Shown: positions 1 to 52,920 of the stretch, piece after piece
Numbering within the stretch: position 1 is the first letter of the stretch
How the letters are laid out: each line of letters starts with the position of its first letter
NCBI GenBank assembly: GCA_905235415.1
Contig: CAJOKX010000004.1
Location: forward strand, 1-52,920
Direction: 5' to 3'
DNA: 52,920 nt
Source of the DNA: an uncultured Lachnospiraceae bacterium
GTDB taxonomy: Bacteria > Bacillota > Clostridia > Lachnospirales > Lachnospiraceae
Program-made: the position numbers and the translations under genes
Notes under the pieces: model-generated
What the model was told of the DNA's origin: nothing
The model's database searches: none
Seen by the model: the letters and a program-made list of their open reading frames with translations, nothing else

Positions 1-129
1 CATGGAAGCGACCACGCTTCTATAGGAGCTGGGAATGGCTGCAATGCAACCGATGCAAAGCGCGGGTAGGCAACGTGTTTTCAGTGTGCCCACAAACTCG
101 AAGCAGAGTTGGCTGGCCTGTGAACTGTA
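1..129 (+). repeat. Interspersed palindromic element, copy A (right half only, truncated by window start)
   Basis: gaagcgaccacgcttctataggagctggg...gtgttttcagtgtgcccacaaactc...ggctggcctgtgaactgTA is nearly identical to the right half of the copy at 11436-11710. Confidence 0.9.
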
Positions 130-130
130 A
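35..130 (+). CDS. Putative 31-aa micro-ORF inside repeat copy A (MAAMQPMQSAGRQRVFSVPTNSKQSWLACEL)
   Basis: AGGAG at 24-28, 6-nt spacer, ATG at 35, TAA at 128-130; translation status unknown. Confidence 0.2.
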   Translation: MAAMQPMQSAGRQRVFSVPTNSKQSWLACEL

Positions 131-133
131 CTG

Positions 134-1429
134 TTATTCACGGTTGGCCAGCTCCTGCGCGATATCATCCCAGGTGATCTGCCTTGCGGACATCAGCACC
201 ATCAGATGATACAGGAAATCAGCCACCTCATATTTGATCTCCTCAGGGTTCGGATTCTTGGCGGCAATCACGATCTCCGTCGCCTCCTCACCGCACTTTT
301 TCAGAATCTTGTCGATCCCCTTGTCGAACAGGTAGTTCGTGTAAGAGCCTTCCTTCGGATGCTCCCTGCGGTCTTCAATGACCGCGTAGACGTCCTCGAA
401 TACCTTCAGCGGATTTCTCTGCGGCGTATCCTTCTTCAGAACGCTCCGGTAAAAACAGCTGCGGTTTCCGGTATGGCAGGCTGCGCCGATCTGGGAGACA
501 CGCGCCAGAAGCGTATCATTGTCGCAGTCGACGCGCAGTTCCTTCAGATACTGGAAATGTCCCGAGGTCAGCCCTTTGACCCACAGCTCCTGCCGCGATC
601 TGGACCAGTAGGTCATCCTGCCGGTCCGGATGGTCTGTTCAAACGCCTCCCGGTTCATCCAGGCCACCATGAGGACCTCCTCATTGCGGTAGTCCTGCAC
701 CACGACAGGCACCAGGCCGTTTGCATCCTTCTTCACTTCCTCCCAGGACAGCGTGCTCACATAGGTGTTGACCTGCGCGCCGAGCCCCTTTAATTCTTCC
801 TTGATCTCCATCAGGTCCGTCTCCGGATCCTGCGTCTTCGGGCTGCCGATCCCGCAGATCGTCTCGCTGCGCACGGCAAGAAGCAATTCCTCCCTGCCCG
901 GATCGAAGCTCTCGCACCATACGACCGTCGGCATCGGGAGAATCTCCTCCTCCGGCAGGCGGTCTGCAAGGAGCACGAGGCTGTCTGCATTCTGAAGGAT
1001 CAGATCCTTCTGGCTGTCTGTGAGCTCCGGATCCCTCCCGGGCGCATAGCATACGGCGATCTTCTCCCTGCCAAAGCGCGAACTGACTTCCTCCAGCAGG
1101 GCCAGGTTGGATTCCAGGGAAGCATTGAGCACCGCCTTTCTGCATCCGGCGTACAGAATCTTCTTGACGTCTTCAACCCGCCGTATATTCCCGGCGCCCC
1201 ACATCGGAGCATCGGCGACTCTTGCCATCCTGCGCATGAGCGTCAGGGACGCATCATGCTCCTCATCTGTATCCGACTGATCGAAGACCAGCAGCAGGTC
1301 CGCCCCGCGGTCCGAATACAGCTGCGCCAGTTCTACGCTGTCTCCTGTTGCGTATGCACTGCTGTTACTGAGTGATGAAACTGCCTTCCCCTGATGCAGG
1401 AAAAGGGCAGATACTAGCATTTTCTCCAT
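134..1429 (-). CDS. hisIE: HisIE bifunctional phosphoribosyl-AMP cyclohydrolase / phosphoribosyl-ATP pyrophosphatase with N-terminal degenerate HisA/HisF-like barrel domain
   Basis: HisI motifs ([49 protein letters not shown]) and HisE C-terminus ([16 protein letters not shown]); start chosen at [15 protein letters not shown], after the hisB stop. Confidence 0.92.
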
Positions 1430-1449
1430 AAGCACCTTCCCGTCCGCTG

Positions 1450-2037
1450 TCAGATACTTCCCTTTGTGGACAGTACGTCCGTAATCCTGGGATCCTTTGT
1501 GACCGCCATGTCTAGCGCCTTTCCGAATGCCTTGAACATCGCTTCGCACATATGATGATCGTTGCCGGGGGTAAGCACCTTCATATGCAGGTTCATCATT
1601 GCGCTGTAGCTGACTGCGTAGAAGAATTCCCGCACCATCTGCGTAGACATTTCTCCCATCTTCTCCGCGCCAAACTGTGCGTCCCATCCCAGATAAGGCC
1701 GCCCGCACAGGTCTACCGCACACAGCACCAGGGACTCATCCATGGGAATGATCCGGCTTCCGTAGCGCGCGATCCCCCGCTTGTCTCCTGCCGCGTCCGC
1801 GATCGCCTGCCCCAGTACGATTCCCGTATCTTCGATCGTATGGTGGTCATCCACCTGCAGGTCCCCGTCCGCGCGGACGGTCAGGTCAAACAGTCCATGT
1901 CTTGCAAATCCGTCAAGCATATGGTCAAAGAACCCGATCCCCGTCTCGATCTGTGTGATCCCGGAGCCGTCGAGATTGATCTGAACCTCTATGCTGGTCT
2001 CAGAAGTATACCTCTGTGCTTCTCCTATCCTTGCCAT
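1450..2037 (-). CDS. hisB: Imidazoleglycerol-phosphate dehydratase
   Basis: [54 protein letters not shown] motifs. Confidence 0.97.
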
Positions 2038-3332
2038 ACCGAATCCTCCTCAAACCGCACCGCAACGGAATTGGCGTGCGCCGTAAGCTCCTCTGCTTTT
2101 GCAAATGTTTCAATCTGCGTGTGCACTTCCCTGAGCGCTTCTTCAGAGTAATACACAATGCTGGACTTCTTGACGAAATCATCCACCGACAGCGGGCTGA
2201 AGAAGCGCGCTGTTCCGTTGGTCGGAAGAATGTGGTTGGGTCCTGCGAAATAATCGCCGAGCGGTTCGCTGGACCAGGATCCGAGGAACATCGCCCCCGC
2301 ATTGTGCACCCGCGTCATCGTGTCAAACGGATTCTTCGTGACGATCTCCAGATGCTCCGGAGCGATCTGGTCCACCACCTGCACGCCCTCCTCCAGGGAA
2401 TTGACAAGCAGGACGAATCCGTACTGCTCCAGGGACTTCCGGATGATGTCCGCCCTGGAGAGTTCCTTCAGGAAGCCTTTCACCTCTTCCGTCACAGCCT
2501 CCGCCAGCTCCGGTGAAGTCGTCACAAGGATGGCGGAAGCAAGCTCGTCATGCTCCGCCTGGCTGAGCAGATCCGCCGCGACATATCTCGGATTGGCCGT
2601 CTCATCCGCAAGCACCGTAATCTCGCTGGGGCCAGCGATCGAGTCGATCCCGACGAAACCGTATACGGCCTTCTTGGCCAGCGCTACGAAGATGTTGCCC
2701 GGTCCGACGATCTTGTCCACTCTGGGAATGGTCTTCGTTCCGTGCGCGAGTGCCGCGACCGCCTGCGCGCCGCCGACCTTATAGATGACGTCCACGCCTG
2801 CCTCATGTGCCGCAACCAGCGTATTCGGGCTGACTTTCCCGTCCCTGCAGGGCGTCGTCATGACGATCTGCGATACGCCCGCCACCTTCGCCGGCACCAC
2901 ATTCATCAGGACGGAGGAAGGATAGACCGCTTTTCCGCCCGGCACATAGACCCCGACCCGCTGAAGAGGCGTGATCTTCTGTCCCAGCATGATCCCGTTT
3001 TCCTTCGAATCAAACCAGGAATACCGTCTCTGCTTCTCGTGATAGCTGCGGATATTGTCCAGCGCGCTGCGGATCACTTTGAGAAGCTCCGGATCCACTT
3101 CCCGGTACGCCTGGCTGATCTCTTCATCCGTCACGCGCACGTTGTCCGGCGTCAGGGTGATATGATCAAACTTCTGCGTATAGTCAAACAGGGCCTCGTC
3201 GCCCTTCTGCCGCACGTCCTCCACAATCTGAGCGACGGTTTCCTCGTATTCGGTATACTGGTTCGGGCTTCTCTTCAGCAGTGTGCTGAGGATGTCCGCC
3301 CTTGTCTCATCAGTCAGTTTTACGATTCTCAT
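2025..3332 (-). CDS. hisD: Histidinol dehydrogenase
   Basis: GQKITPLQRVGVYVPGGKAVYPSSVLM, GPGNIFVALAKK, DLLSQAEHD, GPNHILPT motifs. Confidence 0.97.
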   Translation of the reverse strand: MRIVKLTDETRADILSTLLKRSPNQYTEYEETVAQIVEDVRQKGDEALFDYTQKFDHITLTPDNVRVTDEEISQAYREVDPELLKVIRSALDNIRSYHEKQRRYSWFDSKENGIMLGQKITPLQRVGVYVPGGKAVYPSSVLMNVVPAKVAGVSQIVMTTPCRDGKVSPNTLVAAHEAGVDVIYKVGGAQAVAALAHGTKTIPRVDKIVGPGNIFVALAKKAVYGFVGIDSIAGPSEITVLADETANPRYVAADLLSQAEHDELASAILVTTSPELAEAVTEEVKGFLKELSRADIIRKSLEQYGFVLLVNSLEEGVQVVDQIAPEHLEIVTKNPFDTMTRVHNAGAMFLGSWSSEPLGDYFAGPNHILPTNGTARFFSPLSVDDFVKKSSIVYYSEEALREVHTQIETFAKAEELTAHANSVAVRFEEDSVWQG

Positions 3333-3969
3333 TTTTCAGCGCCTCGTTCATGTCATTGAGCAGTTTCGTGATTCTGGTATTCTCCATCCGCATGCTGACC
3401 GGGTTCACAACAACCCGCGCGGAGATCGGGCAGACCTCCTCGAGCACTTTCAGTCCGTTCTCCCGCAGCGTCGATCCGGTCTCCACAATGTCTACGATCA
3501 CTTCGGCCAGGCCTACGATCGGGGCCAGCTCGATGGAGCCGTTCAGCTTGATGATTTCAACCGTCTGGTTCTTCTGGTCATAGAAATAATCCCTGGCAAT
3601 CTTCGGATATTTCGTGGCGACGCGGATCTGCTCCTGCCCGTTCAGCAGGCTGAGTGCCTTCTCGGGCCCGGCAACGCACATACGGCATCTGCCGAATCCA
3701 AGGTCGAGCACCTCATAGATCTTGCGTCCTTCCTCCAGGATCGTATCTTCCCCGACCACGCCGATATCCGCGGCGCCGTACTCCACATAGGTGGGAACGT
3801 CCGGTCCCTTGGCCAGGAAGAACTTCAGTTTCAGTTCTTCATTGACAAAGATCAGTTTTCTTGTGGCAGGATCGCGCATCTCTTCGCAGAAGACGCCGAC
3901 CTGCTCCAGGAGGGCCATGGTCTGTTTCGCCAGCCTTCCCTTCGTCAGTGCAAATGTCAGATATCGCAT
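3310..3969 (-). CDS. hisG: ATP phosphoribosyltransferase, short (HisZ-dependent) form
   Basis: 219 aa; YLTFALTKGRLAKQT, DVPTYVEYGAADIGVVGEDTI, VDIVETGSTLRENGL motifs. Confidence 0.96.
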   Translation of the reverse strand: MRYLTFALTKGRLAKQTMALLEQVGVFCEEMRDPATRKLIFVNEELKLKFFLAKGPDVPTYVEYGAADIGVVGEDTILEEGRKIYEVLDLGFGRCRMCVAGPEKALSLLNGQEQIRVATKYPKIARDYFYDQKNQTVEIIKLNGSIELAPIVGLAEVIVDIVETGSTLRENGLKVLEEVCPISARVVVNPVSMRMENTRITKLLNDMNEALKNENRKTD

Positions 3970-4018
3970 ACTCTTCTATTCCTGTACCTGTATCGTTTCT
4001 GTCAGATCCGGTGTCCCC

Positions 4019-5188
4019 TCAGGGATCCAGCTCCACTATCTGTGCATAGCCGGGCAGCGTGTCCGTCAGCGCTTTTCCGTCCTTCAGGATCAGTTCCACC
4101 TGCTTTCCTTCTCTTCGCATCACAGCCGCCTGCCTGTGCGCTTCATCCCGGCTCTTTTGCGTGTACAGGATCAGAATCTGTTCCGCCTCCGGAAGATAGG
4201 AGATCTTCTGCCTGTGCAGCGCATTCATCAGATTGCTCAGGACAACCACAAAGCCCGCAGACGGGGCGTCTTTGCCGAAATGTCCGAGCAGGCTGTCATA
4301 CCGGCCTCCCTTGACCACAGCATCCCCGGTTCCGTATGTGTATCCGCGGAAAATGATCCCCGTGTAATACATATATCCGGAGAGCATCCCCAGATCAAAG
4401 CTGACAGCATCCTGCAGGCCGTAGATCTTCAGGATCCTGACAACTTCCATGAGCCTTGCAACGGCATCCTGCGCGCGCAGCCCGTGCGTCATCTCATACG
4501 CCCTCTCCAGGACCTCCTCCTGGCCGTTCAGGGTTGTCAGGCTGTCCAGGATCTGCGCGATCCTGCTGTCGATCTGCTGGTCTTTGAGCAGCTTGTGAAC
4601 GCCGAATGTATGATGGTTGCGGATCAGGTCGCGCAGACGGTCTGCCGACGCCTCATCCATGCCCGCGTCCTGAATCAGGCTCTCGAGAAATCCGGCGTGC
4701 CCGATGCTGATCTGAAAATCCGTCAGTCCGCAGGACTGCAGCATCTGCGCAGCCATGGCGATGATCTCCGCGTCAGCGTCCGCAGATCCCTCTCCGATCA
4801 GCTCTGCGCCGATCTCCGTATTCTCCTTCAGACGTCCCCGGTGCTCCTGGTGGTTCACAAAGGTATTGCCCCGGTAGCACAGTCTGACCGGCTTGTCCGA
4901 CTCCAGGAAATACCGTCCGGCAGCCCTGGCGATCGAAGGCGTGAAGTCCGGACGCAGCACCAGCGTGCTTCCTTCCCGGTCAAAGAACTTGTACAGGTCC
5001 TTCGACGGGATCGTTCCGACTTCGCTGCCGAACACATCAAAATATTCAAATGTAGGGGTCTCTATGTCTCTGTATCCGTAGGAAGAAAGGATCTGATGCA
5101 TCTTCTGTTCCAGAACCTGCTTGCGTGCGCATTCTTCCCCGTAGATGTCCCTGACCCCTTCGGGCGTGTGTAAGATCTTCTGATTCAT
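4019..5188 (-). CDS. hisZ: ATP phosphoribosyltransferase regulatory subunit HisZ (HisRS-like)
   Basis: TPEGVRDIYGEEC, YRDIETPTFEYFDVF, LRPDFTPSIARAAG motifs; next to short hisG. Confidence 0.94.
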   Translation of the reverse strand: MNQKILHTPEGVRDIYGEECARKQVLEQKMHQILSSYGYRDIETPTFEYFDVFGSEVGTIPSKDLYKFFDREGSTLVLRPDFTPSIARAAGRYFLESDKPVRLCYRGNTFVNHQEHRGRLKENTEIGAELIGEGSADADAEIIAMAAQMLQSCGLTDFQISIGHAGFLESLIQDAGMDEASADRLRDLIRNHHTFGVHKLLKDQQIDSRIAQILDSLTTLNGQEEVLERAYEMTHGLRAQDAVARLMEVVRILKIYGLQDAVSFDLGMLSGYMYYTGIIFRGYTYGTGDAVVKGGRYDSLLGHFGKDAPSAGFVVVLSNLMNALHRQKISYLPEAEQILILYTQKSRDEAHRQAAVMRREGKQVELILKDGKALTDTLPGYAQIVELDP

Positions 5189-5255
5189 ATCTGTCTCCGC
5201 TTCTAATCCGCTTTCGCTTTAGTACGCTGAAGTGGCAGCCTGGTAAACAAATGCC

Positions 5256-5284
5256 ATCGTACCCATTTCCCTGCATTCTGTCAA
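5256..5284 (-). promoter_or_regulatory. Predicted his operon promoter
   Basis: minus strand TTGACA (5279-5284), 17-bp spacer, TACGAT (5256-5261), about 70 nt upstream of hisZ. Confidence 0.6.
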
Positions 5285-5291
5285 CCGCACG

Positions 5292-5840
5292 TCACTCCCC
5301 GGCCCAGTCGTGCCGGTCCAGATCCATCTGCAGCGTGTCCAGATACGGCAGCAGGATCCCGTGCCGGTTGGGCCAGATCCGAAGATCCGTATCGATCTCG
5401 CTAAACGGGACCGACTTTCGCCCGCCGTCCTGCGCCCTCTGCCAGGCCCTGTCCAGGTCTGCGAACGGCATGTAATAGAACTCATCTCTGGATGAATAAA
5501 ACAGGAGCAGGAAAGCGATGCCCTGCTGCTGCTCGAAATGCCGCATGAATTCGACCTGGTGCTCATGGACATTCTGCAGGCTGAAGGTGTCGGTCCTGGT
5601 CTCTTTCGCGTCAAAGCATACCGGAATCCCCTGCACAACGCCGATGTAATCGACCGTGGACTTCTGGTCAAAATACGCGAGCGTAATATGCCTGGACTCC
5701 TTATCAATGTCGATCGGCGTGATCGGCGTCGGAATCTTCTGGATCAGGGCCAGATTCTTGTCCCTGTACTGTTCATTTGTCTTGTTAATCAGATCCTCCA
5801 GGGTACTGCCCCGGAGGCCTCTCGAATTCCAGGTCGCCAT
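5292..5840 (-). CDS. recU: RecU-family Holliday junction resolvase
   Basis: NSRGLRGSTLEDLINKTNEQY, DYIGVVQGIPVCFDAKET, HQVEFMRHFEQQQGIAFLLL motifs. Confidence 0.92.
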   Translation of the reverse strand: MATWNSRGLRGSTLEDLINKTNEQYRDKNLALIQKIPTPITPIDIDKESRHITLAYFDQKSTVDYIGVVQGIPVCFDAKETRTDTFSLQNVHEHQVEFMRHFEQQQGIAFLLLFYSSRDEFYYMPFADLDRAWQRAQDGGRKSVPFSEIDTDLRIWPNRHGILLPYLDTLQMDLDRHDWAGE

Positions 5841-5841
5841 A

Positions 5842-6840
5842 TCAGACCAGATGCTCTCCTCTCAATACCTGTGCAAACACTTCCGGCAGCGGCGCGCTGA
5901 ACGTTTTCCCGGACAGATTCTGAAGCGGACCTTCCATCTTCGGGAAAATGAGCTTCCCTGCATGGAGCAGCTGTCCTTTGAGTCCGTACTCCCTGCGGAA
6001 ATAATCATTGCGCCGGCTATTTCCGTACTTCGGATCCCCGACGATGGGGTGTCCGAGGGAGGAAAGCTGCGCGCGGATCTGATGGCTCTTTCCGGTAATC
6101 AGTTCCGCCTCCAGGAGCGTAAGCGCATGCCGCCCGTCTGCATCTTCCCGGTGCCTGACAGGGATATATCTTGTTAAGATTGCATCCCCCGCATCCCCTT
6201 CTGGGGAAGGGGTGTTCTGAACACGGACCGTGTTGCTTTTTTCATCCTTCAGGAGGATCCCCGGGACCAGGGCCTCTTCCTTCATATCCCCGAGAACGAG
6301 CGCCTGATAATACTTGTGCAGGGACCTGTCCCTGAACATCGCCGACAGCTCCCGCAGACCGGTCTGCGTTTTCCCGACGGCCACGATCCCGCTCGTGTTC
6401 CGGTCGAGACGGTTGCAGACGGAAGGCTTCACCAGGGCAAGGCTTTCCTGCGTCACCGCACCCTCCCTGAGCAGATATCCGATCGCATATTCATTGAGGG
6501 AGACGTCTGTCACTGCAGCCTTCTGGCTGAGCATCCCGGCCCTCTTATTGATCAGCAGGATATGCGTATCTTCGTACAGAATCTTCAGGTCCGTGACCGG
6601 ATACGACGCTTCGCCGGATCCGCCCGTGAACTTATGAAGTGTCTCGTCGGAAAAAAACAGCCGGATCACATCTCCGTCCTGCAGTTTCTCGGACCCGTCC
6701 GCCTTCCTCCCGTTCAGGGTGATATTCTTTTTCCGGAGCATCTTGTAGAGGAAGCCGGAAGAGGCCTCCTTCAGGTATCTCTGCAGAACCCTGTCCAGCC
6801 GCTGCCCTTCCTCTGAAGCTGTGATGACAATCTCTTTCAA
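5842..6840 (-). CDS. RluA-family pseudouridine synthase
   Basis: S4-like N-terminus; NRLDRNTSGIVAVGKT catalytic motif; KSHQIRAQLSSLGHPIVGDPKYG; TTG start proposed at 6840 behind a GGGAGAGAG-type SD. Confidence 0.92.
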   Translation of the reverse strand: MKEIVITASEEGQRLDRVLQRYLKEASSGFLYKMLRKKNITLNGRKADGSEKLQDGDVIRLFFSDETLHKFTGGSGEASYPVTDLKILYEDTHILLINKRAGMLSQKAAVTDVSLNEYAIGYLLREGAVTQESLALVKPSVCNRLDRNTSGIVAVGKTQTGLRELSAMFRDRSLHKYYQALVLGDMKEEALVPGILLKDEKSNTVRVQNTPSPEGDAGDAILTRYIPVRHREDADGRHALTLLEAELITGKSHQIRAQLSSLGHPIVGDPKYGNSRRNDYFRREYGLKGQLLHAGKLIFPKMEGPLQNLSGKTFSAPLPEVFAQVLRGEHLV

Positions 6841-6942
6841 TGGTCTCTCTCCCGGGAACGCATCAGATCGATATCGCCTTGATAATGCGAAGGACTGCGT
6901 CGTCCCTCGTCTCTCCCTCATGCACCTCATCCGGATGATAGG

Positions 6943-7503
6943 TCAGTCCTTCCGGTAGCGGTCCGGATCCGAGGCAAGCTGCTGTATTCTCTCTTTGTAC
7001 GCATCAAACTTCCGGAAGATCTTGACGGTCGGATTCCCGAATCCGTTCTCATGCAGAATCTTGCGGATGTGGGTTTCCATAAACTCAAACTTCCCTTTTT
7101 CGGAAGAAGAATACGCCGCGATGCAGTTGCCGCACACAACCACCGCATCCAGGGAGAGCCTCCCCTCGTAGGCGGTCACGCACAGCTCATATCCGTGCGT
7201 CAGATCTTTCGCAATCTGCTCGGTTGTCTCATAGACCTTCGGATCGATGCTCTTCTGCAGCAGCGCCATGATCAGGGAGGTCGCCCATTTCGCGGCAGGA
7301 AGCACGCCCAGGACCGCAACCAGCGTCAGGATATTTCTCCTGGTGCCGGTCCGGATCAGGCCCGTGAAAAAGATCAGCAGGCAGATCCCGAACAGAAAGG
7401 CTACGATCGCCGCCCTGCGCTTCTTCTCATATGAATAATACCCGTAGTCTCCCTTGACCGGATGCTTTCTGCCCGGCTTAGTTGCGCTGTCTGCTTTCTT
7501 CAA
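6943..7503 (-). CDS. Conserved membrane protein of unknown function (start uncertain, could extend to 7569)
   Basis: Two hydrophobic segments (AAIVAFLFGICLLIFFTGLI, ILTLVAVLGVLPAAKWATSLIM); TTG at 7503 has an AGGGGA SD. Confidence 0.7.
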   Translation of the reverse strand: MKKADSATKPGRKHPVKGDYGYYSYEKKRRAAIVAFLFGICLLIFFTGLIRTGTRRNILTLVAVLGVLPAAKWATSLIMALLQKSIDPKVYETTEQIAKDLTHGYELCVTAYEGRLSLDAVVVCGNCIAAYSSSEKGKFEFMETHIRKILHENGFGNPTVKIFRKFDAYKERIQQLASDPDRYRKD

Positions 7504-8173
7504 TGACCTGTCCCCTTTCGGATTCTTCCTGCAGAATCTGTGTGAAATCATCAATGTAACCGTCCGCAAGATCCTGAAGGACTGCCTTCCTGTCTGCCGA
7601 GAAAGGATCGGCGACCGCGATCACTTCCATGCCCGCTCTCTTGCCGGCGATCACGCCGTTCGGAATATCCTCAAACACAACCAGTTTCGAAGGGTCGATC
7701 CCCCATTCCCCTGCTACGCTCAGGTAGATATCCGGAGCAGGTTTGCCTGTCTGCACCTCCCGGGACGTCCGGATCGTGTCGAACAGATCCCGGACCCCGT
7801 TGGCCTCCAGGCATTCCTGCGTCAGCTCTGCGGAATTGCTGGTCGCAATCCCGAGCCGCATGCCTGCTTCCTTCATTTTCAGCAGAAGCTCCCGGGCGCC
7901 CTTCTTCAGCGGAACCTTTGTGCGGTAGTATTCAACCGCCATCTGGTTCCAGTCGCTCTGCATCTTTTCGATGCTGTCTGTGATGCCGAAGCGCTCCCTG
8001 AAATAAACCGCGGTCTCATGGATGCTCATGCCTTCGATCTGCAGCTGCAGGTCCTCAGGCAGTGCAATCCCGAAGCGTCCCAGGTATTCAATATCTATAT
8101 CCCGCCACATCCACATGGAATCCATTAAGGTTCCGTCCATGTCGAATATCGCGCCTTCCTTCTCCTGCCACAT
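7478..8173 (-). CDS. HAD-family phosphatase, beta-phosphoglucomutase-like
   Basis: GAIFDMDGTLMDSM, LGIATSNSAELT, VVFEDIPNGVIAGKRAGM motifs. Confidence 0.93.
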   Translation of the reverse strand: MWQEKEGAIFDMDGTLMDSMWMWRDIDIEYLGRFGIALPEDLQLQIEGMSIHETAVYFRERFGITDSIEKMQSDWNQMAVEYYRTKVPLKKGARELLLKMKEAGMRLGIATSNSAELTQECLEANGVRDLFDTIRTSREVQTGKPAPDIYLSVAGEWGIDPSKLVVFEDIPNGVIAGKRAGMEVIAVADPFSADRKAVLQDLADGYIDDFTQILQEESERGQVIEESRQRN

Positions 8174-8185
8174 GTCTGTCCTGTC

Positions 8186-9085
8186 TCAGTGTGCGGACCT
8201 TTCATCCGCCCCTGTGTCTGCAGCTCCTCTGTCTGTAAGAAGAGCCCTCTCTTCCGCCGTCAGCTCTCTCCAGCATCCCGGCTCCAGCTCTGTGTCCAGT
8301 ATGAGATGCCCCATGGCAATCCGTTTCAGATAGAGGACTTCTCTGCCGTATGCCGCAAACATCCGCTTGATCTGGTGAAACTTCCCCTCTGTCAGCGTGA
8401 TGACGCAGCAGCTCTCGCCTTCGCCGCACCTGGCATAGTCCTGCGCCGTCACGCCCGCGCGGCAGACCGTGCGCATCCACGCTTCATCCGGAAGGCCCCT
8501 GCAAGCGCCTTCATCAAAAATGGGCAATCCCTCTTCTGAAATGGGCGTTCCTTCTTCCCCGGAGAGGTCCTCCGGGTCCGCATGGATCAGTCCGGCCGGT
8601 TTTGTTTTCTTCTTCTCCCCGATGTCGATCCCCTCCAGGAACTGCCTGCACAGGGTCTCATCCACGCTCCCGCTCACAACCGCGAAATAGGTCTTCGTGA
8701 TGTGTTTGGAGGGGGAAAGCAGATTGTGTGACAGCTTCCCGTCGTCTGTCAGAAGCAGCAGTCCTTCCGTGTCCTTATCCAGCCTTCCGGCCGGAAACAG
8801 GCTTCGCGCATACGGACTGTCCACCAGGTCGATGACCGTCTTCTCCCGCCCGTCCTTCGTGGCGCTGATCACGCCCGCCGGCTTATTCATCATCAGGCAG
8901 ATGCTGTCTTTCCGGGAGATCTTCTCTCCGTCTAAACAGACGATATCACGCTGAGGATCGACCGCTGTCTCCGGTTTTACATCCGCGCTTTCGTTGACCA
9001 GGACGCGGCCCTCCTTAATGAGCTTCTTCACCTCGCTGCGGCTTCTGCCGGTTGCGTGCGCCAGATATCGGTCCAGGCGTTCCAT
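8186..9085 (-). CDS. RsuA/RluB/RluF-type pseudouridine synthase
   Basis: MERLDRYLAHATGRSRSEVKKLIKEGRVLVN S4 domain; FPAGRLDKDTEGLLLLTDDG; EGKFHQIKRMFAAYG. Confidence 0.93.
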   Translation of the reverse strand: MERLDRYLAHATGRSRSEVKKLIKEGRVLVNESADVKPETAVDPQRDIVCLDGEKISRKDSICLMMNKPAGVISATKDGREKTVIDLVDSPYARSLFPAGRLDKDTEGLLLLTDDGKLSHNLLSPSKHITKTYFAVVSGSVDETLCRQFLEGIDIGEKKKTKPAGLIHADPEDLSGEEGTPISEEGLPIFDEGACRGLPDEAWMRTVCRAGVTAQDYARCGEGESCCVITLTEGKFHQIKRMFAAYGREVLYLKRIAMGHLILDTELEPGCWRELTAEERALLTDRGAADTGADERSAH

Positions 9086-9105
9086 GGCTGTATGTCCCCT
9101 TCGCG

Positions 9106-9145
9106 GAAAAAGCGGGCATCTGTGTCAGATCGACAGATGCCCGCG
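9106..9145 (-). terminator. Rho-independent terminator downstream of the 9187 gene
   Basis: minus strand gcgggcatctgt-loop-acagatgcccgc followed by TTTTT. Confidence 0.85.
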
Positions 9146-9186
9146 CTTCTAAACTGAATCTGATACGGATGCAGAATCCTGTGTGA

Positions 9187-9807
9187 TCACTCCTCTGCTT
9201 CCGCCTTCTGCTCATCTGCCTCATCCGCTTCAGAGCTCTTTTCTGCTTTGATGTAGTCTGTCGGCGCAACCTGCGGGGACAGCTCTCTTCTGTTCTTGGT
9301 CACTATGTCATAGCAGCTCTGGATCGAGTTGATGAAGTTATTGTACCTGGTTCCGGCAGAATCCAGCGTATGCGCCATAATCTTCTCAAGGTTGTCCAGC
9401 ATCTCATCCGTGTAGGCGATCGCGCTCATACGGATATTGTTGGAATCGTTCGTTGCGTTGTCAACGATCTCCTGCGCCTGCTGGTTCGTCTGCTCGATCA
9501 GCCGGTTGGACTGCTCAAGCGCCTTCTGCATCACTTCACTCTCACTGACGATCTTGTCCGCCTTGGCCTGCGCATCCGCGATGATCTGATCCGCCTTGCT
9601 CTGCGCGTCCGCCAGGATCGCATCCTTATTGCTGATGATCTTCTGATATCTCTTGATCTCGTCCGGAGTCTTCATGCGAAGCTCACGAAGCATCTCTTCG
9701 AGCTCTTCCTTGTTCACCACGATCTTGGTGGACGAAAGCGCCTGATACTTGCATCCGTCGATATACTCTTCGATTTCTTCAATAATCTGTTCAATTCTGC
9801 TGGCCAT
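9187..9807 (-). CDS. Coiled-coil protein, DivIVA/ATPase-like conserved hypothetical
   Basis: Long heptad/Ala-Asp-rich region (DAILADAQSKADQIIADAQAKADKIVSESE). Confidence 0.75.
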   Translation of the reverse strand: MASRIEQIIEEIEEYIDGCKYQALSSTKIVVNKEELEEMLRELRMKTPDEIKRYQKIISNKDAILADAQSKADQIIADAQAKADKIVSESEVMQKALEQSNRLIEQTNQQAQEIVDNATNDSNNIRMSAIAYTDEMLDNLEKIMAHTLDSAGTRYNNFINSIQSCYDIVTKNRRELSPQVAPTDYIKAEKSSEADEADEQKAEAEE

Positions 9808-9888
9808 ACGAAACTCTCCTCACTCTGCATGCCACAGCGGCGTGCGCACCCTTACTAATGTTCTCTGCTCCCTTGTCCAAATCGACAG

Positions 9889-10368
9889 TTACCGGTACTT
9901 TGTGTACACTGCTTCCGCGACGAAATCAGGAACGAACTTCGATATGTCTCCCCCATACGAAGCGACTTCCTTGACCGTCGTACTGCTCAGATAGGCGTAT
10001 TCCAGGCCGGTTGCCAGGAATATGGTATCCGTGTTCGGCGCCATGATCTTGTTGGTCTGCGCCATCTGCAGTTCATACTCAAAATCGGTGATGGCCCGAA
10101 GCCCTCGGATGACGAACTCGGCGTCCTTCACTCTCAGAAAGTCAACCAGCAGACCGTCGAATGACTCGACTGTAACATTCGGAAGATCTCTGGTTACAGT
10201 CTGTAACATCTTAACACGTTCCTGTACGGAAAACAACGGATTTTTTCCCTTGTTGGGAAGAACCCCGATGACCAGTTCGTCGACGATCTCGGCCGATCTT
10301 TCTATAATATCAATGTGCCCCAGTGTGACCGGGTCAAAACTGCCCGGATAAACAGCTCTTTTTATCAT
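9889..10368 (-). CDS. coaD: Phosphopantetheine adenylyltransferase
   Basis: [57 protein letters not shown] motifs. Confidence 0.97.
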
Positions 10369-10928
10369 GCTTTTGTTCCAGCTTTTCTGATAAACAGGTG
10401 ACGGTTGGATCCGTACTTCTTCTCCTTTTCCAGGAAGTACCCGGCCTCCTCCAGCCACGAAAAGTCCGTTTCCGCGGAGGCTTCCACAATGATCAGCGTG
10501 TCCTGATTTGCTATGGAGCTCTCCTGCAGGATCTCCAGGACCCTTCTCTCCAGCCCTGCGGCGTAGGGCGGATCCATGAAGATCACGTCAAAAGGCTTCT
10601 CGCCGTCCATCCGCACGAGCGTGTGCGGCACGTCTCCGGCGATGACTCTGGCGTTCTGTGTCAGATGCGTAAAGTTCAGGTTCTGACGGATCACCGACAG
10701 CGCATTGCGGTCCTGCTCGATCAGGACGGCGCACTCGGCGCCCCTGCTGAGCGCTTCAATTCCGATCGCTCCGGATCCGGAGAACAGGTCCAGAAACCGG
10801 CATCCCGGGATCTTCGGGGAGATCATATTGAACAGCGTCTCCTTGACGCGGTCTGTCGTCGGCCTGGTGCCGCTGCCCCTGACCGTCTTGAGAGGAAGGC
10901 TGCGGGCGGTTCCGGCAATCACTCTCAC
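10365..10928 (-). CDS. rsmD: 16S rRNA (guanine(966)-N(2))-methyltransferase RsmD
   Basis: [62 protein letters not shown] motifs. Confidence 0.96.
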
Positions 10929-10929
10929 T

Positions 10930-11334
10930 TCAGTTCTCCTTCCGGATGGTCAGTCTGAAGTCGAGGCTTCCCTCTTCCAGACCAAGCACCATCGCTTCGG
11001 CGGTTGCCATGTTCGTCGCGATCGGGATGCAGTAGCGGTCGCATTCCCTCGTGATCTCTATGATGTCAGGTTCATTCGGGCTCGACTTGATCGGATTATA
11101 GAAATAGATGACAAGATCCATCTGGTCTCTCTGGATCATATCGATAAACTGCTTTTCGCCGCCGACCGTTCCGGAAAGAAACTTGTGGACCTTGAGATTG
11201 GTCGCCTGTTCAATCCTGCGGCCGGTCATCTCGGTCGCATACAGATCATGCTTTGCCAGAATATACTTGTATGCCACGCAGAAATTCTCGATCAGATCCT
11301 TTCTGCTCCCAGAAGCAATAAACCCAATGTTCAT
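10930..11334 (-). CDS. mgsA: Methylglyoxal synthase
   Basis: MNIGFIASGSRKDLIENF, ATEMTGRRIEQATNL, DLVIYFYNPIKSSPNEPDI motifs. Confidence 0.9.
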   Translation of the reverse strand: MNIGFIASGSRKDLIENFCVAYKYILAKHDLYATEMTGRRIEQATNLKVHKFLSGTVGGEKQFIDMIQRDQMDLVIYFYNPIKSSPNEPDIIEITRECDRYCIPIATNMATAEAMVLGLEEGSLDFRLTIRKEN

Positions 11335-11435
11335 CAGCAGGCCTCCGTCCGATGCAGTGCCCAAAGTTGCTTTTATTTTAGCAAACTGCAGTGAAAAAGG
11401 AAAGAGGTCAAACCTCGCTCCCTCAAAAAAGACAT

Positions 11436-11710
11436 TACAGTTTCACAGACCAGCCTCCTACCTTCTGCATGGAGTTCTGTGGGCACAGCTGAAAACCATA
11501 GGCAGCCGACTGAGCTTTGCGAGTTGCTGCAGCCATGGTGCTGAACGTCCAGTGGACGTTCGTCCAGCACCGACCGGAACGGAGTGGAAGCGACCACGCT
11601 TCTATAGGAGCTGGAGCGGCTGCAATGCAACCGATGCAAAGCGCGGGCAGGCAACGTGTTTTCAGTGTGCCCACAAACTCTTAGCAGAGTTGGCTGGCCT
11701 GTGAACTGTA
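11436..11710 (+). repeat. Interspersed palindromic element, copy B (complete, about 275 bp, TA-flanked)
   Basis: Left end TACAGTTTCACAGACCAGCC mirrors right end GGCTGGCCTGTGAACTGTA; internal arm pairs ctgtgggcacagctgaaaac / gttttcagtgtgcccaca and gctttgcgagttgctgcagcc / ggctgcaatgcaaccgatgcaaagc; same sequence at both window edges. Confidence 0.93.
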
Positions 11711-11748
11711 AAAAAGACAGGACATCCTTTCTTCGGATGTCCTGCCCG
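11711..11748 (-). terminator. Rho-independent terminator of the PfkB-family kinase gene
   Basis: minus strand caggacatccgaagaaaggatgtcctg followed by a T-run; directly abuts repeat copy B. Confidence 0.85.
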
Positions 11749-11802
11749 TGCTTTCCTGTTATACCCCGCCGCCTGCCAAGGCGTGGAACTCCCCGGATGG
11801 GT

Positions 11803-12735
11803 TCATTTCTGACTGACCGTAATATCAATCTTCGCGGTGTGCATCATATGCTCAACCTGTCTTGCGTCCGGAATTACCAGGCTGAAGGAACTCGCCGCTC
11901 CCGCGCACATGCCTTCCTTAAAGGCAGTCTCCATATCTCCGTCCGAACCGACGTAGCCCGCGATAAATCCCGCGATCATGGAATCTCCCGCGCCGACCGT
12001 GCTGACGACATTGCCCTTGATGGCGTCCGAGCTGTAGATCGTTCCGTTCTCTGCAAGCAGAACCGCTCCGAGGCCGCCCATGCTGACCAGGACGTTGCGC
12101 GCCCCCATTTCCTGCAGCTTCTTCGCATAGGGGACCGCCTCCTCCAGGCTGTCAATCTGCACATCGAAGATCTCGCCCAGCTCCTCCCGGTTCGGCTTGA
12201 TCAGCCACGGATGATACGGAAGGGTTCCTGTCAGCAGATCCTTCTCCGCATCCACAACCACCTTCAGGCTGCGCCCTTCGAGGAACTGCAGAACCTGCTT
12301 ATACATATCCGACGGAAGCGTATCCGGAATATGGCCCGCCAGAACCAGGATGTCCCCGTCCACCAGGCATCTGAGCCTTGCGTAGAGGATTCCGATATCC
12401 TCATCCGTAATCTCGGGGCCCTGCCCGTTGATGGCCGTCTCTTCTTTGGAAATGATCTTCATATTGACACGGCTCATGCCCTTCTCCACCTGGATGAAGT
12501 TATTCCGGACGCCTATGCCGTGCAGCAGTCTCTTGATCTCCGCGCCGGTAAAGCCGGCGATAAATCCGAGCGCTGTATTGTCATACCCGAAGTTCTTCAG
12601 TGCAATGGATACATTGACGCCCTTTCCGCCGGGATAGATCTTCTCGGAGCTTGTCCTGTTGATGGCCCCTGTCTGGAAATCATCCACTTCAACGACATAA
12701 TCGAGCGTCGGGCTGAATGTGACGGTATAGATCAA
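11803..12735 (-). CDS. fruK: PfkB-family 1-phosphofructokinase
   Basis: TTG start (IYTVTFSPTLDYVVEVDDF), YPGGKGVNVSIALKNFG, TVGAGDSMIAGFIAGY PfkB signature; GGAGGA SD. Confidence 0.9.
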   Translation of the reverse strand: MIYTVTFSPTLDYVVEVDDFQTGAINRTSSEKIYPGGKGVNVSIALKNFGYDNTALGFIAGFTGAEIKRLLHGIGVRNNFIQVEKGMSRVNMKIISKEETAINGQGPEITDEDIGILYARLRCLVDGDILVLAGHIPDTLPSDMYKQVLQFLEGRSLKVVVDAEKDLLTGTLPYHPWLIKPNREELGEIFDVQIDSLEEAVPYAKKLQEMGARNVLVSMGGLGAVLLAENGTIYSSDAIKGNVVSTVGAGDSMIAGFIAGYVGSDGDMETAFKEGMCAGAASSFSLVIPDARQVEHMMHTAKIDITVSQK

Positions 12736-12781
12736 AACTGATTCCTCCTGGATAAAACTGTCCAATCCGAAAACATGGAAT

Positions 12782-12810
12782 AATATAGATAATCCTGCTG
12801 CCCTTGTCAA
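12782..12810 (-). promoter_or_regulatory. Predicted fruK promoter
   Basis: minus strand TTGACA (12805-12810), 17-bp spacer, TATATT (12782-12787). Confidence 0.75.
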
Positions 12811-12866
12811 GAAGATATGCATCCGGACGAATAAACGCCTTATATGCATCCGGGCGAATAAAACCC

Positions 12867-13364
12867 TCAGGAATGATTCACTCTTTGGTATGTCACAAAA
12901 TGGTACGTCAGGTCAAAACAGGTCTGTTCTTCGCTTGTTTCCGAAATCTCCCACTGCGCATCCCGGTCCAGATCCGGAAAATGCGCATCGGCGTCATAGC
13001 TGTGATCAATCTTCGTGATATATGCGGTATCGCTGTACGGAAGAAACTGCCTGTAAATGCTCTCTCCCCCGATGCAGAAAACCTTCTGCGGATCCTCTCC
13101 TTCAACCAGCAAAAGGGCTTCTTCGACGCTGTGCACCACCTCTGCCCCATTGATCTGCAAAGCAGCATCCTGCGTCAGAACGATGTTGCGCCTGTTCGGA
13201 AGCGGCCTTTTGCCCGGGAAGCTCTCCAGCGTCTTTCTCCCCATGATCACCGTGCATCCGGTAGTCATTTCACGGAAAAACTTCATGTCTGCCGGAATCG
13301 ATACCAGCAATTCATTCTTCTTTCCGATTCCCCAGTTTTCATCCACCGCCGCAATCATCTGCAT
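12867..13364 (-). CDS. folA: Dihydrofolate reductase
   Basis: MQMIAAVDENWGIGKKNELL, TVIMGRKTLESFPGKRPLPNRRNIVLT; SD GGAGGGG. Confidence 0.96.
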   Translation of the reverse strand: MQMIAAVDENWGIGKKNELLVSIPADMKFFREMTTGCTVIMGRKTLESFPGKRPLPNRRNIVLTQDAALQINGAEVVHSVEEALLLVEGEDPQKVFCIGGESIYRQFLPYSDTAYITKIDHSYDADAHFPDLDRDAQWEISETSEEQTCFDLTYHFVTYQRVNHS

Positions 13365-13389
13365 GGCTGTCCCCTCCATCTGTGCGCCG

Positions 13390-14295
13390 TCAGATCGCGA
13401 CCGGTATATTGCGGATCTGCTCGTGCGTCTCATAGTTTTCGTAATGCAGGCTGTCTGTCGTAAACGAATAAAAATCCGTCACGTCAGGATCCAGCCACAC
13501 CTTCGGCGCCGGAAGGGGATCTCTGCTGATCAGCTCTTCAACCAGCGGAATATGCCGGTCATAAATATGCGCGTCCGCGATCATGTGCACCAGTTCTCCA
13601 GGAACCATGCCGCTGACCTGGGCAAACATCATCAAAAGGATCGCGTACTGCGCGACATTCCAGTTATTGGCGGTCAAAACATCGTTGGATCTTTGATTGA
13701 GCACCGCATTGAGAACCAGCACCTCTCCGTTTTCATCCGCCTGCGGCATCCTTCCGAGCGCCGCAGGGCTGTCCGGAAGCGGATCCACCTTTTCCCTGGT
13801 TACATTGAAGGTCATGCTGTAGGCGCAGGGATACAGATTCATCTCATGCAGATCCTGATGCACATAGAGGTTCGTCATGATCCTCCGGCTGTAGGGGTTG
13901 TTCTTCAGGTCATACAGGACACGGTCCACCTGGTCGAACATGCCTTCTTTGTAGATGTGCTTTACGCCCATCTGGTACCCGTACGCCTTCCCGATGCTGC
14001 CGTCCTCATCGGCCCACTCATCCCAGATGTGCGGCTTCAGGTCATGGATATTGTTGGACTTGCGCTGCCAGATCCACAGGATCTCATCCATTGCGCTCTT
14101 CAGCCCGGTCCTGCGCAGCGTCAGCGCAGGAAACTCTTTGCGAAGATCATAGCGGTTGCAGATGCCGAAGCGCTTCACCGTGTAGGCGCTCTCCCCGTCC
14201 GCCCAGTGCGGACGCACCTTCTGCCCCTGTGTACTGGTCCCGTTGTCCAGGATATCCCTGCACATATCAATAAATACCCGGTCTGCGTAACTCAT
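13390..14295 (-). CDS. thyA: Thymidylate synthase
   Basis: DEILWIWQRKSNNIHDLKPHIWDEWADEDGSIGKAYGYQ, NLYPCAYSMTFNV, LNQRSNDVLTANNWNVAQYA, NMPI-region equivalent DAHIYDRHI. Confidence 0.96.
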   Translation of the reverse strand: MSYADRVFIDMCRDILDNGTSTQGQKVRPHWADGESAYTVKRFGICNRYDLRKEFPALTLRRTGLKSAMDEILWIWQRKSNNIHDLKPHIWDEWADEDGSIGKAYGYQMGVKHIYKEGMFDQVDRVLYDLKNNPYSRRIMTNLYVHQDLHEMNLYPCAYSMTFNVTREKVDPLPDSPAALGRMPQADENGEVLVLNAVLNQRSNDVLTANNWNVAQYAILLMMFAQVSGMVPGELVHMIADAHIYDRHIPLVEELISRDPLPAPKVWLDPDVTDFYSFTTDSLHYENYETHEQIRNIPVAI

Positions 14296-14310
14296 CGATT
14301 CCGTATCCTC

Positions 14311-15483
14311 CTAGGCAAGAAGCCTTGCAATAGACGTTTCCTCCGCAAACCCCGCAGCATTGAACAGGAACAGGATATCCGTATATTCCTCCTCTTCGAT
14401 GCGCTGCAGGATACTCTCGTTAAAATATCTCGGATCCAGCATGTCCACCTTGTCGAAATATCCGTACGTCAGCGGCGTAAAGCAGTGCGCGTAAGAATCC
14501 TTGATCACCAGAAGCGAACGCCCTGTATGCGCGTCCGGCATCTTCGCCTCGATCAGCCCGTAGTTTCCGCCGTAGAAATACGCGTACTGATCCCTGGTGT
14601 CCAGGCTCGCCTCATGATAGACGCTGTTGCGCACGTCATCCGAGCGATTGTAGATCAGATAATAGTCAAAGGGCTCAGCCGGGTCATAGCGCTCGATGCT
14701 GTCCGCCCTGCCCCGGATGCCGAGTCTGGAGGCGATCGTTCCCTCGAATGTATCCGACACTTCGCTCACCGTAAACTGCCCGGGAACCACTTCGCCAATA
14801 TGCTTCTGCGCGATCCACGCGGCAAACACGTCCATGGCGGACGCACTCTTCCAGTGATGGTCCGTCCGGTAGTACAGCTCATTTCCCGCCTGATCCGGCG
14901 CCTCTTTGCTCTTTGCGTATGCATCCTTGAGAATCTTCGAAGCGTCCACCCATACGCCCTGCGGCAGGACGGAGCGGATCTTCTCCAGATAGATCTCCTC
15001 GTCATAGGGATCTGCGAAGGGCGGCAGCTTGTCCGCCAGCACGTCCACCGCGTTCGGCACGATGATGCACGACAGATGGTCCTGGTCGTAGCGCTCACTC
15101 ATCTGCTGCATGAATCCGGCAAGCCGCTGGATATTCTGCTGCGCCGTATCCTGCGCGAATACATCCGAATGCTTCTCGATCAGGTAATCGTCAGCGGCAA
15201 AATAAACGTCGTTGGAGTCCTGCTTCAGGCACAGTCTCTCCACGTCCGTCTTCATTGTAATCCACTGATCGCGCAGAATGAACTGATCGGAGAGGTATTC
15301 TTCGTAGTCCTCGGAAAACTGCCCGGAAAACAGGCTCTCCCATGTCAGAGCGGGCATCTGCTGCAGCGGACGGTTCTCTGTCTCGCTGCGCTCCGAAGAC
15401 GGATGCAGAAGGCTTGCCAGGCCCAGGCCGAAGACCAGAAGCAGAAAGATCGTATTCACATAGACCGACTGATGTTTATTCAT
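14311..15483 (-). CDS. DHHW-family / AlgX-like secreted or membrane-tethered protein (polymer O-acylation partner)
   Basis: N-terminal TM helix; TDHHWKSASAMDVF motif; LLVIKDSYAHCFTPLTYGYF; immediately downstream of an MBOAT gene. Confidence 0.85.
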   Translation of the reverse strand: MNKHQSVYVNTIFLLLVFGLGLASLLHPSSERSETENRPLQQMPALTWESLFSGQFSEDYEEYLSDQFILRDQWITMKTDVERLCLKQDSNDVYFAADDYLIEKHSDVFAQDTAQQNIQRLAGFMQQMSERYDQDHLSCIIVPNAVDVLADKLPPFADPYDEEIYLEKIRSVLPQGVWVDASKILKDAYAKSKEAPDQAGNELYYRTDHHWKSASAMDVFAAWIAQKHIGEVVPGQFTVSEVSDTFEGTIASRLGIRGRADSIERYDPAEPFDYYLIYNRSDDVRNSVYHEASLDTRDQYAYFYGGNYGLIEAKMPDAHTGRSLLVIKDSYAHCFTPLTYGYFDKVDMLDPRYFNESILQRIEEEEYTDILFLFNAAGFAEETSIARLLA

Positions 15484-15498
15484 ACTTTCCCATCCTGC

Positions 15499-16917
15499 TC
15501 AGAATCTGAAATAAAGGAACGGATTATAGGATGCACTGACCAGGTACGCCACGCTGAGGAGGAATACCGCGACGGTGAATGCGCCGCGAAGCGCCACCGT
15601 GGCTGTGTTCGAGGATGCGCACTTTCCGAGGATGCGCGAAGCGATCCTGGAAGGAAGCGATGTGCTGCCTGCAATCAGGAAGATCAGCAGCACTGCGTTT
15701 GAATACAGGAAATAGACCGTTCCCCGGTTCATAAAGGAACCTCCGGCGCCGAACATCGCCGCAAGGTAGTGCGTCCCGCCGGCGATCTCATTGTAGGAGA
15801 ACAGATACCAGCCCACCATCACGATCACCATGCAGTACACATGACGCACCCAGGACGGCAGCTTTTCAAGCTGCTTTCCCCAGACCAGCTTCTCCAGCAA
15901 AAGGAGGATGCCGTAGTAAAGGCCCCACAGCATGAAGTTCCAGTCGGCGCCATGCCAGAAGCCCGTCAGGAACCACACGATCATCGTGTTGCGGATCAGC
16001 TTGAGCGTGCCCGCCCGGTTGCCGCCGAGCGGAATATAGACATATTCCCTGAACCACGTTCCCAGAGAGATATGCCATCTCCTCCAGAATTCCGTCACGC
16101 TTCTGGACTCATAGGGATATTCAAAGTTCTCGAGGAAACGGAACCCGAACATATGCCCCAGTCCGATTGCCATATCGGAATACCCCGAAAAATCAAAATA
16201 GATCTGGAACGTATAGGCGGCAATGCCGATCCAGGCAGTCAGCGCCGGCATAGTGCCCGGATCCATCCCTCTGATCGAATCCCACAGAACGCCCGCATTG
16301 TTGGCAAGAAGCACCTTTTTTCCAAGGCCCGTCATAAACCGCATGACGCCCTCTGCAAACTCTTCCGAGCTCTCCTTCCTGGAGCGAAGCTGCCTGTCGA
16401 TCGTCTTGTACTGGACGATCGGTCCGGCGATCAGCTGCGGGAACATAGTGACATAAGCGCCGTAGGAAATGATATTTCTCTGGACGCTCGCCGATCCGCG
16501 GTATACGTCAATGATGTAGGAGATCGTCTGGAATGTATAGAAGCTGATTCCGATCGGGAGTGCCAGCTGAAGGAGCGGGATGTCGCTCCCCGTGATCTGG
16601 TCAAATGTACGGATCGCGAAGTCTGCGTATTTGAAAAAAAACAGAAGCGACAGCCCGAGCGCGACCGACAGCGCAAGACTGATCCTCGCCGCCCTGTCAT
16701 TTCCGCGGACCTGAAAATGATCGACCGCAAGACCTCCCGTCCAGGAGATCAGGATCGACACGATCATGAGAATGACATATACGGGCTCGCCCCATGCGTA
16801 GAACACGAGGCTGACCAGAAGAAGGATCAGATTCCTCAGTTTCTTCGGAACCGCGTAATACAGGATCAGAACGATCGGAAGAAACCGAAACAGGAACAGC
16901 AGGCTGCTGAATATCAT
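15499..16917 (-). CDS. MBOAT-family membrane O-acyltransferase (DltB/AlgI-like)
   Basis: Multi-pass membrane protein; RRWHISLGTWFREYVYIPLGGNR and WFLTGFWHGADWNFMLWGLYYG MBOAT signatures; QLIAGPIVQY. Confidence 0.95.
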   Translation of the reverse strand: MIFSSLLFLFRFLPIVLILYYAVPKKLRNLILLLVSLVFYAWGEPVYVILMIVSILISWTGGLAVDHFQVRGNDRAARISLALSVALGLSLLFFFKYADFAIRTFDQITGSDIPLLQLALPIGISFYTFQTISYIIDVYRGSASVQRNIISYGAYVTMFPQLIAGPIVQYKTIDRQLRSRKESSEEFAEGVMRFMTGLGKKVLLANNAGVLWDSIRGMDPGTMPALTAWIGIAAYTFQIYFDFSGYSDMAIGLGHMFGFRFLENFEYPYESRSVTEFWRRWHISLGTWFREYVYIPLGGNRAGTLKLIRNTMIVWFLTGFWHGADWNFMLWGLYYGILLLLEKLVWGKQLEKLPSWVRHVYCMVIVMVGWYLFSYNEIAGGTHYLAAMFGAGGSFMNRGTVYFLYSNAVLLIFLIAGSTSLPSRIASRILGKCASSNTATVALRGAFTVAVFLLSVAYLVSASYNPFLYFRF

Positions 16918-17028
16918 GAATACACCAGTCCTTTGGGTGCACAAAAATTTTCTTTTACTTTCAACTGGCTTATTATATAATATCAACGGTATGTGTTCAA
17001 GATTCCTGTAAGAAAGATCACAATAGCA

Positions 17029-18243
17029 ATGTCAGATGAAAGATTTACTCCGGATGATCCGGAACTGACCGAAGAATCCCGGCCGGAAGAGGCGTCCGGC
17101 GCCCCGCGCAAAAAGAGCGCGTCAAAGGGCGGAAAAAAGCGCAGAAAAGCAGATGCCGGCCGTTATATGATTGCACAGCTTCTTGCACTTGTGTGTGTGG
17201 TCCTCGTTGTATTCGAAGGCCAGATTATCTATACGCTCTTTACGCACAAGGTCGGAAGCCAGGTAGAAGTGATGGCTTCCGCAGAGCCGGAAGATACCGG
17301 GTCTGACTCTGTAGAGAGCACGGAGAACCCGGACGAGGCCCCCTCCTCTTCCACTTCCTCCTCTTCTGCATCCGGCGCTTCTTCCGTCGGACTTGCCGGG
17401 GCGGGGAGCGGATCTGCCGCAGGCGAGGAGACAGCCGAGGCTTCTTCCTCCAACCCGGAGGCGATCGACAAGCCGTGCGTTGTGAAGGAGCAGAGCGCGG
17501 CGGTCGACGATTCGTATTTCTCCAATTCCGTCTTTATCGGCGATTCCCGTATGGAAGGCTTCCGCAACTCTTCCGGCATCACGCAGGGCACCTTCCTGAC
17601 CGGCGTCGGACTGAGCACCAACGATATGTCGGATCCGATCATCGCCACTGCGGACGGCAATATCTCCGTCTACCAGGGACTGAGCGGCCGGCAGTATGAC
17701 CGGATCTACCTGATGCTGGGAGCCAACGACCTGGGATACTATCCGTGGGAAAGTTTCCCGGAGGTCTTTGAAGGCGTCCTGAAACAGTTCCACGAGCTCC
17801 AGCCGCACGCGATCATCTATGTATGCTCCGTCATCTATGTGGATGAATCCAAGATCGCGCCCGGATTCGAGTATGACAACAATGAGAATGTACGGACCAT
17901 CAACAGCTATATCCTGCAGTCGTGCGAGGATCTGTGGTACTGCTACTACATCAACCTCAACGAGATCTTCTCAGACGGCTACGGCGAACTGATCCCGGAT
18001 GCATCCTCCGACGGTATCCATCTGTATGGAGATTATCTTGCACAGATGCTGACCTACCTGAAGAATCACTATATCACGGACGAGGACTTTGCAGCCGAGA
18101 CGGCTGCCCATCCGGATGATATCGCGAACGCATCCGCGCAGGAGGAGACCGAATCAAACGACAGCGATTCGGATAACGCATCCGATGAAGGCTCCTCCGA
18201 TGAAGCATCTGCAGGAGACGCAGATCTGGCCGGCGTGAATTAA
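17029..18243 (+). CDS. SGNH/GDSL-hydrolase-like protein with N-terminal TM anchor and acidic/Ser-rich linker
   Basis: RYMIAQLLALVCVVLVVFEGQIIYTLF TM; SVFIGDSRMEGFRNSSG block I; IYLMLGANDLGY; SDGIHLYGDYLAQM. Confidence 0.88.
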   Translation: MSDERFTPDDPELTEESRPEEASGAPRKKSASKGGKKRRKADAGRYMIAQLLALVCVVLVVFEGQIIYTLFTHKVGSQVEVMASAEPEDTGSDSVESTENPDEAPSSSTSSSSASGASSVGLAGAGSGSAAGEETAEASSSNPEAIDKPCVVKEQSAAVDDSYFSNSVFIGDSRMEGFRNSSGITQGTFLTGVGLSTNDMSDPIIATADGNISVYQGLSGRQYDRIYLMLGANDLGYYPWESFPEVFEGVLKQFHELQPHAIIYVCSVIYVDESKIAPGFEYDNNENVRTINSYILQSCEDLWYCYYINLNEIFSDGYGELIPDASSDGIHLYGDYLAQMLTYLKNHYITDEDFAAETAAHPDDIANASAQEETESNDSDSDNASDEGSSDEASAGDADLAGVN

Positions 18244-18255
18244 CGCATATGAACA

Positions 18256-18388
18256 GCGCGCCGAAAGGCGCACTGATAAGAAACCTCGCTGAAAGGCACA
18301 CTCATAAGACCGTGCATAAAGGCGCACTCATAAGACCGCGCATAAAGGCGCACTCATAAGACCGTGCATAAAGGCGCACCTATAAGAA
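18256..18388 (+). repeat. Five tandem units of about 26-28 bp, consensus CGYGCATAAAGGCGCACTCATAAGAC
   Basis: Three near-perfect units (cgtgcataaaggcgcactcataagac / cgcgcataaaggcgcactcataagac / cgtgcataaaggcgcacctataagaa) preceded by two diverged units. Confidence 0.85.
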
Positions 18389-18400
18389 ATGATAATATGA

Positions 18401-18434
18401 ATCGCCGCGTCCCTTCCGGAACGCGGCGATTTGT
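18401..18434 (+). terminator. Hairpin/terminator after the SGNH gene
   Basis: ATCGCCGCGT-CCCTTCCGGA-ACGCGGCGAT, perfect 10-bp stem then ttgtct (weak T tract). Confidence 0.6.
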
Positions 18435-18478
18435 CTATGCACTCAGTTTTTCAAATGAATCTGTGCTTCCGTCTTCTC

Positions 18479-18961
18479 TCAGAATCCGGACTCTTTCAGG
18501 ATGCTCTCCGCTTTGTCATAGTCATCGCAGACAACCATGACGGCGTATGCGCCGGCGGTCTTTACGATCGCTTTGTCCAGCTTCGCGGCCTCATCCGGAT
18601 TGTAGGTGGAAAACAGGTCTTTCTGGTTCTTTACGCGGGTCTGGAGCAATTCTCCGGCTTTCTTCGCGCTGTCCTCATCCTTGCACTGTACCACGACGAT
18701 CTCGTCCGCGGTGGCGTTGCCGCTCATATAGACCTTGCTGTCCGTGACCTGTCCGTCCTCAAAGAAATAGATACTCGAAAGCATCTCGCTCTGTGTCTCG
18801 TTGAGCGTGTCGGACGTGATGACGGAACTGTTCAGTTCATCGGCCAGCTTCGCGACATCAACGCTGACATTCTCTTTGCTCTTTCCGCCTCCGCATGCAC
18901 TCAGGCCAAGCGCCGTTATCACAGCTGCTGCAGCAAGCAGCATTCTCTTGTATTTCTTCAT
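18479..18961 (-). CDS. DUF4358-like lipoprotein
   Basis: Lipobox LGLSACGGG after a hydrophobic signal; DADEIVVVQCKDEDSAKK-type region; family name is from pattern memory. Confidence 0.75.
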   Translation of the reverse strand: MKKYKRMLLAAAAVITALGLSACGGGKSKENVSVDVAKLADELNSSVITSDTLNETQSEMLSSIYFFEDGQVTDSKVYMSGNATADEIVVVQCKDEDSAKKAGELLQTRVKNQKDLFSTYNPDEAAKLDKAIVKTAGAYAVMVVCDDYDKAESILKESGF

Positions 18962-19056
18962 AATACGTATCTCCCCTGTTCTTCATGATGATCTGTCAGA
19001 TCTTCAAACCAACTCAGTAACCACGACATCATATCAGAAGCTTGTGCAAAATGCAA

Positions 19057-20520
19057 TCATCCGCACAGACGGATGACTGCATCCGCGATAATCTTCGCGC
19101 TTCTTGAAAGGATACTCAGCTTCATGAATTCATCGTTCCCGTGCATCCGGTTGTCCACACTGCTCTCCGCGCACCCGAATGCCACGCCGTTCTGAAGGCC
19201 GTGCACATACGTCCCGCCTCCGATCGCCAGCGGCTCTCCTCTCTCCCCGAAATACAGCTCATAGGAATCAAGAAGCTTCTGAACCAGTTCTGAATCGGCG
19301 CTGACACAGTGCGGGGGCGTCATCGCATCCGCCTCCATCCGAAACCCGGCCTCTTCAAGCTGCGCGCGGATCTTCTGCGTCAGATTCTCATCATTTGCGC
19401 ACAGCGGTGCCCTGCAGTCAAATACAGCCTTCAGGCTGTAGGAATCTTCAGACTCGTCCTTTGTTTCATACTGCAGCAGATCGAGGGACATGGTCAGCTC
19501 TCCGCTCTCAGGATCCGAGTAATTCACGCCCAGCGCCTGCCCATGCAGGTCCCCGTGCGGCCACAGAGCGGCAAGCGCAAGCAGCTTCTGCTCTCCTTCC
19601 CGCTGCGCCAGCGGAAGACGCGTCAGCATCCACAGTGCAGCGGTCAGCGCGTTGACGCCTTTCTCCGGATAGGCCGCGTGGCCGACCAGACCTTCCACGC
19701 AGACAACCCGCCTGTCTTCCTGCTCTTCAACCGAAACCTTTACGCCGCAGTAATTCTCCGTTTCCCGCGCGGCCCCGGCGTAAAGATCCATTGCACCGCC
19801 CGAAAGCACCATCCTCGCGCTTCCCGGAATCACATTGCTCTTATCCCCCGACTGCACGCTGATCACGCGCACCTGCCCGGGATCAGCAATGGGCTCCGTC
19901 TGCTTTCCCTCTGCCGAAACGAGGCTCTCCAGCCTTCCCTTCTCAATATTGATCAGCGGGTAGTTCGCGTCCGGGCTGATGGTAAACGCCGCCTCCTCTT
20001 CAATGCCATAGTAATAGTCCAGATCACCGGAGCCGCACTCTTCATCGGATCCGCACACAAGCCGCACGCCATGGCTGAGCGGGATCTGCAGTTCCCGGAT
20101 CGCTCGCAGGGCATAGAGCGCTGCGACCGCAGGGCCCTTGTCGTCGCTCGATCCTCTTCCGTAGATCTTATCGCCCTCCACAAGAGGCTCGAACGGCTCC
20201 GTCTTTGTCCATGTTTCGGGCGACACCGGGACCACGTCCAGATGCACCAGGATATCCAGCGCCTTTTCCCTGTCCGGATACAGATCGCCCGCAACGCAGT
20301 GATTCTCATAATTGCGTGTTTTCAGGCCGCCCTCCTCCATCAGCTGCTGCATCTGCAAAAGAGCGTCCGCGCACTGCTTTCCGTAAGGCTTGCCCTCCTT
20401 CGCCTCGCCGCGAACGGACGGGATCCGGATCAGCGCCGAAAGATCTGCCGTCATATCTTCCATGTGCGCATCGATCCACGCATCGATCTGACTTTTATAT
20501 GCCGGTTGGCTCATTTCCAT
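19057..20520 (-). CDS. pepV: M20-family dipeptidase, PepV-like
   Basis: DILVHLDVVPVSPETWTKTEPFEP, YGRGSSDDKGPAVAALYALR, CGSDEECGSGDLDYY, GGGTYVHGLQNGVAFG motifs. Confidence 0.92.
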   Translation of the reverse strand: MEMSQPAYKSQIDAWIDAHMEDMTADLSALIRIPSVRGEAKEGKPYGKQCADALLQMQQLMEEGGLKTRNYENHCVAGDLYPDREKALDILVHLDVVPVSPETWTKTEPFEPLVEGDKIYGRGSSDDKGPAVAALYALRAIRELQIPLSHGVRLVCGSDEECGSGDLDYYYGIEEEAAFTISPDANYPLINIEKGRLESLVSAEGKQTEPIADPGQVRVISVQSGDKSNVIPGSARMVLSGGAMDLYAGAARETENYCGVKVSVEEQEDRRVVCVEGLVGHAAYPEKGVNALTAALWMLTRLPLAQREGEQKLLALAALWPHGDLHGQALGVNYSDPESGELTMSLDLLQYETKDESEDSYSLKAVFDCRAPLCANDENLTQKIRAQLEEAGFRMEADAMTPPHCVSADSELVQKLLDSYELYFGERGEPLAIGGGTYVHGLQNGVAFGCAESSVDNRMHGNDEFMKLSILSRSAKIIADAVIRLCG

Positions 20521-20695
20521 TCTCCTTCCACGAAACCCGATCGATCTGCAGTGCACCGCCTGCAGACCGCTTTCCGGGTATGATTCCACCTGATTCTAAC
20601 ATTCCCGCTCTTGACTGTCCACCTTGCCCCACTGTGAGAAGCCAGGTAAAATGAAACCATCTGAACCTGCAGAACCGTTCACCGGAGGCGCCGAC

Positions 20696-21895
20696 ATGAA
20701 TCTTGAAGGATATTATTCCACCGGCCAGTTTGCAAAGCTTGCGGATGTGAGTGTGCGCACGATCCGTTTCTATGACCGCAGCGGAACGCTGAAGCCTTCC
20801 TATGTCAATGAGAATGGCGCGCGTTTCTATACCGATTCGGACCTTGTACACCTCCAGCAGATCCTGCTTTTGAAGTATCTGGGATTCACCCTGGAGGAGA
20901 TCCGCCAGATGACCGTTTCCCAGACGGATTCCCGCCATCTGCTCTCCTCCCTCAGGCTGCAGCAGAAACTGGTGCAGGACCAGATTGAACAGATGCAGAC
21001 CGTCAGCAGCCTCATCGATGAAACCGCGGCCGAACTTGCCAAATGCCCGGAGTGGGATGATTTTGACTGGAAGAAGATGCTGGATCTGATCCACCTGACC
21101 GGCATGGAAAACAGTCTCGCTTCCCAGTACCGCAATTCCACAAATCTGTCGGCGCGCATCGACCTGCACGACAGATTCTCTGTCAACCGGCAGGGATGGT
21201 TCCCCTGGCTCTTCTCGCTCCTTCCCCTCCGGGATGGAATGCATGTGCTGGAGGTCGGGTGCGGGGACGGTGCGCTGTGGACGAAGAATCTGCTTCCCGC
21301 GGCAGACCTGTCCATCGCTCTTTCTGACATCTCTGACGGCATGATCCGCGACGCAAGGCGGAATATCTCAGCCTCCGCCCCTGAGGCGGACTGTTTTTCC
21401 TACTATACCTTCGACTGCAGCAGGATTCCGTTTGATACGGACAGCCAGGACCTTATAATCGCCAATCACGTTCTGTTTTACTGCGAAGACACAGCTGCAT
21501 CTCTGAGGGAGATCCGAAGGGTCCTGAAGCCGGACTGCACGTTTGTCTGCAGCACCTACGGCAGCTGCCATATGCAGGAGATCACGCAGCTTGTACAGGA
21601 ATTTGATTCCCATATCGTCCTGTCCGCAGACCATCTGTATGACCGCTTCGGTCTGGAAAACGGCAGGCAGATCCTCCTGCAGTCGGGCGCCTTTGAGGAC
21701 GTGGAGGTTCACCGGTATGAGGACTCCCTTCTTGTGACGCAGGCGCAGCCCCTCATCGAGTATATCCTCTCCTGCCACGGCAACCAGAACCGGTTCCTGG
21801 TCGAGCGCTACCGGGATTTTTGCCGCTTTGTCGAAGAGAAGGTCAAAGACGGTTTCACCATTACAAAAGACGCAGGGGCGTTCACCTGCCGGTGA
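20696..21895 (+). CDS. MerR-family HTH regulator fused to a class I SAM-dependent methyltransferase
   Basis: N-term YYSTGQFAKLADVSVRTIRFYDRSGTLKPSYVNENGARFYTDSDLVHLQQILLLKYLGFTLEEIRQM (MerR); C-term HVLEVGCGDGALWTKNLLP motif I and IIANHVLFYCED. Confidence 0.9.
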   Translation: MNLEGYYSTGQFAKLADVSVRTIRFYDRSGTLKPSYVNENGARFYTDSDLVHLQQILLLKYLGFTLEEIRQMTVSQTDSRHLLSSLRLQQKLVQDQIEQMQTVSSLIDETAAELAKCPEWDDFDWKKMLDLIHLTGMENSLASQYRNSTNLSARIDLHDRFSVNRQGWFPWLFSLLPLRDGMHVLEVGCGDGALWTKNLLPAADLSIALSDISDGMIRDARRNISASAPEADCFSYYTFDCSRIPFDTDSQDLIIANHVLFYCEDTAASLREIRRVLKPDCTFVCSTYGSCHMQEITQLVQEFDSHIVLSADHLYDRFGLENGRQILLQSGAFEDVEVHRYEDSLLVTQAQPLIEYILSCHGNQNRFLVERYRDFCRFVEEKVKDGFTITKDAGAFTCR

Positions 21896-21951
21896 ATATC
21901 CCCTGCATCTGCTTCTTTGCGTCATAGATGGTCCTATATGGTTTTTTCAGT

Positions 21952-22554
21952 TCAGAAATGAAATGTATTCTCCAGAACGTCCCACTTCGTGTCCTTGTCT
22001 GACAGGTTCAGGGGTGTTCCATCCGACATGTGGTAACCGCCGGCCGCCGCGCTGCCCTGGTAGGTTCCCTCCAGATCCGGCCACAGAATCCCGATCGACG
22101 GATCATTCCACGCAACTCCGCCCTCATCTCCGGGATGATAGAAATCCGTGCATTTGTAACAGAACTCTGCCCAGTCCGAAAGCACCAGGAATCCGTGCGC
22201 GAATCCTTCTGAAATATAGAACTGTTTATGGTTCTCGGCAGATAGTTCGATTCCGTACCATTTTCCGAAGGTTTCGCTCCCCTGCCTGAGATCCACCGCC
22301 ACGTCAAAAACACTGCCGCGGATCACCCGGACCAGCTTCCCCTGCGGATGCTCCTTCTGAAAATGAAGTCCGCGCAGGACCCCCTTGACGGAGGCGGACT
22401 GATTGTCCTGCACAAAGATCATATCCAGGCCGGCCTCTTTCATATCTCTCAGGTTGTAGGTCTCCGTAAAATAGCCTCTCTTGTCGCCGTGTACAGTCGG
22501 CTCGATCACATACAGACCCTCGATCGGGGCCGGGGTTACCTTAATCTGTCCCAT
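21952..22554 (-). CDS. rfbC: dTDP-4-dehydrorhamnose 3,5-epimerase
   Basis: RGYFTETYN, QDNQSASVKGVLRGLHFQ, EGFAHGFLVLSDWAEFCYKCTDFYHP motifs. Confidence 0.95.
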   Translation of the reverse strand: MGQIKVTPAPIEGLYVIEPTVHGDKRGYFTETYNLRDMKEAGLDMIFVQDNQSASVKGVLRGLHFQKEHPQGKLVRVIRGSVFDVAVDLRQGSETFGKWYGIELSAENHKQFYISEGFAHGFLVLSDWAEFCYKCTDFYHPGDEGGVAWNDPSIGILWPDLEGTYQGSAAAGGYHMSDGTPLNLSDKDTKWDVLENTFHF

Positions 22555-22586
22555 ACTTCTGTAAGCTCCTCACATTCTGCACTGAT

Positions 22587-23573
22587 TTAAAAGTCAATCT
22601 CTTTGAGATACCGCGAAAGCGCATCCTTCCAGTCCGGAAGCGGCCTGAATCCTTCCCGTACAAGCTTGCTCTTGTCCAGTCTGCTGTTGCTGGGCCTCTT
22701 CGCCCTGGACAGTCCGTACTCCTTCGTACTCACGGGGATCAGTTTCAGATTTTCTTCATCATAGTCGGTATACCCCATGGCACTCGCCTGCCGGAAGATC
22801 TCCCTGGAGAAATCATACCAGCTGATGTATCCGGTCTTCGTGCCGTCGCTGTCAAAGGGACCCTGCGCGTCGGAAAGCTCCGAGTTGGTGGCGTGGTAGT
22901 ATCCGTACCGGTCCGTCTCAATCATATCGACCAGAAGCGATGACAGATCATATGTGTAGGTCGGCGTTCCGATCTGATCATTCACGATCCGAAGCTGATG
23001 ATGTTTGCGCCCGATGGACAGCATGGTGCGGATATAATTGCTCCCGCTCTTTCCGAACACCCATGCGATCCGGACGATGAAGTATTTCTCCAGAATGCCC
23101 GAAACAGCCAGCTCCCCGTCCAGTTTGGTCTGCCCGTACACATTGAGCGGGCTGTAGTTCTTATCGTCGGGATCCCAGGGCCGGTCGCCCATTCCGTCAA
23201 ATACATAGTCGGTCGAAAGGTACAGCATCTTCGCGTCCACGCCAAGAGCCGCCCTGGCAATATGCTCTGTGCCGCCTGCATTGACGGCCTGCACCTTCCC
23301 GAGAAGTTCTCTGTCCTCCGCCAGATCCACCGCCGTCCAGGCCGCGCAGTGAATCACCGCGTCCGGGCGCACCTTTTCAAACACTGCACTGACAGCGTCC
23401 TGATTGGTAATGTCTAGCTGGATATATTCCATCCGCTCAGCCGCGGATCCGTCCCTGACGCCCGCGTATTGATCCGCCAGATCGGTTCCGATCCCTTCAT
23501 AGCCGCGCCGGTTCAGTTCATTCATAACGTCATGCCCGAGCTGTCCGGCAACGCCGGTTACCAGTACACGCAT
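22587..23573 (-). CDS. rfbD: dTDP-4-dehydrorhamnose reductase
   Basis: MRVLVTGVAGQLGHDVMNEL, YLSTDYVFDG, NVYGQTKLDGE motifs. Confidence 0.94.
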   Translation of the reverse strand: MRVLVTGVAGQLGHDVMNELNRRGYEGIGTDLADQYAGVRDGSAAERMEYIQLDITNQDAVSAVFEKVRPDAVIHCAAWTAVDLAEDRELLGKVQAVNAGGTEHIARAALGVDAKMLYLSTDYVFDGMGDRPWDPDDKNYSPLNVYGQTKLDGELAVSGILEKYFIVRIAWVFGKSGSNYIRTMLSIGRKHHQLRIVNDQIGTPTYTYDLSSLLVDMIETDRYGYYHATNSELSDAQGPFDSDGTKTGYISWYDFSREIFRQASAMGYTDYDEENLKLIPVSTKEYGLSRAKRPSNSRLDKSKLVREGFRPLPDWKDALSRYLKEIDF

Positions 23574-23578
23574 ATCTC

Positions 23579-24607
23579 TCAGACCTCCTTGCGATCTCCA
23601 TACATTTTCTCATAGTAATTCTGGTACTCGCCCGATATGATCGGCTCCCACCAGTCTTCATGATCCAGATACCACTGGATCGTCTTCCGGATCCCGTCCT
23701 CAAACTTTGTCTCCGGGAGCCACCCCAGCTCATTGTGGATCTTTGTGGGATCGATCGCGTAGCGCATGTCATGTCCCTTGCGGTCTTCGACATGGGTGAT
23801 CAGGGAATGCGGCTTGCCGAGCGCGTCGCAGATCATCGTCACGATATCTATGTTCCGCATCTCATTGTGTCCGCCGACATTATAGACCTCACCGACACGG
23901 CCCTTGTGAATGATCAGGTCGATTGCCCTGCAGTGATCCTCCACATACAGCCAGTCGCGCACATTCAGTCCTTCCCCGTAGACCGGAAGCGGCTTATCAT
24001 GCAGCGCGTTGATAATCATCAGCGGGATCAGCTTCTCCGGGAAATGATACGGCCCGTAGTTGTTGCTGCATCTGGAGATGGTCACAGGCAGTCCGTAGGT
24101 CCTGTGATAGGCAAGGACGAACAGGTCCGCCGACGCTTTGGAGCTGGAATACGGGCTCGACGTATGGATCGGCGTCTCCTCGGTAAAGAACAGGTCCGGG
24201 CGGTCCAGCGGAAGATCTCCGTAGACCTCGTCGGTTGACACCTGATGGTACCGCTGTATGCCGTATGTGCGGCACGCATCCATCAGGACGGTCGTCCCTC
24301 TGATATTGGTCTCGAGGAAGATATCCGGGTTCACGATCGAGCGGTCCACATGGCTCTCCGCCGCGAAGTTGACGACAATATCCGGATGCTCTTCCTCAAA
24401 CAGTGAATAGACAGCCTCCCTGTCCGTAATCGACTCCTTCACAAACCGAAAGTTCGGACGGTCCATCACAGGCGCGAGCGTGCTGAGATTGCCCGCGTAT
24501 GTCAGGCAGTCCAGGCAGACGATCCTGTAGTCCGGATAGGTCTCCAGCATATGATAGATGAAGTTGCTTCCGATGAATCCGGCGCCGCCGGTCACAATAA
24601 TGGTCAT
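23579..24607 (-). CDS. rfbB: dTDP-glucose 4,6-dehydratase
   Basis: IIVTGGAGFIGSNFIYHM, FAAESHVDRSI, STDEVYGDLP, PYSSSKASADLFVLAYHRTYGLPVTISRCSNNYGPY. Confidence 0.97.
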   Translation of the reverse strand: MTIIVTGGAGFIGSNFIYHMLETYPDYRIVCLDCLTYAGNLSTLAPVMDRPNFRFVKESITDREAVYSLFEEEHPDIVVNFAAESHVDRSIVNPDIFLETNIRGTTVLMDACRTYGIQRYHQVSTDEVYGDLPLDRPDLFFTEETPIHTSSPYSSSKASADLFVLAYHRTYGLPVTISRCSNNYGPYHFPEKLIPLMIINALHDKPLPVYGEGLNVRDWLYVEDHCRAIDLIIHKGRVGEVYNVGGHNEMRNIDIVTMICDALGKPHSLITHVEDRKGHDMRYAIDPTKIHNELGWLPETKFEDGIRKTIQWYLDHEDWWEPIISGEYQNYYEKMYGDRKEV

Positions 24608-24654
24608 ACTGGCACTTTTCCTCCCATGTGCTTCTCTTCTTGAAAAGAACGCTC

Positions 24655-25551
24655 CTACTGCGCCGCGTCCATGAACTTCCCGTCCAGGACGTCCTTGAGG
24701 TACTGTCCGTACTGGTTCTTCTTCAGCACTTCATAGACCTCCATAACCTCTTCCCTGGAGATCCATCCGTTCTGATACCCGATCTCCTCCAGGCACGCGA
24801 TCTTGCGGTGCTGATGCTGCTCGATCGTCTTGACAAAGTTCGTCGCGTCCACCAGCGATTCATGCGTCCCTGTATCCAGCCAGGTGAATCCCTGTCCGAG
24901 CAGTTCAACGTTCAGCCTTCCCTGCTCCAGATAGATGCGGTTGAGATCGGTGATCTCCAGCTCCCCCCTCGCACTCGGCTTCAGGTTCTTCGCATATTCC
25001 ACGACCTGGTTGTCATAAAAATAAAGACCGGTCACGCAGTAGTTGCTCTTGGGATGCTCCGGCTTTTCCTCTATGGTTTCCGCCTTCCCGTCTTTGTTGA
25101 ACGACACGATGCCGAAGCGCTCCGGGTCATCCACATAATAACCGAATACCGTGGCGCCAGCCCCGGAGTCTGCATTGCGAACCGCAGCCATCAGTCTCTT
25201 CCCCAGGCCATGCCCGAAGAAGATGTTATCTCCGAGGACCATGCATACATTGTCATCCCCGATAAACGGAGCCCCAATGATAAATGCCTGCGCGAGCCCG
25301 TCAGGACTTGGCTGGACCGCATAGGACAGATGAACGCCGAACTGATGTCCGTCACCGAGAAGCTCCCTGAACCTGGGCGTATCGGCAGGCGTTGAGATGA
25401 TCAGGATATCGCGGATGCCGGCCCGCATCAGGACAGACATCGGATAATAGATCATTGGTTTGTCATAAATCGGAAGCAGCTGTTTGGAGGTAACCATGGT
25501 AAGTGGATACAGCCTGGTGCCGCTTCCCCCTGCAAGTATGATTCCCTTCAT
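24655..25551 (-). CDS. rfbA: Glucose-1-phosphate thymidylyltransferase
   Basis: [56 protein letters not shown]. Confidence 0.97.
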
Positions 25552-25565
25552 GCACTCATTCTCCA

Positions 25566-25662
25566 TTCCGCCGCCTGAAGCGGCAACCTGTTTTCAGTTC
25601 CGCCGCCTGAAGCGGCAGCCTGTTTTTCCATTCCGCCGCCTGAAGCGGCAGCCTGTTTTCAG
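25566..25662 (-). repeat. Three tandem 32-33 bp hairpin units in the rfbA 5' leader
   Basis: ttccgccgcctgaagcggc(a)(a/g)cctgtttt x3; each carries gccgc-ctgaa-gcggc. Confidence 0.85.
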
Positions 25663-25792
25663 TATTCAAGTGCGCTTCGGCTCTCTTGCCGCGCCGCGCC
25701 CGGTGCTCTGGCACCATCTTCCTCAGAGCGCGGCTTCGATCTGCCGGAGCTTACTTCTGCTGCATTTATACCATATTCGGGATTCTGAATCC

Positions 25793-25823
25793 ACTATAAA
25801 AGGTGACGTTACGTCACCTTCAA
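25793..25823 (-). promoter_or_regulatory. Candidate rml operon promoter with 19-bp spacer filled by a perfect palindrome
   Basis: minus strand TTGAAG (25818-25823), 19-bp spacer, TATAGT (25793-25798); palindrome AAGGTGACGT-T-ACGTCACCTT at 25800-25820. Confidence 0.5.
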
Positions 25824-25863
25824 TACCTTTTTTCAAATATTCTTCTTTTCTTTCTTCCGTTCA

Positions 25864-25902
25864 AAAACGCTGCGCAGGAGGATCCATGCGCAGCGCTTTT
25901 CC
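25864..25902 (-). terminator. Rho-independent terminator of glmM
   Basis: minus strand agcgctgcgcatggatcctcctgcgcagcgtttttg. Confidence 0.85.
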
Positions 25903-25947
25903 TGATTTCATGCTGATTCCATCCCGGGATGCCGGGAAGTGAGCCGT

Positions 25948-27303
25948 TTATTTCGCGGCCAGTCCCTCTTCGCGGATCACGTCGATGACCGAATCGACCC
26001 ATTTCTCGCACTCTTCCTCTGTGCCGGCCTCGACCATGACACGGATCTTCGGCTCCGTTCCGCTCTCCCTGACCAGGATACGTCCGCTGTCTCCCAATCC
26101 GTCGACGGCTGCCTGCACGGCTGCCTTGACCTTTTCGTTGGCCTGTGTCTGTGCTTTGTCATAGACCACAATGTTCTTGAGAACCTGCGGATAGATCTGC
26201 ATCTCGTCTGCCATCATGGACAGCGGCATCTTCTTCTCCAGCATCGTCTGCATCACCATCAGGGATGTCAGGACGCCGTCTCCGGTGGTCGCGTATTTGC
26301 CGAAGATGATGTGTCCGCTCTGTTCTCCGCCGAGCACATATCCGTTCGCCATCATATTTTCCGCAACATACTTGTCGCCGACTGCGGTCTGCTGATACTT
26401 CAGTCCGATCGAATCGCAGGTCTTGTAGAATCCAAGGTTCGACATCACTGTCGTGACAATCATATCATGGTCCAGATTGCCGATCTCATGGAGATACTTG
26501 CCGCACAGATACATGATCTGGTCGCCGTTGACGACCTTTCCTTTTTCATCGACCGCAAGGCACCGGTCCGCGTCACCGTCAAACGCAAAACCGACATCGA
26601 GTCCATTGTCCACGACAAACTGCTGCAGGGCCTCGATATGGGTGGAACCGCAGTGGTCGTTGATGTTGACGCCGTCAGGCTGATTATGGATGACAAATGT
26701 CTTCGCTCCGAGCGCCTCGAACACCGACTTCGCGATCACGCTCGAAGCGCCGTTTGCGCAGTCCAGTCCGACCTTCCATCCGTTGAACGCACGGGTCGGG
26801 ATCGTCATGAGATACCCGATATAGCGGTTGCGGCCGGCAGAATAGTCGATGGTTCTTCCGATCGCGTCTTCGACGGCATACGGAAGCTCGCCCACTTCAC
26901 CGTCAATATACGCCTCCACCTTCTCCTCGATCTCAGGCTCGATCTTCTGTCCGTTGGCGCGCATGATCTTGATGCCGTTGTCATAGTACGGATTGTGGCT
27001 GGCGGAGATCATGATCCCGCAGTCGAATCCGTCCATGCGGCAGCAGTAAGACACCGACGGCGTCGTCGTGACATGAAGCAGATAGGCATCCGCGCCTGAA
27101 CTGGTCAGGCCAGAACACAGGGCGTCCTCCAGCATATAGCTGGATCTTCTGGTATCCTTTCCGATGATGATCCTTGCCCTGTGATCTTCATGGTTCTGAC
27201 CGTAATACCATCCCAGATATCGTCCGACCTTAAATGCCTTCTCCGCTGTCAGCTCAACATTTGCCTTCCCGCGGAATCCGTCTGTTCCGAAATACTTACC
27301 CAT
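25948..27303 (-). CDS. glmM: Phosphoglucosamine mutase
   Basis: MGKYFGTDGFRGKANVELT, GIMISASHNPYYDNGIK, AFDGDADRCLAVDEKG, RESGTEPKIRVMVEA. Confidence 0.97.
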   Translation of the reverse strand: MGKYFGTDGFRGKANVELTAEKAFKVGRYLGWYYGQNHEDHRARIIIGKDTRRSSYMLEDALCSGLTSSGADAYLLHVTTTPSVSYCCRMDGFDCGIMISASHNPYYDNGIKIMRANGQKIEPEIEEKVEAYIDGEVGELPYAVEDAIGRTIDYSAGRNRYIGYLMTIPTRAFNGWKVGLDCANGASSVIAKSVFEALGAKTFVIHNQPDGVNINDHCGSTHIEALQQFVVDNGLDVGFAFDGDADRCLAVDEKGKVVNGDQIMYLCGKYLHEIGNLDHDMIVTTVMSNLGFYKTCDSIGLKYQQTAVGDKYVAENMMANGYVLGGEQSGHIIFGKYATTGDGVLTSLMVMQTMLEKKMPLSMMADEMQIYPQVLKNIVVYDKAQTQANEKVKAAVQAAVDGLGDSGRILVRESGTEPKIRVMVEAGTEEECEKWVDSVIDVIREEGLAAK

Positions 27304-27333
27304 TTTTTTACCCTCATTTCTTTTAAAGCAGTG

Positions 27334-28533
27334 TTACATGTCCACTATTATAAGCTTCTCAACGTGATCTGACACGTAGTTTTCGATATTTTTCCGGTCT
27401 GACGATACCGACCCCTGCAGGAAAAACGGCTTCCCGCCGCCCCGTCCATGCAGCTGTGCATTCATTTCCTTCACGAATTCCTTCAGGTCCCCGCCGGTCC
27501 TGCCGACCGCATACCGGTATCCCTCTGCATCATCTCCCGAAAATGCAAAGACCTGAAAGGATGTCTTCTCCATCACCCGCGCGGCAAGCTTCTGGAGCAG
27601 CACAGGCGTGAACTGCTTTGCAAAGATCAGCACATCCCCCTTCTGGGATAATTCATCTGCCATGCGTTCGATCTGCTCGTAATGTATGCAGATGATCTCG
27701 CTCTTCATCTGTGCCTGGTCATCCAGGACCTTCTGCACATAGGAAGCGGTTTCCAGTGTTTTGCTGCTCAGGAGGACCGAAACCTGATGGTTCTGCTCCA
27801 GCACCCCTGAGAGGTAGTTGTACGCCCACCTGCCGCAGGTCATCTCCATGCGTGTGCCGCCTTTGAAGCGTTCATGGGACAGGATCAGCACCGGGCCGAT
27901 CTCCCCGGTATGGGACACATGCGTTCCGCAGCATGCACACACGTCAGCGCCCGGGATGCTCACCACGCGGATCTCGCCGTGCAGTTCTTTCTTGCTCCGG
28001 AATTCAACCGCCTGCGCCTGCTCTTCCGTATACAGATCTGTCCGTACCGGAACGTCTGACCACACGATCTCATTGGCCCGGCGCTCAATCTCCCGGAAGG
28101 CCTCATCCGGAATCTCTCCGTCCAGATCAATCGTCATCCTGTCGCCGCTCATATGGAACCCGACGTTGTTGTATCCGAAACGGGTATGGATGAGTCCGCT
28201 GACAATATGTTCCCCGGAATGATTCTGCATCCGGTCAAACCTGTATTCCCAGTCAATCTGCGCATGTATGCGCGCGCCTTCGTCCACCGGTCGGTCGCAC
28301 AGAAGGACGATCTGATCTCCGTCCTCCCTCGTATCCAGGACACGGATCATTTCCCCGCTCCCTTCAACCGTAAGACTTCCCTGATCGCCGCTCTGTCCGC
28401 CGCCTTCCGGATAAAACGCGGACCTGTCCGGCATGATCTCCCAGCGCTCTTCCTTTTCACTTTTTCTGCAGCAAAGGACGGATGCGTCGAACTCCTTCAG
28501 ATATACGTCTTCGTAGTAGAGCTTCTGTGTCAT
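27334..28533 (-). CDS. Alanyl-tRNA editing protein, AlaX-like with C-terminal DHHA1-type region
   Basis: FYPEGGGQSGDQGSL, NHSGEHIVSGLI, CACCGTHVSHTGEIGPV, LHGRGGGKPFFLQGS motifs. Confidence 0.92.
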   Translation of the reverse strand: MTQKLYYEDVYLKEFDASVLCCRKSEKEERWEIMPDRSAFYPEGGGQSGDQGSLTVEGSGEMIRVLDTREDGDQIVLLCDRPVDEGARIHAQIDWEYRFDRMQNHSGEHIVSGLIHTRFGYNNVGFHMSGDRMTIDLDGEIPDEAFREIERRANEIVWSDVPVRTDLYTEEQAQAVEFRSKKELHGEIRVVSIPGADVCACCGTHVSHTGEIGPVLILSHERFKGGTRMEMTCGRWAYNYLSGVLEQNHQVSVLLSSKTLETASYVQKVLDDQAQMKSEIICIHYEQIERMADELSQKGDVLIFAKQFTPVLLQKLAARVMEKTSFQVFAFSGDDAEGYRYAVGRTGGDLKEFVKEMNAQLHGRGGGKPFFLQGSVSSDRKNIENYVSDHVEKLIIVDM

Positions 28534-28615
28534 GCGCTCTTTACACCTCTCCATGCATAATGATTCATTCATGCATATCTCCAACAAGTTATCAGTATAT
28601 CGTGTGTATGCTTCG

Positions 28616-28645
28616 TTGACAAGGTTCGAAATCCTCGCCTATACT
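28616..28645 (+). promoter_or_regulatory. Predicted promoter of the Cof-type HAD gene
   Basis: TTGACA (28616-28621), 18-bp spacer, TATACT (28640-28645). Confidence 0.65.
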
Positions 28646-28696
28646 GATTCTGACACCGCGGGTATCATCACCAGATTCGTTGACAGGAGTCCTCAC

Positions 28697-29533
28697 ATGA
28701 GTCAGAACACTGCAGGCAGGAAGATCTTTTTTACTGATATTGACGACACCCTTCTGAACACTGACAAAACGCTCAGCGACAAAAACAGGGAAGCGCTGGA
28801 TCATTTTCTGGAGCTGGATCATATTCTGTGCATGTCAACCGGGCGTGCGCTGAACGGCGCGTCCGCCCTGCTGAAGCGGCTGGACCTGTATGGCAGAAAG
28901 AATGTCCTTATCAGCAGCTTCAACGGCGGCCTGATCTATGACACACATGAAGAAAAAACACTGCTTCGTAAGACGATCCCTCTCGACACGGTGTACCGCG
29001 CTTTTGATCTTGCTTCCGATTTCGGCGTCCATATCCAGACCTACACGGATGATGCCGTCGTAACGCAGACAGACAACCATCATCTGCGCAAGTATCTTTC
29101 CATCCAGAAGCTTGAAGTCGTCTTCACCAGCGACATCCGGACGTTTCAGATGAATCCGCCCGTCAAGCTCCTGTCCCTGGACTATGACGATCCGTCCCAC
29201 CTGACGGCCTTCAGGGATGTCCTTGGGGAGCGGATGAACGGGGAACTGGACTGCTTCAATTCCAACCCGAATCTTCTGGAGATCGTCCCCAGCGGCGTCA
29301 ATAAAGGCTCCTCCCTGCATTTTCTTGCAGACTATTATCATCTGCCGATCGAAAACACCATCTCCGCCGGAGATGCAGAGAACGACCTTCCCATGATTCG
29401 TGAAGCCGGCATCGGGTGCGCCATGAAGAATGCAGATGATGCGCTGAAGGCGGTCGCCGATTATGTCACGGAGCGTGACAACAATCACGGCGGCGTTGCA
29501 GAGATTCTCGACACCTTCTGCTTCAGTCAGTAA
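28697..29533 (+). CDS. Cof-type HAD-IIB family hydrolase
   Basis: IFFTDIDDTLLNTDKTLSDKNREAL, CMSTGRALNGA, VNKGSSLHFLADYY, SAGDAENDLPMIREAGIGCAMKNA. Confidence 0.95.
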   Translation: MSQNTAGRKIFFTDIDDTLLNTDKTLSDKNREALDHFLELDHILCMSTGRALNGASALLKRLDLYGRKNVLISSFNGGLIYDTHEEKTLLRKTIPLDTVYRAFDLASDFGVHIQTYTDDAVVTQTDNHHLRKYLSIQKLEVVFTSDIRTFQMNPPVKLLSLDYDDPSHLTAFRDVLGERMNGELDCFNSNPNLLEIVPSGVNKGSSLHFLADYYHLPIENTISAGDAENDLPMIREAGIGCAMKNADDALKAVADYVTERDNNHGGVAEILDTFCFSQ

Positions 29534-29574
29534 AGCCCGCCTTCTCGCTTACAAGATTGCGTCTCGTAAATTGT

Positions 29575-29616
29575 AAAAACCTCTGTACGGCGGATTCCGC
29601 ATCGTACAGAGGTTTT
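29575..29616 (+). terminator. Strong rho-independent terminator after the HAD gene
   Basis: aaaacctctgtacg-loop-cgtacagaggttttcttc. Confidence 0.88.
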
Positions 29617-29739
29617 CTTCGAAGAATCCTCAGATTCTGTTTATGTCCCGGTATTCTTCCGCTGCGTCACGCGCATCCGGTCAGAATACCATCTCCCTGT
29701 CACGTTTCTTTATTCTCAGATACTCCCCTTGTATCGTGC

Positions 29740-32700
29740 TTATTTTCTCTTCTTTCTCCGGGACATCACAACCACCAGTACAATAATCAGTACCAGGGCC
29801 GCTCCGCCGGCAATCATCAGAGGAAGCAGCGGGCTGGTGTCGCCGGTTTCGACGGACAGGGTTGTGACTACATGGAAGGTGACTGACTTGGAAACCGTCG
29901 TTCCGTCCGCCGACCAGCTCGATCCGTCAAATACATCTTTGGCGAATGTCACCGTAAGCGTGTAGTCGCCGACTGCATTGATGGCCATCGAAGTTGTGTA
30001 CGGCGCGGAGGACCAGGATCCCGTCACGCTGCCGATCTGATATCCGACCGGTCTGTATCTGTAATCACCGGGATTGCGTCCGGACTTATCCATACCCGCA
30101 CCGATTGCGGTAAAGGACAGGGTCGCTCCCCTCAGGTATTCTTTCCCGTTTTCAAGACCTGTGATGGCGTTGTCGTTCGGATTCGGTCCGTTGTGATAGG
30201 ACGCCTGTACGGTCGCATTCGAAGCGCCCATCGTCAGGGTTGCGTAATAGTCTTCGGAATCTGCGATCACAGCGCTCCCCTTCGTAACACTCCAGCTGTC
30301 GAATTCCTTTCCTGATTCCGGATAATTCGCAGTGATTGAAACCGTTTCCCCATTCTCATAGGTACCGGAACCGGATCCGTTCTTCACGGTAAGATCATAA
30401 TCGACCTTTACCTTTTTGTAATTCGCGGTAACGGTCGCATTCCCCGCGCCCATGGTAAAGGTGGTCTGCGCGCTGGATGCGTTCGCGACGCTTCCGGAGC
30501 CTTCCACCTTCCAGGAAGAGAATTCATATCCGTTCTTCGGCGTGCCGGCCTTCAGCACAGCGGTCTCCCCTTCTGCAAGAGACGTCTTGTCCGCGCTGCC
30601 GCTCTTTACAGTAAGCGTATACTGAACCTTTTTATAATTTGCAGTCACAGTCGCATCCCCTGCGCCCATCGTAAAGGTGGTCTGTGCGCTGGATGCATTC
30701 GCAACGCTTCCGGAGCCTTCCACCTTCCAGGATGAGAACACGGATCCGGCCGGCGGCGTATCCGCCTTCAGCACTGCGGTATCCCCTTCTGCAAGAGACG
30801 TCTTGTCCGCGCTGCCGTTCTTTACGGTAAGCGTATGCTGAACCTGACTGTAATTGGCGGTCACTGTCGCATCCCCTGCGCCCATCGTAAAGGTGGTCTG
30901 CGCGCTGGATGCGTCGTCAACGCTTCCGGAGCCATCTACCGTCCAGGATGTAAACACATATCCTGCCGCCGGATCATCCGCTGTCAGGGAAGTGCTTTCA
31001 CCTTCGGAAAGGGAAGTCTTCTCTGCGCTGCCCGATACGACGCTCAGTGTATATACGTCGGCGTCCTCCTGCCCTTCATCAGGCTCTTCATCGCCTTCAT
31101 CTGCCGGCTCAAGCTGGTCATCCGAACCGTCATCTGCAGGCTGCTCCTGCTCATCCGATCCGTCGTCTGCCGGCTCAAGCTGCTCATCCGATCCGTCGTC
31201 CGCGGGTGCGCTCTGATACTGCGCCGTGAGCGAAACTTCATTCGCCGGCATCCGGATCGTCAGCTGCTCCGCGCTCTTCTGATCTTCATCCAGGTCTATA
31301 CCATCCGCAGTCCAGCCTGTAAACTGCAGGCCGTCCTTCCGGGCCGCGGTAACCGTAACCTCTGTGCCTTCCTCAACCTGTGAAGGATCCAGATCTTCTG
31401 CGATCTCCCCATCCGTCACATTCAAAGCGGATCTGACCGCATGCGGTTCACTCTGCGGTTCCGGCTGCGGTTCACTCTGCGGTTCGCTCTGCGGCTCCGG
31501 CTGCGGTTCGCTCTGCGGTTCCGGCTGCGGCTCGCTCTGCGGTTCCGGCTGCGGCTCACTCTGCGGCTCACTCTCCGGCTGTGCCTCCGTATAGGAAGCT
31601 TCCACACGGATTACTTTGTTCCCGTCCATTGCTGCAGAAGAATCCATGCGGATCTCAGTCTGCTCACTGTCTGCATCTTCTATAATCAGCGCGTCATCAT
31701 CCGTCTTCCATCCGGAGAAGACATACCCTTCCGGATTGGATGCGGCCGTTTCAATCTGCTCAGAAAACTCTCCGCCGGTATATGTGTAATATCCGGTCGA
31801 AGGCCCGTTCCATTCCGGATCAATATAATCAACATATATCTCACAGGTGTATGAAGGCGCAGCTTCCGCCGCTGCAAGAGATGCATCGTCAGCGTTCATC
31901 TCAGCGGGGATCTCATCGGCTTCTTCCGGACCGATCTGGATCACATCGTCTTCCGCATCCGGAATCAGAATCCCGGACTCAGCGCCTGCGGCATCCGCAT
32001 TCAGCTCATCTGCAAGCTCATCAAACGCATCACCGGCATCCTCCTGATCCGCGTTCTCCTGACCTTCTTCCGCAGCCGCCTGCGCATCAGGGCTCTCCTG
32101 CGCTTCCTCCTGAGGCGCCGCACCGAATACCGGCACAAACACCAGGTGATCATTCATTCCGCTGACAGTGAAGCTGAGGCGTCCTCCTGCGGCATTGACC
32201 GCGTCCGCTCCAAGCTCCTGTGCGCTGTAGAGTTCCGGTATCCCAAGCTGTCCGATCTCATCATCTGAGACCCGGTTCATGGAGCCGTCCGGCTGTACCC
32301 TGTACACAGACCATCCGGTGAATGCCTGAGAGGGATCTGATGCGGGCGTATAGTTCAGATAGACGGAAGTTCCGTTTACATATGCGGCCGCGTCGATATC
32401 GGAAGCATAGACGGTCTGGTACGCTCCGTCCTCATCGGTATAAGAGTAGGAGGCATCTCCCCTGAGCGAATAGGATGAATCCCTGCCCGGTCCGCCTGTA
32501 TACGGATCCTGCTCATCGGTTCCGGATGATCCGTATGCAACCTCCACGATACCGCCGATCGTTTCGAGCACATACGCAGATCCCATGACCGGCTCTGCAT
32601 CCGAACCTTCTGAAAACACGGGATTGCCTTCCTCATCAAAGACGGGATTGCCTTCCTCATCGAATACCTGCTCCGGTTCTCCGGCGTCCATGTATTCGCC

Positions 32701-33012
32701 CGATTCAACCGGATACTCTGTCACCGAGTAGACTCTTCCGGTATTGTTGACCCAGCACGGTGTCCCGTCATCCAGGACATCCGAAGCGGTTTCCGGAATG
32801 TCTGCGTACAGGTTGTCCGCCCCCAGATAGATCTCTGTATTGGCAATCCTGTCCCCGGGGTAGATCCTGTCCTGCACTCCATTGCCTGACAATACCTGCC
32901 CCGATGCGCCGGTCGCGTCATAGGTAACCGGATCCGCGATGGCCCCTGCGGTCATGCTGACTGCCAGGATGCAAGCTGTCAGAAATCCTGTGATCTGTCT
33001 CCTGCTCTTCAT
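29740..33012 (-). CDS. Secreted, membrane-anchored repeat protein (bacterial beta-repeat domains, E/P/Q/S-rich spacer)
   Basis: Signal peptide MKSRRQITGFLTACILAVSMTAGAIA; tandem YTLTVKNGSADKTSLAEGxTAVLKA...GAGDATVTANY repeats; SEPQPEPQ tract; C-terminal TGDTSPLLPLMIAGGAALVLIIVLVVVMSRRKKRK. Confidence 0.9.
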   Translation of the reverse strand: MKSRRQITGFLTACILAVSMTAGAIADPVTYDATGASGQVLSGNGVQDRIYPGDRIANTEIYLGADNLYADIPETASDVLDDGTPCWVNNTGRVYSVTEYPVESGEYMDAGEPEQVFDEEGNPVFDEEGNPVFSEGSDAEPVMGSAYVLETIGGIVEVAYGSSGTDEQDPYTGGPGRDSSYSLRGDASYSYTDEDGAYQTVYASDIDAAAYVNGTSVYLNYTPASDPSQAFTGWSVYRVQPDGSMNRVSDDEIGQLGIPELYSAQELGADAVNAAGGRLSFTVSGMNDHLVFVPVFGAAPQEEAQESPDAQAAAEEGQENADQEDAGDAFDELADELNADAAGAESGILIPDAEDDVIQIGPEEADEIPAEMNADDASLAAAEAAPSYTCEIYVDYIDPEWNGPSTGYYTYTGGEFSEQIETAASNPEGYVFSGWKTDDDALIIEDADSEQTEIRMDSSAAMDGNKVIRVEASYTEAQPESEPQSEPQPEPQSEPQPEPQSEPQPEPQSEPQSEPQPEPQSEPHAVRSALNVTDGEIAEDLDPSQVEEGTEVTVTAARKDGLQFTGWTADGIDLDEDQKSAEQLTIRMPANEVSLTAQYQSAPADDGSDEQLEPADDGSDEQEQPADDGSDDQLEPADEGDEEPDEGQEDADVYTLSVVSGSAEKTSLSEGESTSLTADDPAAGYVFTSWTVDGSGSVDDASSAQTTFTMGAGDATVTANYSQVQHTLTVKNGSADKTSLAEGDTAVLKADTPPAGSVFSSWKVEGSGSVANASSAQTTFTMGAGDATVTANYKKVQYTLTVKSGSADKTSLAEGETAVLKAGTPKNGYEFSSWKVEGSGSVANASSAQTTFTMGAGNATVTANYKKVKVDYDLTVKNGSGSGTYENGETVSITANYPESGKEFDSWSVTKGSAVIADSEDYYATLTMGASNATVQASYHNGPNPNDNAITGLENGKEYLRGATLSFTAIGAGMDKSGRNPGDYRYRPVGYQIGSVTGSWSSAPYTTSMAINAVGDYTLTVTFAKDVFDGSSWSADGTTVSKSVTFHVVTTLSVETGDTSPLLPLMIAGGAALVLIIVLVVVMSRRKKRK

Positions 33013-33163
33013 ACCTGTTTCCTCTCTTCTGCGCGGGCCTGTCCTCTTCAAACTGTCAGACGCCCACCTTTTTGGTTAATTGCATCATATCACCCGTCCT
33101 ATGCGCTTTCGCACGTATTCCTCGAAAGGTATTCTGAAGAGTTTCTTAACATGCCGGACTGTT

Positions 33164-33209
33164 AAAAACTGCCGGGAGTCCGCATATCAGATTGACGGAT
33201 TCCCGGCAG
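33164..33209 (-). terminator. Rho-independent terminator of the giant surface-protein gene
   Basis: minus strand ctgccgggaatccg-loop-cggactcccggcag followed by TTTTTA. Confidence 0.85.
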
Positions 33210-33233
33210 ATCACTCATATTGTATCAATCGCT

Positions 33234-36200
33234 TTATTTGATCTTGATCTTATAGGTCGCTTTTTTGTTTGTGCCGTCAGTCGCCATGGCCGTGATCTTA
33301 ACAGTCTTCCCTTTCGCCCCGGCACTCGCAGTCACTTTTCCGCTGGTGCTTACCGTCGCCAACGCCGGGTTTGAGGAACTCCACAGCACTTTCTTGTTTG
33401 CTCCTTTCTTTGCGGTAACTTTCGCCTTCAGTTTAATGGTCTTTCCGGCTTTTACGGTTTTCTTTCCTGTGATTTTAACCTTCTTCACCGGATTCTTTGC
33501 AACTGTGATCGTCCAGGAAGCAGTCACTCCGCTTCCATCTTTCGCAGCCGCCGTAATTGTAACCTTTTTGCCCGCAGTTTTCTTTTTGATGATCTTTACA
33601 TTTCCTGATCCATCCACCGTCGCAATCTTTGGGTTGCTGGAGCTCCAGTGGATTGCCTTGTTTGAGGCATTCTTCGGGTAAATGTCCGCGCCCAGTTTCA
33701 ACCCCTTTCCGGGAGCAATTTTTGTTGACAATCCGGACAGGACGATACGGTTGACAGCAATCCTTCGTTTTCCGTTACCGGATCCGCCTCCGGAATCTTT
33801 ATCCGGACCGGGCTGCGGAGTATCTCCGCCACTCTGGCCTCCCGGATCTGAAACATGAATGGTACGGGATCTCTTAACACCCGCCACCTCTGCATACACC
33901 GTTCCATCTCCTGCCATCTCTGCAGCAATATAGACCTTTCCGTCATATGTATCATCTGACAGGACTCCATTGCTGCCGCACGACCACTGCAAAGGCAGGA
34001 TCACATTTTCAAACCGGGAGGGCTGTATGTTGTAGATGTACGGCGCGAACATGAATCCTACCGTCAGATAATCAGGCCCTCCGATCGAAAAGTCTGTAAT
34101 CGCAAACGGCTCTGCGGAAGAAGACAGATCTTCCACTTTGAATCCGTTACCGTTTACACTGCTGTCCGAACTTAGTGTGATCTTCAGGGCGCTGCCTTCC
34201 ACCAGAATGGTTCGTCCTCCCAGCTGTACGCCGGTCGCCGTCATTACTTCCGTCCAGGCCCCGTCCTGATATCCACTGATGATCAGGAAGTCATATCCAT
34301 CTTCTACCTCGGTATCCTCCGAGAAGGTTACAAGCATATAGGATGCACCCGGATCGCGGTAGATCCAGGATTCCTCCATATCATTACCATACTCCAGGCA
34401 TTCCAGATCCACGATGTCAGTAACCGTATGAACCGGATTGCCGTCTTCATCGACCTCCGGATCAGCGACAACAATCTTCACAGAAACGCTGACAGTACCC
34501 GCAGACACCGTGAGCGTTGTCTCACCCTGGGAGATTGCCTGAACCTTTCCGTCCTGCCCTGCCTCGGCAACCTGAGGATCCGCAGTTACCCACTCTACCG
34601 GGCTTTCCGCGGCCTCCTGCGGAAGAATCTCAACGCGGAAGGTTTTCGATGAACCGGTCGGAATCGAGATGGTCTCCCCATCTTCCACTTCCGTATCTCC
34701 CACATAGAGCGACAGGCTCTCCGGCTTCGGGATGAAATTCACATGTACCAGGCAGGACCGCAGGACACCTGTATCCTCCGACCTGGCGTAGATCCGGCAG
34801 GTTCCGGTGGCCAGGCCGGTCACCGTCCCGTTCTCATCCACCGTCGCGATGGATTCCTTCTGGCTGAACCAGGTAACAGCCTTGTTCTGTGCATCCTCCG
34901 GAAGCGTCTGGGCTTGCAGCGTGATCACAGGCTCTTCATCGGTCAATGTTACTTCTGTCTGGCTGAGTGAAACCGCCTGCACGCGCACATCCCTCTTTAT
35001 ATGGAACGCGACATCCCGGTTATGATCACCCGGAACAGCATCTCCATTCTTCAGACGAATCTGCAGGTTCAGATCCTCCACGCTGTCCCAGTCCACTCCG
35101 TTAACGCTGGTACTATACCCGGTCACTGCATCATGTCCCAGACCGGAGTAGGCAAAGGACTCATAGACCTTTCCTGTATCCGCATCTACGATCTCTACCG
35201 TATGTGCGGAGACTTCGTAGCCGGTATTCTGAATGGAAATATCCAGCAAACCTTTCTTTCCGAATATATTCTTGCGGACTGCAATATAGACAACCTCAGT
35301 CCCGATGTCCGCCATAGCAGATGCATCTGAATAGGAAGCGGAATTATCCGGATCCGTTACACGGATCGTCAGTTTTCTTGCGGTCAGTGTATCCGGAAGC
35401 GTAATCTCGTACTCTTTCATTACCGACGCGCCGGCCGAAAGTGTCTCCTCCACATCCTGAGACAGATACGTGATCCCCTCAGAATCGGTGATATCCACAT
35501 GATACCTGGACGCATCCGCCGTTCCCTCATTGCTCAGAACCGCTTCCACCGTGATCTTTGCTCCGGGAGCAACAGTGTAAGGATCCGTCAAAATGGAAGA
35601 AACCTTCAGGTGGGACGCGCTTCCGACATGTTTGCACAGCAGCTGGTTCGTCCCGATATAATCCCGCTTAGAGATGTCAACCGCTCTCTGATTGCAGGTG
35701 ACAAGAAGCTCGCCATTTACAAAGGCTGCCGATACGGACTCCACATAGTTTCCGGAACCGGAGGATGGTACGATCGCCACTTCCTCTGACCAGGAGTGTG
35801 TGGAAGCACTGTAGCGCCTCATATATGCACTGGATTCATTATCCCCGTTGCGGGTGTACAGCACAGCCATATCCCCGGAGGAAGGATCCGTCACGGTACT
35901 GCGGATCCGGCCGATAATCATACCACCGGCTTCTTCCTGCAGTCCCGTCAGGCTCTGCATCTGCACCAGTCCGCTCTCGGTATCGTTGACCAGCAGGATC
36001 TGCCCCTCCCCTGAAGGAACAAATACCGCAGAGGACGCGCTTCCGGAAAGCTGTGCAGCCGTTCCGTCTGCACAGATGGCTCTGCACACATGGCCCTGAT
36101 CGGACAGGCTGCTGTCTGTCTCCCCATACACAAATACCGGTTCCCCATCGATCTGTCCAAAGGAAACAAATGAGAATCCGCCATCAATATCCGCAGCCTT

Positions 36201-39200
36201 CTGCGTATTCCAGGTTCCTGTCTTCCTCACAAAATAAACACTGTTGGTCCCGGTTATGCACCACAGATCGCCCTCACTGTTCGCAACATATGATATCGCC
36301 GGGGCGCCGCCTGCGCCCGTCACACACAGCGCTGCCTCATAGGAATCGTTCTGCGTCAGATTCTCCGCATTCGCAAACCCTTCTCCCGTAAATTCGGCAA
36401 AGGCAGCTTCCGTACCTGCCATCACCTGCGTATAGCTCATGTTGGAAGAAATGCTTCCGGAAGCGTTGTTCCATACGACATAAGCCCTCTGTCCGTCCGA
36501 CCATACACTCGGCTGGAAATCTGCCGTACCGTCATCCCACACAGGGGCCGGATCTGTCCATTTCTTTGAAGACGCGCTGTAGATGCTGTACATCAGCGTG
36601 GACTTGTCATAGCTGTTTTCACGCGACGTGTCATCGCTCAGGAAAACCATCGCGGTCTGGCCGCCTGCCTGGAGCATAAGCGGAGCACTGTCCGGATATG
36701 CTTTCTGCTGCAGCGTAGACGCATTGGCGGAGGCTCCTTTCCAACTGGCGGTCAGAGCATTGTAGGCAGCCCTGTCATATGTGGAAAGCTCCTCCTGAGC
36801 AGCGCTCTGCAGGACTTCCTGCACGCTCTCATTCTCCGAAGGATCGGACGCTGCCTGCAGGCCGCTGGACTTGCGTTCTCCGGTATCGGGATCCAGATTC
36901 AGGAAATAATACGTATCTGACTTCAGCAGGGGCCAGTCAAGCACGGATCCGCCGGCAAGACGCGCGGAGACTCCTAACGTACCTTTCGCGTAGACCTGAT
37001 AGATGCCATTATATCCCTTATCCGTCAGAAACTGTGCCTTCGTTCCCATCACGGCCTGGCCGTACCCGCCTACTGAGAACACATTGGCGAGTCCGATTCC
37101 GCCATATCCGTTGATGGTTGCTTCCCCTTCCACGCCCAGCTTCTTAAATTTAAATTTCACGTCCTTCACGGACCAGTCTACATTGATTTCCGTTCCGGCG
37201 GAAAACTTTCCGCTGACATCAAATTCGAATACCATGAGATACGGCCCCTGTACCTCACCGCCTCCGCCGGCCTCCAGGACCACATAAAACTTCACGTCCG
37301 CATCTTTAGCGCCCCAGTCGTAGGTTCCGTATCCGAAAACATTTACGCCAAATTTGATCTTGCCGGTTGCCTCGCACTTCTTTTCCAGCTTCTCTTTCAG
37401 CGTCTCCCAGCCAAGAACATCCTCCCAGGCTTTCCCGCTGATCAGGGTTTTCAGCTCATATTCTTCCTTCCAGTTTTCCCGGATCCGTCCAAAGCCTTTC
37501 TTGTCTCCTTCATATTTCTCCTCTCCGCTGTATTCGAACAGATTTATCTTTATCTCCACTTTCTCCGAGGTAGTCTTGATACTCACAGGAGTGTTCAGAA
37601 ACGGAAGCGAAATCTTTGCACCGCCGAAAAATGGTGCGTCCTCCGGTACCGTGAAGCTGATTCCGTCCATGAGGGAGAACTCTGTCTTAACCGTAGATCC
37701 CTTCATGATGAGAAGGTGAATCTCCGTATCATGCTCCTCCCCGTTTTTGTCCACAACCCGCACATAGATGGGCCGGTCTTCCTTCTTCCGCAGACTCGTG
37801 ATCTTCTGCGTAACAGCAAACCTGGTCAGGGCAATCCTGTCAAATGTTCCGTCTTCAGAACGCTCGATCACGGTATCCTCCAGATCGTCCGCCGCATCCG
37901 GCTGAACAATCTCGTAGTGGTCTATCTGATCGCTGTCCGTCAGAAGCTTTACTTCAAACTTTGCTGCTGCTTCTTCGATCTCCCGGTCCAGCGTGATCTC
38001 CTCAGAGATCAGCTCATAACGGTATCCGGAATAGGTCATGATACAGGAGAGTACCGTATAGGGATCCGCAGATGCCTCATCAATGACTCGGAAGGTGAAC
38101 CGGCGGGTATCCGGCATGATAAACAGCTCATCCCTGTAGGTATAATAACCCTCCGTCTCCACCAGGATCCCCGTCCGTGGTTCGCTGCGTCCGTCATCCC
38201 CATCCACATAAGGCATCGTGACCGATCCCTCTTCTCCGGTCGTCATCACGACAGAATCCGCGCCTGTTCCGTATGTGACAATGGCTCCCTCTACCGGTTC
38301 GCCATCCTGATCCACCACCGTGATCTGACATTCGTTCTCTGCCATCTCTTTCTCCGGAGCCATATGGATCGTCACAAGATCCGTGACAGATCTGGGAACC
38401 GGATATCCCCAGCAGCATTTCGAATCGAATTTCCATACACGGTTGAAATCCCAGGTGATATAGGATGCCTCCTCCTTCATCAGGGACGTAATAAGGGGCC
38501 GGCTGGTAGAACAGTTATCTTCACTATTCGTATATTCATAGATTTTTCCGGACGGAACCAGTGCAATATCGAAATAACTGTAAAGAAGATTTCCTGTGTT
38601 GTAGCTGGTGATCGCTCCGGAGCGCGACACAGCGCCGGCGTTTTCCGCAACCATTCCGATATCATAACAGCGCTCGATGGTTCCTCCGTTTCTGCCGGCG
38701 ATGCCCCCTGAATACCCGTGAGTGGGAATATATCCATAGTCAAGGCTGTCCTCTATGGTTCCTTCGTTGCTTCCGGTTATCCCGCCGTTGCATGCCATGA
38801 CATCGTTGTTGTTGACATAAGCTTCATTGACACATTCGCGGATCGTCGTCCCGGAGCCCACGGTACCTGCTATTCCTCCGGCGTAGTAGCCGGATCTCAC
38901 ATCCATCTTGTTCACGCATGCTTCGATCGTCAGCTCCCCTCCGGACGCATCGCCCATGATTCCTCCGGCCTCGGTGGAGACTGCCCCGAGGAGAGTGCCC
39001 TCCGATACGCAGTGACGCACGGTCACCTTTCCTTTCACTCCATTATCCGAGAAATTCTGCAGGATGCCGCCCTTCGCGGCTTTCATGCCGGTTCCGTCCA
39101 TGGTTCCGCTGTATCTGCAGTCCTCGATCGTCGCTCCGCTTCCGCCGGTCGCGCTTTTTCCGTTTTCCTTTTGAAAGATAATGGTCTGTATGATACCACC

Positions 39201-41636
39201 CGCTCCGGAGCTTGCCCCGTTGGAGATATCCGCAGTAACGCTGCAGTCTCTCACGACGGCATTGCTTCCCTGCGCTCCGCATCGCAGCACCGCTGCGATG
39301 CCTCCAATCCTTGAGAAGTTTCGAATAACCCCTGTCACGTTGATACCGGAGATTGACAGAATAGCTCCCTCCCCGACAGAGGCCTGACCTGCCAGTACGC
39401 CGCAGGTACCTTTGTTATTGCCGGCAGGCGCTGCATCGGCGAATGTGACATCCTGCAGGTACATTCCCTCCCCGGCGCGCACAGATTTAAGATATCCGAA
39501 CAGTCCTGTTACGTCATAATCAGCAGATGGGACAAGTGATGAAATGGTATGGCCCTGTCCATTGAAGCTGCCTGTGAAAGGATGCTGAGATACTCCGATG
39601 GGCGTCCATTCCATGCCTCCCAGATCCAAATCCGCGTTCAGAATCACGGTGCAGCCGGTAAAGTCCACAGTCCCGTCATTTGTCACCTGTGCCACCCATG
39701 CAAGCTGTGATGCTTTGGATACGATATAATCCCTGCCGTTGGGTGTGATCTCCTCAACCTCTTCCCCATCCCAGGTATCCTCATCATCCGGCACTACATA
39801 CACAGATTCATCATATACGTCCACTGCAACAAAGTGGTATTCATTTTCCTCCGCGTACTGCTGGGCGTAGCTGTCTTCATATCCTTCTATCACGGAGGTT
39901 TTACTGTCGTTGCGGATCACCTGCTCTCCAATGGCGGTCACACTCTCCGGTATCCGGATCCGGAAAATATTGTCATTGTTGAAAGCTTTGGCGCCAATCT
40001 GAAGGATCGTATCGGGCAGCTCCACCCCGGTGACCGTCGGATGGGACGCATACGCGCTGGGGCCGATGATTCGTACGCTGTCGGGGATAACAGGCGTGAG
40101 CGTCCCGGAATTGAAAAGTTCCCCATAGAGGATCTGCTCATCCGTATCCAGGACCTGGCCGTTTTTGAAAGTGAAATGTCTGTTCTGCGGATCCACCACG
40201 ATCTCTTCCGTAACCCTGGCAAACAGGCAGGAGAAGGCGATCACATCGCTGTCGGAATCACTCACGCGATCCACATCCTTTCCGAGATTCAGTTTCCCGA
40301 TCTCTCCCGGGGTTCCGTTGATACCCCCTTCGATCGCAGTAATCCCATCTCCGATCTCTACATAATCCGCGCGGCCCTGATCATAATTTCCCAGTCTCAC
40401 AAGAGTGCTGCCTTCCCCGGACAGATATACAGATTTCAGGGAAGTACAGGAAGACGGTGCCTCATAATAGATCTCGCGCGAAACGCCGCTGATGCGCACT
40501 TCTTCCAGGGCAGAGCACCCCCTGATCATCGACATATAGGCATACTCCATGTCGGAGCCTTCAATTCTGATCTTCTTCAGGAAAGGATTGTCCAGAAATG
40601 CAACTGATTCAATCTCACTGATCCCGCTGAGTGTAAGCTCCTCTTTCGTGCAGTGCGGCGGCCACATGATCAGTTTTGTGTGCTCCTTGTTATACAGCTC
40701 GCCGTCCTGCCCGGTGCTGTAGTACGGAGACTCACTATCCACCTCGTATCGGGCGGCGGGAATCCGTGATCCGTATTCTTTATAACTTCTTGCATTCTTT
40801 CCAAATGCAAGCGTCTCAAACGCCGGACACTCTCCCACAAAACATTCCGCTAAATACTGATAAGCATCGATTGTGACTTTGGTGAGATTCTTAAGCTGGA
40901 AGAAGGCATCTTTCCGAAGAAACTGTACCGTACTCGGCAGGGTAACGGTATAGATAGCATCATTGTTCTGGAATGCCTTCGAAGCGATTTCAACCACCTT
41001 AAGGCCTGCGATTGTGGAGGGAACCACAACATCTCTGTCTGAACCGGTATATCCAGTGATCGTGACCTGGGAAGATGCTCTGGTGAAGACATAGTCGCCT
41101 TCCGTCTCTTCTGCAGAAGCCTGTGCCTCCAGGATATCTTCTCCTTCGGAATCAGCTTCAGTCTCTTCCTCTGCGTAAATATCTGCTATAAGATCAGAAT
41201 CTTCATTTATTCCGGATTCTGAATCACTCTGTGCAAAAGCATCCATAGGAAGCTCCGCATCCGGCAGACCATCTGACTCATCTGAGAAAAGATCCTCCCC
41301 GATTAAAAAAATGGAGTCCGAATCCGCTTCCTGATCTTCGAAAAGATCCTGCTCCGTCTCTTCCGCAGCAAGAAGAAGATCGGCGTCTGCCCCTTCCGTT
41401 CTGTCCGCAGATGCGTTCTCCGGATCATCCGCTTCTTGTACGGAAATAAAGTCTGCTGCTTCTGCATGCTCTTCAGAGGCAGCCGTCATCTGTACGTCCG
41501 GGAAGATTATTTCGTCCGCCCACTGTGCGCCGAGGGGCATCATTCCCTGCAGCATGATTGCAAAGGCACTCGCCAGTGCACACACACGTCTGAAGCTGTG
41601 TCTTGAATGACTGCTCTTTCTTTCTGATTTTCTCAT
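33234..41636 (-). CDS. Giant (about 2800 aa) secreted multidomain protein: BspA-type LRRs, GLUG-like repeats, propeller-like region, CARDB-like and Big2-like Ig domains
   Basis: N-term signal; ITGYTGSDRDVVVPSTIAGLKVVEIASKAFQNN (BspA LRR); GGITGSNEGTIEDSLDYGYIPTHGYSGGIAGRNGGTIERCYDIG (GLUG-like); VSLSQTEVTLTDEEPVITLQA...IATVDENGTVTGLATGT (Big2). Confidence 0.9.
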   Translation of the reverse strand: MRKSERKSSHSRHSFRRVCALASAFAIMLQGMMPLGAQWADEIIFPDVQMTAASEEHAEAADFISVQEADDPENASADRTEGADADLLLAAEETEQDLFEDQEADSDSIFLIGEDLFSDESDGLPDAELPMDAFAQSDSESGINEDSDLIADIYAEEETEADSEGEDILEAQASAEETEGDYVFTRASSQVTITGYTGSDRDVVVPSTIAGLKVVEIASKAFQNNDAIYTVTLPSTVQFLRKDAFFQLKNLTKVTIDAYQYLAECFVGECPAFETLAFGKNARSYKEYGSRIPAARYEVDSESPYYSTGQDGELYNKEHTKLIMWPPHCTKEELTLSGISEIESVAFLDNPFLKKIRIEGSDMEYAYMSMIRGCSALEEVRISGVSREIYYEAPSSCTSLKSVYLSGEGSTLVRLGNYDQGRADYVEIGDGITAIEGGINGTPGEIGKLNLGKDVDRVSDSDSDVIAFSCLFARVTEEIVVDPQNRHFTFKNGQVLDTDEQILYGELFNSGTLTPVIPDSVRIIGPSAYASHPTVTGVELPDTILQIGAKAFNNDNIFRIRIPESVTAIGEQVIRNDSKTSVIEGYEDSYAQQYAEENEYHFVAVDVYDESVYVVPDDEDTWDGEEVEEITPNGRDYIVSKASQLAWVAQVTNDGTVDFTGCTVILNADLDLGGMEWTPIGVSQHPFTGSFNGQGHTISSLVPSADYDVTGLFGYLKSVRAGEGMYLQDVTFADAAPAGNNKGTCGVLAGQASVGEGAILSISGINVTGVIRNFSRIGGIAAVLRCGAQGSNAVVRDCSVTADISNGASSGAGGIIQTIIFQKENGKSATGGSGATIEDCRYSGTMDGTGMKAAKGGILQNFSDNGVKGKVTVRHCVSEGTLLGAVSTEAGGIMGDASGGELTIEACVNKMDVRSGYYAGGIAGTVGSGTTIRECVNEAYVNNNDVMACNGGITGSNEGTIEDSLDYGYIPTHGYSGGIAGRNGGTIERCYDIGMVAENAGAVSRSGAITSYNTGNLLYSYFDIALVPSGKIYEYTNSEDNCSTSRPLITSLMKEEASYITWDFNRVWKFDSKCCWGYPVPRSVTDLVTIHMAPEKEMAENECQITVVDQDGEPVEGAIVTYGTGADSVVMTTGEEGSVTMPYVDGDDGRSEPRTGILVETEGYYTYRDELFIMPDTRRFTFRVIDEASADPYTVLSCIMTYSGYRYELISEEITLDREIEEAAAKFEVKLLTDSDQIDHYEIVQPDAADDLEDTVIERSEDGTFDRIALTRFAVTQKITSLRKKEDRPIYVRVVDKNGEEHDTEIHLLIMKGSTVKTEFSLMDGISFTVPEDAPFFGGAKISLPFLNTPVSIKTTSEKVEIKINLFEYSGEEKYEGDKKGFGRIRENWKEEYELKTLISGKAWEDVLGWETLKEKLEKKCEATGKIKFGVNVFGYGTYDWGAKDADVKFYVVLEAGGGGEVQGPYLMVFEFDVSGKFSAGTEINVDWSVKDVKFKFKKLGVEGEATINGYGGIGLANVFSVGGYGQAVMGTKAQFLTDKGYNGIYQVYAKGTLGVSARLAGGSVLDWPLLKSDTYYFLNLDPDTGERKSSGLQAASDPSENESVQEVLQSAAQEELSTYDRAAYNALTASWKGASANASTLQQKAYPDSAPLMLQAGGQTAMVFLSDDTSRENSYDKSTLMYSIYSASSKKWTDPAPVWDDGTADFQPSVWSDGQRAYVVWNNASGSISSNMSYTQVMAGTEAAFAEFTGEGFANAENLTQNDSYEAALCVTGAGGAPAISYVANSEGDLWCITGTNSVYFVRKTGTWNTQKAADIDGGFSFVSFGQIDGEPVFVYGETDSSLSDQGHVCRAICADGTAAQLSGSASSAVFVPSGEGQILLVNDTESGLVQMQSLTGLQEEAGGMIIGRIRSTVTDPSSGDMAVLYTRNGDNESSAYMRRYSASTHSWSEEVAIVPSSGSGNYVESVSAAFVNGELLVTCNQRAVDISKRDYIGTNQLLCKHVGSASHLKVSSILTDPYTVAPGAKITVEAVLSNEGTADASRYHVDITDSEGITYLSQDVEETLSAGASVMKEYEITLPDTLTARKLTIRVTDPDNSASYSDASAMADIGTEVVYIAVRKNIFGKKGLLDISIQNTGYEVSAHTVEIVDADTGKVYESFAYSGLGHDAVTGYSTSVNGVDWDSVEDLNLQIRLKNGDAVPGDHNRDVAFHIKRDVRVQAVSLSQTEVTLTDEEPVITLQAQTLPEDAQNKAVTWFSQKESIATVDENGTVTGLATGTCRIYARSEDTGVLRSCLVHVNFIPKPESLSLYVGDTEVEDGETISIPTGSSKTFRVEILPQEAAESPVEWVTADPQVAEAGQDGKVQAISQGETTLTVSAGTVSVSVKIVVADPEVDEDGNPVHTVTDIVDLECLEYGNDMEESWIYRDPGASYMLVTFSEDTEVEDGYDFLIISGYQDGAWTEVMTATGVQLGGRTILVEGSALKITLSSDSSVNGNGFKVEDLSSSAEPFAITDFSIGGPDYLTVGFMFAPYIYNIQPSRFENVILPLQWSCGSNGVLSDDTYDGKVYIAAEMAGDGTVYAEVAGVKRSRTIHVSDPGGQSGGDTPQPGPDKDSGGGSGNGKRRIAVNRIVLSGLSTKIAPGKGLKLGADIYPKNASNKAIHWSSSNPKIATVDGSGNVKIIKKKTAGKKVTITAAAKDGSGVTASWTITVAKNPVKKVKITGKKTVKAGKTIKLKAKVTAKKGANKKVLWSSSNPALATVSTSGKVTASAGAKGKTVKITAMATDGTNKKATYKIKIK

Positions 41637-41823
41637 ACGGAACCTCCCAACCTTCAGACAGTGTGATCTTGCCATGTCCTCGTGTGTACTGCCTGTATAC
41701 ATGAATAGCTCTATTTTTCATTTTGCAGAATCAGGTTTGCGCTGTCAACTCTCTGCACACATAAAGATGTATATTTCTCCAATCGGTCTGAAACATCTCC
41801 GCTCCTGCCTCTGTTTTCCAATT

Positions 41824-41856
41824 AAAAAGATCCACACCTGACTCGGTGCGGATCTT
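41824..41856 (-). terminator. Rho-independent terminator of rnpB
   Basis: minus strand aagatccgcaccgagtcaggtgtggatcttttt. Confidence 0.85.
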
Positions 41857-41862
41857 CATAAA

Positions 41863-42235
41863 ATAAAGCGGGACGATAAGCCGGGTTATGTCGCGGACGG
41901 CCATCTATCCAGGCCGGCTGTTGCCAGCCGGCTCAAGCGACCTACCTGGAACTGACGGGCAGCCATATGTTCCTGTGCGGTCTTGCTTCGGATGGGGTTT
42001 ACATATGCCCCGCCCGTTACCGGGCGGGCGGTAGTCTCTTGCACTGCCCTTCCACCCTTACCGCCGGTTCAGAATCCGCTAAAGCGGTTCCGGGACCGGA
42101 GGCGGTTCATTTCTGTTGCACTGTCCCTGGAGTCACCTCCGCCGGACGTTATCCGGCATCCTGCCCTGTGAAGCCCGGACTTTCCTCTCCCGGACCCTTT
42201 CGTCTGTCCGGCAGCGGCCGTCTGTCCCACTTCGA
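41863..42235 (-). ncRNA. rnpB: RNase P RNA
   Basis: minus strand GAGGAAAGTCCGGGCTTCACAGGGCAGGATGCC, GGTAAGGGTGGAAGGGCAGTGCAAGAGACTACCGCC, 3' CCGGCTTATCGTCCCGC; P1 pairing gaagtgggac/gtcccgcttt. Confidence 0.95.
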
Positions 42236-42240
42236 TCGTT

Positions 42241-42269
42241 ACTTTACCACAACACACATTCTCATACAA
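42241..42269 (-). promoter_or_regulatory. Predicted rnpB promoter
   Basis: minus strand TTGTAT, 17-bp spacer, TAAAGT just upstream of the rnpB 5' end. Confidence 0.5.
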
Positions 42270-42324
42270 GAGAGCATCCTGCGTACGGCGGCTCTTCCTC
42301 TCTTCATCCTGAAACTCTTTCTGT

Positions 42325-44001
42325 TCAGACTTCGAAGATGCTGCCCCCTATGAATTCCCGTACCAGTGAGTTGTGCGGTATGTCATCCGCGGGAATCGGA
42401 AGGAAATATTCAAGGAACTTCAGCAGTCGTTTTGCCTCCACCCATTCCGGGCAGTCCCGCGGCACTGCATGCAGCATCGGAACGGCATAAGTCTTGATCA
42501 CGGCAAGTTCATAGATCAGGGCCGAATTGAACATCACATCCGCGCTCTCCTGGAACGGAAAGATATTCTGCTCCTCCCCGCTGCGCACGCTTCTCCACAT
42601 CCGGATTGTCTGAAGGGCGCTCGTCCCACGGGTTCTCTGATCGCGCACAATCCGGCGCAGAAGCCTGCCGTCCGTCGTGGGAATCCGGTTGTGCTCATCG
42701 ATATTGAGCTGTGTCAGAGCAGAGATATAGATCTTGAACTTCTTCTCTGCCGGAATCAGGTAGGAGAACTGCTCGTTCAGGCCATGGATCCCCTCTACGA
42801 TCAGCACATCTTTTTCTCCGGCCTGCATGCTTTTTCCCTTGTATTCCCGCTCTCCGGTCACAAAATTGAAGGTTGGCAGACTGACCCGTTTTCCTTCAAG
42901 CAATGCCGTCATATCCTCATTGAACTGCTTTACGTCGATGGCCCCCAGGCATTCGAAATTATAGGATCCGTCCGGATTCTTCGGCGTATCCTCGCGGTTG
43001 ACAAAATAGTCGTCCATCGCAATCGGATGCGGGGTGAGTCCGTGGCAGGCAAGCTGCGTTGACAGCCTGTGGCTGAAGGTAGTCTTGCTGGAAGACGACG
43101 GTCCTGCGATCAGCACGAGACGGACCGTCTTGCGCTCTGCTATCTGCTGCGCAATGTCCCCGATCTGCTTTTCCTGCAGGGCTTCCTGCATCAGGACCAG
43201 TTCCCGGGTCTTCCCTTCTACGATCAGCCGGTTCAGGTCCGCGACAGTGGAGATTCCCATCATCTGTCCCCAGTGCCTGGACATGTTCTGCACCTGAAAC
43301 AGCCTGTGAACCGGCGCAAACTCCGGAAGGCTGTCCGGATCAGCGAGCGTCGGATACATCAGGATAAAACCGTCCTCATACAGCTTCAGCTCAAACTTTC
43401 CAAGCACAGAGGTGTCATACACCATATACCCGTAAAAATAATCGCTGTAGCCGTCCAGCGTATAAATGTTGGTCCTGGAGCTGATCCTGTACTTGAACAG
43501 ATTCGCCTTATCTTTCATACGGGTTCTGGTAAACAGATCAACCGCATCGCCTGTCTTCACGCTGGACTTTTCAATCTGAATCCCGCGTCTGACCAGATCC
43601 TGCATCTGCGCAGACACCTTGTCAAGCAGTGCCTGGTCAAGCGGAACGTCTGCATTTTCAAGTGTGCAGAACAATCCGTCGGAGACGGTAAACCGGATCC
43701 ATACATGCGCGTCAGGATCCGGTATGACAGACCTGAACGCTCTGAGCATCATAAGAAGCATGCTGCGCCTGTAGGTGTCTCTCCCGATCTTCTCCTGCAG
43801 TGTGACAAACTCCAGGGAGCAGTCTTTATAGACTCTCCTGCGAAGTTCAGAGAGTTCCGATCCGTCCCTGCGCACCAGAAGCGCCGGGAACGGCAGCTGA
43901 TCCTGAAAAGCATCAGCAATCTCTTTATACGTGCATCCTGCCGGAAACAGACGCTCCTGTCCGCAGGCTTTCACTCTGATCTTGTTCTCCAAATCACTCA
44001 T
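42325..44001 (-). CDS. Uridine kinase-like nucleoside kinase with N-terminal TGS/ThrRS-like region
   Basis: LVLIAGPSSSSKTTFSHRLSTQLACHGLTPHPIAMDDYFVNREDTPKNPDGSYNFECLGAID; DVLIVEGIHGLNE. Confidence 0.9.
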   Translation of the reverse strand: MSDLENKIRVKACGQERLFPAGCTYKEIADAFQDQLPFPALLVRRDGSELSELRRRVYKDCSLEFVTLQEKIGRDTYRRSMLLMMLRAFRSVIPDPDAHVWIRFTVSDGLFCTLENADVPLDQALLDKVSAQMQDLVRRGIQIEKSSVKTGDAVDLFTRTRMKDKANLFKYRISSRTNIYTLDGYSDYFYGYMVYDTSVLGKFELKLYEDGFILMYPTLADPDSLPEFAPVHRLFQVQNMSRHWGQMMGISTVADLNRLIVEGKTRELVLMQEALQEKQIGDIAQQIAERKTVRLVLIAGPSSSSKTTFSHRLSTQLACHGLTPHPIAMDDYFVNREDTPKNPDGSYNFECLGAIDVKQFNEDMTALLEGKRVSLPTFNFVTGEREYKGKSMQAGEKDVLIVEGIHGLNEQFSYLIPAEKKFKIYISALTQLNIDEHNRIPTTDGRLLRRIVRDQRTRGTSALQTIRMWRSVRSGEEQNIFPFQESADVMFNSALIYELAVIKTYAVPMLHAVPRDCPEWVEAKRLLKFLEYFLPIPADDIPHNSLVREFIGGSIFEV

Positions 44002-44127
44002 ATTGATTCCTCCGGTGCGTGTTTGGGCTGCCTTTCATGATGTCCAAACAAGTATGCAATCAAAAGTATACCGAACAAAAAGAATTCTTGCAAGTTTTCC
44101 GCGCCTCTGATATACTTTTTTCGTCAC

Positions 44128-44200
44128 GGGGCATTAGCGCAGTTGGGAGCGCGTTTGAATGGCATTCAAAAGGTCGTGGGTTCGAATCCCATATGCTCCA
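44128..44200 (+). tRNA. tRNA-Ala (anticodon GGC)
   Basis: 73-nt cloverleaf: acceptor ggggcat/atgctcc, D-arm gcgc-agttggga-gcgc, anticodon stem-loop tttga-atGGCat-tcaaa, T-arm gtggg-ttcgaat-cccat; no encoded CCA. Confidence 0.95.
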
Positions 44201-44210
44201 GAACAAAGGA

Positions 44211-44251
44211 AACCGCGTAGTTACGGAAAGCCGTAGCTGCGCGGTTTTTAT
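44211..44251 (+). terminator. Terminator after tRNA-Ala
   Basis: aaccgcgtagttacgg-aaag-ccgtagctgcgcggttttta. Confidence 0.88.
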
Positions 44252-44258
44252 TTGATCG

Positions 44259-44951
44259 TTATGCCCGAAGCTGTGCGTGCAGTTCCCGTACTCTGCGCAG
44301 GGATGCTTCTATCTCCTGCCGCCTGATGCAGGCACGCTCTGATTCCGCGTCCCGCATCTGATCCAGATTCCGCTCCAGCACCTCCTCCTGAAACTGCAGA
44401 TACTTCAGGAGAACCGGGTGATGCTCCCGGATCAGGAGGGGCCCGTACTCCTCCTCTATGTCTGTGAGGGTCATCTCTCCCGGACGGCAATGCATCATCG
44501 GATAGTACTTGCCGTCTTCAAGAACCATGTCCTCCCGGTCGATTCTCCATCCGCTGCAGCACAGATGCTTCCGGACTTTTCCAAGTTCTGACTGCGGCTG
44601 CAGGATCAGCTCCCGGATACCGAGATCTTCGGGGGGATTTTTCTGAAGAATGCGGACTGTCAAAGCGCCGCCCATCCCGGCGATCAGGACGCTGTCCGCC
44701 TCCCCCGGCAAGAGCGCTTCCAGCCCGTCGGACAGGCGCGTTTGTATAAACGCCTCAAGGCCAGCCTCCCTGATATGCGCCCTGGCTCTCTGCAGCGGGC
44801 CTTCCTTTACATCCATTGCAATCGCGGACGGGATCCTTGACCGGAGCACCAGAGAGATGGGTACGAATCCGTGATCGGTCCCGACGTCCGCAAGATGAGC
44901 GCCGGTGCCCACCATATCCGCTGCCGCACCAAGTCTGTCTGATAATACCAT
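44259..44951 (-). CDS. trmK: tRNA (adenine(22)-N(1))-methyltransferase TrmK
   Basis: ADVGTDHGFVPISLV, AIAMDVKEGPLQRARAHI, SVLIAGMGGALTVRIL motifs. Confidence 0.92.
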   Translation of the reverse strand: MVLSDRLGAAADMVGTGAHLADVGTDHGFVPISLVLRSRIPSAIAMDVKEGPLQRARAHIREAGLEAFIQTRLSDGLEALLPGEADSVLIAGMGGALTVRILQKNPPEDLGIRELILQPQSELGKVRKHLCCSGWRIDREDMVLEDGKYYPMMHCRPGEMTLTDIEEEYGPLLIREHHPVLLKYLQFQEEVLERNLDQMRDAESERACIRRQEIEASLRRVRELHAQLRA

Positions 44952-44974
44952 ATGTCCTCCCTGCCGCTTCCGGA

Positions 44975-46882
44975 TCAGTCCAGTGTAATCTTCAGCCGGC
45001 GCAGCTCTGTCTCTGTATTCTTCCGCACGATTGCCTGCTGCAGGTCATTTCCGCCGCCTTTCGCTGCTGCGCTGTAGACCTTGAGGATCGTCTCCCGGAC
45101 GGCCTTCTCCCGCTCTGCAGGGGAAGAAACCGGATCCAGTGTGTGGAACATGGACGCAATGCGGGTCTGGTCTGACGCGTCCGGGAAACGGGACAGTACG
45201 GCGGCTTCGTCGACTTTACCGTCTTTTTCCATCTGTGCGTAGATCAGTGCGGCAGCCCTGCCCGTAAGGCTGTCCTCATCTCCGTAGTCGTCTGCAGATA
45301 TATATTTCTTCACCGTCGGATAGATCGACGGATACTGCGCGATATAATTCAGCAGCAGCTGTCTGGAGATCATCGCCCCCTGCTCTGCAACGCTCCCCGC
45401 ACGGCCTCTTCTTCCGGATGGCGGCGGGGCCTGGTACATGCCCCCGGTCGCCTCGTCTTCGTAGAAATCAACATCCGGAGTGACGCCATAATAAGCGTAC
45501 GCATCTTCCGGATCATACCCGCTCTGCGGATCATACTCGTCCCGATCGTCATCAACGGATGCCTGCTGCAGCGACCGTCTGGACGGATCCACCATCAGCT
45601 GCCTTGTCACCAGTTCCTGCAGCATGCGCTTCTCGACCATATACTCACGGCTGACTGCGTCTGTGTAATTCTGGCGCTCCATCTCGGTGGGAAGCTCTGC
45701 TATCATGGCGGCGGCTCTCTCAAAGAACTGCGTCTTGCCGTCCGGATCATTGAGATCGTAGGACCGTCTGGCCGCCGCGATCTCAAACATCAGCGCATTC
45801 TGTGCATTCTTCAGTCTCTCCCGCATCGCGTCCGGCCCGAGCGCCTTGATGAATTCATCCGGATCCTTGTACGGCTCCAGGTTCAGGACCTTCGGCGTAA
45901 GTCCCGCTTTGCGAAGCATCGGGATCGCGCGTACCGCAGCCTGGATCCCGGCGTTATCCGAATCATAGCTCAGAACCACTTTCTTGGTGTATCTGGCAAG
46001 AAGGGCGCAGTGACCGGGCGTAAGGGAGGTTCCCAGGGATGCAACCGCATTGGTGAATCCCGCCTGGTGCATGGAGATGACATCCATATACCCCTCGCAG
46101 AGCACCAGATAGTCCTCTCTGGAGCGCCTCGCGATGTTGAGCGCGTACAGGTTCCTGCTCTTGTCAAAGATCTTCGTTTCCGGGGAATTGAGATATTTCG
46201 GTTTGCCGTCTCCCATGACCCTTCCGCCGAAGCCGATGATCCTGTCGGAGGGATCCATGATCGGGAAAATGACCCTGTTCCAGAACTTGTCATACATAGT
46301 CCCGCGGCGCTCGTCCACGTTCATCAGGCCGCTGCGGCGCAGAAGGTCATCGCTGACATCTTTGGATTTCAGATATTTGTACAGACCGTCAGAGGGGGCC
46401 TTCGGCGCAAAGCCGAGGGCAAATGACTTCATGGTGCTCTCGGACAGCTGCCTGGAGGTCAGGTACTGCATCCCCGCGCTGCCGGCGGAAGACCGAAGCA
46501 TGTAATAATAGTAGGTGCCTGCCAGTTTGTATACATCCAGCAGCTCGCGCCGCTCGTTCTGGCTGCGCTTCTCATACGGGCCGCTCTCACTCTCGGGCAG
46601 CCGGATTCCGGCACGCTCGGCAAGGTACTGCATGGCCTCCGTAAAGTTCATGTTATTGTACTCTTCCACAAATGTGATGACATTCCCGCCCTTATGGCAT
46701 CCGAAGCAGTAGTACATCTGCTTCTGCCGCGATACCGAAAAAGAGGGCGTCTTCTCATTGTGAAACGGGCACAGGCCGATATAATTGCTCCCGCCCCGCT
46801 TCAATGAGACGCTCTGCCCTATGACATCCACGATATCGTTGGCGCTGCGCACCTGGTCGATCACTTCGTCTGAATAGTACAT
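44975..46882 (-). CDS. dnaG: DNA primase
   Basis: CPFHNEKTPSFSVSRQKQMYYCFGCHKGGNVITFVE zinc finger; RVIFPIMDPSDRIIGFGGRVMG; LVLCEGYMDVISMHQAGFTNAVASLGTSLT Toprim. Confidence 0.97.
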   Translation of the reverse strand: MYYSDEVIDQVRSANDIVDVIGQSVSLKRGGSNYIGLCPFHNEKTPSFSVSRQKQMYYCFGCHKGGNVITFVEEYNNMNFTEAMQYLAERAGIRLPESESGPYEKRSQNERRELLDVYKLAGTYYYYMLRSSAGSAGMQYLTSRQLSESTMKSFALGFAPKAPSDGLYKYLKSKDVSDDLLRRSGLMNVDERRGTMYDKFWNRVIFPIMDPSDRIIGFGGRVMGDGKPKYLNSPETKIFDKSRNLYALNIARRSREDYLVLCEGYMDVISMHQAGFTNAVASLGTSLTPGHCALLARYTKKVVLSYDSDNAGIQAAVRAIPMLRKAGLTPKVLNLEPYKDPDEFIKALGPDAMRERLKNAQNALMFEIAAARRSYDLNDPDGKTQFFERAAAMIAELPTEMERQNYTDAVSREYMVEKRMLQELVTRQLMVDPSRRSLQQASVDDDRDEYDPQSGYDPEDAYAYYGVTPDVDFYEDEATGGMYQAPPPSGRRGRAGSVAEQGAMISRQLLLNYIAQYPSIYPTVKKYISADDYGDEDSLTGRAAALIYAQMEKDGKVDEAAVLSRFPDASDQTRIASMFHTLDPVSSPAEREKAVRETILKVYSAAAKGGGNDLQQAIVRKNTETELRRLKITLD

Positions 46883-46894
46883 GCACTCTCCTGT

Positions 46895-47902
46895 TTATTC
46901 GTTCGGCCAGCTCTTCGGAACAAAGAGCTGCTCGAATTTCTGGACCGCATACGGATCGGTCATTCCGGAAATGTAGTCGCAGACGACTCTCTGCTCCATC
47001 TCCCCGCGTTCGATCAGCTTTACGTATTCCACAGGCATCTCCTCAATGTGCTTCTCATAATACTCATACAGGATCTGCAGAAGCCCCGGTACTTTGCGTT
47101 CCTCTTCCTTGGCGATGCTGTTCGTATACAGATTCTCATACAGGAAGGTCCTCAGGTCAACCATTTCTCCCATAATGTCGTCGGACATCCGGATCTCTTC
47201 CGAGTCGATGCTGTTGTAAATGATATCATTGATCAGCGTATTCAGCCGCTCTTTCGTGCTGCCTCCGAGCGACTTCCTGAAGCGGACGGGGATGTCCTCC
47301 TCCTTCATGATGCCGGCTCTCTCCGCGTCGTCCACGTCATGGTTGATATAGGCAATCTTGTCGCAGAAGCGCACGATCTGCCCTTCCGGCGTGGAGGGAT
47401 GCAGGTTCCACTGATGATTGAGGATCCCGTCCTTCACCTCCGCTGTCAGATTCAGTCCCTGCCCGTCCCGCTCATACTTCTCCACCACACGGATGCTCTG
47501 CTCATAGTGCCTGAAGCCCAGCGGGCAGACCTCATTGAGCGCACGCTCTCCGGCATGCCCGAACGGGGTATGCCCCAGATCGTGTCCCAGCGCGATTGCT
47601 TCTGTCAGATCATCGTTGAGGTACAGCGCCCTTGCGACCGTGCGGGAGAGCTGCGACACCTCCAGCGTGTGCGTCAGCCTTGTCCTGTAATGGTCCCCGA
47701 TCGGCGCAATAAACACCTGCGTCTTATGCTTCAGGCGGCGGAATGATTTGCTGTGCAGGATCCGGTCCCGATCTCTCTGATAGATCGTCCGGATCTCATC
47801 CTGCGCTTCCTCCCGCTGCCTCCCTTTGCTGTCGGCACTGTGCGAAGCATATCTGCTCAGGTACTGATATTCTCTTTGCTCTGCCTGTTCCCGGATCGTC
47901 AT
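46895..47902 (-). CDS. dgt: dGTPase-like HD-domain triphosphohydrolase
   Basis: SKSFRRLKHKTQVFIAPIGDHYRTRLTHTLEVSQLSRTVARAL, ALGHDLGHTPFGHAGE motifs. Confidence 0.95.
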   Translation of the reverse strand: MTIREQAEQREYQYLSRYASHSADSKGRQREEAQDEIRTIYQRDRDRILHSKSFRRLKHKTQVFIAPIGDHYRTRLTHTLEVSQLSRTVARALYLNDDLTEAIALGHDLGHTPFGHAGERALNEVCPLGFRHYEQSIRVVEKYERDGQGLNLTAEVKDGILNHQWNLHPSTPEGQIVRFCDKIAYINHDVDDAERAGIMKEEDIPVRFRKSLGGSTKERLNTLINDIIYNSIDSEEIRMSDDIMGEMVDLRTFLYENLYTNSIAKEEERKVPGLLQILYEYYEKHIEEMPVEYVKLIERGEMEQRVVCDYISGMTDPYAVQKFEQLFVPKSWPNE

Positions 47903-47917
47903 ACGAGACTCTCCTTT

Positions 47918-49768
47918 TTAAAATGTTGTGTACAGCCACACAAAATCGCCCGCCGGAATACCGACCGCCTTCGCTTCTCTCTCTTCCCCTGTCATCAGGT
48001 CCGTGTATGATTCCTCTTCATTGATCCATGCCGTCTCGTCATAGCTTCCGAAGTTGAACAGGGCGATCAGTTTCTCATGATCATAATATCTTCCGATTCC
48101 CAGAACATGATCGTTCCACGTCTCGACAATCCATACATCCGCCGAATTGTCAAATGCTTTGTGGCCCGAACGGATCTCTTCCATCTTCCGGATGGCGCTG
48201 AACATCCTTCCCTGCAGGGTATTCTTCCTGCTGCGCTTTTTCGCATCCTCCCAGTTCAGGCTGCCTCTGTGCAGGTATCTTGAGTCGTCCGCTTTGAGCG
48301 GGTCATCATGATAGCCATTGTCATTGAGCTGCGCAATCTCGTCCCCTGAATACAGGACCGGGATCCCGCTCTGTGTAAACAGGAACGCATGAAGCATCCT
48401 GTCCAGCGTCAGGCTCCGGTCCAGCCTGCGCGAATCATTTTCCTCCACGGCCGCCTCCACGCCGCACAGAGAGGCCGTCGTCCCGCACAGCCTGGCGTCT
48501 CCCAGTCTCGGATCGTCGTTATACAGCTCGCCTCTCGCATCCGACAGAAAGATCTTTCCGCGGAAATAATCGTTGAGGAACTTCTTGTGCGCAACTTCGT
48601 CTACGCCAAACTGACTCAGATACGGATAGTCGAGTCCCCATCCGATATCGTCATGGCACCTGAGATAATTCAGAAATGTGTACTGCTTCGGAAGCGCGAA
48701 CACTGTCGCGAGCTGATGCCTGAGAAGGCGCACGTCGTGCGTAGCAACCGTATGCCAGGTCGTCGCCATGGTGGTGACATTGTACAGGATGTGGCACTCG
48801 GGCTTTTCCACCGTCCCGAAATACGGAACCACCTTGGACGGCTCCATCACGACTTCTCCAAGAAGCAGTGTGCCCGGGCAGACCACCTCCGCCGCCATTC
48901 TCATCAGCCGGACCAGTGTATGCACCTGCGGCAGATTCCTGCAGGAGGTGCCCAGCTGCTTCCAGATATAGGGAACCGCATCCAGACGGATCACATCGAC
49001 GCCCTTATTGCACAGAAACAGCATATTCTCCGTCATGTCATTGAAGACCACGGGATTCCAGTAATTCAGATCCCACTGGTAGGGATAGAATGTCGTCATG
49101 ACGACCTTCTTTGCTTCTTCGCACCAGCTGAAATTGCCCGGAGCGGTCTTGGGGAATACCTGCGGGACCGTCTGCTCAAACTGGTCCGGGATCGACCAGT
49201 TATCAAAGAAATAATACCGGTCCTGGTATTCTTTCTCGCCTGCGCGCGCTCTTCTGGCCCACTCATGATCCTCGCTGGTATGATTCATGACGAAATCAAG
49301 GCAGACGCTCATTCCCCGTTCATGGCACGCATCCGCCAGCGCCTCGAGGTCCTTCATATCCCCCAATGCCGGCTCTACCGTGCGGAAATCAGAAACCGCG
49401 TATCCGCCGTCGCTGCGTCCCTGGGGACTCTGCAGAAGGGGCATCAGATGGAGATAGTTCACGCCGCATTCCTGAATATAGCGAAGGTGGCGCCGGACGC
49501 CCTTCAGGTCGCCGGCAAAGCACTGCGTATACATCAGCATGCCGACCAGGTCATCGTCCCTGTACCAGTCCGGCCGCTCTTCCCTGCTTCTGTCCAGTTC
49601 CTTCAGCTTTGGCCTGCGCTCTTTGTAATTTCGGTAGAGCATGGACAGGAAGTATTCAAAGGATCCCGGGTAGCCATGGTACAGCTCATGATAGAGCCAT
49701 TTCATCTCATCGTAGCATCTGTCCAGTCTCGAGGTGAAAACCGCATCCCATTTGCCGCTGACTGCCAT
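47918..49768 (-). CDS. Alpha-amylase superfamily (GH13), amylosucrase-like
   Basis: GVNYLHLMPLLQSPQGRSDGGYAVSDF, CLDFVMNHTSEDHEWA, DVIRLDAVPYIWKQLGTSC, LRCHDDIGWG. Confidence 0.93.
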   Translation of the reverse strand: MAVSGKWDAVFTSRLDRCYDEMKWLYHELYHGYPGSFEYFLSMLYRNYKERRPKLKELDRSREERPDWYRDDDLVGMLMYTQCFAGDLKGVRRHLRYIQECGVNYLHLMPLLQSPQGRSDGGYAVSDFRTVEPALGDMKDLEALADACHERGMSVCLDFVMNHTSEDHEWARRARAGEKEYQDRYYFFDNWSIPDQFEQTVPQVFPKTAPGNFSWCEEAKKVVMTTFYPYQWDLNYWNPVVFNDMTENMLFLCNKGVDVIRLDAVPYIWKQLGTSCRNLPQVHTLVRLMRMAAEVVCPGTLLLGEVVMEPSKVVPYFGTVEKPECHILYNVTTMATTWHTVATHDVRLLRHQLATVFALPKQYTFLNYLRCHDDIGWGLDYPYLSQFGVDEVAHKKFLNDYFRGKIFLSDARGELYNDDPRLGDARLCGTTASLCGVEAAVEENDSRRLDRSLTLDRMLHAFLFTQSGIPVLYSGDEIAQLNDNGYHDDPLKADDSRYLHRGSLNWEDAKKRSRKNTLQGRMFSAIRKMEEIRSGHKAFDNSADVWIVETWNDHVLGIGRYYDHEKLIALFNFGSYDETAWINEEESYTDLMTGEEREAKAVGIPAGDFVWLYTTF

Positions 49769-49834
49769 ATCGTCTCCTTCCGGCGGCGCCCATCCCTTTT
49801 CAGGATGCCCCGTCTTCTTGTTATCTCTGCATTG

Positions 49835-52612
49835 TCATTCTGTTACCAGTATCCTGATCTTCAGCTTTGCACTGCCGCTCGATACAACGATCTTTGCGCT
49901 TCCGGGCGAAACGGCCCTGATCATTCCTGTCTTTGTTACCTTCACCACGCTCTTGTCGGTGGACCGGTATTTGCGCTTCTGTCTTGAAGTGATGGGATAC
50001 AGCGATGTTTCCAGCTGCAGGGCGGTGCCCGCTTCAAGACGCAGCGTCTTCTTCGCGGTCCGGATCTTTTTTGTCCTGACCTTATTCTTCTGTATGCGGA
50101 GCCTGAAAACCACTTTCCTCCCGCTCGCGCACACAGCGGTGATTCTGACCTTGCCTGTCTTCTTCCCGGCTGTAATCCTGCATGTGCCGTCCGGATTGCC
50201 GGCGGCCACTGCCTTCTTCGGGTTGGAAGACTTCCAGGAAACAACCCTGTCCCCGTCCCTAAGGCCGGTGACTCTCAGCAGTTTCGTCTTCTGCTTTCTC
50301 TTCAGCGGCACCCGGTAGGTTACGTTCGGGCGCGGGTTGGAAGATCCGTATTCTGCGCCCTGCGAAGAGGCCGGATCTGTCTCCCGCCCGCTCTCCTGCC
50401 CGTCTTCTTTCCCGGGCGCACTCTCTGTCTCAGACTCAGACTCAGATTCAGACTCACTCTCTTTCTGTTCGTCCTCTTCAAGCTCCCTGATTCTCTCTTC
50501 CGCGCTCTCCAAATCGTCCAGGTTTGTGACATACGCCTTCTGGTCCGTCGTCAGCGCTTCGTATGCCTCCCGCGCCCCGCGGACGGCTTCTTCGTCCTCA
50601 AGCGTCATCTCTTCGGAGGCCGGCAGGGACCGGATCATCTCTTCCACCTGCGATGCCGCCTCCCTGTCCTGCACTTCTTTTTCCAGCTGCAGGATCGTCT
50701 CTTCCGCACGCTCCAGGTCGTCCAGGTTTGTGACATATGCTTTCTGGTCTGTCGTCAGCGCTTCGTATGCCTCCCGCGCCGCACGGACTGCTTCTTCATC
50801 CTCAAGCGTCATCTCTCCGGGGGCCGGCAGAGACCGGATCATCTCCTCCACCTGCGATGCCGCCTCCCTGTCCTGCACTTCTTTCTTCAGCTGCCGGATC
50901 GCCTCTTCCGCACGCTCCAGATGGTCCAGGTTTGTGACATATGTTTTCTGGGCCGTCGTCAGCGCATCGTATGCCTCCCGCGCCCCGCGGACTGCTTCTT
51001 CGTCCTCAAGCGTCATCTCTCCGGAGGCCGGCAGAGACCGGATGATCTCCTCCACCTGCGCTGCCGCCTGCCTGTCCTGCTCTTCTATTTCAAGCTGCCG
51101 GATCGTCTCTTCCGCGCTCGTAAGGTCGTCCAGATTCGTGACAAGGCTCTTCTGCGCAAAGGTCAGCGCCTCATATGCCGCCCGCGCCTCTTCAACCTGC
51201 TCCTTCTCCTCCAGCGTAATCTCAGAGGGAAGGTTCCGGATCAGTTCCATGACCCTCTCCGCTGCCTGGGCATTCTCCTCTTCCCAGGCATTTACGTCGT
51301 CATCCAGGTCCTCTTCCTGTTCCAGAAGCATCGTCAGATCCAGCAGGCCGTATCCGTAATAATCATCCTTTCCCGGATCGCCCAGATCCCTGACATTGCT
51401 CTGAAGCACATGTTCGACGGCGGACGCCGAATAACCGCTGTGGGACAGTTTGATCATGGCCGCTGCCGCAGCGACGTGCGGCGACGCCATGGACGTCCCC
51501 GACCTGGTATCATATCCGTTTTCCTGATTCAGGATGACTGTGCTGTAGACGCTCACGCCCGGAGCCATCACATCCAGCGTGGATCCGTAGTTGCTGCTGG
51601 CCGCTCTCTCATAGGATGAACTGTGGCCGTCCACCGATCCTGCAACAATACATTCTTCATACTGGGAAGGAATATAGCCGGATACATTCCGGTTGTTGTT
51701 CCCGGCAACCGTCACCACGCAAACGCCCTTTGCGACAGCTTCATCGATCGCATTGCGAAGCGCTGTGCTCCCTTCGCTGGGGCCGCACAGGCTCAGGTTG
51801 ATCACCTCTGCCCCCTGCTCAACAGCATACCGCATCGCACTGACTGACTGGGATACGGTTCCCTTTCCCTCGTCATTGAGCACCCGCAGCGGAAGGATCC
51901 GGATATTATCCAGCGCTTCCGTGCACTGTACGATAATTCCCGCAACGTGCGTGCCGTGTGAGGACTCTCTGTCGGACGAATCTCTCTGGCTCTGGTCTAC
52001 TTCCTGCCCTGACACAAAACTTCTCGCGTGCACCTGGTCCAGCCTTCCGGACAGCTTCGGGCTGGTAAAGGAAACGCCTGTATCCAGAACGGCGATGGTC
52101 AGGGATCTGGAGATGCCGGAAACAGCCTCTGCATACCGGTCGGCGCCGATCACAGGGCAGCTCTCTCCCCAGCGCGTTTCATCGATCTCCGGATCCAGGG
52201 CGCAGGAAAACAGATAGGTATCCGGCTCCACATAGAGGGTCTCCTCCTCCGCCTCCAGACTCCTGGCAGCCTCCCGTGCATCCCCCGGAGAATCAAACTG
52301 GAGAATATAGGTTCCATCGCGGTCCTGGATCGCGTCCACTGCCCCGTAATCATCCGGGTCCAGGTTGGTATCTTCACTCTTCAGAATCAGACGCTCACTG
52401 ATGTAGGGATCTCTGCGCGCCTGCTGCAGGGTTACATCCTTGTCATATTCCGCCGTCATCTGCGACAGTTCACGGTCAAAACGGCTGTCCGACAGTTCCG
52501 GAAGCGGATCGGCGCTAAGGCGCTCACACCTCCCGGCACCACACAGAAACAGCACAGCAAGAATCACGCACAGCAGGTATTTTTTATGATTCGTTAGATT
52601 CGAAATCGTCAT
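49835..52612 (-). CDS. S8 subtilisin-like serine peptidase with four ~68-aa helical repeats, Ser/Glu linker and two C-terminal Ig-like modules
   Basis: Catalytic Asp IAVLDTGVS, His SSHGTHVAGI, Ser SGTSMASPHVAAAAAM; repeats MTLEDEEAVRxAREAYxALTTxQKxYVTNLDxLExAEExIxxL. Confidence 0.95.
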   Translation of the reverse strand: MTISNLTNHKKYLLCVILAVLFLCGAGRCERLSADPLPELSDSRFDRELSQMTAEYDKDVTLQQARRDPYISERLILKSEDTNLDPDDYGAVDAIQDRDGTYILQFDSPGDAREAARSLEAEEETLYVEPDTYLFSCALDPEIDETRWGESCPVIGADRYAEAVSGISRSLTIAVLDTGVSFTSPKLSGRLDQVHARSFVSGQEVDQSQRDSSDRESSHGTHVAGIIVQCTEALDNIRILPLRVLNDEGKGTVSQSVSAMRYAVEQGAEVINLSLCGPSEGSTALRNAIDEAVAKGVCVVTVAGNNNRNVSGYIPSQYEECIVAGSVDGHSSSYERAASSNYGSTLDVMAPGVSVYSTVILNQENGYDTRSGTSMASPHVAAAAAMIKLSHSGYSASAVEHVLQSNVRDLGDPGKDDYYGYGLLDLTMLLEQEEDLDDDVNAWEEENAQAAERVMELIRNLPSEITLEEKEQVEEARAAYEALTFAQKSLVTNLDDLTSAEETIRQLEIEEQDRQAAAQVEEIIRSLPASGEMTLEDEEAVRGAREAYDALTTAQKTYVTNLDHLERAEEAIRQLKKEVQDREAASQVEEMIRSLPAPGEMTLEDEEAVRAAREAYEALTTDQKAYVTNLDDLERAEETILQLEKEVQDREAASQVEEMIRSLPASEEMTLEDEEAVRGAREAYEALTTDQKAYVTNLDDLESAEERIRELEEDEQKESESESESESETESAPGKEDGQESGRETDPASSQGAEYGSSNPRPNVTYRVPLKRKQKTKLLRVTGLRDGDRVVSWKSSNPKKAVAAGNPDGTCRITAGKKTGKVRITAVCASGRKVVFRLRIQKNKVRTKKIRTAKKTLRLEAGTALQLETSLYPITSRQKRKYRSTDKSVVKVTKTGMIRAVSPGSAKIVVSSGSAKLKIRILVTE
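50550..51240 (-). repeat. Tandem 204-bp coding repeats in the protease gene
   Basis: tcctcaagcgtcatctct recurs near 50600, 50803 and 51005 with highly similar flanks; a fourth, more diverged unit precedes them in protein order. Confidence 0.85.
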
Positions 52613-52720
52613 ATATGCATCCGCATGGTTGTTTATTACAAAAATGTTACATTCAGTCTATTTTAGAGTACCATATTCACACGTTTCTGACAACCGCTAA
52701 ACATGTCTGAAATGTTAAGT

Positions 52721-52920
52721 TAAAGTTCACAGGCCAGCCTCCGACCTTCTGCATGGAGTTCTGTGGGCACAACTGAAAACCATAGGCAGCCGACTGAGCT
52801 TTGCGAGTTGCTGCAGCCTCGGGTGCTGAACGTCCAGTGGACGTTCGTCCAGCACCGACCGGAACGGAGTGGAGAAGCGACCACGCTTCTATAGGAGCTG
52901 GGAGTGGCTGCAATGCAACC
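52721..52920 (+). repeat. Interspersed palindromic element, copy C (left part, truncated by window end)
   Basis: TAAAGTTCACAGGCCAGCCTCCGACCTTCTGCATGGAGTTCTGTGGGCACA... matches copy B from its left end, including the gaacgtccagtggacgttcgtccagc hairpin. Confidence 0.92.

What the first reader, a model, noticed from the sequence alone, without database searches (positions are those of the whole stretch)
11436..11710. 275-bp TA-flanked, full-length palindromic interspersed element, three same-orientation copies in 53 kb
The complete copy starts TACAGTTTCACAGACCAGCC and ends GGCTGGCCTGTGAACTGTA. The inverted symmetry continues inward: ctgtgggcacagctgaaaac pairs with gttttcagtgtgcccaca, and gctttgcgagttgctgcagcc pairs with ggctgcaatgcaaccgatgcaaagc. 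The centre holds separate hairpins (gctg-aacgtccagtggacgtt-cgtc-cagc; gaagcg-acca-cgcttc). Copies at 1-129 and 52721-52920 are highly similar. TA at every visible terminus suggests a mariner/IS630-type MITE (inference). The conserved central hairpins and the absence of any transposase here leave open a structured-RNA role.
Basis: partly seen in the sequence, partly recalled or inferred. Interest (0 to 1): 0.75.

Follow-up and report, generated by a model that had tools for sequence, protein, structure and literature searches.

The report
Nested jumping palindrome with RNA-like core
The 275-base palindrome is one of roughly 80 copies of a small jumping DNA element in a rumen-type Lachnospiraceae genome, and it carries inside it a strongly folded, RNA-like core that also occurs on its own in many related bacteria and matches no family in the Rfam library.

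Summary
The window is one contig of a 174-contig, 2.54-Mb Lachnospiraceae assembly. The element's end matches 152 places there (about 80 copies), and contigs break inside it, so the two edge copies are contig ends. The "TA = mariner/IS630" reading fails: the ends are GTTACAGTTCAC...GTGAACTGTAAC, insertion duplicates exactly 8 bp (flank identity 0.78 at length 8 in 26 copies; 0.26 for mispaired flanks), and IS630 transposase is absent. IS66-type insertion sequences in related genomes share both traits, so the best reading is an IS66-type MITE moved in trans; no IS66 transposase is in this assembly.

The interior is the surprise. Without the ends it is a stand-alone ~130-nt repeat in other species of the genus and in 10 of 297 other genera sampled. 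It folds as one long hairpin: 34 of 36 pairs show compensatory changes across 44 sequences, with no Rfam match. Most stand-alone copies are clamped by a locus-specific inverted repeat (perfect runs up to 28 bp). A 52-nt hairpin in the 275-bp form is a third independent repeat. Function and mobiliser of the core are unknown; compensatory changes could reflect RNA selection or templated palindrome repair.

The parts
11426..11433 (.). left copy of the 8-bp target site duplication, AAAAAGAC
   Evidence: sequence; 8-bp rule from 26 copies
11434..11455 (+). left terminal inverted repeat (AT)TACAGTTTCACAGACCAGCC; family consensus GTTACAGTTCACAGGCCAGCC, here with GT>AT and one extra T
11489..11668 (+). 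structured core (model R1, positions 1-132, interrupted by the 52-nt module); occurs stand-alone in other species and genera
   Evidence: 91 bits, E 1.4e-26
11537..11588 (+). 52-nt hairpin module GGTGCTGAACGTCCAGTGGACGTTCGTCCAGCACCGACCGGAACGGAGTGGA, an independent dispersed repeat inserted in the core
11692..11710 (+). right terminal inverted repeat GGCTGGCCTGTGAACTGTA
11711..11718 (.). right copy of the 8-bp target site duplication, AAAAAGAC
1..131 (+). right part of another copy, cut by the contig start
52719..52920 (+). left part of another copy (with the 52-nt module), cut by the contig end

Best explanation
The feature is a non-autonomous transposable element (MITE) of a Lachnospiraceae species. 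Inferred mechanism: an IS66-type transposase, supplied in trans, recognises the terminal inverted repeats GTTACAGTTCAC...GTGAACTGTAAC, moves the 230- or 280-bp unit and inserts it mostly between genes, duplicating 8 bp of target. The element's body is not degenerate transposase DNA. It is a captured copy of an independent hairpin repeat (the structured core), which in the long form has itself received a 52-nt REP-like hairpin. Shown: copy number, ends, 8-bp duplication, syntenic sites lacking the element, nesting, independent existence of core and module, covariation. Inferred: the IS66 transposase as mobiliser, capture as the origin, and lack of a cellular function of the MITE itself.
For: About 80 copies in the own genome and about 20 or more in a congener, G018 (= RUG11089). 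8-bp duplication: mean identity 0.78 over 26 copies at length 8, against 0.24-0.33 at other lengths and 0.26 for mispaired flanks; 14 of 26 at 7/8 or better against 0 of 650 (two copies entered with an end shifted by 1-2 nt, without them 12 of 24). Two G018 insertions (L093, L080) are absent from syntenic intergenic regions of the own genome. 15 of 66 junctions fall in a called ORF, against 91% of the sequence. IS66-type elements with the matching end GTTACTRTTCA: L202 (G006, 2293 bp), L203 (G003, 1998 bp, exact 8-bp duplication TTCGAGCC), L327 (G024, 2207 bp), plus one matching end in L328-L330. Published IS66 elements ISPpa5a and ISPpa7 also make 8-bp duplications (PMC3281130). Nesting and core.
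Against: No IS66 transposase (PF03050) or its accessory protein was found in the own genome assembly; a repeated gene may be lost from a fragmented assembly. End identity to the IS66 elements is 14-15 of 21 (10-11 of the first 12), so the transposase match is by motif and duplication length, not by a full sequence match. L327 shows no clear duplication. One copy (L102) is flanked by a perfect inverted repeat instead of a direct one.
Confidence: 0.8

Rival explanations
1. Mariner/IS630-type MITE: moved by a DDE transposase that duplicates TA.
For: TA next to both ends in most copies.
Against: TA lies inside the inverted repeat (GT-TA..TA-AC) and an 8-bp duplication lies outside it; no PF13358 match in the genome.
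Confidence: 0.03
2. The element, or its core, is a functional structured RNA kept by selection in each copy (for example a regulatory or processing RNA), and its dispersal is secondary.
For: Stand-alone core in 10 other genera; 94.9% of cells paired, 34 of 36 pairs with compensatory changes, covariation score 0.557 against 0.161 shuffled and at most 0.07 slid. Several unpaired positions are nearly invariant across genera.
Against: Unpaired columns are no more conserved than paired ones (0.72 against 0.75). At several syntenic loci the own genome lacks the stand-alone core. No expression data. Template switching in palindromes can create compensatory changes (PMC8794818).
Confidence: 0.25
3. 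The paired changes are a mutational by-product: hairpin-templated repair or replication copies a mutation from one arm to the other, so covariation says nothing about function.
For: Individual G018 copies carry matched changes in both arms, including the transposase ends: 12 matched against 0.9 expected. Some are transversion pairs without a G-U intermediate. Published precedent: PMC8794818 and PMC3820800.
Against: It does not by itself explain near-invariant unpaired positions across genera or the nearly constant core length.
Confidence: 0.4
4. The unit is a large intrinsic transcription terminator or a loop inserted into terminator hairpins.
For: Some copies adjoin a terminator (window, about 11719-11750) and stand-alone copy L378 has a T-run after its basal stem.
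Against: T content after the basal stem of stand-alone copies equals background (0.25 against 0.28); MITE junctions face gene starts as often as gene ends (39 against 27).
Confidence: 0.07

Closest known systems
IS66 family insertion sequences (Pfam PF03050) and their non-autonomous derivatives
   Same: 8-bp target duplication; inverted ends; three IS66-type elements in this family of bacteria carry GTTACTRTTCA ends close to the MITE's GTTACAGTTCA.
   Different: One conventional IS66 found here (L334) ends in GTAAGCG, not GTTAC; the MITE has no transposase remnant, and none is in the own assembly.
REP / BIME-type palindromic repeats
   Same: Dispersed intergenic hairpins; the 52-nt module resembles a REP in size and form and one copy sits between tnpA (Y1) and an apparent tnpB in L346.
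   Different: Inverted ends and 8-bp duplications of the MITE are not REP features; no pairing of the module with a RAYT gene beyond that single case was shown.
Rfam structured RNA families (release 15)
   Same: The core behaves like a structured RNA family: conserved length, fold and covariation across genera.
   Different: No family reached threshold, and relaxed searches gave only implausible chance hits.

Membership tests
Tc1/mariner-IS630 MITE | TA target duplication | tested here: not met
   8-bp duplication outside GT-TA...TA-AC
Tc1/mariner-IS630 MITE | cognate DDE_3 transposase in the genome | tested here: not met
   no PF13358 match
MITE (any family) | short, non-coding, inverted ends, multicopy, target duplication | tested here: met
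MITE (any family) | orthologous sites without the element | tested here: met
   L093 and L080 against the own genome: flanking genes adjacent, element absent; intergenic divergence prevents a base-exact empty site
IS66-type MITE | 8-bp target duplication | tested here: met
   published IS66 examples in PMC3281130
IS66-type MITE | terminal repeats shared with an IS66 element | tested here: inconclusive
   10-11 of the first 12 bases shared with three IS66-type elements, 14-15 of 21 overall
IS66-type MITE | mobilising transposase in the same genome | tested here: not met
   no PF03050 or accessory protein in the assembly; assembly is fragmented at repeats. Presence in the same genome is usual for active MITEs but not required
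Rfam family | match at the gathering score | tested here: not met
Structured RNA | covariation beyond controls | tested here: met
   confounded by possible templated palindrome repair
Structured RNA | transcription and phenotype | not testable with these tools
   no RNA-seq or genetics available
Intrinsic terminator | U-tract after the hairpin | tested here: not met
   T fraction 0.25 against background 0.28 after basal stems of stand-alone copies

The most novel reading that the evidence does not exclude
The stand-alone core is a new class of mobile structured RNA or hairpin element of Lachnospiraceae. Its roughly 125-nt core is conserved in fold across genera, and each copy comes to lie inside a locus-specific inverted repeat (perfect runs up to 28 bp), either because it inserts into hairpins or because its spread copies flanking DNA in inverse orientation. 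Here it has been captured by an IS66-type MITE and amplified about 80-fold.
Probability: 0.35. Interest if true: 0.8.

Novelty: new variant of a known kind. Interest (0 to 1): 0.6.

Why it matters
If right, one short sequence shows three layers of mobile palindromes, and the middle layer is a widespread hairpin family that Rfam does not hold and that sits in locus-specific inverted repeats, a pattern for which I know no established mechanism. The data set (individually diverged copies with matched arm changes) also makes a general question testable: does covariation in bacterial hairpin repeats reflect RNA function or templated repair? Practically, this MITE breaks the assembly of its host at about half of the contig starts examined.

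Tried and rejected
IS630 transposase search: none. First genome contigs pattern scan: nothing; the degenerate one mostly hit chance matches outside Lachnospiraceae. Phages and plasmids: no match; viral contigs: none for the exact end. Terminator hypothesis: no T-run enrichment, no gene-end preference. Search for base-exact empty sites of stand-alone cores in the own genome failed because intergenic DNA is too diverged, so insertion into pre-existing hairpins and copying of flanks could not be separated. Literature: no hit for the module sequence or for MITEs of Lachnospiraceae; only open-licence papers were searchable.

Full report
Setting. The window is contig C4 of a 2.54-Mb, 174-contig assembly. 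The closest genome carrying the element, G018, matches RUG11089, an uncultured Lachnospiraceae bacterium (contig numbers, lengths and coordinates agree). The complete window copy lies between a gene matching 1-phosphofructokinase (11803-12849, minus strand) and a gene with an MGS domain that resembles methylglyoxal synthase (10930-11364, minus strand).

Observation. The palindrome is real: folding energy -146.6 kcal/mol (+) and -146.8 (-), z about -10. The terminal 19-mer has 152 matches at up to 3 mismatches in the genome and none for the reversed control. In the 1.47 Mb fetched, 69 element pieces were found: 38 at contig starts, 17 at contig ends, 14 internal. The two "copies" at the window edges are therefore contig ends. 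I estimate about 80 copies; this is an inference from the terminus count.

Ends and duplication. Aligning copies with flanks shows GT before TACAG and AC after CTGTA in most. Outside these lies a direct repeat of exactly 8 bp. Over 26 copies the mean identity of the two flanks is 0.78 at length 8, but 0.24-0.33 at every other length from 4 to 12; mispaired flanks give 0.26; 14 of 26 reach 7/8, 0 of 650 mispaired. The flank strings of the window copy and of L108 were set by hand with a 1-2 nt shift of one end; without them it is 12 of 24. Examples: L078 actgcctg, L095 cgtgagta, L100 atagcagc, L083 gattgatg. This excludes a TA-duplicating transposase, and no PF13358 protein is encoded.

Empty sites and location. 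For G018 copies L093 and L080 both flanking genes have neighbouring orthologues in the own genome and the element is missing between them. The alignments are through diverged intergenic DNA, so they show absence of the element, not a base-exact empty site. Only 15 of 66 junction points fall in a called ORF, while the same crude caller marks 91% of the sequence as coding.

Which transposase. Among relatives, IS66-type transposases (PF03050) were found in 8 of 31 genomes, not in the own one. Three complete IS66-type elements have ends like the MITE's: G006 GTTACTGTTCACACC (2293 bp, at a contig start), G003 GTTACTATTCACAG with the exact duplication TTCGAGCC (1998 bp), and G024 GTTACTGTTCAGTG (2207 bp). 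Three further loci (L328, L329, L330) with the same accessory ORF have one such end 91-178 bp before it. The accessory ORF (99-128 aa) has no Pfam match. A conventional IS66 from the same order (L334) has GTAAGCG ends. So IS66-type mobilisation in trans is the best-supported inference, but the own genome's assembly holds no such gene.

Nesting, layer 2. A genus-wide search with the 230-bp form found matches covering only query positions about 55-190, without the ends, in G002, G005, G007, G008, G009 and G016, and also in G018 (sequences). A covariance model (R1) built from ten stand-alone copies finds the window copy (11489-11668, 91 bits) and matches in 10 of the 297 other genera sampled, mostly several per genome. 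In the own genome the R1 matches coincide with MITE copies as far as I compared them. Across 44 distinct sequences 94.9% of cells pair, 34 of 36 pairs have compensatory changes, and the covariation score is 0.557 against 0.161 for shuffles and at most 0.07 for slid partners (that alignment was fitted to the model, which favours it). RNAalifold on the unfitted alignment of ten gave 16 of 36 such pairs. Rfam has no match.

Basal stems. Stand-alone cores are bounded by an inverted repeat specific to the locus. The longest perfect run next to the core has median 10 bp (maximum 28) over 35 copies, against median 3 (maximum 9) when flanks of different genomes are paired. Some copies, for example in G230 and G095, have only short perfect runs but long imperfect ones. 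Arms are not alike between genomes (28% identity). Two copies in G016 (L373, L382) have identical cores in different palindromes. No T-run follows. At loci such as L389, L377, L375 and L374 the own genome has both neighbours but no core between them. How the arms arise is unexplained.

Nesting, layer 3. The 52-nt hairpin at 11537-11588 is missing from 226-230-bp copies. It occurs alone or in other contexts in about 30 other genera (one search lists 32 of 248 other genera, but a few of those matches fall on other parts of the query, for example L236, so this is a slight overcount). In 25 aligned copies 9 of 14 pairs show compensatory changes. In G183 (L346) it lies between a Y1 tnpA and what reads as a tnpB start (the tnpB identification is my reading of the sequence).

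Paired changes. Within G018, 12 left-arm changes are matched by a pairing change in the right arm (0.9 expected by chance placement); in the own genome 4 (0.5 expected). This extends to the transposase ends. Either pairing is selected, or the palindrome is repaired from its own other arm; template switching of this kind has been described (PMC8794818, PMC3820800). Paired and unpaired columns of the core are about equally conserved (0.75, 0.72), which does not decide.

Verdict. The feature given is an IS66-type MITE (MITE very likely; IS66 type likely). The novel part is its cargo, the stand-alone core with locus-specific basal stems, for which I can show the structure and distribution but not the function.

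Noticed in passing
L346 (G183:C44), around locus position 1730-1800: The 52-nt hairpin module sits between a Y1 transposase gene (tnpA) and an apparent tnpB start, a possible origin or mobiliser of the module.
   Followed up: partly
L392 (G354:C31:4781-5561): Four tandem copies of the structured core spaced about 215 bp apart.
   Followed up: no
L102 (G000:C115:6514-6743): A MITE copy flanked by a perfect 20-bp inverted repeat instead of the 8-bp direct duplication, like the stand-alone cores; it is near a contig end, so an assembly artefact is possible.
   Followed up: no
L057 (G021), L116, L149 (Schaedlerella): Tiny 34-37-bp palindromes made only of GTTACWGTTCAC-like ends face to face; L135 (hRUG869) has 153- and 174-bp elements with the same ends and other interiors. 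Suggests a broad GTTAC-ended MITE superfamily in Lachnospiraceae.
   Followed up: partly
A1 alignment columns 22-24 and 244-246 (G018 copies L074-L093): The two or three bases just inside the inverted repeats are almost random among G018 copies while the core is nearly constant.
   Followed up: no
L202 1787-2083 (minus) and L203 300-683: Accessory ORF (99-128 aa) of the IS66-type elements, found in 10 of 116 relatives but without Pfam match.
   Followed up: partly
window 33234-41702: A 2822-aa open reading frame on the minus strand, not examined.
   Followed up: no
window 41861-42233: Bacterial RNase P RNA class A (Rfam RF00010), an ordinary landmark.
   Followed up: no
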